Source: a virus | DNA length: 35,584 bases | Direction: 5' to 3' (one strand) | Virus record (IMG/VR): IMGVR_UViG_3300035660_000044 | Span: 1-35,584 of that record | Shown: positions 1 through 35,584 of the stretch, in pieces | Position numbering within the stretch: the first letter of the stretch is position 1 | Layout of the letters: each line of letters begins with the position of its first letter | Made by a program: the position numbers and the translations under genes | Notes under the pieces: generated by a model | Told to the model about the DNA's origin: nothing | Seen by the model: the letters and a program-made list of their open reading frames with translations, nothing else | The model's database searches: none

Positions 1-201
1 AAATTTAAAGAGTTCGTAAGTTTTTCTTCGTTGATCGATCCTTTTCAGGAATGGGGTAGGGAATTTACTGACGAAAAAGAAATGAAAGATTTTAAGAAAT
101 CTCCTTCTTTTAATCCATTATTTTTTGGGATATTAGTGAAAATTTGGAAGGAATTGAAAAACATCAGAGAAGAATTAAAACGCGAAAGACTAATTAAATA
201 A
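1..201 (+). CDS. 3' end of a gene of unknown function
   Basis: Reading frame 1 is open from the left edge to a TAA and gives a 66-residue C-terminal piece. It is charged, contains a hydrophobic patch around FFGILVKIW, and ends in a lysine/arginine-rich helix (KELKNIREELKRERLIK). The next ATG follows only 4 bases after the stop, so it is probably co-transcribed with the lysis genes. No family is recognised and the start lies outside the window. Confidence 0.6.
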   Translation, partial: KFKEFVSFSSLIDPFQEWGREFTDEKEMKDFKKSPSFNPLFFGILVKIWKELKNIREELKRERLIK

Positions 202-205
202 AAAT

Positions 206-1303
206 ATGAAAAATCGAGGAGTAATTATAAAAAAGCCCTTGCCTTCGGATTACTTTTTCGGAGGCGAGACCGGCATCCTGTTCGAGGAGGTCAATCCGGC
301 CGGCGACTGGATGGAATATTTGCCGACTGGTGAGTGGCAGTTGGGAGTCTATTTTGACACCATGGCCTGCGTCACGTTCTCGGCCTTGAATTGCATTGAG
401 ACGCAGATAAACTTTTTAATTAAAAACGGGAAATTAAACAATAATAAGATTCGATCGCTCAGGGATTGGGGCTTTTTAGATGAGAGCGGAAACTTCAACT
501 GCTCCGATCGGTTCACGGCAAAGATGTCGGGGACCACGCACCAGGGCAACACACTCACTAATGTTTGGGATTCCATCAGGAAGGACGGTCTGGTGCCGGA
601 GAAGATGTGGGCTTATCCGAGACTTCAGAGAGAGCCGGTTTTTAGCTGGGATGATTACTATCAGGAGATCCCGCAGAACATAAAAGATTTTGCGAAAAAC
701 ATTTTGACTATTTTCGATTTTAAATACGAGTGGCTTTACTGGGGGCAGTGCGGGGATCCAAATTTAGAACTGATTAAGAAAGGACTGAAGCAGTGCCCGA
801 TCCAGATAGCGGCGCCTGTTTGCCCGAAGTGGAATGAACAGCCGGTTTCGCCTTGCGGAACCTGCATTGCCGGCCACGCGACGATGATTTTTAAGGTAGA
901 TCCTCCAGAAATGATCGATGAATTTATCAGAATTTTTGATCACTACGAGCCGTTTCAAAAGGCGCTGAATTTGAATTACACGATTCCTTACTGCCTGAAG
1001 GGAATTGTCTCGGTCAAAGCGGAAGTTCCGATCCCGGCTCCTGTCATGCATTGCTTTGCAGTCGACATGGTTTTCGGCGAGAGGAGCGAGGAGGTGAGGT
1101 GGCTACAGAAGGCATTAAAGCAGTATGGTTTCTTTCCTAAAAATGTCTTGGAGACTGGCTATTACGGGACTATCACGCAGAAGGCGGTCAGGGATTTTCA
1201 GTATTTTTATAAGGTGGCGAACTTGATTGAACTTTTGATAGTCAACGGGAAACGGGTCGGAGTCAAAACGAGAAGAAAATTAAACGAGTTAACAATCTAC
1301 TAA
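206..1303 (+). CDS. Papain-like cysteine peptidase with C-terminal peptidoglycan-binding domain, candidate endolysin
   Basis: A 365-residue protein. Residues about 45-250 resemble papain-fold (C1-type) peptidases: the nucleophile is probably Cys55 in MACVTFSALN, the histidine His224 in AGHATMIF, and the third polar residue Asp246 in IFDHYEPF. Residues about 290-361 match a peptidoglycan-binding repeat of the PG_binding_1 type (SEEVRWLQKAL, then YYGTITQKAVRDFQ). It would bind cell wall and cut peptide bonds there, as an endolysin or wall-remodelling enzyme. No signal peptide is seen, so export would depend on the holin-like protein encoded 33 bases downstream. Peptidases of this fold are less usual as endolysins than amidases or muramidases, so a role against a surface protein is possible. 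The domain calls are good; the lysis role is inferred from context. Confidence 0.75.
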   Translation: MKNRGVIIKKPLPSDYFFGGETGILFEEVNPAGDWMEYLPTGEWQLGVYFDTMACVTFSALNCIETQINFLIKNGKLNNNKIRSLRDWGFLDESGNFNCSDRFTAKMSGTTHQGNTLTNVWDSIRKDGLVPEKMWAYPRLQREPVFSWDDYYQEIPQNIKDFAKNILTIFDFKYEWLYWGQCGDPNLELIKKGLKQCPIQIAAPVCPKWNEQPVSPCGTCIAGHATMIFKVDPPEMIDEFIRIFDHYEPFQKALNLNYTIPYCLKGIVSVKAEVPIPAPVMHCFAVDMVFGERSEEVRWLQKALKQYGFFPKNVLETGYYGTITQKAVRDFQYFYKVANLIELLIVNGKRVGVKTRRKLNELTIY

Positions 1304-1336
1304 AGGTCGAATAGTAAATTAAGGCTCGAAGAAAAT

Positions 1337-1621
1337 ATGGACTTAGCAATAGTAACAGTGATAGCCGGAATAATCGTTTCAGTGGTAACTGAAATCCTAA
1401 AACTCATTCCTTGGTTTGGGCAAACTGACAACAGAAAAAAGATATTAACCTTTCTGGTCAGTGTGGCGGTAACCTTCTGGTATGTGACGAGGAATGTATC
1501 GATTTCAGGCTGGGGATTGTTCGGCGTCATATTTGGAGTATTGTTCATTTCATACCTGGCTTACAAGACTGTGGTTCAGCCCATTGCAGAGCCGGTTAAA
1601 GCGTATTTTGTGGGAAAATAG
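1337..1621 (+). CDS. Holin-like small membrane protein
   Basis: A 94-residue protein with three likely membrane segments at about residues 3-25, 35-52 and 56-77, and a short polar C-terminus (VKAYFVGK). Size, topology and position directly after the candidate endolysin are what is expected of a holin, which forms membrane lesions that release the lytic enzyme. No specific holin family is recognised, so the assignment rests on topology and neighbourhood. No Shine-Dalgarno sequence is visible; the leader is A/T-rich. Confidence 0.6.
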   Translation: MDLAIVTVIAGIIVSVVTEILKLIPWFGQTDNRKKILTFLVSVAVTFWYVTRNVSISGWGLFGVIFGVLFISYLAYKTVVQPIAEPVKAYFVGK

Positions 1622-1641
1622 TCGGGACCCTTTTTTGTGGG

Positions 1642-2046
1642 ATGTTATTTCTTGTGGTAGCGTTCCAGCCCGAGGCAGAAAAGGCTCTACCCAGAGTAGA
1701 GTTAGAACAAAACACGCTCCCCATGATAGGCCAGAATTCGCTCCTTCCTGTTGAGGCGATACAAACAACTGAAATAGAAGGAATAATAACTCAATATACG
1801 CCAAGACCGGAAGAGACCGATTCAATGCCTTTCATAACGGCGAGCGGAAAAAGAGTGGAAGAGGGGATGATAGCAAATAACTGTCTTGAATTCGGAACGA
1901 TAGTGGAGATAGAGAATGAATTTTATGTGGTTGAGGATCGGATGAATAAGAGATTCAGCTGCAATCACTTTGATATTCTGGTATTTGATTTAGGGAAGGC
2001 GATAGAGTTTGGAAAAAGAAATATGACTGTGACTGTCTATAATTGA
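1642..2046 (+). CDS. 3D-domain protein, probable cell-wall lytic transglycosylase
   Basis: A 134-residue protein. Residues about 46-133 match the 3D domain, a double-psi β-barrel also found in MltA-type lytic transglycosylases and named after three aspartates. These are visible as Asp99 (VVEDRMN), Asp111 (HFDILVF) and Asp116 (VFDLGKA), followed by the terminal FGKRNMTVTVY strand. The N-terminus MLFLVVAF is short and hydrophobic and may act in membrane targeting. This is the only usable start, because in-frame codons back to the upstream stop contain no ATG, GTG or TTG. It lies 20 bases after the holin-like gene and probably works in the same lysis module. Domain confidence is good; enzymatic activity is inferred. 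Confidence 0.72.
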   Translation: MLFLVVAFQPEAEKALPRVELEQNTLPMIGQNSLLPVEAIQTTEIEGIITQYTPRPEETDSMPFITASGKRVEEGMIANNCLEFGTIVEIENEFYVVEDRMNKRFSCNHFDILVFDLGKAIEFGKRNMTVTVYN

Positions 2047-2053
2047 TTCTTAG

Positions 2054-2082
2054 CTTGGGCGGACGAGGAATTGCCGCCCAAG
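2054..2082 (+). other. Inverted repeat closing the lysis cassette
   Basis: A perfect 9-bp stem, CTTGGGCGG (2054-2062) with CCGCCCAAG (2074-2082), around an 11-base loop. It follows the stop of the 3D-domain gene. The bases after it are A-rich rather than T-rich, so it is not a standard intrinsic terminator. It may be an mRNA stability or processing element. Confidence 0.45.
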
Positions 2083-2095
2083 AATAAAATAAATT

Positions 2096-2206
2096 ATGGG
2101 CACTTATTTTAAGGACGACAAAATAGATGCGATAACCTGGGTGATCTTTTTGATTTTGATGGGAATGATAATCTTGGTCATATGGCTGGCCAACAAAAAA
2201 CCATGA
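2096..2206 (+). CDS. 36-residue single-pass membrane protein
   Basis: ATG at 2096 to TGA at 2204-2206 encodes 36 residues: a short charged head (MGTYFKDDKIDAI), one long hydrophobic segment, and a positive tail (LANKKP). The final TGA overlaps the ATG at 2203 of the resolvase as ATGA, a typical phage coupling, which supports real translation. It could be an additional small lysis or holin-associated protein. No family is recognised. Confidence 0.5.
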   Translation: MGTYFKDDKIDAITWVIFLILMGMIILVIWLANKKP

Positions 2207-2568
2207 TCACGATTCACGGCTCGATTCCGAGCAAGAAAAATTCAAAAAAGATAATCCAGGTGCGCGGCAGGATTCTGATTGTGCCTTCGACGAAATTTGA
2301 AAAATGGCACAAGGAGGCGATGAAAGAGGTGATGAGCCAGCATTATTGCCTGGAAGGAAAGAAAGTGTGCCGCGTCGAGATAAACCTTTACGCGCCGGAC
2401 AAAAGGAAAGGCGACCTGACAAACAGAGCGGAAAGTTTGATGGATCTTTTGGTGGACTGCGGAATTATCGAGGATGACAATTGGTTTATAATTCCGCAGG
2501 TAGTATTAGGTTTTGGTGGAGTCGATCGCCAGAACCCAAGAGCAGAGATATTTTTAGATATAGCTTAA
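2203..2568 (+). CDS. rusA: RusA-like Holliday junction resolvase
   Basis: RusA-family endonucleases cut Holliday junctions as dimers and help resolve branched phage DNA before packaging. The N-terminal strand plus PSKKNSK motif and the acidic core KGDLTNRAESLMDLL followed by GIIEDDNW match the family pattern: a DxxN motif, an Asp ten residues later, then Asp-Asp before the last strand. The start at 2203 gives 121 residues and an ATGA overlap with the small membrane gene; an in-frame ATG at 2182 would add seven residues (MAGQQKT) and cannot be excluded. The family call is confident from the motif pattern; activity is inferred. Confidence 0.8.
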   Translation: MITIHGSIPSKKNSKKIIQVRGRILIVPSTKFEKWHKEAMKEVMSQHYCLEGKKVCRVEINLYAPDKRKGDLTNRAESLMDLLVDCGIIEDDNWFIIPQVVLGFGGVDRQNPRAEIFLDIA

Positions 2569-2580
2569 ATTTAAAAAATA

Positions 2581-2982
2581 ATGATAAAAAAGCGTTATTG
2601 GCTTACGCCGAAAAACGAATACGAAAAATTAAACAAAGAATTTAAGTTTGATTTTGATCCTTGCCCTTATCCATTACCCAAAAAATACGACGGCCTAAAA
2701 ATTAACTGGGGTAAATCAAATTATGTAAATCCGCCATTCCGAAAAGAAGATAGTAAACACGGAATAGGAATGACGGCGTTCGTTCATAAAGGAATAGAAG
2801 AATACAAAAAGGGCAAACAGGTGGTTTTTATCCTACCGGTTTATGCGCATATCAATCTGCTTTTAGAGGCCGGTGCGAAAATTAGATCGGCCGGACGATT
2901 CCCGTTTCTGGATGTAAATACCAAAAAACCCAGCACACATCCGCATCCGGCTGCATTTTTTATTCTTAAACCAAATCTATGA
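2581..2982 (+). CDS. Phage-type DNA N6-adenine methyltransferase (Dam-like)
   Basis: A 133-residue protein resembling the small phage Dam family (PF05869 type), which transfers a methyl group from S-adenosylmethionine to adenine N6. It opens with the WLTP motif, continues with FKFDFDPCPYP and KYDGLKINWG, and has the catalytic NPPF motif at residues 50-53. A strand-like VVFILPVY at about 81-88 follows. It is slightly short for the family. No restriction partner is adjacent, so it is probably a solitary phage methylase protecting phage DNA or adjusting its regulation. The family call is good. Confidence 0.75.
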   Translation: MIKKRYWLTPKNEYEKLNKEFKFDFDPCPYPLPKKYDGLKINWGKSNYVNPPFRKEDSKHGIGMTAFVHKGIEEYKKGKQVVFILPVYAHINLLLEAGAKIRSAGRFPFLDVNTKKPSTHPHPAAFFILKPNL

Positions 2983-3035
2983 AAACAAGAAAAGAGCTAT
3001 TAGAGATTTTCCACGACAACCACATTAGCAATTAA
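2979..3035 (+). CDS. Possible 18-residue peptide coupled to the methylase
   Basis: An ATG overlaps the methylase stop codon as ATGA and opens an 18-codon frame (MKTRKELLEIFHDNHISN). The overlap is the same type used by confident genes in this genome, but the ORF is so short that chance is a serious alternative. No function can be proposed. Confidence 0.2.
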   Translation: MKTRKELLEIFHDNHISN

Positions 3036-3049
3036 AAAAGTTTAATTTT

Positions 3050-3643
3050 ATGAACTTAATTTTAGATCCAGCGATCAAAACAGCAGTTATTACGGTAGGT
3101 CTTCAGGTAATTTGTTTCGTAATCGGATATTGTTTTTGGCTTATCAGACAGAAAATTACCAAAAAGGATTTGCTTTACCACAAGAAGGAACTGACAGAAG
3201 GAATGATTAAAGACAAAGAAATCGAAATAGAGAGATCTTGGCTATTATTAAATGAGGCCGAAGACAAAAAAGAGGAGATCTTAAAGAAAATCGAGGATAA
3301 CGAAAAAGAAATCGAAGTCGAAAAGGGAAAAACCCCGATGGATTTAGATAAAGTGAAGAACCTTAGAATAGATAATGAGTTTTTAGGATTTGCCGGAAGA
3401 TATGGAAAAGATGGAAAACCCGGATATGTTTCTTATCTGCCTGGCAAGGAAAGGCGGAATACAGCCATCGGCACGATCGAGAATGAGATAGAGCATCACC
3501 GGATGGAAATCAAGAAGTCGGTAATGGAGAGAGAGTATATAAAAGTGTTGCTCAAGGCAATCCTGAAACTGATAAAGAAAGGCGTGGTCAAAGACTTTGC
3601 AAAAATGGAGAAAGAGTTAGTAGAGAAAGGGTTTAGTGAATAA
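3050..3643 (+). CDS. Membrane-anchored coiled-coil protein, unknown function
   Basis: A 197-residue protein with one N-terminal membrane segment (about residues 11-33, AVITVGLQVICFVIGYCFWL) followed by a cytoplasmic-looking, highly charged part. Residues about 40-105 and 140-195 are lysine/glutamate-rich with heptad-like spacing, consistent with coiled coil. A glycine-rich turn (GRYGKDGKPGYVSYLPG) separates the two. It sits in a run of accessory genes and is followed 2 bases later by the ASCH-like gene. No homologous family is recognised; a spanin role is unsupported because no partner lipoprotein is seen. Confidence 0.6.
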   Translation: MNLILDPAIKTAVITVGLQVICFVIGYCFWLIRQKITKKDLLYHKKELTEGMIKDKEIEIERSWLLLNEAEDKKEEILKKIEDNEKEIEVEKGKTPMDLDKVKNLRIDNEFLGFAGRYGKDGKPGYVSYLPGKERRNTAIGTIENEIEHHRMEIKKSVMEREYIKVLLKAILKLIKKGVVKDFAKMEKELVEKGFSE

Positions 3644-3645
3644 AT

Positions 3646-3909
3646 ATGAAGAAAGAAATACCTTTTAATAAATGGTCTTTGGAAAGAATAAAATTGGGAA
3701 GAAAAATCTGCACAAGTAGGACAAAAAAGTGGAATGATAAAAGAGTCTATTTGATTCTGAAATTACCTTTATGGATTGTAAGAAAATATCTTTATAAAGA
3801 AGAAGGAGCAGATTCGCCAGAAGAATTTGAGAAAGTTTGGCGAAGTATCCATAGGAAAAGATTTCTTGATTGGGACAAAGAAGTATTCGTTCATTTTGGG
3901 AACTTCTAA
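3646..3909 (+). CDS. ASCH-domain-like small protein
   Basis: An 87-residue protein whose pattern matches short ASCH proteins, a PUA-like fold linked to RNA or nucleotide handling. It has IPFNKWSLERIKLGRKICTSRT at the start (the family's loop with G-K-x-x-T-x-R), a middle strand, the SPEEFEKVWRSIH segment, and a final VFVHFGNF strand. Some ASCH proteins are amidohydrolases acting on modified nucleosides; this cannot be decided here. It is short but complete. The fold call is moderately confident. Confidence 0.55.
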   Translation: MKKEIPFNKWSLERIKLGRKICTSRTKKWNDKRVYLILKLPLWIVRKYLYKEEGADSPEEFEKVWRSIHRKRFLDWDKEVFVHFGNF

Positions 3910-3926
3910 TCCCTAATGTTAAATAT

Positions 3927-4091
3927 ATGTTAATAAATCATACAACGGGAGAAATAGCATATCACTCCATTGTCTTAAAAGAAAAAGGCGGGATTAAATT
4001 TAAACAATATCCTCTGAAAAATAAAGAAGGAGAGGTAGAATTTATCCCACCTTCATATTGGGAAGAATTTAAACAAAGAATAAAACCTTAA
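3927..4091 (+). CDS. 54-residue hypothetical protein
   Basis: The frame is open from 3870, inside the ASCH-like gene, but the ATG at 3927 gives a clean 54-residue product after the previous stop. It begins MLINHTTGEIAYHS and ends with WEEFKQRIKP. The composition is soluble, with probable β-strands and one C-terminal helix. No domain is recognised. Confidence 0.5.
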   Translation: MLINHTTGEIAYHSIVLKEKGGIKFKQYPLKNKEGEVEFIPPSYWEEFKQRIKP

Positions 4092-4102
4092 TCTTAAATA
4101 AA

Positions 4103-4255
4103 ATGAAGAAATGCGCCATTTGTAAAAAGCCGGTAAGAGCTGATGAAAGCCAGTCGCATCCGGCAGAATATAATTTTGGAATATGCCACCTGAATTGCGC
4201 GACGAAGAAAAGAAAACCGCCTCTTAACGAAGCGGACAAAGCGATCAAGCTTTAG
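4103..4255 (+). CDS. 50-residue zinc-finger protein
   Basis: ATG at 4103 to TAG at 4253-4255. It has four possible zinc ligands, CAIC near the start (Cys4, Cys7) and CHLNC later (Cys28, Cys32, with His29 as an alternative), with a basic lysine-rich stretch after them. This is a treble-clef or zinc-ribbon-like mini protein that could bind nucleic acid or a partner. It lies 11 bases after the preceding gene. Function is unknown. Confidence 0.55.
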   Translation: MKKCAICKKPVRADESQSHPAEYNFGICHLNCATKKRKPPLNEADKAIKL

Positions 4256-4318
4256 TTTACATCTATTATGACGAAATTAAAGACCAAATATTACACCACA
4301 AAACTGCGGTAAAAGTCA

Positions 4319-4615
4319 ATGAAAATACCAAAAAAACTTAAAATGTTTGGAGATGAATGGAAAATTATTATAGATAATAATGACGGAGCAGGGTTTAATA
4401 TTGATGTTAGAAAAATTTGGATTGGTAAAGAAGAAGGCGAAAAAGGTCTTTCTTTATTACACGAAATATTAGAAACAATATTATTAAAACTATTTTATAG
4501 ATTTTATGGTCAGGAAAAAGGGATGGAATATCAGTTTCACTTTGACCATACTGGGCTTACAAGAATAGTAAAAGACCTATATCAAGTTCTAAAAGATAAT
4601 AAGTTACTAAAATGA
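4319..4615 (+). CDS. Small HExxE metallopeptidase-like phage protein
   Basis: A 98-residue protein with a zincin-like helix LSLLHEILETIL: His48-Glu49 and Glu52 form HExxE. A downstream FHFDHTGLTRIVKDLYQVLKDN segment supplies further His/Asp residues and matches the end of small phage proteins of this type. The family is common near phage replication or packaging genes and is usually annotated as a putative metallopeptidase without proven activity. Its end overlaps the next gene as ATGA. The motif is clear; catalysis is uncertain given the small size. Confidence 0.55.
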   Translation: MKIPKKLKMFGDEWKIIIDNNDGAGFNIDVRKIWIGKEEGEKGLSLLHEILETILLKLFYRFYGQEKGMEYQFHFDHTGLTRIVKDLYQVLKDNKLLK

Positions 4616-4851
4616 AAAGAATTTGGCGATCAAAGGATAAGCATAGAAATTCGATTGAGATATATGTGCTTGAAAGAAATAATAAAGTTCCAGAAGATTT
4701 AATTTATTTGAGAATAAAGCAATTCAAGAAGAGAGAATTTGGAATTGTTATGCAACCGTGGGAAGCAAGAAATGTAATAGCAGGATTGTTTTTGGCGATA
4801 GACGAAATTATTGAGCAATACAAATTAGAGAAGTTTAAAATAAAGAAGTAA
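4612..4851 (+). CDS. 79-residue hypothetical protein
   Basis: It starts within the stop of the HExxE gene (ATGA overlap), so translation is probably coupled. The sequence is basic, with β-strand-like N-terminal segments (SIEIYVLER, FGIVMQPWEARNVIAG) and a C-terminal helix ending in lysines. No domain is recognised. It directly precedes the terminase genes. Confidence 0.55.
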   Translation: MKRIWRSKDKHRNSIEIYVLERNNKVPEDLIYLRIKQFKKREFGIVMQPWEARNVIAGLFLAIDEIIEQYKLEKFKIKK

Positions 4852-4876
4852 TCTATTTAATCTATTTTAGATTATT

Positions 4877-5275
4877 ATGAGCAGAGTAAAAGGCAGTCCA
4901 AAAACAGGCGGCAAGAAGAAAGGAAGCAAGCATAAGAAGACGATAGAACAGGAGAAAGCTCTTGGGTTTTTGCGTGAAGCCATTAGGGAACATTTGCCAG
5001 AACTGATTCAGAATAAATTAGAATTGGCCCGGGGAATTTGGTGCGAGCAGTTAGTCAGCATCAAAGATAAAAAAGGCAAAACAAAAAGCTTTACGGCCAG
5101 GGTTTATCGAAAAGAACCGGACAGTAAAGCCATTGATGATTTATTCGACAGGGTAGTTGGAAAACCCCGACAATTATTTGAATTAGAAGCTCAACTTCCG
5201 ACAACTGTAATAATTAACATTCTTAATACCGAAATTGAGAAAGCTAAAAAAAGAATTGAGGCGAAAAAGAAATGA
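4877..5275 (+). CDS. terS: Probable terminase small subunit
   Basis: A 132-residue protein that overlaps the large terminase gene by ATGA, the usual position of a small terminase subunit, which recognises phage DNA and loads the packaging motor. It opens with a basic, glycine-rich segment (GSPKTGGKKKGSKHKKT) common in small phage DNA-packaging proteins. A helical middle part and a charged coiled-coil C-terminus follow. No canonical helix-turn-helix can be claimed, so the call rests mainly on position, size and the basic N-terminus. Confidence 0.55.
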   Translation: MSRVKGSPKTGGKKKGSKHKKTIEQEKALGFLREAIREHLPELIQNKLELARGIWCEQLVSIKDKKGKTKSFTARVYRKEPDSKAIDDLFDRVVGKPRQLFELEAQLPTTVIINILNTEIEKAKKRIEAKKK

Positions 5276-6684
5276 CAAAAGAAGAATTAAAAGAGTTAGC
5301 GGAAAATGACCTTTATTTTTTAACAAAGAATATCTTAAATTATCAAGAGTTAGAAGAGCAACCGCATTTGGAAGTCTGCCAATTCCTTGAAGGCCCGGAG
5401 AATAAGAAATTACTTTTATTGCCGCGAGGCACTTTTAAAACTTCAATCGGAACAATAGCAAGGTCTATTCAATTACTTATTAAGAATCCAAATGTCAGAA
5501 TTCTAATTTTCTCAGAAACTTACGGCCAGTCAAAAGCATTTCTTAGTGAGATAAAGCAGCATTTGGAAAGGAATGCCGAACTTATAGGACTGTATGGAAT
5601 GTTCAAAAGAGATCCTGGTTGGGCCGAAGAGGCGATTACAATCCGGCAAAGGACTGGAAAATATAAAGAAGATACAATTATGTGCGGTGGGGTTGATATC
5701 GTCCGGGTAGGATTCCACTATAATTTTATTATTGTTGATGACCCGCACTCCCAGAAGAATATCGCCACCAGGGAGCAGATAGAGAAAGTAAAATTGTCTT
5801 ATAGGTTATTATTGCCGATGCTTGAGCCAGGAGGCGAATTGGATGTCATCTGCACGCGCTGGCACGACACAGATTTGACTTCTATGCTCTTAGACGACCC
5901 AAAGTTCAAGAAGATGGTAAAGGCGGCTGAAACGACCGATCCTGACGGTTCAAAGAACTATTTTTTTCCTCAACGACTTACTCCCCAGTTCCTGAAAGAC
6001 CAGAGAGAGGACTTGGGCAATTATCTATATTCCTGCCAGTATCTCAATAGTCCGACCGATGACGAAACTGCCGAATTCAAAAAAAGTTGGTTCAAGAATT
6101 ATACCGAAGACGAGATAGCAAAGTTATCGCTTAATACTTTCATCACCATTGATCCGGCAGTCAGCAAAAAAGAGGAAGCCAATTTCACTGGCATTATTGT
6201 AAACTCAGTCGACATACAAAATAATTGGTTCTTTAGAAAAGTCGAGAAATTAAAAATAGATCCTCCGGAAATGATTGAAAAGATATTTGAAGTAAACAGA
6301 TTGTGGCATCCATTAAAAATCGGAATTGAAAAAGAAAAATACACTTTAGTTCTTAAACCTTTTCTTGATCAGGAAATGAAAAAGAGAAATGATTTTCCGC
6401 CGGTTGTAGAAATGACATTGAAAGAATCAAACAAAGAAATGAGAATCAGAGGATTGGCTCCGAGATATGAAAGAGGCCAGATTTATCATAACAAGGAAGA
6501 CAACGGCCGGCTTGATTTAGAAGATGAGGCAATGAGATTTCCCCGGGGTAAAAATGATGACTTATTAGATAGTGCCAGTATGCAGTCAGAATTAACAAGC
6601 ACTCCTGGAACTTTTGTAAAACCAGATTATGTTCAGAAAAAAAGAGGTGAGAAATATAAATATGTCATTAGAAAACGAAAATAA
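5272..6684 (+). CDS. terL: Terminase large subunit (packaging ATPase/nuclease)
   Basis: A 470-residue motor that pumps DNA into the prohead and cuts the concatemer. The ATPase domain has a Walker A-like loop PRGTFKTS (51-58), a Walker B FIIVDDP (152-158) and a coupling-like segment CTRWHDTD (194-201). The RNase H-fold nuclease domain shows an acidic triad: Asp294 in ITIDPAV, Glu353 in GIEKEKY, and Asp429/Asp430 with Asp433 in KNDDLLDS. Length is normal. The last 23 bases overlap the next gene. High confidence from the motif order. Confidence 0.95.
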   Translation: MTKEELKELAENDLYFLTKNILNYQELEEQPHLEVCQFLEGPENKKLLLLPRGTFKTSIGTIARSIQLLIKNPNVRILIFSETYGQSKAFLSEIKQHLERNAELIGLYGMFKRDPGWAEEAITIRQRTGKYKEDTIMCGGVDIVRVGFHYNFIIVDDPHSQKNIATREQIEKVKLSYRLLLPMLEPGGELDVICTRWHDTDLTSMLLDDPKFKKMVKAAETTDPDGSKNYFFPQRLTPQFLKDQREDLGNYLYSCQYLNSPTDDETAEFKKSWFKNYTEDEIAKLSLNTFITIDPAVSKKEEANFTGIIVNSVDIQNNWFFRKVEKLKIDPPEMIEKIFEVNRLWHPLKIGIEKEKYTLVLKPFLDQEMKKRNDFPPVVEMTLKESNKEMRIRGLAPRYERGQIYHNKEDNGRLDLEDEAMRFPRGKNDDLLDSASMQSELTSTPGTFVKPDYVQKKRGEKYKYVIRKRK

Positions 6685-6895
6685 ATTTTATTGCCCTAAA
6701 TGCAACGGGACTCGGTGGAAAACAAGAACCAAAGGAAAAGAATATCAATGTAGAAGTTGTGGTTTTGTTGGACTCGGTTTATCGAAACCGAAAGTTGAGG
6801 AATTGGTTGGAGATGTTGCTGGATTCAAACTTGCTCCAGAAATAAATTGGTGGCAGAAAGTTTGGAATTTTATTAAAAGACTTTTTAAGAAATGA
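6662..6895 (+). CDS. Zinc-ribbon protein with amphipathic C-terminal helix
   Basis: A 77-residue protein. The frame is open from 6629, but the ATG at 6662 with GAGGTGAG about 9 bases upstream is the better start. Two CxxC pairs (CPKC and CRSC) form a zinc ribbon in the first 40 residues. The C-terminus WWQKVWNFIKRLFKK is strongly amphipathic and cationic, as in membrane-surface or nucleic-acid-binding helices. It overlaps the 3' end of the large terminase gene and the start of the next gene, so it is transcribed with packaging genes. Function is unknown. Confidence 0.6.
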   Translation: MSLENENKFYCPKCNGTRWKTRTKGKEYQCRSCGFVGLGLSKPKVEELVGDVAGFKLAPEINWWQKVWNFIKRLFKK

Positions 6896-7083
6896 AATAT
6901 ATTTTAATTTGTAAATTCTGTGGGACTATTCTAATGAAATCTGATGAGCCAGTCTTGGCGACTTTACGAATTGAAATAAAATGTCCGAATATAAATTGCA
7001 AAAAGATTATTCATTTGCCGGAAGAAGGATTGGTTGAGTCGGAAAAAGAAAAAAATACCAGACCAGGACTAATTCACGCTTGA
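6892..7083 (+). CDS. Com-like small zinc-ribbon protein
   Basis: A 63-residue protein with CKFCGTIL near the start and IEIKCPNINCKKIIHL in the middle. This layout resembles the Mu Com family (a short zinc-binding RNA regulator: CxxC then IKCPxC), but the second pair here is spaced CPNINC rather than CPRC. It starts with an ATGA overlap. Com of phage Mu activates translation of a DNA modification gene; any such role here is speculation. The -35 box of the next promoter overlaps its last codons. Confidence 0.5.
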   Translation: MKYILICKFCGTILMKSDEPVLATLRIEIKCPNINCKKIIHLPEEGLVESEKEKNTRPGLIHA

Positions 7084-7109
7084 CAGACCTTCTTGTTCTG
7101 GGATATATT
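7080..7109 (+). promoter_or_regulatory. Promoter of the virion gene block
   Basis: A -35 box TTGACA (7080-7085) is followed after 18 bases by TATATT (7104-7109). It shares the extended GCTTGACA form with three other promoters in this window. The predicted start near 7116 leaves a leader of about 115 bases before the portal gene, containing a hairpin, a direct repeat and a terminator-like stem. Confidence 0.65.
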
Positions 7110-7144
7110 TAGTTAATGGTTTAGTAATAGACCATTTGGTATAA

Positions 7145-7175
7145 GCTTACGAGCCAGAGCCAGTGCTTACGAGCC
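7145..7175 (+). repeat. Direct repeat in the virion-operon leader
   Basis: The 11-mer GCTTACGAGCC occurs at 7145-7155 and again at 7165-7175, exactly 20 bases apart. The second copy runs into the left arm of the downstream hairpin. A two-turn spacing suits a pair of binding sites for a dimeric regulator, or a paired RNA recognition site. Confidence 0.5.
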
Positions 7176-7229
7176 GAACTCTTTCTAAGTCTTTTTAGAT
7201 TTGGAAAGAATTCGGCTTATTTTATTTTA
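7172..7229 (+). terminator. Terminator-like hairpin just before the portal gene
   Basis: The left arm 7172-7185 (AGCCGAACTCTTTC) pairs with the right arm 7204-7217 (GAAAGAATTCGGCT) over 14 positions with one mismatch. A T-rich tract TTATTTTATTTT follows. The hairpin lies between the promoter at 7080 and the portal ATG at 7232, so it would block or attenuate the virion operon unless overridden, as in phage late-gene antitermination. Confidence 0.6.
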
Positions 7230-7231
7230 CA

Positions 7232-8974
7232 ATGGATAACATTTCATTATTAGCAAAATTAAAATCTGAGAAAGATACAGATATAAAATATCAATCAAGA
7301 AGGCACGAAGCTTGGAGAGATATTTATAATCTTTACCGGGACATTGTCGAAACCAATGAATTGACGCAGAGGCAGGAAGTCAACATTCCGATAATGAAGG
7401 AAACAAAGAAAACTTTGCTTTCAAGGATTGATGAACCGCCAGATGTTGTTTTCGATTGTTTGGAGAAAGGGCCGGCTGGAAGAGAAAAAGAAATCGTCAT
7501 CAATGAAAAATGGAGAGACGATTTTGAAACAGACAACTACGAAGGGATTGATATTTTAGAAAAGAACAATGTTTTGTTGTTTGGAAGAACTTTTAAAATG
7601 TTAAATATCGTTAACGGAAGAATTGTAGCATCCATTCCCCACAGGTTAGATATAGTGGTTGACCCGAAAATAGATCCGTTAAACATAGAAACCGCCAAGC
7701 ATATTGAAAGGTTGCACATTTACAAATCTTTGAAAGAAATCTTGGCTAGTTCGAAATATAGCACTGAAGGGAAAAATGAATTGAAGAAATATCTTAACGA
7801 TAAATTACAGGAGCAGGGAGGGTTAATACAATTTCCAAAAGATACTGCCCAGGAGGCAAAAGAAAAGACATTGCAAGATTTAGGAGTAAATAATTTTGAA
7901 AGTTTATTCGCGGCCGATGTCGAGGTTGAATTGAACGAACATTTTACTTTAATTTGGGATGGGAAAAAGTTTGTCAGGCACGTTGTTGTAGTGGCACACG
8001 AAGCAGCCATTCTTTATAACGATACTTTAAAAAAGACAATAGGGGTTGAATTCTGGCCATTTACCACTTGGGCCGATGACATAGACACAGATGATTTCTG
8101 GACTGATGGAATGGGAGACTTAATCAAGACTCCCAACAAAGTAATGAACATTTATTTTTCAGCAATGCTAGAAAATTGGGTTTACCGGAACTTAGGGATG
8201 AGTTGGTATCTGCCCATCGCTGGCTATGATCCCCAAACATTTGAGCCAGAACCATTCGGCCAATACCCAGCACCACTGATACCAGACGGAAGGGGAGGAT
8301 TTCTCTCGGTTGAACAAGTGGTAAAACAGATGGAAATTCCTGCAATTACAGATAATTTAATAAGCATAGATTTTTTAATAAGGTTAGTTGAGAGAGCGAC
8401 GGCAGCCACTGCCATAGAAAAAGGAATTTCGGAAAAGGGAGTGATGACGAAGGGAGAAGTGGAACGATTGATAGAGAAAGCTTCAGAAAGGATAGTGAGC
8501 ATCGCTAAGTTTTACCGCCGGGCCTGGAAAGAATTTGCCTGGAAGTGGAGGAAAATGTTGGAGGCGAATGCTTCGGATAAAAGTCCATTCAAACTTTATA
8601 AGAAAGGAGTCAAAGGAGGATATTTTGAAAAAGAAGTTTATCCGAAAGACTGGGTTTCTACAAAGGGATATAGAGAGAGAGTGACGACAAGAGCTGAACA
8701 GGAAAAAGAAAAGGTTGAAGAACTCAAGGAGTTGGCGTTTCTTAAGGAACAATATCCTGACCTTCCAGTTATCCAGAAAATAGTTAGGAAGAGAATTATA
8801 GAAAGATTGAATTTATCACCAGAAGACATGAGAGAGATAGAAGATATGGAAAAAAAGATGGCGGAGACAACTATTCCGACAGCGCCACCAGGACTTTTAC
8901 CATCAGGTGCTGGCGCTAAACCTATAGGCCAGCCACCGTTGGCACCGAAGCCAGGCAAAATTCCAATAGTTTAA
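7232..8974 (+). CDS. Portal protein
   Basis: A 580-residue protein directly after the terminase region, with the usual size and position of a portal, the dodecameric ring at the packaging vertex. The N-terminal part has an early helix (RRHEAWRDIYNLYRD) and an NIPIMKETKKTLLSRI stretch; HRLDIVVDPKIDP and FWPFTTWADDIDTDDFWTDG resemble portal wing and clip regions. Residues about 440-525 are long helices as in a portal stem and crown, and the last 40 residues are proline/alanine-rich. The call is from pattern and synteny, not a single catalytic motif. No Shine-Dalgarno sequence is present. Confidence 0.82.
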   Translation: MDNISLLAKLKSEKDTDIKYQSRRHEAWRDIYNLYRDIVETNELTQRQEVNIPIMKETKKTLLSRIDEPPDVVFDCLEKGPAGREKEIVINEKWRDDFETDNYEGIDILEKNNVLLFGRTFKMLNIVNGRIVASIPHRLDIVVDPKIDPLNIETAKHIERLHIYKSLKEILASSKYSTEGKNELKKYLNDKLQEQGGLIQFPKDTAQEAKEKTLQDLGVNNFESLFAADVEVELNEHFTLIWDGKKFVRHVVVVAHEAAILYNDTLKKTIGVEFWPFTTWADDIDTDDFWTDGMGDLIKTPNKVMNIYFSAMLENWVYRNLGMSWYLPIAGYDPQTFEPEPFGQYPAPLIPDGRGGFLSVEQVVKQMEIPAITDNLISIDFLIRLVERATAATAIEKGISEKGVMTKGEVERLIEKASERIVSIAKFYRRAWKEFAWKWRKMLEANASDKSPFKLYKKGVKGGYFEKEVYPKDWVSTKGYRERVTTRAEQEKEKVEELKELAFLKEQYPDLPVIQKIVRKRIIERLNLSPEDMREIEDMEKKMAETTIPTAPPGLLPSGAGAKPIGQPPLAPKPGKIPIV

Positions 8975-9016
8975 AAAATAAAAGTCGAAATTAAAAATAA
9001 AAAATGAGTAAATAAA

Positions 9017-9628
9017 ATGGAAGAAGAAAAAACTATATTTTTATCAACATCTAAGCCACAAGCGGCTTTTACGGCAGTCGCGGCTACGGACATTATTACC
9101 TCAGCCGCCCACGGTCTCCAGACAAATGATTTGGTTCAACTGACGACTACCGGCACTTTGCCAGCCGGATTGTCATTGGCCACTGATTATTATGTGATAA
9201 GCAGAACTCTCGATACCTTTCAGTTATCGCTAACGCCCGGTGGATCAGCAGTCGATATAACTGATACGGGAACCGGAACTCATACCTTCAACCTTAAAGG
9301 GAAGGTGATTTATGTTGGGGAGTTAAAGACCACTAACTTGACTATAGATTTCAGTGGCACTCCTACGATGACCGTTAAAGTTCAGGGTTCGGTTCAGGGC
9401 AAGGTTGATTTCAATGCTGCCCAATCGGCCACGAATAGATGGGATTATGTGGCAGTGGTTGATTTGAACAGTGGCACCGCTATTGCTGGTGATACTGGAA
9501 TTGCTTGCACAGGAACGGCTGACCACAGATTAGTGGAAGTAAATATCAGCACTTTGGAATGGATTACCGTAGTCATAACTGCTTGGACGGCCGGAATGTT
9601 GGGAGTTACAAGTAAATCATACGCATAA
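9017..9628 (+). CDS. β-rich virion protein with HGL-type domain
   Basis: A 203-residue protein. Residues about 20-95 match a β-domain frequent in phage surface and tail proteins, recognisable by AAHGLQTNDLVQLTTTG, LPAGL, DYYVISRTLDTFQLS and a closing GTGTHTF. The remainder (GKVIYVGELKTTNLTIDFSG onward) looks like a second β-sandwich. It probably sits on the virion as a decoration, head-fibre or adaptor protein. Position right after the portal and before the scaffold makes a head-associated role more likely than a tail-fibre role. Confidence 0.55.
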   Translation: MEEEKTIFLSTSKPQAAFTAVAATDIITSAAHGLQTNDLVQLTTTGTLPAGLSLATDYYVISRTLDTFQLSLTPGGSAVDITDTGTGTHTFNLKGKVIYVGELKTTNLTIDFSGTPTMTVKVQGSVQGKVDFNAAQSATNRWDYVAVVDLNSGTAIAGDTGIACTGTADHRLVEVNISTLEWITVVITAWTAGMLGVTSKSYA

Positions 9629-9630
9629 AT

Positions 9631-10488
9631 ATGTCTCGAAGAAATTTTGAGGAAAAACCAACTAATGTTGAGGTAAAAAAAGAGAGGAAAGAGATTTCTG
9701 ATTCTATAAATATAGACAAAAAGAATCGGGAATCGCTTTTGAAGGAGATTAAGGAATTCGAATCAATTGTTAAAGAACAACGGGAAGTTTTAGTCGCTGG
9801 GAAGATTAAGATTGAGGAATTAAATAAACTTATTGGGGAGATGGAGAGAAGTTCCCAAATTTACGAGAACACGATTTCAAATAAGCGCAAAAAATTAAAA
9901 GAACTGACGGAAGGGCTTGTTGAAGTCAAGAAAAAAGCAGACGAAATGATTTATAATGCCGAAACAGAAATAGAGAAAAAGGTTCAAGACAGGGTCGGAG
10001 AAATAAAACAATTGACTGAAGAGATTGAGGCCTTAGGGGGAAATATCAAAACTTTAACAGAAGAAAAAAAGAAGTTGGATGAAGATATTGGGATTTCTAT
10101 GGATGTTTTCAATGGGTATAGAAAGGATTCGGAACTCTTAAACAAACAAATCGAGGAAAAGAAATTAGAGTTAGAAACAGCCAAGACGGAAATTGCCGAC
10201 TTAGAACCACTTAAAAAAGAACTCGAGGAATTGAAAGAATTAAAAAAGACAGCAAAACAGACGCTTTTAGCAATTAAACAGAAAATAGAAAATCTTAAAA
10301 AAGAACCTGAAAACCTTGAAAAGACATTGATTCCACTTAAAGAAAAAATAGCTGAATCAGAAAAAACTTTAAAGGATAATGAGAGTAGAATTTTAAATAT
10401 TACCCGTCGTGAGACTCGCCTGAACGAAATGAAAGAAAAGTTAAAGGAATTATATCAAAGGGCAGGCATTAAAATTGATTTAGACTAA
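9631..10488 (+). CDS. Long coiled-coil protein
   Basis: A 285-residue protein composed almost entirely of heptad-like, lysine/glutamate/leucine-rich sequence from about residue 20 to 275, with no globular domain recognised. It starts 2 bases after the preceding β-rich gene and ends 1 base before another β-rich gene, suggesting a fibrous virion component such as a head fibre shaft, or an assembly factor. It is unlikely to be the scaffold, because a better candidate lies directly before the coat gene. Confidence 0.55.
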   Translation: MSRRNFEEKPTNVEVKKERKEISDSINIDKKNRESLLKEIKEFESIVKEQREVLVAGKIKIEELNKLIGEMERSSQIYENTISNKRKKLKELTEGLVEVKKKADEMIYNAETEIEKKVQDRVGEIKQLTEEIEALGGNIKTLTEEKKKLDEDIGISMDVFNGYRKDSELLNKQIEEKKLELETAKTEIADLEPLKKELEELKELKKTAKQTLLAIKQKIENLKKEPENLEKTLIPLKEKIAESEKTLKDNESRILNITRRETRLNEMKEKLKELYQRAGIKIDLD

Positions 10489-10489
10489 T

Positions 10490-10873
10490 ATGACAAAAGT
10501 TGCCTCAAAAATAGATGCTAGGGTAAATGACCCAGATTTCATTCCCAAAAGTCCTTCAACAGAAGGGACTTTAATAGAGGTCAAGAATGCTATTAAAGGT
10601 TTAACTGGCAGTGGAGTGGATACGACTTTTACTATTACATCCGCAAATACTGCCTATGCGATTCCTGCGAGTCCACCTGCTAATTTTTATACTCTGATAA
10701 TTTATAATGCCTCAGATACTGATATTTATTTCCGATTTACTACAGGTGTAACAGCAGGAATGAAAATCGCTTCAGGAGAAAAAACTATTATAGATTTGGG
10801 AGCGAATCAACAAGTATATGTTTATTGCAGCTCTGCAGGAAAAGTAATTAACTTATCTTATAAAGAAATTTAA
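10490..10873 (+). CDS. β-rich probable virion protein (127 aa)
   Basis: After a short polar start (TKVASKIDARVNDPDF), residues about 40-127 alternate β-strands and turns (TTFTITSANTAYAIP, YTLIIYNASDTDIYFRF, KTIIDLGANQQVYVYC). This is a jelly-roll or Ig-like pattern seen in head decoration and fibre-tip proteins. It lies 1 base after the coiled-coil gene, so the two may form shaft and tip of one fibre. That pairing is inference. Confidence 0.5.
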   Translation: MTKVASKIDARVNDPDFIPKSPSTEGTLIEVKNAIKGLTGSGVDTTFTITSANTAYAIPASPPANFYTLIIYNASDTDIYFRFTTGVTAGMKIASGEKTIIDLGANQQVYVYCSSAGKVINLSYKEI

Positions 10874-10906
10874 AAGGTCGAATTAGATAAAAAGTTTCTA
10901 AGATTT

Positions 10907-11092
10907 ATGGCAAAAATAAATTCAAACGAAAATAAAAACATAGTCGAGGTTCCCGAAGAAAAATTGAAAGAGTTGGGAATCTTAAAGGTTTTAAATATAA
11001 TCATCTCTGAAGAAGGGGAAGATAACTATAATTGCGTGATGGAGACGGGAGAAATTAAAACAGTTCCTGCTTCATCGCTAATTAAAGAATAA
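10907..11092 (+). CDS. 61-residue hypothetical protein
   Basis: A small acidic protein with VEVPEEKLKELGIL and a β-hairpin-like YNCVMETGEIKTVPASSLI. No family is recognised. It follows a 33-base gap that contains the recurrent GGTCGA motif and precedes the next gene by 2 bases. It may be an accessory head protein. Confidence 0.5.
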   Translation: MAKINSNENKNIVEVPEEKLKELGILKVLNIIISEEGEDNYNCVMETGEIKTVPASSLIKE

Positions 11093-11094
11093 CC

Positions 11095-11631
11095 ATGGAA
11101 AAGAAAACAACAATTTCATTTGGTTCTGACGGTAAAAGCAAGATGAGTTTTCGGATTTGGAGAGCAGACAAGCAAAGATGGGAGACGCCGGGATTGCTAT
11201 GGCAGATCAGGCAATTTTTAAGAGAATTGAGAATTCAGTCCCTTAACTTGTTTAGAGCAATAAAAGGATATGCCACGGTTTTGGTTCAAGTTGGCGAGGA
11301 GTGGATTGTCGACAAGTTGGACGAGACGGTTCAGACCACCGGTGATTATGTCGGGTGGGGAACCGGGGCCGGGACTGCGGCTAAGGGCGACACCGCTTTG
11401 TTTACCGAAGCATCGGAAACGAGGGTAACTGCGACAAGGACTCAGCCTTTGGCTGACAAGATAAGGTGGGTCGGAACTTTGACTTGCGCCGGGGCTGGAA
11501 AAACCATCACCAACGCCGGCAACTTCACGGCCGTGTCTTCCGGGACTTTGATAGTCCACGGGGACTTCACCGGAATAGTCTTGGCTGTCGGGGACAAGAT
11601 CGAGTTCACAATCGATTTAGAGATAACATAA
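11095..11631 (+). CDS. Probable virion protein (178 aa)
   Basis: An N-terminal helical segment (residues about 30-60, including LLWQIRQFLRELRIQSLNLF) is followed by a glycine/threonine-rich β-domain: VGWGTGAGTAAKGDTALFTE, then TRVTATRTQP, then RWVGTLT and a closing KIEFTIDLEI strand. The pattern matches phage structural proteins of unknown exact place. Codon use is more GC-rich than in neighbouring genes, which suggests separate acquisition. Confidence 0.5.
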   Translation: MEKKTTISFGSDGKSKMSFRIWRADKQRWETPGLLWQIRQFLRELRIQSLNLFRAIKGYATVLVQVGEEWIVDKLDETVQTTGDYVGWGTGAGTAAKGDTALFTEASETRVTATRTQPLADKIRWVGTLTCAGAGKTITNAGNFTAVSSGTLIVHGDFTGIVLAVGDKIEFTIDLEIT

Positions 11632-11644
11632 TAAATAAAAAAAC

Positions 11645-12139
11645 ATGTCAGCTCAAACTTACATAGCATTTAACGCCGTGATGCCGACTACTGCGGGAAT
11701 AGTAAAAGTTGCTACTGGCGCCACAATAAAAACTTTAGTGCAAGTTGCCACACCGGCTACCACAGCTATTAGAGTTATAGAATGGGGAATTTGCTTCGAT
11801 GCTTCTGCGGCCGCAGTCCCTGTATTAGTTGAACTTATACAAACGGATGTAGCGGCTACAGGTGGGACTTCATTAACTCCAACTCAGCACAATGAACCAC
11901 TTGGGGCGGCATCTTTGTGCGTCGGCGGTGCGGCTTTGACTTGTTTCAGTCCGACGGGAGAAGGAACTATCACGGTTACTCGTGTCTTGGACGGTCAACT
12001 CGTCGCTCCCACGAATCAGTATGTCAAACAATTTCCTTTGGGAAGGGAGCCCGAAGTGCCGGTGAGTAAATTCTTGCGTGTCAGGGTTACGGCTCCCGCT
12101 ACTGTCAACGCGTTGTGCTACATAATTTGGGAGGAATAA
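11645..12139 (+). CDS. Probable virion surface protein (164 aa)
   Basis: An alanine/threonine-rich β-protein with IKTLVQVATPATTAIRVIEWGICFD and VPVLVELIQTDVAATGG. It ends in strands FLRVRVTAPATVNALCYIIWEE. This signature is common in structural gene clusters of phages, in proteins usually left unnamed. It lacks membrane segments and signals. Position between portal and scaffold favours a capsid-surface role. Confidence 0.5.
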   Translation: MSAQTYIAFNAVMPTTAGIVKVATGATIKTLVQVATPATTAIRVIEWGICFDASAAAVPVLVELIQTDVAATGGTSLTPTQHNEPLGAASLCVGGAALTCFSPTGEGTITVTRVLDGQLVAPTNQYVKQFPLGREPEVPVSKFLRVRVTAPATVNALCYIIWEE

Positions 12140-12155
12140 GGAGAACAAGCGTAAA

Positions 12156-13442
12156 ATGCCACAAATAGATAGTTCAAAATTATCAAAAGAAGTATCTGAT
12201 AAATACTCGATAGTCAGTAATGCTTTTAGATTAGCCAAAACAGAAAATCCCAAAGATATAATTGTTTCCGAGGTCGGAGATGTAAAGCAAGCCGAATTTT
12301 ACCCGCAGTTGAAAATCGGACGCTGGGGAAATTCTGCGGAAGATAATGAAGTTAATTTATCAGTTCGTTTTAAAGACACCGAATATGAAAAAGCCACAAT
12401 TACAACCGATAAAGATAAAATAATCTGGGACAAAGATAATATAAAAATAGAGTTCTTTGATTATGCTGAAGGAGAAGGTGGGCACAAAATGATATGGTAT
12501 CTGAAATCAAAACCACTAACCAACAAAGTTGAATTTTCTTTACAAAGCAAAGGCTTAGATTTTTTCAGACAACCGCCATTAACAGAAGAATTTAAAAACG
12601 GCTATTCAGAACAATTTCAAAAAGAAATCGTAGTTTCTGAAACCCAAGTCAAAGATTTAGAGGGAAATGTTTTAGTGGAACGTCCTGAAAATGTAGTAGG
12701 CTCTTATGCCGTCTATCACTCTACCAAAGGCGGAATGAATGATATTAGCGGTAAGGAATACAAAACAGGCAAGGCGTTTCATATTTACCGACCGCATATC
12801 ATAGATGCAGAAGGAAAAGAAACTTGGGGAATACTGCACATTGAAAATGGAATTTACTCGGTAGAAATCCCGCAGGAGTTTTTAGACAAAGCAGTTTATC
12901 CGATTAAGAGTAATGATGAATTTGGATACCACACACAAGGAAACTCCTCCACCCTTGCTTATGATGATGAAACTTATGGTTCTGTTTTTACGGGAGCAGC
13001 GGGGACAGCGACAGTGATTGGTGCTTATACCCAAGGGTATAGTAATACCAATTCTTATGCGAAGGGTTTGGTAGTTTTGCATAGTAATTTGAATATTATT
13101 TCCAATGGGATTACTAATGGTGTAAATTTTGGAGGTGCTGCAGACTGGAAAACAGCTACTTTTGGAACTAATCCTACTATTTCGGCTGTTGATTACGTGT
13201 TGATGTTGGTAGTAGGTCTTTCAGTCAGTCAAGGTCTCTATATTTATTATGATGCAGGAACTACGAACCAGGGACATTATGATTGGAGTAATAGTTATGC
13301 TTCTCCCTCTAATCCAACCGATGCTACCCACGAGGATAATAAATACTCCATCTACGCCACCTATACACCTGCGGGGGGAGGGGGAATTCCCAATAAAGTC
13401 CTTCGAGTAATGCAAGCAGTAAATAGAGCTAATACCTACTAA
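12156..13442 (+). CDS. Large β-rich virion appendage protein (428 aa)
   Basis: The first 250 residues form a β-rich unit ending in TWGILHIENGIYSVEIPQ, followed by EFLDKAVYPIKSNDEFGYHTQG, a pattern recurrent in phage and environmental virion proteins. From about 255 to 405 a second β-sandwich, rich in serine, asparagine and tyrosine, resembles a lectin or receptor-binding head. The C-terminus is GGGG-linked to a short basic tail. It is a candidate receptor-binding or head-fibre tip protein; the role is inferred. A GGAG sequence sits unusually far upstream of the start. Confidence 0.5.
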   Translation: MPQIDSSKLSKEVSDKYSIVSNAFRLAKTENPKDIIVSEVGDVKQAEFYPQLKIGRWGNSAEDNEVNLSVRFKDTEYEKATITTDKDKIIWDKDNIKIEFFDYAEGEGGHKMIWYLKSKPLTNKVEFSLQSKGLDFFRQPPLTEEFKNGYSEQFQKEIVVSETQVKDLEGNVLVERPENVVGSYAVYHSTKGGMNDISGKEYKTGKAFHIYRPHIIDAEGKETWGILHIENGIYSVEIPQEFLDKAVYPIKSNDEFGYHTQGNSSTLAYDDETYGSVFTGAAGTATVIGAYTQGYSNTNSYAKGLVVLHSNLNIISNGITNGVNFGGAADWKTATFGTNPTISAVDYVLMLVVGLSVSQGLYIYYDAGTTNQGHYDWSNSYASPSNPTDATHEDNKYSIYATYTPAGGGGIPNKVLRVMQAVNRANTY

Positions 13443-13443
13443 C

Positions 13444-14268
13444 ATGGCAAGAATAGGCAGATCATTTCCATCGCATACTATTATCAACCGTAAATCTTTC
13501 TTAGTTGGGAATGCCTATGCTCAAACATTGGCGGCAACTGAGACGGCGGTGGCGACCATCTCGAAGATAATGACTTATCTAAAGGCATTGCTGGTCACAG
13601 AAGTATCAGCGATCACGATGTCTTTAGCCAAGACGTTTTATCGGGTGCTTTCAGTGATAGAGAGTTCGATTGCTGGTTTAGTAAAAGGAATGTTCAGGGC
13701 TTTATCGGTAGTTGAAAGTTCAGTTGTTTCGCTGGTGTCGGCGAAATTAAAACTGGTGGCGATGAGCGTGGTCGAGAGTTCGGTGGCGGCGATCTCTAAA
13801 ATACTTACGTGGGCGAAATCATTGGCAGTAGTCGAGGTGAGCGTGGCCGGATTGTCGAGGATCAGTTCTTTCTTTAAGAGTCTGGCCGCGACGGAAATAA
13901 GCGTGCCGAGTCTGGGGAAGATAGCGAGCCGTTTCAGGAGTTTGGCGGTGGTGGAAAGCAGCATTGTTTCTTTGTCGAAGGTCGCCAGTTATTTTAAAAA
14001 TCTGATAGTGACAGAGATTGGAGTGCCGGTTATATCTCTGGCAAAGACTTTTTACAGGATACTCTCAGCGGCAGCAACCGGAGTGGCAAGTTTAATAGCA
14101 CAATTAGTGGGAGGGATAATCCATTATGTTGCCTTGGTAGTGTCGGAAATTTCAGTAGTAAGTTTGATAGCATCAAAAATTACTGGAGCAATTAGAAACA
14201 CATTTCATTCAAAGTATATTTCAGAATTTCGTTCAAGATACTTTTCAAAATTTATTAAAAAGTCTTAA
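13444..14268 (+). CDS. Tandem 20-residue repeat protein, probable virion component
   Basis: A 274-residue protein. Residues about 28-250 consist of about 11 imperfect repeats of the form L-[AS]-V-V-E-S-S-V-x-x-L-[SA]-K-x-x-x-[FY]-x-[KR]-[SA]. The conserved glutamate recurs at residues 33, 53, 73, 91, 111, 131, 151, 171 and 191, a near-perfect period of 20. The ends are basic (MARIGRSF; a C-terminal arginine/lysine-rich tail). No known domain is recognised; the repeats suggest a solenoid or amphipathic repeat rod. It is flanked by structural genes, so a virion role is likely. Confidence 0.6.
   Translation: MARIGRSFPSHTIINRKSFLVGNAYAQTLAATETAVATISKIMTYLKALLVTEVSAITMSLAKTFYRVLSVIESSIAGLVKGMFRALSVVESSVVSLVSAKLKLVAMSVVESSVAAISKILTWAKSLAVVEVSVAGLSRISSFFKSLAATEISVPSLGKIASRFRSLAVVESSIVSLSKVASYFKNLIVTEIGVPVISLAKTFYRILSAAATGVASLIAQLVGGIIHYVALVVSEISVVSLIASKITGAIRNTFHSKYISEFRSRYFSKFIKKS
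13525..14193 (+). repeat. 60-bp period tandem repeats inside the rod-like protein gene
   Basis: The coding repeats of the 274-residue protein correspond to about 11 diverged 60-base units; one unit is 54 bases. At DNA level they are degenerate, which indicates old duplication under protein-level selection. Confidence 0.55.
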
Positions 14269-14275
14269 TAATAAG

Positions 14276-14614
14276 ATGGCAAACATAAGAAACATTTTAA
14301 CAGCAGTTTTAAATAAACTTGGTAAGAAATACGAAGACTTGAGCTCGGTGGCAAAAACAACCTATGATCGCTGGGAAGTGATATTAAATGCCGGCCCGGT
14401 GACGATAGAGAAGCTTAAACCCTTTTTGGCTGGGGAGAGAGAGGCATTGATCAAAGAATTAGTCCGTCCCCAAGTCAAATTAAATAGTGAAGAAGATATG
14501 TTTCTTAAAGCGAGGATAACAGATTGCGAAGTGATATTGGCATTGTTGGAATCACCTCAAAAGGCCGCGGCAATGCTTGAAGCATATTTAAAAAAATTAC
14601 ATAAGATTAAATAA
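14276..14614 (+). CDS. 112-residue helical protein
   Basis: An all-helical, soluble protein with segments RNILTAVLNKLGKKYEDL, TIEKLKPFLAGEREALIKEL and AAAMLEAYLKKLHKI. No family is recognised. It is separated by a few bases from the repeat protein and from the next basic protein, consistent with a minor virion or assembly factor. Confidence 0.5.
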   Translation: MANIRNILTAVLNKLGKKYEDLSSVAKTTYDRWEVILNAGPVTIEKLKPFLAGEREALIKELVRPQVKLNSEEDMFLKARITDCEVILALLESPQKAAAMLEAYLKKLHKIK

Positions 14615-14618
14615 ACTT

Positions 14619-15086
14619 ATGCCTTGTATATCAGTAAAAGGAGGATATAGAATCCGCAGATCAAAAGGTGGTCTTTATCCTAAAATATACACATCGAAAG
14701 CGGCCTGTGAGTTAAGAGTAAGCCAAATGGAATCTCACAAAAAAAGCTTCAAGAAAGGTGGCAAAGTAAAGAAAACAGGAACATACAAACTTCACAAAGG
14801 AGAAACGGTTCTTCCTAAACTTAAAAAGGGTGGAATAGGAGCAAAGCAGGCCGCCAAAGTAATGAAGTTATTTTATGCCCACAAATTGAGAAGTAAAGAC
14901 GGTAGTATCGTTACAGATGTAAATCAGGCCCAAGCGATTGCGATGTCAGAAGGAAGAACAGCCGAAAAGAGAGGGGTTGCAGAACGAACTTGGAAAGGAC
15001 AAACCAGAATAAGACCGAAATTAAAAAAAACAGCGAAAAAGAAAAAATATTCAGCCCAAGTAAAAAAAACTATAGGTTGGGTCTAA
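14619..15086 (+). CDS. Basic protein with DUF6496-like segment
   Basis: A 155-residue, strongly basic protein. Residues about 88-120 (KVMKLFYAHKLRSKDGSIVTD, then QAQAIAMSEGR) match the short DUF6496-type motif found in small phage and bacterial basic proteins. The central GTYKLHKGETVLPKL segment is a motif seen in other phage proteins. The C-terminus is a lysine-rich tract. It may bind DNA inside the head or coat a DNA-facing surface; no enzymatic motif is present. Confidence 0.5.
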   Translation: MPCISVKGGYRIRRSKGGLYPKIYTSKAACELRVSQMESHKKSFKKGGKVKKTGTYKLHKGETVLPKLKKGGIGAKQAAKVMKLFYAHKLRSKDGSIVTDVNQAQAIAMSEGRTAEKRGVAERTWKGQTRIRPKLKKTAKKKKYSAQVKKTIGWV

Positions 15087-15123
15087 AAGGTCGATTCATT
15101 AACCAATTAACCATTATAATTTT

Positions 15124-15372
15124 ATGGCATTACCAAAAGAACCAAAACCAGTTACAGAGAAATTCGGATTTGTCGGCGGAAACGAATTACAGAAGATCCT
15201 CGACAAGTTGCCGGATGCTGTTACAGAAGGCGAAAGGGATATTTTAAGAGCCAGGCGAGATTATCTGACTGAAGAACAGATTAAAAGATTCGGACTAGAA
15301 GAAATTGAAGAAGGAAAAACTGAAACACCATTAAAAAAGAAAAAAAAAGTAAATACTGATGCCGAAGATTGA
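15124..15372 (+). CDS. 82-residue hypothetical protein
   Basis: A soluble, charged protein with helical stretches (NELQKILDKLPDAVTEGER, TEEQIKRFGLEEIEE) and a lysine-rich tail. It is preceded by a short gap carrying GGTCGA and followed by a structured intergenic region before the scaffold. No family is recognised. Confidence 0.45.
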   Translation: MALPKEPKPVTEKFGFVGGNELQKILDKLPDAVTEGERDILRARRDYLTEEQIKRFGLEEIEEGKTETPLKKKKKVNTDAED

Positions 15373-15385
15373 AAGTCGGTGCATT

Positions 15386-15497
15386 AAAAAGCGACCGCCG
15401 AGCAGAAACTAGCAAAGAATCCGCTTTTTGGTCGCCAAAATAATTATACATCATTAACAATTTAACCGCCAAACCTTATTTGAAATGGTGTGCCATT
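15386..15497 (+). other. Structured gap before the scaffold gene
   Basis: The 163-base gap 15373-15535 has no credible gene. AAAAAGCG (15386-15393) can pair with CGCTTTTT (15422-15429), while the overlapping GCGACC (15391-15396) can pair with GGTCGC (15430-15435); the two pairings exclude each other. A small hairpin AATGG/CCATT with loop TGTG lies at 15484-15497. It could tune expression of scaffold and coat genes; no promoter was recognised here. Confidence 0.35.
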
Positions 15498-15535
15498 CGA
15501 AAGCCCATCATTAAGAAATAAGACGGCATAAAAAA

Positions 15536-16255
15536 ATGGTAGTCAAACCCCAAACACCAAAGGAACCCCTAAAGGAAACTCCTGCTGGAGCGGGGACGAA
15601 AGGAAAATCGGTAACCCCTCCGGCTGGCGTTGCTCTTTCGCCAGAAGAGCAGGCAGAATTAGAAGCATTTAGAAAAATCAAAAAGGAAACTGGTTTTACT
15701 AAATTCTCTGAATCTGCGACAGAAGCCATCAGGCTTGCAAAGGAAAATGCAACCCTAAAAGAGAAGTTGGAGCAATCCAGCGCAACTCTTTCTGAAGATG
15801 ATTTGAAGCAAATGAATCCCGATTACGAGACTATGTCTGACGAGGAGAAGAAAGACTTTAGGGAGAAAATGGCTATGAAGCGAAGAATGGCCGTTCTCGA
15901 GGCTAAAGAAAAAATGAGGCAGGATTATGCCTCTATCCCCGAAGGACTTAGGAAAAAGATTGAAGCGAAAGGTGGCTACGACGCATTTAGGGATTATGCT
16001 TGTTCTCCAGAAAATGCCGGGCAAAAAAGCATATTAAACCTGGCAAAATCATTTCTCTATGAAGAGAAGGAGGAAATTACGCCAGAACCTCCAGAAGTGA
16101 GACCGGGACTCGAAGAACCGGGCATAGGAAAGGAAATAACTCCTCCCTCCGGATTTATAGAGATGACAGCCGAACAGGTTGGCGAAATGAGGACAGCACA
16201 TCCTAAAGAATACGCTGAACTAGCAAAGTCAAAGAAACTCAAAATCGTGGGTTAA
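15536..16255 (+). CDS. Probable capsid scaffolding protein
   Basis: A 239-residue, highly charged protein immediately upstream of the coat gene, the classic scaffold position. The N-terminal 50 residues are proline/alanine-rich, the middle (about 50-150) is helical with coiled-coil character (KENATLKEKLEQ, EEKKDFREKMAMKRRMAVLEAKEKMRQ), and the C-terminus is proline-rich then basic. Scaffold proteins guide coat assembly and leave the prohead. No protease domain is visible. Confidence 0.65.
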   Translation: MVVKPQTPKEPLKETPAGAGTKGKSVTPPAGVALSPEEQAELEAFRKIKKETGFTKFSESATEAIRLAKENATLKEKLEQSSATLSEDDLKQMNPDYETMSDEEKKDFREKMAMKRRMAVLEAKEKMRQDYASIPEGLRKKIEAKGGYDAFRDYACSPENAGQKSILNLAKSFLYEEKEEITPEPPEVRPGLEEPGIGKEITPPSGFIEMTAEQVGEMRTAHPKEYAELAKSKKLKIVG

Positions 16256-16313
16256 AATCAAATCATCGCCATTTTGGTCGCAGAAGGAGATCTAATTTAG
16301 ATTGTTTTTACTT

Positions 16314-17402
16314 ATGGACACTTACGGAACTAATTTGGGAGAGCGTTATGCTGTTGCACTTTTAGAGAAATATTACGAAACTACTGTTCAAGACAAAATT
16401 ACCAATTCTGATTATGAAAAACTCTTGAGTGAAGGAGGGGCCAGCGTTATTAAGGTCAAAACCCTTGGCGATGTAACAATCAGTGATTATACTGGTGCCA
16501 ATCTGACCGTTGAAGACCCGACTGAAAGTGAAGGAGAATTGGATCCCGACCAGCAAAAAGCTTACTACTTTAGGATTAAATCTTTAAGTCAGTTTGAAGA
16601 TTATATCAAAAATCCTGGACAGGGCTATATCGACAGGGCGACAAAGCAATTACAAGCACAAGTAGATACTTTCACTCTTGGATTGTATGCTGATATCGGT
16701 TCTGGAAACAGGGTTGGGACTGATTACGTTACTGGGACCGTAACGGTTACCGTTACTACCGGTGCTGTTACTGGATCTGGAACTACCTTTACTTCTGCTA
16801 TGGTTGGATTGGGATTCAAAGCAAATGGGCATACAAAGTGGTATAGAATTACAGCTTATACTAGTGCTACTGCTATCGTCATCTCAAATGACTCTGATGA
16901 TGATTCTGTCATTTATGATGGAGGCGCGATTGGCGCTGGTGCGGCCTATATCATTGAGGCCGCGACTGTTTTGACTGTTACTTCCAGCACCATTGTCGGT
17001 TATGTCGACAAATTGGCTGAGAAGTTAGATGAAGCCCAAGTTCCCAAGACAGATAGATGGATAGTGGTCAACGCTAAAATTGCCCACTTAATCAAACTAT
17101 CCACAGAATTCACTCCGGCAGTTGAAACTGCTTACCAAGATGTAAGAAAGAAAGGACTAATTGGAGAGATTTCTGGCCTTACTGTTTATCAAAACCAGCA
17201 AGTTGCCGGAAACAACACTACTGGTTACTACATTTTGGCAGGACACGTTTCAGCGATCACTTTCTATATGGAGTATAAGGAAACTGGGATTGAACCTCTG
17301 ATTGGAAACTTCGGCCAAGCCTACAAAGGACTGATCGTCTATGGCGCAAAGATATTAGACGAACGCAGAAAAGCTCTCGCATACGCTTGGGTGAAAGTTT
17401 AA
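16314..17402 (+). CDS. Major capsid protein with inserted β-domain
   Basis: A 362-residue coat protein of HK97/P22 type, placed after the scaffold. Typical features are the N-terminal helix ERYAVALLEKYYETTV, an extended loop with TVEDPTESEGELDPDQQKAYYFRI, a spine-like helix GYIDRATKQLQAQVDTFTLGLYADI, and a C-terminal LAGHVSAITFYMEYKETG...FGQAYKGLIVYGAKILDERR region. Residues about 137-218 look like an extra β-domain (TGTVTVTVTTGAVTGSGTTF, SAMVG, YRITAYTSATAIVI). The frame is open from a TTG at 16302, and GGAG at 16286-16289 lies 12 bases from it but 24 from the ATG, so MFLLM as the N-terminus remains possible. Confidence 0.8.
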   Translation: MDTYGTNLGERYAVALLEKYYETTVQDKITNSDYEKLLSEGGASVIKVKTLGDVTISDYTGANLTVEDPTESEGELDPDQQKAYYFRIKSLSQFEDYIKNPGQGYIDRATKQLQAQVDTFTLGLYADIGSGNRVGTDYVTGTVTVTVTTGAVTGSGTTFTSAMVGLGFKANGHTKWYRITAYTSATAIVISNDSDDDSVIYDGGAIGAGAAYIIEAATVLTVTSSTIVGYVDKLAEKLDEAQVPKTDRWIVVNAKIAHLIKLSTEFTPAVETAYQDVRKKGLIGEISGLTVYQNQQVAGNNTTGYYILAGHVSAITFYMEYKETGIEPLIGNFGQAYKGLIVYGAKILDERRKALAYAWVKV

Positions 17403-17448
17403 GCCTAAAGATCGAAGTTTAGAAGTCTAATTTCCTTGTGATTAGTCG

Positions 17449-17491
17449 GGCCCGTTCAAACTCATTGTTGTTCGAGAGATTTGAGCGGGCC
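17449..17491 (+). other. Hairpin after the coat gene
   Basis: GGCCCGTTCAAA (17449-17460) pairs with TTTGAGCGGGCC (17480-17491) over 12 bp including one G-U pair, with a 19-base loop. There is no T-tract, so it is more likely a 3' end stabiliser or partial terminator than a full stop. Such an element would keep coat mRNA abundant relative to the following genes. Confidence 0.5.
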
Positions 17492-17523
17492 AGAACAACC
17501 GAATAACACAAGAATAATTAAAT

Positions 17524-18009
17524 ATGACAAGAAAATGTTTAATTTGTGGGAAAGAATTTAAGACTTGTCCTTATCAAATAAAAACTGGGCATAAGATTAA
17601 ATTCTGTTCCAATGAATGTAGGGCAATCGCAATGAAGCAAAAGATTGTATTGGCAGGAAGACCATTTAAAAAGGGAAAACATTCATCTCCCGAAACAGAA
17701 TTTAAGAAAGGTCATCAATTACAAATTGGAAAAAAACATTGGAATTGGAAAAACGGAATTGTTTATGAAAGAGGATATTGTTATCTTTATCGGCCAAAAC
17801 ATCGTAGAGCAAGAATGGGCAATTATGTAAGAAGAGCGATTTTAGTAGCAGAAAAAACATTAGGAAGATTGATTAGTTTACCGAATCTTATCCATCACAT
17901 TAACGGAATTAAAGATGATGATAGACCTGAGAATCTTTATTTATGTGCGGACAGGAGAGAACACAGCAAAATTTACAAATTAAATTTAAAAGTTGAATCG
18001 AATTTATGA
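17524..18009 (+). CDS. HNH homing-type endonuclease
   Basis: A 161-residue protein. An N-terminal zinc finger uses Cys5, Cys8, Cys28 and Cys32. The HNH core is HHINGIKDDDRPENLYL, with His124/His125, Asn127 and Asn137, and His147 in REHSKIY. Free-standing HNH endonucleases of this type spread as selfish genes by cutting alleles that lack them. The location between coat gene and tail gene, with ATGA overlap into the next gene, fits such an insertion. It does not interrupt another gene here. Confidence 0.8.
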   Translation: MTRKCLICGKEFKTCPYQIKTGHKIKFCSNECRAIAMKQKIVLAGRPFKKGKHSSPETEFKKGHQLQIGKKHWNWKNGIVYERGYCYLYRPKHRRARMGNYVRRAILVAEKTLGRLISLPNLIHHINGIKDDDRPENLYLCADRREHSKIYKLNLKVESNL

Positions 18010-19715
18010 TTAAGATAGAAACGACTAAAAATTTTCTGGGATTTGGAAACGGCACGAAAAAAGGCGAATATTTCTTTTCCCAAAGATTTAACAAAACGAA
18101 AGACGGGATAGCCCCCAACTGGGAGATTAGAGCCGGGATTGATAGTGCTTCTCTGGCCACTCTTTTGACGCCTGGATTTTTTGCTCAAATTAAAATCGGA
18201 ATAGACACTTATGGTTACGTTGTTAATAGAACGACTGCCGGTTCGAATGGAAAGATATTCAGGGCAATTATCAGCAGCGATAGTTGGACTTTGCAGAATA
18301 CCACTACTGTCACCAGTTATGGGAATGGTTTAATCACCGACCAAAAAGGAAGATTGCTTTATCTCCAGACCAGATATTTGGGAATGTTTAATGGTGCAAC
18401 TTGGTATGATACCTGGAAGGATTTCGGGGCAAGTTCATTGCCTAACGATAGCGATTTCAGGCCAAGCGATTTATATGAAGATTGGGTAGTGATGGGTAAC
18501 GGAAACGACATAGCTCTTTTAAATACTGTTGATGACAGTTTTAATGCTACTGCTTTTACTTTACCTGATCAGTTTTTAATTCAGGCCATTAGATCCAACA
18601 GGACTGGAGTTCTAATCGGGGCTAATTTTGAAACCAAAGGAGCATTGGTTCTTTGGGATTGTTTGGCTACCAGCGCAATAACCCCTTGGATCTGGCTGGA
18701 TGACAATATTTCCGCTATTACCCGTTGGGGTGATTTGTGGATTGTGGTTGCCGGTAATAAAACTATCGTTACTAATGGTTATTCCTACAAGGAGCTGGCT
18801 CCATTGCCAGACATACTTTTGAACGATTTTTCCTACAATGCAATTTATCCTTCTGGTATTTCGGTAAAAGACAACTATCTGCTGTTAAGCGCTGATCTTA
18901 TAGGACTCGGGAGGAAAAAAAAGGGCCTTTGGATTTTAAATCTTTTAACCTTGCTCTGGGAATTTTGTCCGGTCTATAATGGTTGCTTAATAGGAGTGAC
19001 GATTGGCGGAATCTTTAATTCTACCTTGGGAAATATCTACATTGGCTATGCCACGGCCAAGCCGGCAAAGTATTATATCGGTCGGCTTTATCAAACATTC
19101 GATGGCGCAGGTTCTTATGTTTTTATCTCTCCTGTTTTTGGCCAAGGAGATACGAAAAAAGTCGGAGAAGCAGTTATTATTAGTCTCAATCCCAATTATT
19201 CTCCGCAATACGCATTTGCTACTCCTGACCCGAATTACAAATTGACCCTCAAAGTTTATGAGTTTAATAGAAGATTATTCAACTATGCAACAACAAATGC
19301 TGTTTCCACCTCTTTGAATAAATTGAAAATTAACGGTTCGAGTAGAAGCGCTTTATCCTATCAGGTAGAAATCGGGGATGAGGTGACAATTTTAGATGGC
19401 ATCAATGCCAGTTCAATCAAACACATTACTGCTTTTACCGGCAAGGGGACAGCCAGCGAAGTCTGGACATTAGACAGCGACTTGGCGGCTATGACGGAAA
19501 GCGGAGTTTATTTAGAAATTTGTCCTTTCAGGAAAATAGCTACCCAGACCTTGAATACCTATAAATGGACGGATTATTATTTCGACATCGGCCACAACCC
19601 AATCGGCAAAAAGTTTTTAGTAAAGGCGGTATTAGAATGCGCCCCCGGGGCCGGCATACTAAAGCCAGAAATTACAAGTTTAAGTTTTATTTATAACGAT
19701 CTCGGCATACCATAA
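18006..19715 (+). CDS. Large β-propeller-like tail protein
   Basis: A 569-residue protein, β-rich throughout, with recurrent aromatic/glycine turns (WEIRAGID, LQTRYLGMFNGATWYDTW, WGDLWIVVAGNKTIVTNGYSY, KKGLWILNLLTLLWEF). These resemble propeller blades as in podovirus tail nozzle or stabilisation proteins (T7 gp12-like, P22 gp10-like). No signal peptide is present. Its start overlaps the HNH stop and its stop overlaps the next start, so it is tightly coupled. The nozzle role is inferred from fold pattern and position. Confidence 0.5.
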   Translation: MIKIETTKNFLGFGNGTKKGEYFFSQRFNKTKDGIAPNWEIRAGIDSASLATLLTPGFFAQIKIGIDTYGYVVNRTTAGSNGKIFRAIISSDSWTLQNTTTVTSYGNGLITDQKGRLLYLQTRYLGMFNGATWYDTWKDFGASSLPNDSDFRPSDLYEDWVVMGNGNDIALLNTVDDSFNATAFTLPDQFLIQAIRSNRTGVLIGANFETKGALVLWDCLATSAITPWIWLDDNISAITRWGDLWIVVAGNKTIVTNGYSYKELAPLPDILLNDFSYNAIYPSGISVKDNYLLLSADLIGLGRKKKGLWILNLLTLLWEFCPVYNGCLIGVTIGGIFNSTLGNIYIGYATAKPAKYYIGRLYQTFDGAGSYVFISPVFGQGDTKKVGEAVIISLNPNYSPQYAFATPDPNYKLTLKVYEFNRRLFNYATTNAVSTSLNKLKINGSSRSALSYQVEIGDEVTILDGINASSIKHITAFTGKGTASEVWTLDSDLAAMTESGVYLEICPFRKIATQTLNTYKWTDYYFDIGHNPIGKKFLVKAVLECAPGAGILKPEITSLSFIYNDLGIP

Positions 19716-20923
19716 TGGAAAAAGCAGAATTCGAAAAATTAGTTAAAGAAGGAAAAATTAAGATAGTTGAAATAAAAGAAGAAGGAGAAGAAATTTCAAG
19801 TTTATTTTCCCAAGCAAAAATTGATGAATATATTTCCAATTTGGAGCAATTAAGAAGAGGGGAAATGCCGACGAAAGACTTAGTTCAAAAAGGCGAGTTG
19901 GTTTATGCCGAAGATTCAGGAGCGATTGATACTTATGTTGTCACTTTAAGTCCGGCAATCACGGCCTACACAACAGGAATGGTTGTTCATTTCAAAGCGA
20001 ATACCATCAACACCGGAGCAGCCACATTAAATGTTAATGGATTGGGAGCAAAGACCATCAAAAAACATAAAGATGTAGATTTGGCGGATGGAGATATTAA
20101 GGCAGGACAAAGAGTAACGGTAATTTATGACGGCGTTAATTTTCAAATGCAGAGTCAATTGGGAAATATCAGTCTTTCTGCAACGCAGGTGGAAGCGACT
20201 TTCCACACCTTTATTTGGAATAATGCTACACCCTGTGCCGTAGGAACCGCTTGTTATGCATTTGGTGATACAGGCACAGTTGTTTTTACAGATGCCGATT
20301 TTGATGACGAGAGGATTTATAGATTTGTAGGATTTTGTAAAGAAGCAAAAAGTGTAGGAGAAAATGTTTTAGTCCAAACAGGAGGAATAGTTGGCGGATT
20401 TACGGGACTAACTTTTGGGGCAGAATATTATTTATCAGGAACTCCTGGGGCAATAGACACTGTTCCAGGGACTTATAAGTTCAAAGTAGGAATTGCCATT
20501 TCAACAACTCAATTACTTATGAAACCAGATAGTAGGGCAGATGTAGTGGCAAGCGATGATTTATTATTCAGTGCTGATACAGAAAGGACTACCACTTCTA
20601 CTACTTATGTTTTAGTTAAAAGAATAACAGTTCAATTTCCTGGGACTTTAAGAATAAAATTTGATATGAGGTCTTCAAGTGATGGAGCAGGGGCCGATGT
20701 TAAAGGAAGGATTTATAAAAATACTGTGGCAATCGGAACAGAACAACAGAGAAATTCATCAACCTATGGAACTTATTCGGAAGATATTTCAGGATGGTTA
20801 CCAGGAGATAGATGCGAACTTTATCATAAAATCTTAGCAGCGGGCCCGACTTGTTATGTTAGAAATTTTAGAATTTATGCCAAGCAAGGTAGAACACTTG
20901 GCGGAACAGTTAATACAGATTAA
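19715..20923 (+). CDS. Tail-fibre-like protein
   Basis: A 402-residue protein. An N-terminal charged helix (1-50) is followed at about 66-148 by a domain frequent in phage fibres, recognisable by DTYVVTLSPAITAYTTGMVV, FKANTINTGAATLNVNGLG, AKTIKKHKD and VTVIYDGVNFQMQ. The remaining 250 residues are β-rich modules ending in a GTYSEDISGWLPGD-type jelly-roll stretch. It is the best candidate for a host-contacting fibre or spike. The ATG overlaps the previous stop by one base. Confidence 0.65.
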   Translation: MEKAEFEKLVKEGKIKIVEIKEEGEEISSLFSQAKIDEYISNLEQLRRGEMPTKDLVQKGELVYAEDSGAIDTYVVTLSPAITAYTTGMVVHFKANTINTGAATLNVNGLGAKTIKKHKDVDLADGDIKAGQRVTVIYDGVNFQMQSQLGNISLSATQVEATFHTFIWNNATPCAVGTACYAFGDTGTVVFTDADFDDERIYRFVGFCKEAKSVGENVLVQTGGIVGGFTGLTFGAEYYLSGTPGAIDTVPGTYKFKVGIAISTTQLLMKPDSRADVVASDDLLFSADTERTTTSTTYVLVKRITVQFPGTLRIKFDMRSSSDGAGADVKGRIYKNTVAIGTEQQRNSSTYGTYSEDISGWLPGDRCELYHKILAAGPTCYVRNFRIYAKQGRTLGGTVNTD

Positions 20924-20936
20924 ATAAAATAAACTT

Positions 20937-21131
20937 ATGGCAAACACAATCAAAAAATTGCAATCAGGAGAATTCGAGATAACCAATCCAAATAATCCAA
21001 ATGAGAAAAAGGTCGTAAATTTAAACGTGCTCAAAGAGACTCTAGTTCACAAGAAGAATGAGTTTGAGCAATTGGGAAATGACATCCCAGAATTAGAGAA
21101 ACTTGCGAGTGAGTTAGAAAAAATAAAATGA
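20937..21131 (+). CDS. 64-residue protein, possible fibre accessory
   Basis: A small protein with an N-terminal strand region (LQSGEFEITNPNNPNEKKVV) and a C-terminal helical coil (LKETLVHKKNEFEQLGND, then LEKLASELEKIK). Position after the fibre gene and ATGA overlap with the adaptor suggest a fibre assembly factor or small structural protein. No family is recognised. Confidence 0.45.
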   Translation: MANTIKKLQSGEFEITNPNNPNEKKVVNLNVLKETLVHKKNEFEQLGNDIPELEKLASELEKIK

Positions 21132-22045
21132 CATTCACACTTTTACAAGAAGAATTATGCGGCAGGCTTGGCGTGGCTTTTGCCGACATCGACAACAACG
21201 GCTTATTCGACAGCACCAAAATCAAGCGCTGGCTTAATATGGCGAAAGATCGGGCTTTATCTTATAGGAAATGGCCGTTTCTTGAGTATGCAGGGAGTGA
21301 TTTAATCGATGCTACCGGGAAATATCCTTATCCTACTTTGATGAAAACAAAGAGCGCTTTCTTGGTGACGGTTGCCGGAGAAAGATACGAAAAAGTGAGA
21401 TACGAAGATTATTTGAAATACTTTGAGGATTATTCTGACGGCGATGACAAGGTTTGGGCTGAATTTGATAGAGATATTTATATCAACGGCAATGCCTGTT
21501 CGGTTGGAGAGGCGGTTATTATATATGGGCAGAAAGGAATAGCAGATCTTGATACTGGAAAATCAGGAGTGGCGTCTGCCACTACCGCTAGCCACTTAGT
21601 AGATGCGACGAAGAGCCAATTTGTAGCCGGAGACGTAGGGAAAACGGTTTGGAATAAAATAGATAATACTTATGCTACCGTAACTGCCTATAATAGCACC
21701 TCTGATTTAACACTTGATACCGATATAATGGTTTCTGGCGAAGATTACGTATTATATTCTGGATCCAATGAAACTCCTTTTGCCGCAGCGGAACCGAGCG
21801 GAGATGAGGCAATAATAAAATTTGCCCAGTCGATCGCTTTGAATTCCGAGACTTTCAAAAATCCAACGAAGGCCAGACAAGAAGAAGCCGGTGCTATGGA
21901 AATACTAAATGCGATTTGGGACAGAATATCGGAAGCAAAGCCGAGAGAAGTTTTAAAAAACACACCGCGATTTAAAAAAATTAACATTATAAGGGGAACG
22001 AGAGAAAAAACCGACCCGAACGATGTCGGACGTTTCCACTATTAA
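21128..22045 (+). CDS. Head-to-tail adaptor with inserted β-domain
   Basis: A 305-residue protein. The N-terminal LLQEELCGRLG, then IKRWLNMAKDRALSYRKWPFLE followed by YPYPTLMKTKSAFLV match head-tail connector proteins of short-tailed phages (P22 gp4 or T7 gp11-like). The C-terminal helix region (DEAIIKFAQSIALNSETFKNPTKARQEE, shown in parts) also fits. Residues about 145-212 (SGVASATTASHLVDATKSQF, DVGKTVWN, YATVTAYNSTSDLTL) form an extra β-domain not needed for the adaptor fold. The call is moderately confident. Confidence 0.6.
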   Translation: MTFTLLQEELCGRLGVAFADIDNNGLFDSTKIKRWLNMAKDRALSYRKWPFLEYAGSDLIDATGKYPYPTLMKTKSAFLVTVAGERYEKVRYEDYLKYFEDYSDGDDKVWAEFDRDIYINGNACSVGEAVIIYGQKGIADLDTGKSGVASATTASHLVDATKSQFVAGDVGKTVWNKIDNTYATVTAYNSTSDLTLDTDIMVSGEDYVLYSGSNETPFAAAEPSGDEAIIKFAQSIALNSETFKNPTKARQEEAGAMEILNAIWDRISEAKPREVLKNTPRFKKINIIRGTREKTDPNDVGRFHY

Positions 22046-22048
22046 AAT

Positions 22049-23494
22049 ATGCCACAGCCAATAACATTATCTGAATATTATACACAAAAAGGACAAGCAT
22101 TACCTTCAGTTTTAGAGAGAGCAAAGATTTATGAGCAGCAAGGGTTAGGATCTGCTTCTGTTTATGCTGGAACAGCAGAACAAAATACTGCTCTATTAAG
22201 TAAACTTTTATTAACTCCAGTTGCTACCCCGCCTGTAAATCAATACCAAGGACAACAGGGAGCTTGGATGTTGCCCGGACAACCAAATACAGGGTATTCA
22301 GGGCTTTGGAAAGAAGGATATGTGCCAGTGACGACAGTTCCACCGGTAACACCGCCTCCGGTAACGCCACCGCCAGTTACTCCTCCTCCAGTAACGGTTC
22401 CGCCAGGGACAACTGCGGTTGATATACAAACTCAAATAACGGATGTTCAGGCGAAAATTAAAGCCGCCACAACTGAATTGGAAAAGCAAAATGCGATAAA
22501 TGATTTTGTCAAAAAAGCGGCTGCGGCTGGTGTTTCTTATGCAGATATTCAAACATATATAGCTTCTTTGTCAGCACCAGCCAAAACAGACGAGGAAATA
22601 AGAAACGAAGTCTTTACAAAATACGGGATAACAGACCTTGAAACAAAAGCATTCGCCACTCCGACTGAAGACTTCGAGACCATTTATAAAAGAGCATATA
22701 CGGATGCCGGATTGGCCGACATTAAGACAAAGATGGATGTAATTAAAGCAGACTTGGATAAAGCAACTGACGATTATAATACGGCGGTCGGAGAAATCAA
22801 CCTAAATCCCTGGCTGCACGAAGCTTCAAGGTTGGGAAAGATCAAAAAAGTTTATGATATGTATGAAGCCAAAGCCTCAAGATTACAAAATTCCTACACT
22901 ACTTTGTCAAACGAATACGACAGAGGCCAGCAAAGGGCGGAAAGTGTAGCGACCAGAGCTTTGAGCGAACTTGAAAAAGGACAGGCAAGAACGAAAGAAG
23001 AATTGAGTTACTATATCAAAAGAGCCGAAGCCGATATCGAGGCTCAAAAGACGTTGACTACGACGGCAGAAGAAAAAGAATTGCTCAGGTATTTCCCCGA
23101 GTATGTTAAAGCTATGCCGGAAAAAGAAGGAGCTGCAGAATTAAAGCAATTAGATACTGGTGAGTGGGCTTGGATTTATAAAAGTGGAAAGGTTGTGAAG
23201 ACCGGAGTTACGGGAGCGCCAAAAGATTTGACCGAAAGTGAAAAAACAGATTTAGGCATAGGAATAGTTGTTGATTATTTTAAGGGTGTAAAAGGGCCTG
23301 ATGGTTTTGTTTCTCCTGAGGATTGGAAAAAAGCCAAGCAGGCTTGGGCTGACGATAAATTGGCTCCCGATGCATTTATTAAGCAATTTTATATGTATAT
23401 CAATCCCAAAGAACCGAGAGGGATAGATGCTTACGGAATAAAAGAAGCAGACTTTCTGAAGAGTGGAGGAGGATTTAAAATAGTGCCACAATAA
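22049..23494 (+). CDS. Probable internal virion protein with PPVT repeats
   Basis: A 481-residue protein. Residues about 92-118 are a flexible proline-rich linker with repeated PPVT units. Residues about 120-345 are long helices and coiled coil. The C-terminal part has GPDGFVSPEDWKKAKQAWAD and FIKQFYMYINPKEPRG, a pattern seen in phage proteins next to giant ejection proteins. It precedes the 1658-residue protein by 1 base, so a joint role in DNA ejection is likely but inferred. Confidence 0.5.
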   Translation: MPQPITLSEYYTQKGQALPSVLERAKIYEQQGLGSASVYAGTAEQNTALLSKLLLTPVATPPVNQYQGQQGAWMLPGQPNTGYSGLWKEGYVPVTTVPPVTPPPVTPPPVTPPPVTVPPGTTAVDIQTQITDVQAKIKAATTELEKQNAINDFVKKAAAAGVSYADIQTYIASLSAPAKTDEEIRNEVFTKYGITDLETKAFATPTEDFETIYKRAYTDAGLADIKTKMDVIKADLDKATDDYNTAVGEINLNPWLHEASRLGKIKKVYDMYEAKASRLQNSYTTLSNEYDRGQQRAESVATRALSELEKGQARTKEELSYYIKRAEADIEAQKTLTTTAEEKELLRYFPEYVKAMPEKEGAAELKQLDTGEWAWIYKSGKVVKTGVTGAPKDLTESEKTDLGIGIVVDYFKGVKGPDGFVSPEDWKKAKQAWADDKLAPDAFIKQFYMYINPKEPRGIDAYGIKEADFLKSGGGFKIVPQ

Positions 23495-23495
23495 T

Positions 23496-26400
23496 ATGTT
23501 AGAAAATTTAAAATCTTTATCTGAGGCAGTCAAAACTAAAACTCCAGTGGCCAAGGGAACGGAGATATTTTCGAATTTGAAAGCATTGTCTGTGCCAGAA
23601 GAAAAACCAAAACCAGAACCTCCAAAGTATATGAGTATTGAGGAGGCCCGGACAGCCTTAGCGTCTAATTTAAAACCTTCAATACCGAAACAGAAACCGA
23701 TAGGATTATTTTCGAAGGAAACATTAAAAGAGTTTTGGAATCATCCTATTGAAAATTATGTAGCGGGTATGGATGAAATTGCAACCGGACTGGGAAAAGC
23801 TGCAGTTAAAAGAATGGAACAACTTGGAGCACTTGCCCTACATATCCCACACCTTTTTGGTAGACAAGGAGTAATGACAGATGTTGAAATTGAAGCAGCT
23901 AAAGAAAAGATTTCATCCAAACTTATAGCAACAGGAGGATTACAACAAGTTGGTTATGGGATTGAAAGACTTGGAGAAATGTATTTATTTGATAAGGTGG
24001 TTAGCGAAGCACTTGTTGCGGCTGGTAATAAAGTTCCGGCAATAAAAAAAGCATTAGATTATGTATCATTACAAATGGCCAAACGTCCCTGGAAGATAGG
24101 TTGGCCACTTTCAGTTGCAAAATCTTATGGTTGGGGACGTTTAATTGGAGCCTTAGAAGATAGTAAAAATAAAGAAGAAATGATGAGAAATTCGGAGGCG
24201 TATGGAAACGCATTTGCTAAGTTTCAATTCTTTGCCTATCCCATATTTACATTCTTCAGACCGCTCTTTTATAAATTAGATCAAGCGAGAGAAATTAGAC
24301 TTGGAAAAGATGCTCGCACAACATTAGAAAGTCCTGAAATGAAGGCATTCTCAGAAACAGTTGGAACAAAGAAAATTCTTTGGTTTGCAACAGATGACCC
24401 AAATAAGTTTATCAGAGTAACTAGCGGAGAAATTTGGGAAATTCCAAAATCAACTTTTGAAGAAGCATACAAATCTGCACAAACTGGTCTTTCTTTGGAA
24501 GATATGAAAAAAGCTCTTCCAGTTATTAAGATTAGCGATATTGAATCCTTTCATTTTGAACCCTCACTTTTTGAAAAAATAAAAACTGCATTGGGTTTAA
24601 AATCAGTTCCCCCAGAAGGTATAAAAATAGATATGCCAAAAGGAACAGCAATTACTACAGTTCCACCACCAACAGCAGGAACTCCCGCAGGAGGAACCAT
24701 TCCCGGCGGACCTGTTATTGTTCCTCCTACTGGAGTTCCGCCAACTGGGGAAATTACTCCGTCAGGCGTAACTATTACTCCGGCAGGCCCGGTAGCGCCA
24801 GTAGTTCCACCGGTAATCAAAGAAATTCCTAAACCTGCCCCAGAAATCGCACCAATCACTCAAAAAGCCCCCTTAGAGACAATTCCAGAGGAAAAAGGTA
24901 GAATAATAGGGGAGATCTCAAAAGGAGAAAAAGAATTGGTAGAAAGTTATAAACCGAAAGCTGAAAAAGTCAATGAGGAACTAGGAAAGATTTGGTCAGA
25001 GCTAGAAATAGCAGAAGCCGGAGAGGCAATTCCAATCAGAGATGAATCCGGAGCATTAGTGAGTTGGCTAGGCAAGGAATCATCTTTTCCAGATTGGATT
25101 CCTGCGGATTTAAGGGATAAAAAATTGCTTGAGAAGGTTATGACTGGATTGTCTGATCTTAACAATATTAAATATCCTGCTGGGAACAGGTCAGCCCAGA
25201 GGAATCTTTATAACATAATTTTAGACGAGTTGGATTCTCGGCTTGGTATTGATACCAGCGAGACAAGAACTCGTATTTTAGAAAACTATGAAAAAGCATC
25301 CAAAGGAGAAATTACAAAAGGCATTAGTAGGGGCCTTAAAGGAGGAGAAAGGCCTCCAACAGAAGGAGAAATCATTAAAGAAACAGTAGGGGAGGAAATC
25401 CTAGAAGTTCCTAAAGAAGTTCAACAGAAAGTTGATGCCGATTGGGAAGATAATTATGCTGAAGAATATGGCAACCTAGAAAATGAATTACAAGAATTAA
25501 CAAAAAAAGCAAAAATAAGTCCGGCAGCTGAGAGAACTAATCTGAATAAGAAAATAAATGAAATTGTTTCTCGACAAAGCAAAATAGAAGAAGAATTTCT
25601 CACTAAGTGGAGGAAAATAGTAAAAGAAGGTAAACCAAACGAAGAAGAAATCAAGGAACTTTACAGATCCGGAAAGCAGACTCCTGAGGAATTGACTAAG
25701 ACTTATAATTTAAGTTTGGATAAGATTTTAGATATTGTAGGCAAAGAACCAATGCCTTACACGGTAACAGAGGAAGGTTTGGAAAAAGTCTATCAAGAAA
25801 ACAAAACCAAAGAAGAAAAACTTAGAGGAACACCGGCTTTAGGTTTATCTATTAAAATTACCAATGAAGGATCGTTTAAAAAGCCGGTTACTGTTGAACA
25901 TTTATCTCAGTTAAAAACTCATTTCAATAATTTTAAAAAGAGAATCAACGAGATTATCTCGCCTTTGTATTTTCACAAAAACGCACCTCCTGAATTAAAG
26001 AACGCTATTAGGACTGAGGTGATAGGAGGTTTAAATAAGGTTTATGAGACCAGAAACAAAAATCAGATAATTTTATGGGGAGGAGTGGAGGAAAAAGATA
26101 TTGCTACTTCAATAGAACTCATCAGATTAAGAGACCAGGTGGCTAGAATAAAAGCTGACAAAGGAAATCCAAACATCACTTTAGAGGAAGCCCAGAAAGC
26201 TTTAACCAAAGCAGAAGAATCTGCTTCGCCAGAAGCCAAAGAGGCAGCGGAAAGATATAGGATGTTGGTAAAAAAATACTCGCAAGACTTAATAGAAAGG
26301 GGAAAGCTCGATTCAGATGAATTGCTGGATGATTATATGCGCCACTATGTCGTGGATTACACTCCAGATTGGATTTTCAACAAGGGCATACCAACAAGAT

Positions 26401-28472
26401 TGAGGCAACCATTCAGAGGATATTTAAAAAAAGCTGGCAGAACAACTAAAGAATACCGGGTTGATGTTGACACTATTTTAGGTCAGTTCTTGGAAGTAGA
26501 TCACGACAATATGATTGAGGATTTCATTATTAAACAGGCAGGAAAATATGACATTAAGTCTGGCTTGAACAAAGAAAAGCTGGCAGAGATTGCCGGAGTG
26601 AATAAGGAAACTGGCCGGACTAAAGATATAAGGCCAGGGAGAATTTACGAAGTAGGCGGAAAGAGATACCGGGGATTCAATCCTTCTGCTCCTTTTGGTA
26701 GAGTTATCTTTCCAACTGAAGAAGGGGTGATGGCTTTGGGAAGATACAGGAAAACTTATTTAGTTCCTGAAGAAATTTACAATACTTTCAGGGAATTTTC
26801 CGAGAGGGGATCCGCGCCCATTTATTACTTGAATAAAACCATCAGTTACTGGAAGACAATGGCCATTTTATCTCACTACCCGTCTTTCAACATCAACAAT
26901 ATGGTGGGGGATACTTGGATGGCGCTTTCTCAGTCTTCAGATCCTCATAAAGTATTAAAAGAAACTCCAACGGCACTTTCTTATTTGACTAGCAAAAAAC
27001 CATCAGAATATCTTAAAGAACTAGATAAGTTTATAAAAGACAACGACATTGTCGAAGGATCCTATATCGAAGCAGAACTTCCCAAAATAAGAAAAGCCAG
27101 CAACCCTCTTCTTTATATCCTGCAAAAAAGCCAAAGTCTTTCTCAATTTAGAGAATCGATTTTAAGAACAGCCAATGCCTCCTATTTGTTAAAAGAAATC
27201 AAAAAAGGAAACGGCCCAAAACTGATGGAATACTATTCTTATATGAATCTGAAAGGGTTGCCAGAAAGAGAAGCATTAGGAAAGGTGGCTAGGGAAATCT
27301 TGGTTGACTACAAGTCAACTTCCAAAACATTCAATAGGTTGGTCAAGGGATTTATCTTTCCTTTCGGAACTTGGTATTTGAAAGGTTCGGGCTTGATCTG
27401 GAGTTTCACCAAAAGGCATTGGGGTAGAGCTTTGCTTGCTTTTCTGGCTATTCCTGTTTTGGCTGCCATTTGGAATGACAGAAGTAAGGAGACCCGGGAG
27501 ATGGAGGGAGACCTTCCTGATTATATGCAGAACAGGACTCATTTCATTTTAGGCAAAAATCCAGACGGAACTATCAAGGTTCTCAATTTGCAACTACCCC
27601 AGGATGCTTTGATAGGAACTAAGATATTTTCAATCGCAGTTAATCAGGCCAACTTAGTAGTAATCGGCCAAAAGGATGTAAAGAAAGCTGCTGAAGATAC
27701 TTTGAAACAGTGGGGCATTAAAGAAGCCAAAGGGATTGCCTATATGACTAATTACTTTGTTCGTTTCATTCAGGGCCTAATCAATCAAAGAGATCCTTAT
27801 GACAATGCGCCTATTTATTCGATGCCGGTTGATAAGATGACTGAAAAGAGGAAACTCTATGAGAAATCGCTGTATTTTTTAAAAACTACTTTCCCAGTTC
27901 TCAATGCTTATATTAAAGATTACACCTTGGGTAATCCGATTGATCTGACCAAAAAGGACTTTATAGACAGAATGGTTGGTGTAGGAGCTTTGGGAGTGAA
28001 TGACATCACTCCTGACGATAAGATTTTCTTTGAAGGCAAGAAGGTGGAATGGGAAGATATCGATAAATTAAAAGAAATCTACGGCCGGGAAATGGAAATT
28101 TTGGACCAGATAGAAACCGAGTGGGTAAAAAGTGGCAAAGTTCCGGAGGAATTTATTAAGACAGAAGAATTTAAAAAATCCCTCGAAAAAATGAGGGATA
28201 TGTATACCGAATATCTTCCAGAATACAAAAATGTGCCGATTTGGGACATAGCTTCAGATCTAGGAGAAAGGTTGACAAACAGATTAGGAAACAGCACCGA
28301 TTCAGCGAAGAAATGGTATCAAGTCCAGTTAGAAAGGGCCAAAACCGATGAAGAAAAAAGAAAATTATCGGAACAATACAAAAAATTAAGACAACAAAAT
28401 ATGATTGATGCAATCAATGCTTATTCTAAAAGCTCAAGAGATATTTTTGAGAACTATTTGAAAAGCCGTTAA
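23496..28472 (+). CDS. Giant 1658-residue virion protein, probable DNA-ejection/polyvalent protein
   Basis: By far the largest gene. Residues 1-380 are helical with a HPIENYVAGMDEIATGLGKA region; about 387-455 is a proline/glycine-rich linker (repeats of PPTG and TITPAG type); 455-900 is charged and coiled. From about 940 to 1330 the sequence resembles conserved parts of large polyvalent phage proteins, including SHYPSFNINNMVGD, FRESILRTANASYLL, LVDYKSTSKTFNRLVKGFIF and PFGTWYLKGSG. A hydrophobic segment RALLAFLAIPVLAAIW lies at about 1311-1326. Such proteins are packaged and injected with DNA in short-tailed phages. No lytic transglycosylase or protease motif was found. The role is inferred. 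Confidence 0.6.
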   Translation: MLENLKSLSEAVKTKTPVAKGTEIFSNLKALSVPEEKPKPEPPKYMSIEEARTALASNLKPSIPKQKPIGLFSKETLKEFWNHPIENYVAGMDEIATGLGKAAVKRMEQLGALALHIPHLFGRQGVMTDVEIEAAKEKISSKLIATGGLQQVGYGIERLGEMYLFDKVVSEALVAAGNKVPAIKKALDYVSLQMAKRPWKIGWPLSVAKSYGWGRLIGALEDSKNKEEMMRNSEAYGNAFAKFQFFAYPIFTFFRPLFYKLDQAREIRLGKDARTTLESPEMKAFSETVGTKKILWFATDDPNKFIRVTSGEIWEIPKSTFEEAYKSAQTGLSLEDMKKALPVIKISDIESFHFEPSLFEKIKTALGLKSVPPEGIKIDMPKGTAITTVPPPTAGTPAGGTIPGGPVIVPPTGVPPTGEITPSGVTITPAGPVAPVVPPVIKEIPKPAPEIAPITQKAPLETIPEEKGRIIGEISKGEKELVESYKPKAEKVNEELGKIWSELEIAEAGEAIPIRDESGALVSWLGKESSFPDWIPADLRDKKLLEKVMTGLSDLNNIKYPAGNRSAQRNLYNIILDELDSRLGIDTSETRTRILENYEKASKGEITKGISRGLKGGERPPTEGEIIKETVGEEILEVPKEVQQKVDADWEDNYAEEYGNLENELQELTKKAKISPAAERTNLNKKINEIVSRQSKIEEEFLTKWRKIVKEGKPNEEEIKELYRSGKQTPEELTKTYNLSLDKILDIVGKEPMPYTVTEEGLEKVYQENKTKEEKLRGTPALGLSIKITNEGSFKKPVTVEHLSQLKTHFNNFKKRINEIISPLYFHKNAPPELKNAIRTEVIGGLNKVYETRNKNQIILWGGVEEKDIATSIELIRLRDQVARIKADKGNPNITLEEAQKALTKAEESASPEAKEAAERYRMLVKKYSQDLIERGKLDSDELLDDYMRHYVVDYTPDWIFNKGIPTRLRQPFRGYLKKAGRTTKEYRVDVDTILGQFLEVDHDNMIEDFIIKQAGKYDIKSGLNKEKLAEIAGVNKETGRTKDIRPGRIYEVGGKRYRGFNPSAPFGRVIFPTEEGVMALGRYRKTYLVPEEIYNTFREFSERGSAPIYYLNKTISYWKTMAILSHYPSFNINNMVGDTWMALSQSSDPHKVLKETPTALSYLTSKKPSEYLKELDKFIKDNDIVEGSYIEAELPKIRKASNPLLYILQKSQSLSQFRESILRTANASYLLKEIKKGNGPKLMEYYSYMNLKGLPEREALGKVAREILVDYKSTSKTFNRLVKGFIFPFGTWYLKGSGLIWSFTKRHWGRALLAFLAIPVLAAIWNDRSKETREMEGDLPDYMQNRTHFILGKNPDGTIKVLNLQLPQDALIGTKIFSIAVNQANLVVIGQKDVKKAAEDTLKQWGIKEAKGIAYMTNYFVRFIQGLINQRDPYDNAPIYSMPVDKMTEKRKLYEKSLYFLKTTFPVLNAYIKDYTLGNPIDLTKKDFIDRMVGVGALGVNDITPDDKIFFEGKKVEWEDIDKLKEIYGREMEILDQIETEWVKSGKVPEEFIKTEEFKKSLEKMRDMYTEYLPEYKNVPIWDIASDLGERLTNRLGNSTDSAKKWYQVQLERAKTDEEKRKLSEQYKKLRQQNMIDAINAYSKSSRDIFENYLKSR

Positions 28473-28762
28473 TGATCAAGGAAAAAATCACCAGATTCGC
28501 GTTCAATAAAATAGATAAAATACCAGATTAACGAAAGTATAATCGCGACAATTAAACAGATTAAACTATCATTCAGTTGTCCATTATCTAGTTGATACTT
28601 CCAATATGGTAAAAAATAGGGACTACCAATTCCGAAAATTCCTAAAATCGCAAAAAAGATTAGAATTGGTGCAAATAAAATATAAAGAAAAACAAAAATT
28701 TTCCAGATGTGGTGCAGAATGTTTACAAAAGTCCAACCAATAATAGAAAGAATTTTGTTCAT
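28469..28762 (-). CDS. Small polytopic membrane protein of the reverse-strand module
   Basis: A 97-residue protein with a long hydrophobic region at about residues 10-46 (one or two passes) and another pass at about 67-88, ending in charged ERESGDFFLDH. Its ATG follows immediately after the stop of the preceding reverse-strand ORF (TAAATG). Its TAA overlaps the stop of the giant protein gene by 3 bases in opposite orientation. No family is recognised. It probably acts in the host membrane together with its two partners. Confidence 0.55.
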   Translation of the reverse strand: MNKILSIIGWTFVNILHHIWKIFVFLYILFAPILIFFAILGIFGIGSPYFLPYWKYQLDNGQLNDSLICLIVAIILSLIWYFIYFIERESGDFFLDH

Positions 28763-28969
28763 TTATTTAATAAGTAATTCCCAATGATTATTTCTACTTC
28801 TTCTATCGCAAGATCCGGTAGTCCTGTTGCATCTAAGAAAGATAGATCCATCGTTAGTAAAGTAATATTTGGAGGATCTAAACTGAATTAAAAGATAAAT
28901 AAAAATAGCTAAAATAATAAAAATTTTAAACCAAGGTAGAGATAGAATCGTTTTAATTCGTTCTTTTAT
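28763..28969 (-). CDS. 68-residue membrane protein with apparent AUA start
   Basis: On the reverse strand the frame is open from the TAA of the stalk gene (28978-28976) to a TAA at 28765-28763, and contains no ATG, GTG or TTG. Read from ATA at 28969 it gives (M)KERIKTILSLPWFK, a single membrane segment (FIILAIFIYLLIQF), and a soluble tail with TNDGSIFLRCNRTTG and NHWELLIK. That tail resembles small membrane proteins with an R-x-N/D-x-x-TG motif and a final tryptophan. Tight packing (6 bases after one gene, 0 before the next) argues for a real gene with a non-standard start, or a gene silenced by an ATG to ATA change. Confidence 0.5.
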   Translation of the reverse strand: MKERIKTILSLPWFKIFIILAIFIYLLIQFRSSKYYFTNDGSIFLRCNRTTGSCDRRSRNNHWELLIK

Positions 28970-28975
28970 AATAAA

Positions 28976-29803
28976 TTAAAATTCAATATTATTGAATAGA
29001 ATATCTGCATTTGTGACAGTATCAGTGATGCTTCCTGCGATATAATTCAGTCTAATCTTTCCTGGAGGAATGGTGACACCAGTCGGATGGCCGAGACCAG
29101 CACTTATTTCCACCAATTCGCCGGGTCTGATTGTATTGATAGTTGCACTAACCCCTTTTCTGCTACAACCCTCTGGCAGAATACCATCATAATTCGGTTC
29201 ACAATATTTAGAAACAACTTTAGCGGCGTAATTTACAAGATTGCTTCCACCTAATCCATATGACCAACTAGAATCCGCCGAATTAGGGAACTTAATGCCA
29301 ACACCTATACTACCACTTTCCAAAGGAGTAACAAAGTTAAGAAAATTTATTTTTATGCTGTTAGAACTTGGATTGATGAATGAAAAAATTTTATCTGATA
29401 CGACCTGAAGGGTAAGTGAAACGGGCGATTGTTCCGTAAGAGATGTCGAATTACAGTCGCAGGGAGAACTTACTTGTTGATAAACGATTCTGTCTTGATA
29501 GACTATTTTTTCCACCGGAACCTCTTTGATAACTTCTTTTTCAACTATTTTTTCGACAGGCACTTCTTTAACGACTTCCTTGATGACGATTTTCTCTACC
29601 GGGACTTCCTTAACAATCGTTTCAGGCTTACATTCAGAACAAATAGGACACTCACAAGGAGGACATTCTGCCCGACTAATCGGTTCACTTATCATCGCTA
29701 ACTGAGTCCCTGACTTAGAAGGTAAATAAACAAAAGCTCCATAAATAGAGCCGAAGATAAAGATTCCCCCTAAGATATAAATTATAAGTAATTTAATTTT
29801 CAT
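28976..29803 (-). CDS. Membrane-anchored stalk protein with KEVPVEKIV repeats
   Basis: A 275-residue protein. An N-terminal membrane anchor (MKIKLLIIYILGGIFIFGS) is followed by a cysteine cluster (ECPPCECPICSEC), a stalk of three 13-14 residue repeats (VKEVPVEKIV type), another Cys pair (SPCDC) and a β-rich C-terminal domain of about 145 residues with KYCEPNYDGILPEGC. The frame is open from 29845, but 29803 is chosen because a promoter -10 box covers 29813-29818. Topology suggests display outside the membrane. Known analogues of phage membrane proteins on the opposite strand include superinfection-exclusion factors; this role is inference only. Confidence 0.6.
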   Translation of the reverse strand: MKIKLLIIYILGGIFIFGSIYGAFVYLPSKSGTQLAMISEPISRAECPPCECPICSECKPETIVKEVPVEKIVIKEVVKEVPVEKIVEKEVIKEVPVEKIVYQDRIVYQQVSSPCDCNSTSLTEQSPVSLTLQVVSDKIFSFINPSSNSIKINFLNFVTPLESGSIGVGIKFPNSADSSWSYGLGGSNLVNYAAKVVSKYCEPNYDGILPEGCSRKGVSATINTIRPGELVEISAGLGHPTGVTIPPGKIRLNYIAGSITDTVTNADILFNNIEF

Positions 29804-29812
29804 TCCAATTTT

Positions 29813-29841
29813 AAAATAAAATAAACTAAAGGTCCTGTCAA
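29813..29841 (-). promoter_or_regulatory. Reverse-strand promoter for the membrane module
   Basis: On the reverse strand, TTGACA (29841-29836), a 17-base spacer and TATTTT (29818-29813). The expected start near 29806 lies about 3 bases before the ATG at 29803, so the transcript would be leaderless. The -35 box is in the GCTTGACA context shared with three other promoters. Confidence 0.6.
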
Positions 29842-29862
29842 GCATAACTAAACCTTAAAACT

Positions 29863-30162
29863 ATGAACCCATTAGATTACGCAGAATACGGAGTAGCAAT
29901 TTTTGCGGTAGCAATGTTAGGTTTTGTAGTCTATCTTTTTATAAGAAGAGAAGACAGAAGAGATGAAAATCAGGCAAAAAAGGATACTCAATTCCTTTCT
30001 TTTATGGAAAAGCAGGAATTAAGTTTTAAGAACACGATAGACAACCACTTGGATGAACAAAAGAAAGCGATGGAAAGCTTAACGGCTGTTACAGATAAGC
30101 AAAATCAGGTTAGTGAAGAATTGCTTGATTACCTAAAAAAGTGCAACGAGGGGAAGAAATAA
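29863..30162 (+). CDS. Small membrane-anchored coiled-coil protein
   Basis: A 99-residue protein with one membrane segment at about residues 9-27 (YGVAIFAVAMLGFVVYLFI), then a charged RREDRRDENQ stretch and coiled coil to the end. Topology is reminiscent of UviB/BhlA-type holin-like proteins, but no clear family motif is present. It is divergent from the reverse-strand membrane genes, with only 59 bases between the two ATGs. No plus-strand promoter was recognised in that gap. Confidence 0.55.
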   Translation: MNPLDYAEYGVAIFAVAMLGFVVYLFIRREDRRDENQAKKDTQFLSFMEKQELSFKNTIDNHLDEQKKAMESLTAVTDKQNQVSEELLDYLKKCNEGKK

Positions 30163-30181
30163 TTTTGAGTTCTTTTAGTTA

Positions 30182-30261
30182 GGCAAAAGGGCGGAGTCTC
30201 TCCTGGCAGTCGTAATGACTAATTTTAACTCCTTTCTCCTTTGGAGACGACCCGCCCTGCC
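30182..30261 (+). other. Long imperfect hairpin element
   Basis: Arms pair in three blocks: GGCA (30182-30185) with TGCC (30258-30261), GGGCGG (30189-30194) with CCGCCC (30252-30257), and GTCTC (30196-30200) with GAGAC (30244-30248). Inside, AGTC/GACT (30208-30211, 30217-30220) forms a small hairpin. It follows the membrane coiled-coil gene and precedes the 42-residue ORF. It may be a 3' end structure or a small RNA; no clear promoter or T-tract was seen. Confidence 0.45.
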
Positions 30262-30270
30262 ATATCTTTT

Positions 30271-30399
30271 ATGCAGGAAAAAGAGTTGATAAAAAAATTG
30301 AGAAGAATTGGCAGGATTAAATTTTACATCCCCAAACCGAGAAGTAAGGGGAACGGGGTTTGGAAAAGGATAAAAAAGAAATTGACAAAATCGGTGTAA
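30271..30399 (+). CDS. 42-residue basic protein
   Basis: ATG at 30271 to TAA at 30397-30399. Very basic, starting MQEKELIKKLRRIGRIKFY and ending KRIKKKLTKSV. It could be a small nucleic-acid-binding protein. No Shine-Dalgarno sequence is visible and the ORF is short, so confidence is limited. A terminator follows at 30451. Confidence 0.35.
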   Translation: MQEKELIKKLRRIGRIKFYIPKPRSKGNGVWKRIKKKLTKSV

Positions 30400-30450
30400 T
30401 ATTTTCTGGTTTTTAGCGTCTTATAAATAAAGACTAAAGTGGGAGATCTC

Positions 30451-30480
30451 AGCCAGCCGTGAAGGCTGGTTCTTTGTTTT
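30451..30480 (+). terminator. Intrinsic terminator before the integrase leader
   Basis: AGCCAGCC (30451-30458) pairs with GGCTGGTT (30464-30471), loop GTGAA, followed by TCTTTGTTTT. It separates transcription from the left (29863-30399) from the new promoter that begins 4 bases later. Confidence 0.75.
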
Positions 30481-30483
30481 GGC

Positions 30484-30512
30484 TTGACAAAATTTCCTGT
30501 TGCTGGTAGGGT
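30484..30512 (+). promoter_or_regulatory. Promoter of the integrase leader RNA
   Basis: TTGACA (30484-30489), 17-base spacer, TAGGGT (30507-30512). The -10 hexamer is weak but is preceded by TGG, giving an extended -10 (TGnTAGGGT). The context is again GCTTGACA. The expected start is near 30519. Confidence 0.55.
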
Positions 30513-30518
30513 ATTGAT

Positions 30519-30656
30519 ACGAAGTCCATTATCCCTTTATGGATTTCAGTGGTGCAGTGGGCTTAAAATATGGTAAAATACAAATGCCATAATGAAAGCT
30601 TAAAAACTTTTATTATGCGCGGCCGCCCGTTTCAGCACCACTGAGCGGGCGGTTTT
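30519..30656 (+). ncRNA. Integrase leader RNA with attenuator architecture
   Basis: From the predicted start to the terminator, about 138 bases. TCAGTGGTGC (30546-30555) is complementary over 10 bases to GCACCACTGA (30635-30644), which lies in the apical part of the terminator hairpin. A middle hairpin combines GCTT/AAGC (30561-30564, 30596-30599) and TATGG/CCATA (30569-30573, 30587-30591). A 17-codon ORF (MDFSGAVGLKYGKIQMP, 30539-30592) covers the left pairing strand. With the integrase ATG 70 bases beyond the terminator, this may be an attenuating leader or a separate small RNA. No known RNA family is recognised. Confidence 0.5.
30623..30656 (+). terminator. Strong terminator upstream of the integrase
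   Basis: CCGCCCG (30623-30629) pairs with CGGGCGG (30646-30652) and the stem continues as TCAG (30632-30635) with CTGA (30641-30644), loop CACCA. TTTT follows at 30653-30656. Readthrough or a second promoter is needed to express the integrase. Confidence 0.75.
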
Positions 30657-30726
30657 AGCTTGGAGGGAAGAAAGGTCGATGGTTTAAAAAAGATTTGTCG
30701 CTTAGGAGGAAGGCGAAAGGAAAAAT

Positions 30727-31653
30727 ATGAAATTTGTAGAAGCTCTTAATAAGTTCAATGAATGGAGGGGACTTAAGGTCGGCAAGGGAACGGTGATGGG
30801 CTACGATATGTCCCTCCGGTATTTCTGCATCTTTGTAAGAAACGCCGAGATAGAGGAAATAAAATTGGGGGACTGTCTGGAATGGTTGAAGTGGATCAAG
30901 GATCTGGGGTTTGACACGACTACTTTGGAGAAGAAAGCCATCGCTCTCAAGAAGTTCTTTGAGTTTTGGTGGGAGCAGGGGAAGCCGGTGATCAATCCTT
31001 CCTTGATTCCCTTGCCACCCAAGCAATTTAAGTTTCCGAGGGTGGCCAGCGAGGAAGATTATAAAAAGGTATTGAGTGTCATTCCGGAAAATTCAGGATA
31101 CTACTGGCACATAAGAAACCGGGCCCTGATTACTTTATTGTGGGACAGCGCGGCCAGAATAGGAGAGGTGCTTTCTTTAAATATGCAGGACATAGGAAAC
31201 CAGAAAGCCGAAATCCATACTGAAAAGACAAAAGGATTTATTCCATTCCGCAGAATTTTTTGGACTGAAGATACCAACAATAATTTGATTAAGTGGATTG
31301 AAAGAAGGAAAAAAGAACTGACGATGTGGAATCTAAAAGAGATCAAAGACCCGGACGCGCTTTTTATCAGCATCCACGGCGGGAAGGGGAGTTGCATGGG
31401 TAGGTCAAACAGAATGGAAAGGGCGGCCGTTACCGAGATGATAAGGAAGTATTCAAACAAGGCCGGACTGGAAAGGCCATTGAATCCTCACTCTATGAGG
31501 CATCACCGCGGCAGGGAACTGGCAATGCAGGGCGCGAACAATTCCGTGATCTCTTCACTTCTTGGTCACGCCAATTTAGCCAGCTCCTATCCTTACACGG
31601 CGCTTGCCGGCAAGGACTTGGAAAGTCAATTTAGGACTTATGTCGGGAAATAG
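30727..31653 (+). CDS. int: Tyrosine recombinase (phage integrase)
   Basis: A 308-residue XerC/D-like recombinase that would catalyse integration or excision at att sites. The N-terminal SAM-like core-binding domain covers about 1-95; the catalytic domain follows with Arg144 (SAARIGEVL), Lys167 or Lys169 (TEKTKG), His255 and Arg258 (PHSMRH), His281 (LLGHANL) and nucleophile Tyr290 (SYPYTAL), nine residues after His281 as usual. AGGAGG at 30705-30710 and AAGGA nearer the ATG provide one of the few recognisable ribosome sites here. All catalytic residues are present, so activity is expected. A role in dimer resolution rather than integration is possible. Confidence 0.9.
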   Translation: MKFVEALNKFNEWRGLKVGKGTVMGYDMSLRYFCIFVRNAEIEEIKLGDCLEWLKWIKDLGFDTTTLEKKAIALKKFFEFWWEQGKPVINPSLIPLPPKQFKFPRVASEEDYKKVLSVIPENSGYYWHIRNRALITLLWDSAARIGEVLSLNMQDIGNQKAEIHTEKTKGFIPFRRIFWTEDTNNNLIKWIERRKKELTMWNLKEIKDPDALFISIHGGKGSCMGRSNRMERAAVTEMIRKYSNKAGLERPLNPHSMRHHRGRELAMQGANNSVISSLLGHANLASSYPYTALAGKDLESQFRTYVGK

Positions 31654-31764
31654 TCATTTTTGGCGATTTAGTCAAAAAACAGCGCACCACGATTGCGCAG
31701 GAAGGGCGTTTGATGGTCGAGAGGTATTAGATGTCGTCTGTGGATAATTTGGGTATAACTATGC

Positions 31765-31793
31765 TTGACACACTTGTTGGGTTGGATTATTAT
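31765..31793 (+). promoter_or_regulatory. Promoter of a leaderless small gene
   Basis: TTGACA (31765-31770), 17-base spacer, TATTAT (31788-31793). The expected start at about 31800 is only 3-5 bases before the ATG at 31804. The -35 box is in the GCTTGACA context. Confidence 0.7.
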
Positions 31794-31803
31794 TAAGGTA
31801 GAT

Positions 31804-31950
31804 ATGGAAAACAAAGAAACGAAAAAACCTAATAGAATGCGAAAAATCAGCGATGCGCTTTATAGAAAACTTTACAGAAGAAATTCGCAAATCCTAAGAG
31901 TTAAGGCAATGATAAGAGAAGCTTGGCGGACTTTGAAACAGATTGACTGA
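31804..31950 (+). CDS. 48-residue basic protein from a leaderless transcript
   Basis: ATG at 31804, chosen because an upstream in-frame TTG lies inside the promoter. The product starts MENKETKKPNRMRKI and is arginine/lysine-rich with one predicted helix pair (SDALYRKLYRRNSQILRV, MIREAWRTLKQ). It may bind DNA or RNA and could be an early regulator. Its 3' end overlaps the -35 box of the next promoter (TTGACT). No family is recognised. Confidence 0.55.
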   Translation: MENKETKKPNRMRKISDALYRKLYRRNSQILRVKAMIREAWRTLKQID

Positions 31951-31971
31951 AGGTCTTTGAAAATTTATAAT
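31943..31971 (+). promoter_or_regulatory. Near-consensus promoter of the second RNA unit
   Basis: TTGACT (31943-31948), exactly 17 bases, TATAAT (31966-31971). The expected start is near 31978-31979. This is the best match to a σ70 consensus in the window, and its immediate product up to a strong terminator has no sizeable gene. Confidence 0.75.
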
Positions 31972-31978
31972 TAAATTA

Positions 31979-32116
31979 GATTATTAGCGGAAGTATAATT
32001 ATGGTAATCCCATTCATTGAAGGCACAGCCAGGAATATGGGAATAGCTGTTGAGGATTAGACCTCAATAAACTAAATACCGCAATTATACTCCGCTAAGG
32101 CGGAGTTTTTTGTTTT
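31979..32116 (+). ncRNA. Compact structured RNA, about 135 bases, three-way junction plus terminator
   Basis: Stem P1 pairs 31986-32006 with 32077-32096: AGCGGA with TCCGCT, GTATAATT with AATTATAC, and GGTA with TACC, with one bulged A and one mismatch. P2 is TCCCAT (32008-32013) with ATGGGA (32037-32042). P3 is TTGAGG (32050-32055) with CCTCAA (32062-32067). The right side of P1 overlaps the left arm of the terminator (32089-32095), so P1 and terminator compete, as in riboswitches and attenuators. A 19-codon ORF (MVIPFIEGTARNMGIAVED, 32001-32060) is embedded. No known riboswitch class is recognised; a discrete regulatory RNA or attenuator of 32161 onward is inferred. Confidence 0.6.
32089..32116 (+). 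terminator. Strong intrinsic terminator of the second RNA unit
   Basis: ACTCCGC (32089-32095), loop TAAG, GCGGAGT (32100-32106), then TTTTTTGTTTT. This is the most canonical terminator in the window. Confidence 0.85.
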
Positions 32117-32160
32117 AACAAATGGTCGAAGCTTCGCTGAACATTAAAAATTGAAAAGCT

Positions 32161-32352
32161 ATGACTAAAGAAGAAGAAAAAAGAGTGATCGACATCTATG
32201 GGTCTGACTATGAAGAAAAGGATATCCCAACTTACATCAGGAATCGGGACTTCAAAAACGAAATGGATCAGATAGAGGCAGAAGAAAGAACAGTCGAAGA
32301 ATTAGAGGATGAAAGATTTGACTATCATCCTCGACCCGAAGAAGTAAATTAA
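32161..32352 (+). CDS. 63-residue acidic protein
   Basis: A very acidic, helical protein beginning MTKEEEKRVIDIYGSDY and ending FDYHPRPEEVN. It is the first gene beyond the attenuator-like RNA and would be in the same transcript if readthrough occurs. No domain is recognised; small acidic phage proteins often bind host DNA-binding or nuclease proteins, but nothing here shows that. Confidence 0.5.
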   Translation: MTKEEEKRVIDIYGSDYEEKDIPTYIRNRDFKNEMDQIEAEERTVEELEDERFDYHPRPEEVN

Positions 32353-32378
32353 GGTCGAAAAATAAATAACTGGGTTGC

Positions 32379-32438
32379 ATTCGGGGGAAGAGAGTTAACA
32401 AGAGTGAGCGGCAACGCAGAACTCTTCTCTCCCCGAAT
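32379..32438 (+). other. Hairpin upstream of the annealing-protein gene
   Basis: ATTCGGGG (32379-32386) pairs with CCCCGAAT (32431-32438), and GAAGAG with CTCTTC extends the stem with a 3-base bulge. It ends 12 bases before the next ATG, so it could affect translation. No T-tract follows. Confidence 0.5.
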
Positions 32439-32450
32439 AACCAAAATAAA

Positions 32451-33140
32451 ATGCAAAACAAAAAAACAAAAGCAATAGTCAGGGTCAATCAGACCTACGC
32501 TATTGATAAGCCGGCCCAAATGATCCAGGCGGCAAAGATCATAAAGGATCATATCGTAAAGAACAATCTCTCCGTGAACATAGTGGGAAAGAACTATGTC
32601 TTAGTTGAGGGATGGCAGTTTGCTGGGAGTTTAATGAATCTGTTCCCGAAAGTGGTAAAGGTAGAAAATCTCGGGGACAACAAATGGATGGCTCAAGTGG
32701 ATCTCATAAACAGAAAGACGGGAGAATCAGTTAGCACTGGATTTGCGGTTTGCTCAAAAGCAGAACAGAAAAAAGCATCATTCGATGAATACGCCATACT
32801 ATCAATGGCCCAGACAAGAGCCATAGGAAAAGCATTCAGGAACACGATAGGTTGGATCATAAAACTATCGGGTTTCGAAGCGACTCCGGCCGAAGAGATG
32901 AAAGGGAAGCCAGGAGAAGCACCGGTAGCATCAAAGCCGGGGCAAAGTCTGCCGGCTTCTGAAATTGACAAGAAAAGGATCGTGGATCTGACAAAGGAGT
33001 TAGGAGCAAAGACCGCGCAGGCAACGGCCAAGATGGTCGAGAACATGGCCAAAAGGAAAGTGGACTGGACGAAGATGACCAAGAACGAGGCGGCGACGAT
33101 CTATGCCACGCTTCTGCAGAAGAAAATAAACAAGAAATAA
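32451..33140 (+). CDS. Putative single-strand annealing or recombination protein
   Basis: A 229-residue protein. Residues about 20-145 contain VLVEGWQFAGSLMNLFPKVV, a WMAQVDLINRKTGE segment and the signature SMAQTRAIGKAFRNTIGW followed by SGFEATPAEEM. This pattern recurs in phage recombination modules; it resembles the core of Erf/Rad52-like annealing proteins but I cannot assign a subfamily. A linker (about 150-170, proline/glycine-rich) leads to a C-terminal helical domain. It lies 1 base before a RecB-like exonuclease gene, the usual annealase-exonuclease pairing. Function is inferred mainly from context. Confidence 0.55.
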   Translation: MQNKKTKAIVRVNQTYAIDKPAQMIQAAKIIKDHIVKNNLSVNIVGKNYVLVEGWQFAGSLMNLFPKVVKVENLGDNKWMAQVDLINRKTGESVSTGFAVCSKAEQKKASFDEYAILSMAQTRAIGKAFRNTIGWIIKLSGFEATPAEEMKGKPGEAPVASKPGQSLPASEIDKKRIVDLTKELGAKTAQATAKMVENMAKRKVDWTKMTKNEAATIYATLLQKKINKK

Positions 33141-33141
33141 T

Positions 33142-33924
33142 ATGGAAGAAACTAAAATTATAAGTCTCTACAAAGGAACGATCAAGATAAAGTTCGTGAC
33201 CGATCACGCCGATAAGCATAAATATTATGATGAGAAAGGAAATTATTCGCCAGGAGTGACATACTTTACTGGAGTGATTGACAAATCAAGAGCATTTGTT
33301 CCAGCCGCTCTTAAAAAGATGGCGATGAGTTTAGGGGATCATATCGGTGAAGTTTTAACTCAAGAAATGATTGATGTTGGTAAAAATGAATGGGGAAAAC
33401 AAAGCAAGGAAGCGAAAGATGTCGGCACGGAGATCCACGCCTGGATAAGCGAGTGGATCAAAACAAGAAAAGTTCCCATTCCTGAGAGGTTGGAGGTCAA
33501 GAACGGGATCAACGCATTCATGCAGTTCCAAGACGCACACAAGGTGAAGTGGTTGGAGAGTGAAAGATTGGTATACAGCAAGAAGCATAAATATCCTGGA
33601 ACCGCAGACGCAATAGGAAAGATAGGAAAAGATTTAATACTCTTTGATTTTAAAAGCACAAAACCATCAAGTGTGTCGCCAGACGGAATTTACCCTGAGC
33701 ATTCGATCCAGGCGGCAGGATACCAGATTGCCTGGGAAGAAGAAACCGGGAAGAAAATGGCCTACAGAATCGTGATTGCTTTGCACAAAGAAACAGGTGA
33801 TGTCAAATTCCGAGAATTCAGGAACAACGAAAAAGATAAAAAAACTTTCCTTCATTGTGTCGGATTAAGGAGAGGGTTAGATGAACTAAAACCAAATGGT
33901 GGAAGTTATAATTCCAAATTGTGA
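33142..33924 (+). CDS. PD-(D/E)XK exonuclease (RecB/Cas4-like)
   Basis: A 260-residue nuclease. Motifs in order: GTEIHAWI (Gly95, His99), ESERLVYS (Glu139), PGTADAIG (Asp156), LILFDFKST (Asp169, Lys171) and SIQAAGYQIAW (Gln190, Tyr194). This is the standard layout of phage recombination exonucleases that resect double-stranded ends to expose single strands for annealing. It would work with the preceding protein. All catalytic residues are present. Confidence 0.85.
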   Translation: MEETKIISLYKGTIKIKFVTDHADKHKYYDEKGNYSPGVTYFTGVIDKSRAFVPAALKKMAMSLGDHIGEVLTQEMIDVGKNEWGKQSKEAKDVGTEIHAWISEWIKTRKVPIPERLEVKNGINAFMQFQDAHKVKWLESERLVYSKKHKYPGTADAIGKIGKDLILFDFKSTKPSSVSPDGIYPEHSIQAAGYQIAWEEETGKKMAYRIVIALHKETGDVKFREFRNNEKDKKTFLHCVGLRRGLDELKPNGGSYNSKL

Positions 33925-34300
33925 TCATTGCGGAACGACTCTTATGGAAGTAACGACAAAAAACGGAAGAAAGATTTATGGTTGTCCGAATTGGAGAGTT
34001 GATGGGAAAGGTTGCCCCGGGACGATCTATGACCCGAACCACGAAGAATCAAGGAAGAAAATCTACCCGAGGGTGGTAATAAGACACAACGTGGCAAGCA
34101 GATCAGAGCCAGGGAAGTTCAGGACTGTGGAAGTCTATGAGGATGGTCATATGAGATGTAATTGTATAGCTGGCGATATGCAAAGATTCTGTCACCACCA
34201 GAAAAAGACTGGAAAATGGCTTAAAGATTTAGTCCGATTGATCCAAGAAGTGAACAAAGTAGACTTCGACAAAATTGAGATAGAGAAAGAATCAAATTAG
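33896..34300 (+). CDS. Double zinc-finger protein: topoisomerase-type finger plus SWIM-like finger
   Basis: A 134-residue protein overlapping the exonuclease gene by 29 bases. The N-terminal finger (CDHCGTTLMEVTTKNGRKIY with Cys9, Cys12, Cys30 and Cys40) resembles C4 zinc ribbons at the ends of topoisomerase I. The C-terminal part has a SWIM-like CxC...CxH pattern (Cys88, Cys90, Cys99, His101). Both finger types bind nucleic acids and SWIM proteins often assist recombinases. It probably accompanies the annealase and exonuclease. The fusion of these two finger types in such a small protein is notable. Confidence 0.65.
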   Translation: MVEVIIPNCDHCGTTLMEVTTKNGRKIYGCPNWRVDGKGCPGTIYDPNHEESRKKIYPRVVIRHNVASRSEPGKFRTVEVYEDGHMRCNCIAGDMQRFCHHQKKTGKWLKDLVRLIQEVNKVDFDKIEIEKESN

Positions 34301-34308
34301 TTTTTTAC

Positions 34309-34336
34309 CTCACACTTTACTTGTGGAGAGTGTGAG
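34309..34336 (+). other. Hairpin between recombination and HNH genes
   Basis: CTCACACT (34309-34316) pairs perfectly with AGTGTGAG (34329-34336) across a 12-base loop. The TTTTTT run lies upstream, not downstream, so it is not a forward intrinsic terminator. It may be a processing or stability site. Confidence 0.45.
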
Positions 34337-34369
34337 ATTAAGAAACTAAACTTTAGGTTGTCAGAAAAA

Positions 34370-34783
34370 ATGGAGGAAAAACAAAAAATCCTAAATAAGA
34401 AATTTAAAGAACAAAAAGGCAAATGTTTTTGGTGTAATGCAAAATTGTCTTTAGAGATTGCATCAATTATAGATTATTACTCTATCGGTCAAATCATACC
34501 AAAAAAATGCATAGCTAAAGACGAACAAGGAAATGTTGTTAAAGGGGTATTTGATTTTCATGATTTAGATCACGTCTTACCAAAAAGTTTGGGCGGGACT
34601 GATAATCCCGATAATCTTGTCCTCTCTTGTAGAAGATGCAATCAAAGAAAATTAGGAAACCTCTGGCTTAAAGATAAGCATGGCTCGATTGTAGAGTTTA
34701 ATAGGCCAAAAAAGAAAACAAAAATTGAATACAAAAATAACAAAATAATTATCACAACTGTTATAAAACTCTACAAACAATGA
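34370..34783 (+). CDS. HNH endonuclease
   Basis: A 137-residue HNH nuclease. CFWC (Cys19, Cys22) and CRRC (Cys87, Cys90) bracket the core, [20 protein letters not shown] with Asp67-His68 and Asn82, then Asn91 after the second Cys pair. The frame is open from a TTG at 34358; the ATG at 34370 is preferred. The pattern fits phage HNH nucleases, which may be selfish or assist DNA processing. It overlaps the next gene by ATGA. Confidence 0.8.
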
Positions 34784-35262
34784 AAGGATTTTTTATAGAA
34801 ATTACAAATAATCTTCTGGAACCAAAGCACAGGAAGGCAATGAAAGAGAGCGTCTGGCTCTTTATGTGGCTCTTAGACAAGATGACCAGTATCACTGAGG
34901 AAGGAATCGGTAAAGTGCTTGGTGGAAAGCCAATCAAATTCGAGGAGGTGAAAAAAGATTTAGGGATTTCTATCAGGACCTATAGACGTTGGACTAATCA
35001 ATTGAAAAAGGCAGGTTATGTTAATCTTTTACGGACTCCTTATGGCTGTGTAATAACTGTGAACAAGGCTAAGAAAAGGTTCGGGAGAAGTGTCATTAGT
35101 GACACAACCAGATATGCCAAAAATGGCACATCTCTGGGCGGAAATGGCACATCTAATAAGACAATACAGTTAGACAATAACAAAAGAGACAATACAGTTA
35201 TTATTAAATCTTTAAACGACGGCCGGACGAGGCTGAAAAATCATTTTGACTGGAAGTTATGA
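34780..35262 (+). CDS. Winged-helix replication-initiation-like protein
   Basis: A 160-residue protein. The N-terminal 100 residues form a winged helix typical of phage replication proteins (O-protein N-terminal type): [13 protein letters not shown], then [21 protein letters not shown] with [21 protein letters not shown]. The C-terminal part is polar, asparagine/threonine-rich and disordered. Such proteins bind the replication origin and recruit helicase. No iteron array was recognised nearby, possibly because the origin lies outside the window or inside the gene. Confidence 0.65.
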
Positions 35263-35447
35263 CAAAAGCTGAGTTTATCAATAAAAAAATCGCCGAGCTC
35301 AAGAAGTCGATGTATTCAGACGAGCCGGACCTGATGACCGAAAAGGAGGAGCAGTTTTTCAGGCGATTCCTGTCGAAGCTGATCGATGACTTAAAAGAAA
35401 TCGCAAATGAAAAAGGAAAAGAAACAATCAAAAAGGTTAAAGGATAA
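35259..35447 (+). CDS. 62-residue helical protein
   Basis: It starts with an ATGA overlap on the replication gene. Charged and helical (NKKIAELKKSMYSDEPD, FFRRFLSKLIDDLKEIANEK). It may be a helicase-loading or replication accessory factor by position; no family is recognised. Confidence 0.5.
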   Translation: MTKAEFINKKIAELKKSMYSDEPDLMTEKEEQFFRRFLSKLIDDLKEIANEKGKETIKKVKG

Positions 35448-35535
35448 AATCAGAAGGGCCGAGGAAAGAACGAAGCAATGGGCCTTGGGAATGGACGTGA
35501 AGTTCCCAGAGGTGGAGTCCCCTGAACCAAAATAA
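35407..35535 (+). CDS. 42-residue basic protein overlapping the previous gene
   Basis: ATG at 35407 in another frame to TAA at 35533-35535, overlapping the previous gene by 41 bases. It starts MKKEKKQSKRLKDKIRRAEE and ends VKFPEVESPEPK. It fills what would otherwise be an intergenic gap and is preceded and followed by genes in the same direction. Function is unknown. Confidence 0.4.
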   Translation: MKKEKKQSKRLKDKIRRAEERTKQWALGMDVKFPEVESPEPK

Positions 35536-35548
35536 TTTTTAAATAAAT

Positions 35549-35584
35549 ATGGTCAGTCCAATTTTCATCACTTCGCCAAAAAAC
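35549..35584 (+). CDS. 5' end of a gene cut by the window edge
   Basis: ATG at 35549 opens a frame still open at the last base (MVSPIFITSPKN). The leader AAATAAATATG is of the A/T-rich type used by most genes here. Nothing can be said of function. Confidence 0.45.
   Translation, partial: MVSPIFITSPKN

Follow-up and report, generated by a model that had tools for sequence, protein, structure and literature searches.

A candidate transcription attenuator predicted ahead of the early genes of a phage, with a leader of like design before the integrase

Genes around the early leader

The window analysed here is the whole of a phage record from IMG/VR, 35,584 bases in length, in which an integrase gene is followed by a small basic ORF, a structured leader (the early leader) and a series of early genes. 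The nearest relatives, G001 and G002, carry integrases that are 93% and 88% identical to that of the window, and the ends of both records fall on gene boundaries adjoining the early leader. Window positions 35550-35584 are the first bases of the G001 record, and thus G001 continues where the window stops. The genes and the upstream promoter-like site are the following:

30727-31653, integrase
31765-31793, + strand, promoter-like TTGACA-17-TATTAT for the 48-aa ORF, 11 of 12 consensus positions
31804-31950, + strand, 48-aa ORF, very basic (pI 11, charge +9.5)
32161-32352, + strand, 63-aa acidic ORF, the first gene past the terminator, without a family match
32451-33140, + strand, conserved protein, PHROG 19042
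33142-33924, + strand, exonuclease, PHROG 298

A transcript from the site at 31765-31793 would also enter the early leader, whose own promoter overlaps the last codons of the 48-aa ORF with its -35 box. A similar arrangement is found in G002, where a TTGACA-TATAAT site lies ahead of the corresponding small ORF, which encodes 44 aa, is also basic (pI 10.2) and has a TTGACA near its end. The 48-aa protein is a candidate regulator, by its place and charge only. Around and just past the integrase stop codon, the stretch 31641-31681 is 93% identical over 41 bases to G002 (L083, from about position 6921), and possibly represents an attachment site.

On the other side of the leader, the 63-aa ORF shares 48% identity with an ORF of G002, and the protein encoded at 32451 shares 43-61% identity with proteins of aligned phage contigs. 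Only the position of the latter ahead of the exonuclease suggests a role in recombination; its identification as RecT was considered and dropped, with no support from Pfam, NCBIfam or PDB profiles. By family match, recombination functions begin with the exonuclease at 33142, and a DnaD-like helicase-loader match follows at 34780. The initial annotation had placed recombination genes from 32161 onwards, which holds for the exonuclease and does not hold for 32161 itself, where the 63-aa ORF matches no family. A consensus scan of the + strand from 32000 to 34576 turned up no promoter-like site, and the 63-aa ORF, the 32451 gene and the exonuclease are therefore probably reached by readthrough of the terminator. 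A strong hairpin at 32379-32438 stands immediately ahead of the 32451 gene, and similarly placed hairpins directly precede the homologous gene in L002-L004, L005 and L007; translation control is a possible function for it.

Promoter and fold of the early leader

The early leader begins behind a promoter at 31943-31971 (+ strand), TTGACT-17-TATAAT, which matches the consensus at 11 of 12 positions in the scan. The window has four sites of such quality, against 0-4 (mostly 0-2) in shuffled versions, all shuffles in this work preserving dinucleotides, so the promoter by itself is weak evidence. In the approximately 135 nt downstream, an interrupted 21-bp stem, P1, encloses two arms and is followed by an intrinsic terminator. 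The elements, with P1 divided into three segments of 8, 8 and 5 bp, are:

31984-31991 with 32091-32098, + strand, lowest P1 pairing, from the fold
31993-32000 with 32083-32090, + strand, middle P1 pairing, from the fold
32002-32006 with 32077-32081, + strand, upper P1 pairing, from the fold
31984-31991, + strand, P1 5' strand, lowest segment TTAGCGGA, the antiterminator strand
31993-32006, + strand, P1 5' strand, middle and upper segments, GTATAATT and TGGTA
32008-32042, + strand, arm P2, from the fold
32044-32074, + strand, arm P3, from the fold
32077-32090, + strand, P1 3' strand, upper and middle segments, TACCG and AATTATAC
32091-32098, + strand, shared strand TCCGCTAA, either the 3' end of P1 or most of the terminator left arm plus loop
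32089-32106, + strand, intrinsic terminator hairpin ACTCCGC-TAAG-GCGGAGT, then TTTTTG, with the T-rich tail reaching 32112

Folding energies refer to 37 C under a standard model. The RNA 31979-32120 has a minimum free energy of -44.4 kcal/mol, compared with -26.6 +/- 3.4 kcal/mol for shuffled sequences (z -5.2; 0 of 200 shuffles match it), and by z only two of the 1182 tiles covering both strands of the window are more extreme than the 130-nt tile at 31981. The promoter, leader length and canonical terminator noted in the initial annotation are confirmed, and the long stem that it described as closing two hairpins is found again, here as 21 bp in three segments. A minus-strand reading of the leader was rejected: the fold is nearly symmetric, but on that strand there is no T-run and the promoter-like match is weak.

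Competition between P1 and the terminator

The lowest 5' segment of P1 (31984-31991) pairs with the left arm and loop of the terminator, and within it the bases 31987-31991, GCGGA, are a copy of the start of the terminator right arm, so that P1 and the terminator are mutually exclusive in the prediction. This exclusivity, already claimed in the initial annotation from the overlap of the right strand of P1 with the terminator left arm, was borne out for the lowest 8 bp of P1 and is limited to them, the remainder of P1 being compatible with a 5-bp core of the terminator. The competition was measured as ddG, the best fold with the terminator right arm unpaired minus the best fold with the terminator formed, and was compared with leaders in which the terminator was held fixed and the upstream sequence shuffled. 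In the real leader P1 is favoured by 5.4 kcal/mol (ddG -5.4), whereas in the shuffled leaders the terminator is favoured by 8.7 +/- 2.3 kcal/mol; none of 1000 shuffles reaches the real value, nor did any of 500 in a repeat of the test. Among 75 strong terminators of the window and related loci, that of the early leader lies furthest out (z -7.6), and for no other does the upstream fold win. The next loci in this ranking, L021, L081 and L065, were set aside, as they resemble the ends of protein genes and not leaders.

The competition between P1 and the terminator in the early leader is far beyond chance. Folds of successively longer prefixes have P1 finished before the right arm of the terminator is made and still favoured through the T-run; because P1 is both complete earlier and favoured by energy, the default outcome in the prediction is readthrough.

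Comparable units before the integrase and the head genes

A second leader of the same design lies ahead of the integrase, at 30484-30652, and is kept in G001:

30484-30512, + strand, promoter-like TTGACA-17-TAGGGT (TTGACA-17-TAGTAT in G001)
30546-30555, + strand, P1 5' strand TCAGTGGTGC, which pairs with GCACCACTGA at 30635-30644 in the terminator loop
30623-30652, + strand, terminator-like hairpin CCGCCCG...CGGGCGG, whose loop holds the P1 3' strand (CCGCCTC...GAGGCGG in G001)

The long stem extends here from the loop of the hairpin into its left arm. Promoter spacing, P1a and the terminator are all retained in G001. None of the 10 P1a pairs has changed there, although the region otherwise shares about 74% identity (119 of 160 columns). 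The terminator stem differs on both sides (CCCG/CGGG to CCTC/GAGG) when the sequences are read by hand, while the program alignment puts these changes on gaps and scores them as broken. Competition as strong as that of the integrase leader was reached by 1 of 1000 shuffles for the window and 0 of 500 for G001. On this measure the balance nevertheless tips to the terminator, by 6.0 kcal/mol in the window and by 3.0 in G001, the sign of the latter difference varying with the length of flank folded, and the consensus fold of the window/G001 alignment chooses the long stem. A further structured stretch, 30182-30262, lies past the ORF 29863-30162, and G001 has a like fold in which GGGCGG/CCGCCC has become GGGCAG/CTGCCC, a change on both sides.

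A third unit of promoter, leader and terminator, 7080-7219, lies ahead of the head genes:

7080-7109, + strand, promoter TTGACA-18-TATATT
7170-7219, + strand, long hairpin then T-rich tail, adjoining the start of ORF 7232-8974

Within the -35 box of this promoter ORF 6892-7083 has its stop codon, and the ORF 7232-8974 encodes 580 aa, a portal protein by position only. Compared with G003, the hairpin has six pairs changed on both sides (compensatory), four changed on one side and none broken. Promoter-terminator units were also found at G001 7890, G002 10649 and position 326 of the G003 locus L119; that of G001 precedes a large ORF whose product is an HK97-type portal by eye, not by family search, and that of G002 precedes a gene cluster. 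The late promoters of the window, G003 and G001 have spacer letters in common, by eye. For both the integrase and the head-gene units, the parallel has one relative behind it.

Some additional features were observed in the window. The motif AAAGGTCG occurs at 1303, 10874, 15087, 30672 and 32351, and also in G001, G002, L002 and L005; it is strand-specific and enriched, with five copies on the + strand and none on the - strand of the window (0.8 expected), and +/- counts of 6/0 in G001, 11/0 in G002 and 5/0 in L002. This motif, or AAGGTCG, often starts at or just past a stop codon, and the next ATG is mostly about 29-47 nt further on. A long nested stem occupies 17416-17520, in the intergenic stretch ahead of an HNH endonuclease gene (17524), and has the second-lowest fold z in the window; the lowest belongs to 24661-24790, within a 1658-aa ORF, where the fold possibly arises from repeats in the coding sequence.

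Relatives of the early leader

Homologues of the early leader were sought at several levels. Searches by blastn and nhmmer found none in 80 related loci, exact and gapped patterns found none in IMG/VR (three gapped-pattern hits were discarded as terminators amid unrelated surroundings), and phage and plasmid records gave just short or weak matches. A covariance model run against 50 sources found only the leader itself and its own minus strand. The early leader is thus a singleton among the sequences compared, in part because the related records stop at the gene ends beside it. A parallel in gene order is L007, with a promoter, a folded leader, a terminator, a small ORF and then a related early gene, whose conserved protein is 61% identical to the 32451 protein; competition of the P1 type is absent from the L007 leader (z -0.96). 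No motif common to all leaders was found beyond chance.

Mechanism and alternatives

We lean, with slightly better than even confidence, towards reading the early leader as a cis-acting transcription attenuator of the early (recombination/replication) operon, with readthrough as the default. The basis is computed, and consists of the promoter match, the fold, the mutual exclusion and the lack of a promoter-like site past the terminator. The integrase leader, of like design and conserved in a relative, supports this reading by analogy, and so does the gene order of L007, with its related early gene; on the other side, P1 may be so strong that the terminator would hardly ever act. According to the proposed mechanism, polymerase would start at about 31978, or arrive from 31765, and P1 would form first, both of its strands emerging ahead of the terminator right arm. 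By sequestering the left arm and loop of the terminator, P1 would allow readthrough into the genes from 32161 by default. A signal, such as a protein or ribosome on the leader or a second RNA pairing with it, would block the pairing of 31984-31991 and so free the left arm, upon which the hairpin 32089-32106 could form and transcription would end after about 135 nt. The first candidate for this signal, by place and charge (pI 11), is the basic 48-aa protein encoded upstream, and a ribosome on a 19-codon ORF within the leader would also be expected to free the terminator. The direction of the default is an inference, as are the signal, its nature and a part for the leader in a lysis/lysogeny or early shut-off decision.

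Terminator/antiterminator leaders likewise have two exclusive folds with one common strand, and in the early leader such exclusive structures are predicted, one of them an intrinsic terminator. In the consensus scan, the leader lies between promoter and genes with no later promoter, so that the promoters recognised upstream are all separated from the early genes by the terminator. Unlike attenuators in general, it precedes a phage early operon and belongs to no known RNA family. The latter agrees with the initial annotation, in which no known class had matched by eye; Rfam gave no match either. Of the riboswitch-like or attenuator reading proposed there, the attenuator layout is supported by the competition, the missing later promoter and the integrase parallel, while a metabolite riboswitch, a T-box and a peptide leader find no support. 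A ligand-binding riboswitch or peptide-leader attenuator would share the terminator/antiterminator layout, and a 19-codon ORF, 32001-32060, does begin inside P1. Nevertheless, this ORF is no longer than chance (its length is reached in 18% of shuffles) and has no run of regulatory codons, for which the leader-peptide attenuator was rejected; the genes behind the leader are not metabolic, and Rfam matches were absent at gathering scores and no better than chance once thresholds were relaxed, which leaves this class very unlikely. In phage P4, CI RNA immunity operates in an early-operon leader, where repeated and complementary segments govern premature termination and a processed RNA acts in trans; the early leader would resemble it in being an early-operon leader with repeated and complementary segments, and would differ in its use of an intrinsic terminator.

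Two explanations that assign P1 a different role, or none, are each unlikely to a lesser degree. It would be rather unlikely that a plain terminator is overridden by a phage antitermination factor with P1 not being the switch, as AlpA and lambda Q do when acting from a promoter DNA site independently of the terminator sequence (PMC7969949). The AlpA precedent, with its intrinsic terminator right after the promoter and ahead of the first gene, fits a layout seen here in several operons, since promoter-terminator units recur even before unrelated head genes (window 7080 and relatives) and the late promoters share spacer letters by eye; yet the RNA of the early leader itself bears a competing stem, the overlap between P1 and the terminator in the early and integrase leaders would go unexplained, and the scan of window proteins recognised none as Q- or N-like. 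A discrete small RNA of about 135 nt as the main product, readthrough giving a second form, seems unlikely. This is the situation of IsrK in the Gifsy-1 prophage, where a terminated sRNA that acts in trans and a readthrough mRNA come from one promoter (PMC4825925), and the early leader, having its own promoter and terminator and a strong fold, has an order of parts much like that of isrK: a possible regulator gene, a promoter, a short RNA with a terminator, a small ORF and a further phage gene, with a downstream mRNA that would require readthrough. However, P1 opposes the very terminator that would set the end of the small RNA, and there is neither above-chance pairing with the downstream mRNA, the other leaders or the 48-aa ORF mRNA nor an antisense match of at least 13 nt elsewhere in the window. 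The IsrK switch is moreover translational and pairs with orf45, whereas no such pairing was found for the early leader (its duplex energy is no better than that of shuffles), and the gene upstream of it is not recognised as Q-like. Very unlikely, and least probable of all, is an RNA that itself modifies RNA polymerase to pass terminators. HK022 putRNA (putL) is, like the early leader, a structured two-arm RNA directly after an early phage promoter and ahead of early genes, but it measures about 70 nt, consists of two stem-loops with no long closing stem that overlaps a terminator, and acts on polymerase at distant terminators (PMC9378689); size and architecture thus differ, and phage records, searched indirectly, yielded no relevant match.

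Implications for phage regulation

On the attenuator reading, the early leader is probably an on/off gate for the recombination genes. What is new here is the parallel offered by the integrase leader, together with the promoter-terminator unit of the head genes. To our knowledge, few phages outside the lambdoid group are known to time their operons by termination. The leader hypothesis can be tested on short templates in purified transcription, without phage or host. Should both the early leader and that of the integrase be conditional terminators of one design, the choice between lytic growth and integration could fall at the level of the nascent RNA. Tentatively, and as a proposal that we hold to be doubtful, conditional terminators close to the promoters might gate the early, integrase and late operons of this phage lineage. 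The leaders of the first two would have their own antiterminator stems, read by one phage-encoded signal, perhaps the upstream basic protein. If true, this would be an RNA-level regulatory scheme for a temperate phage unlike those of lambda N/Q, put and P4.
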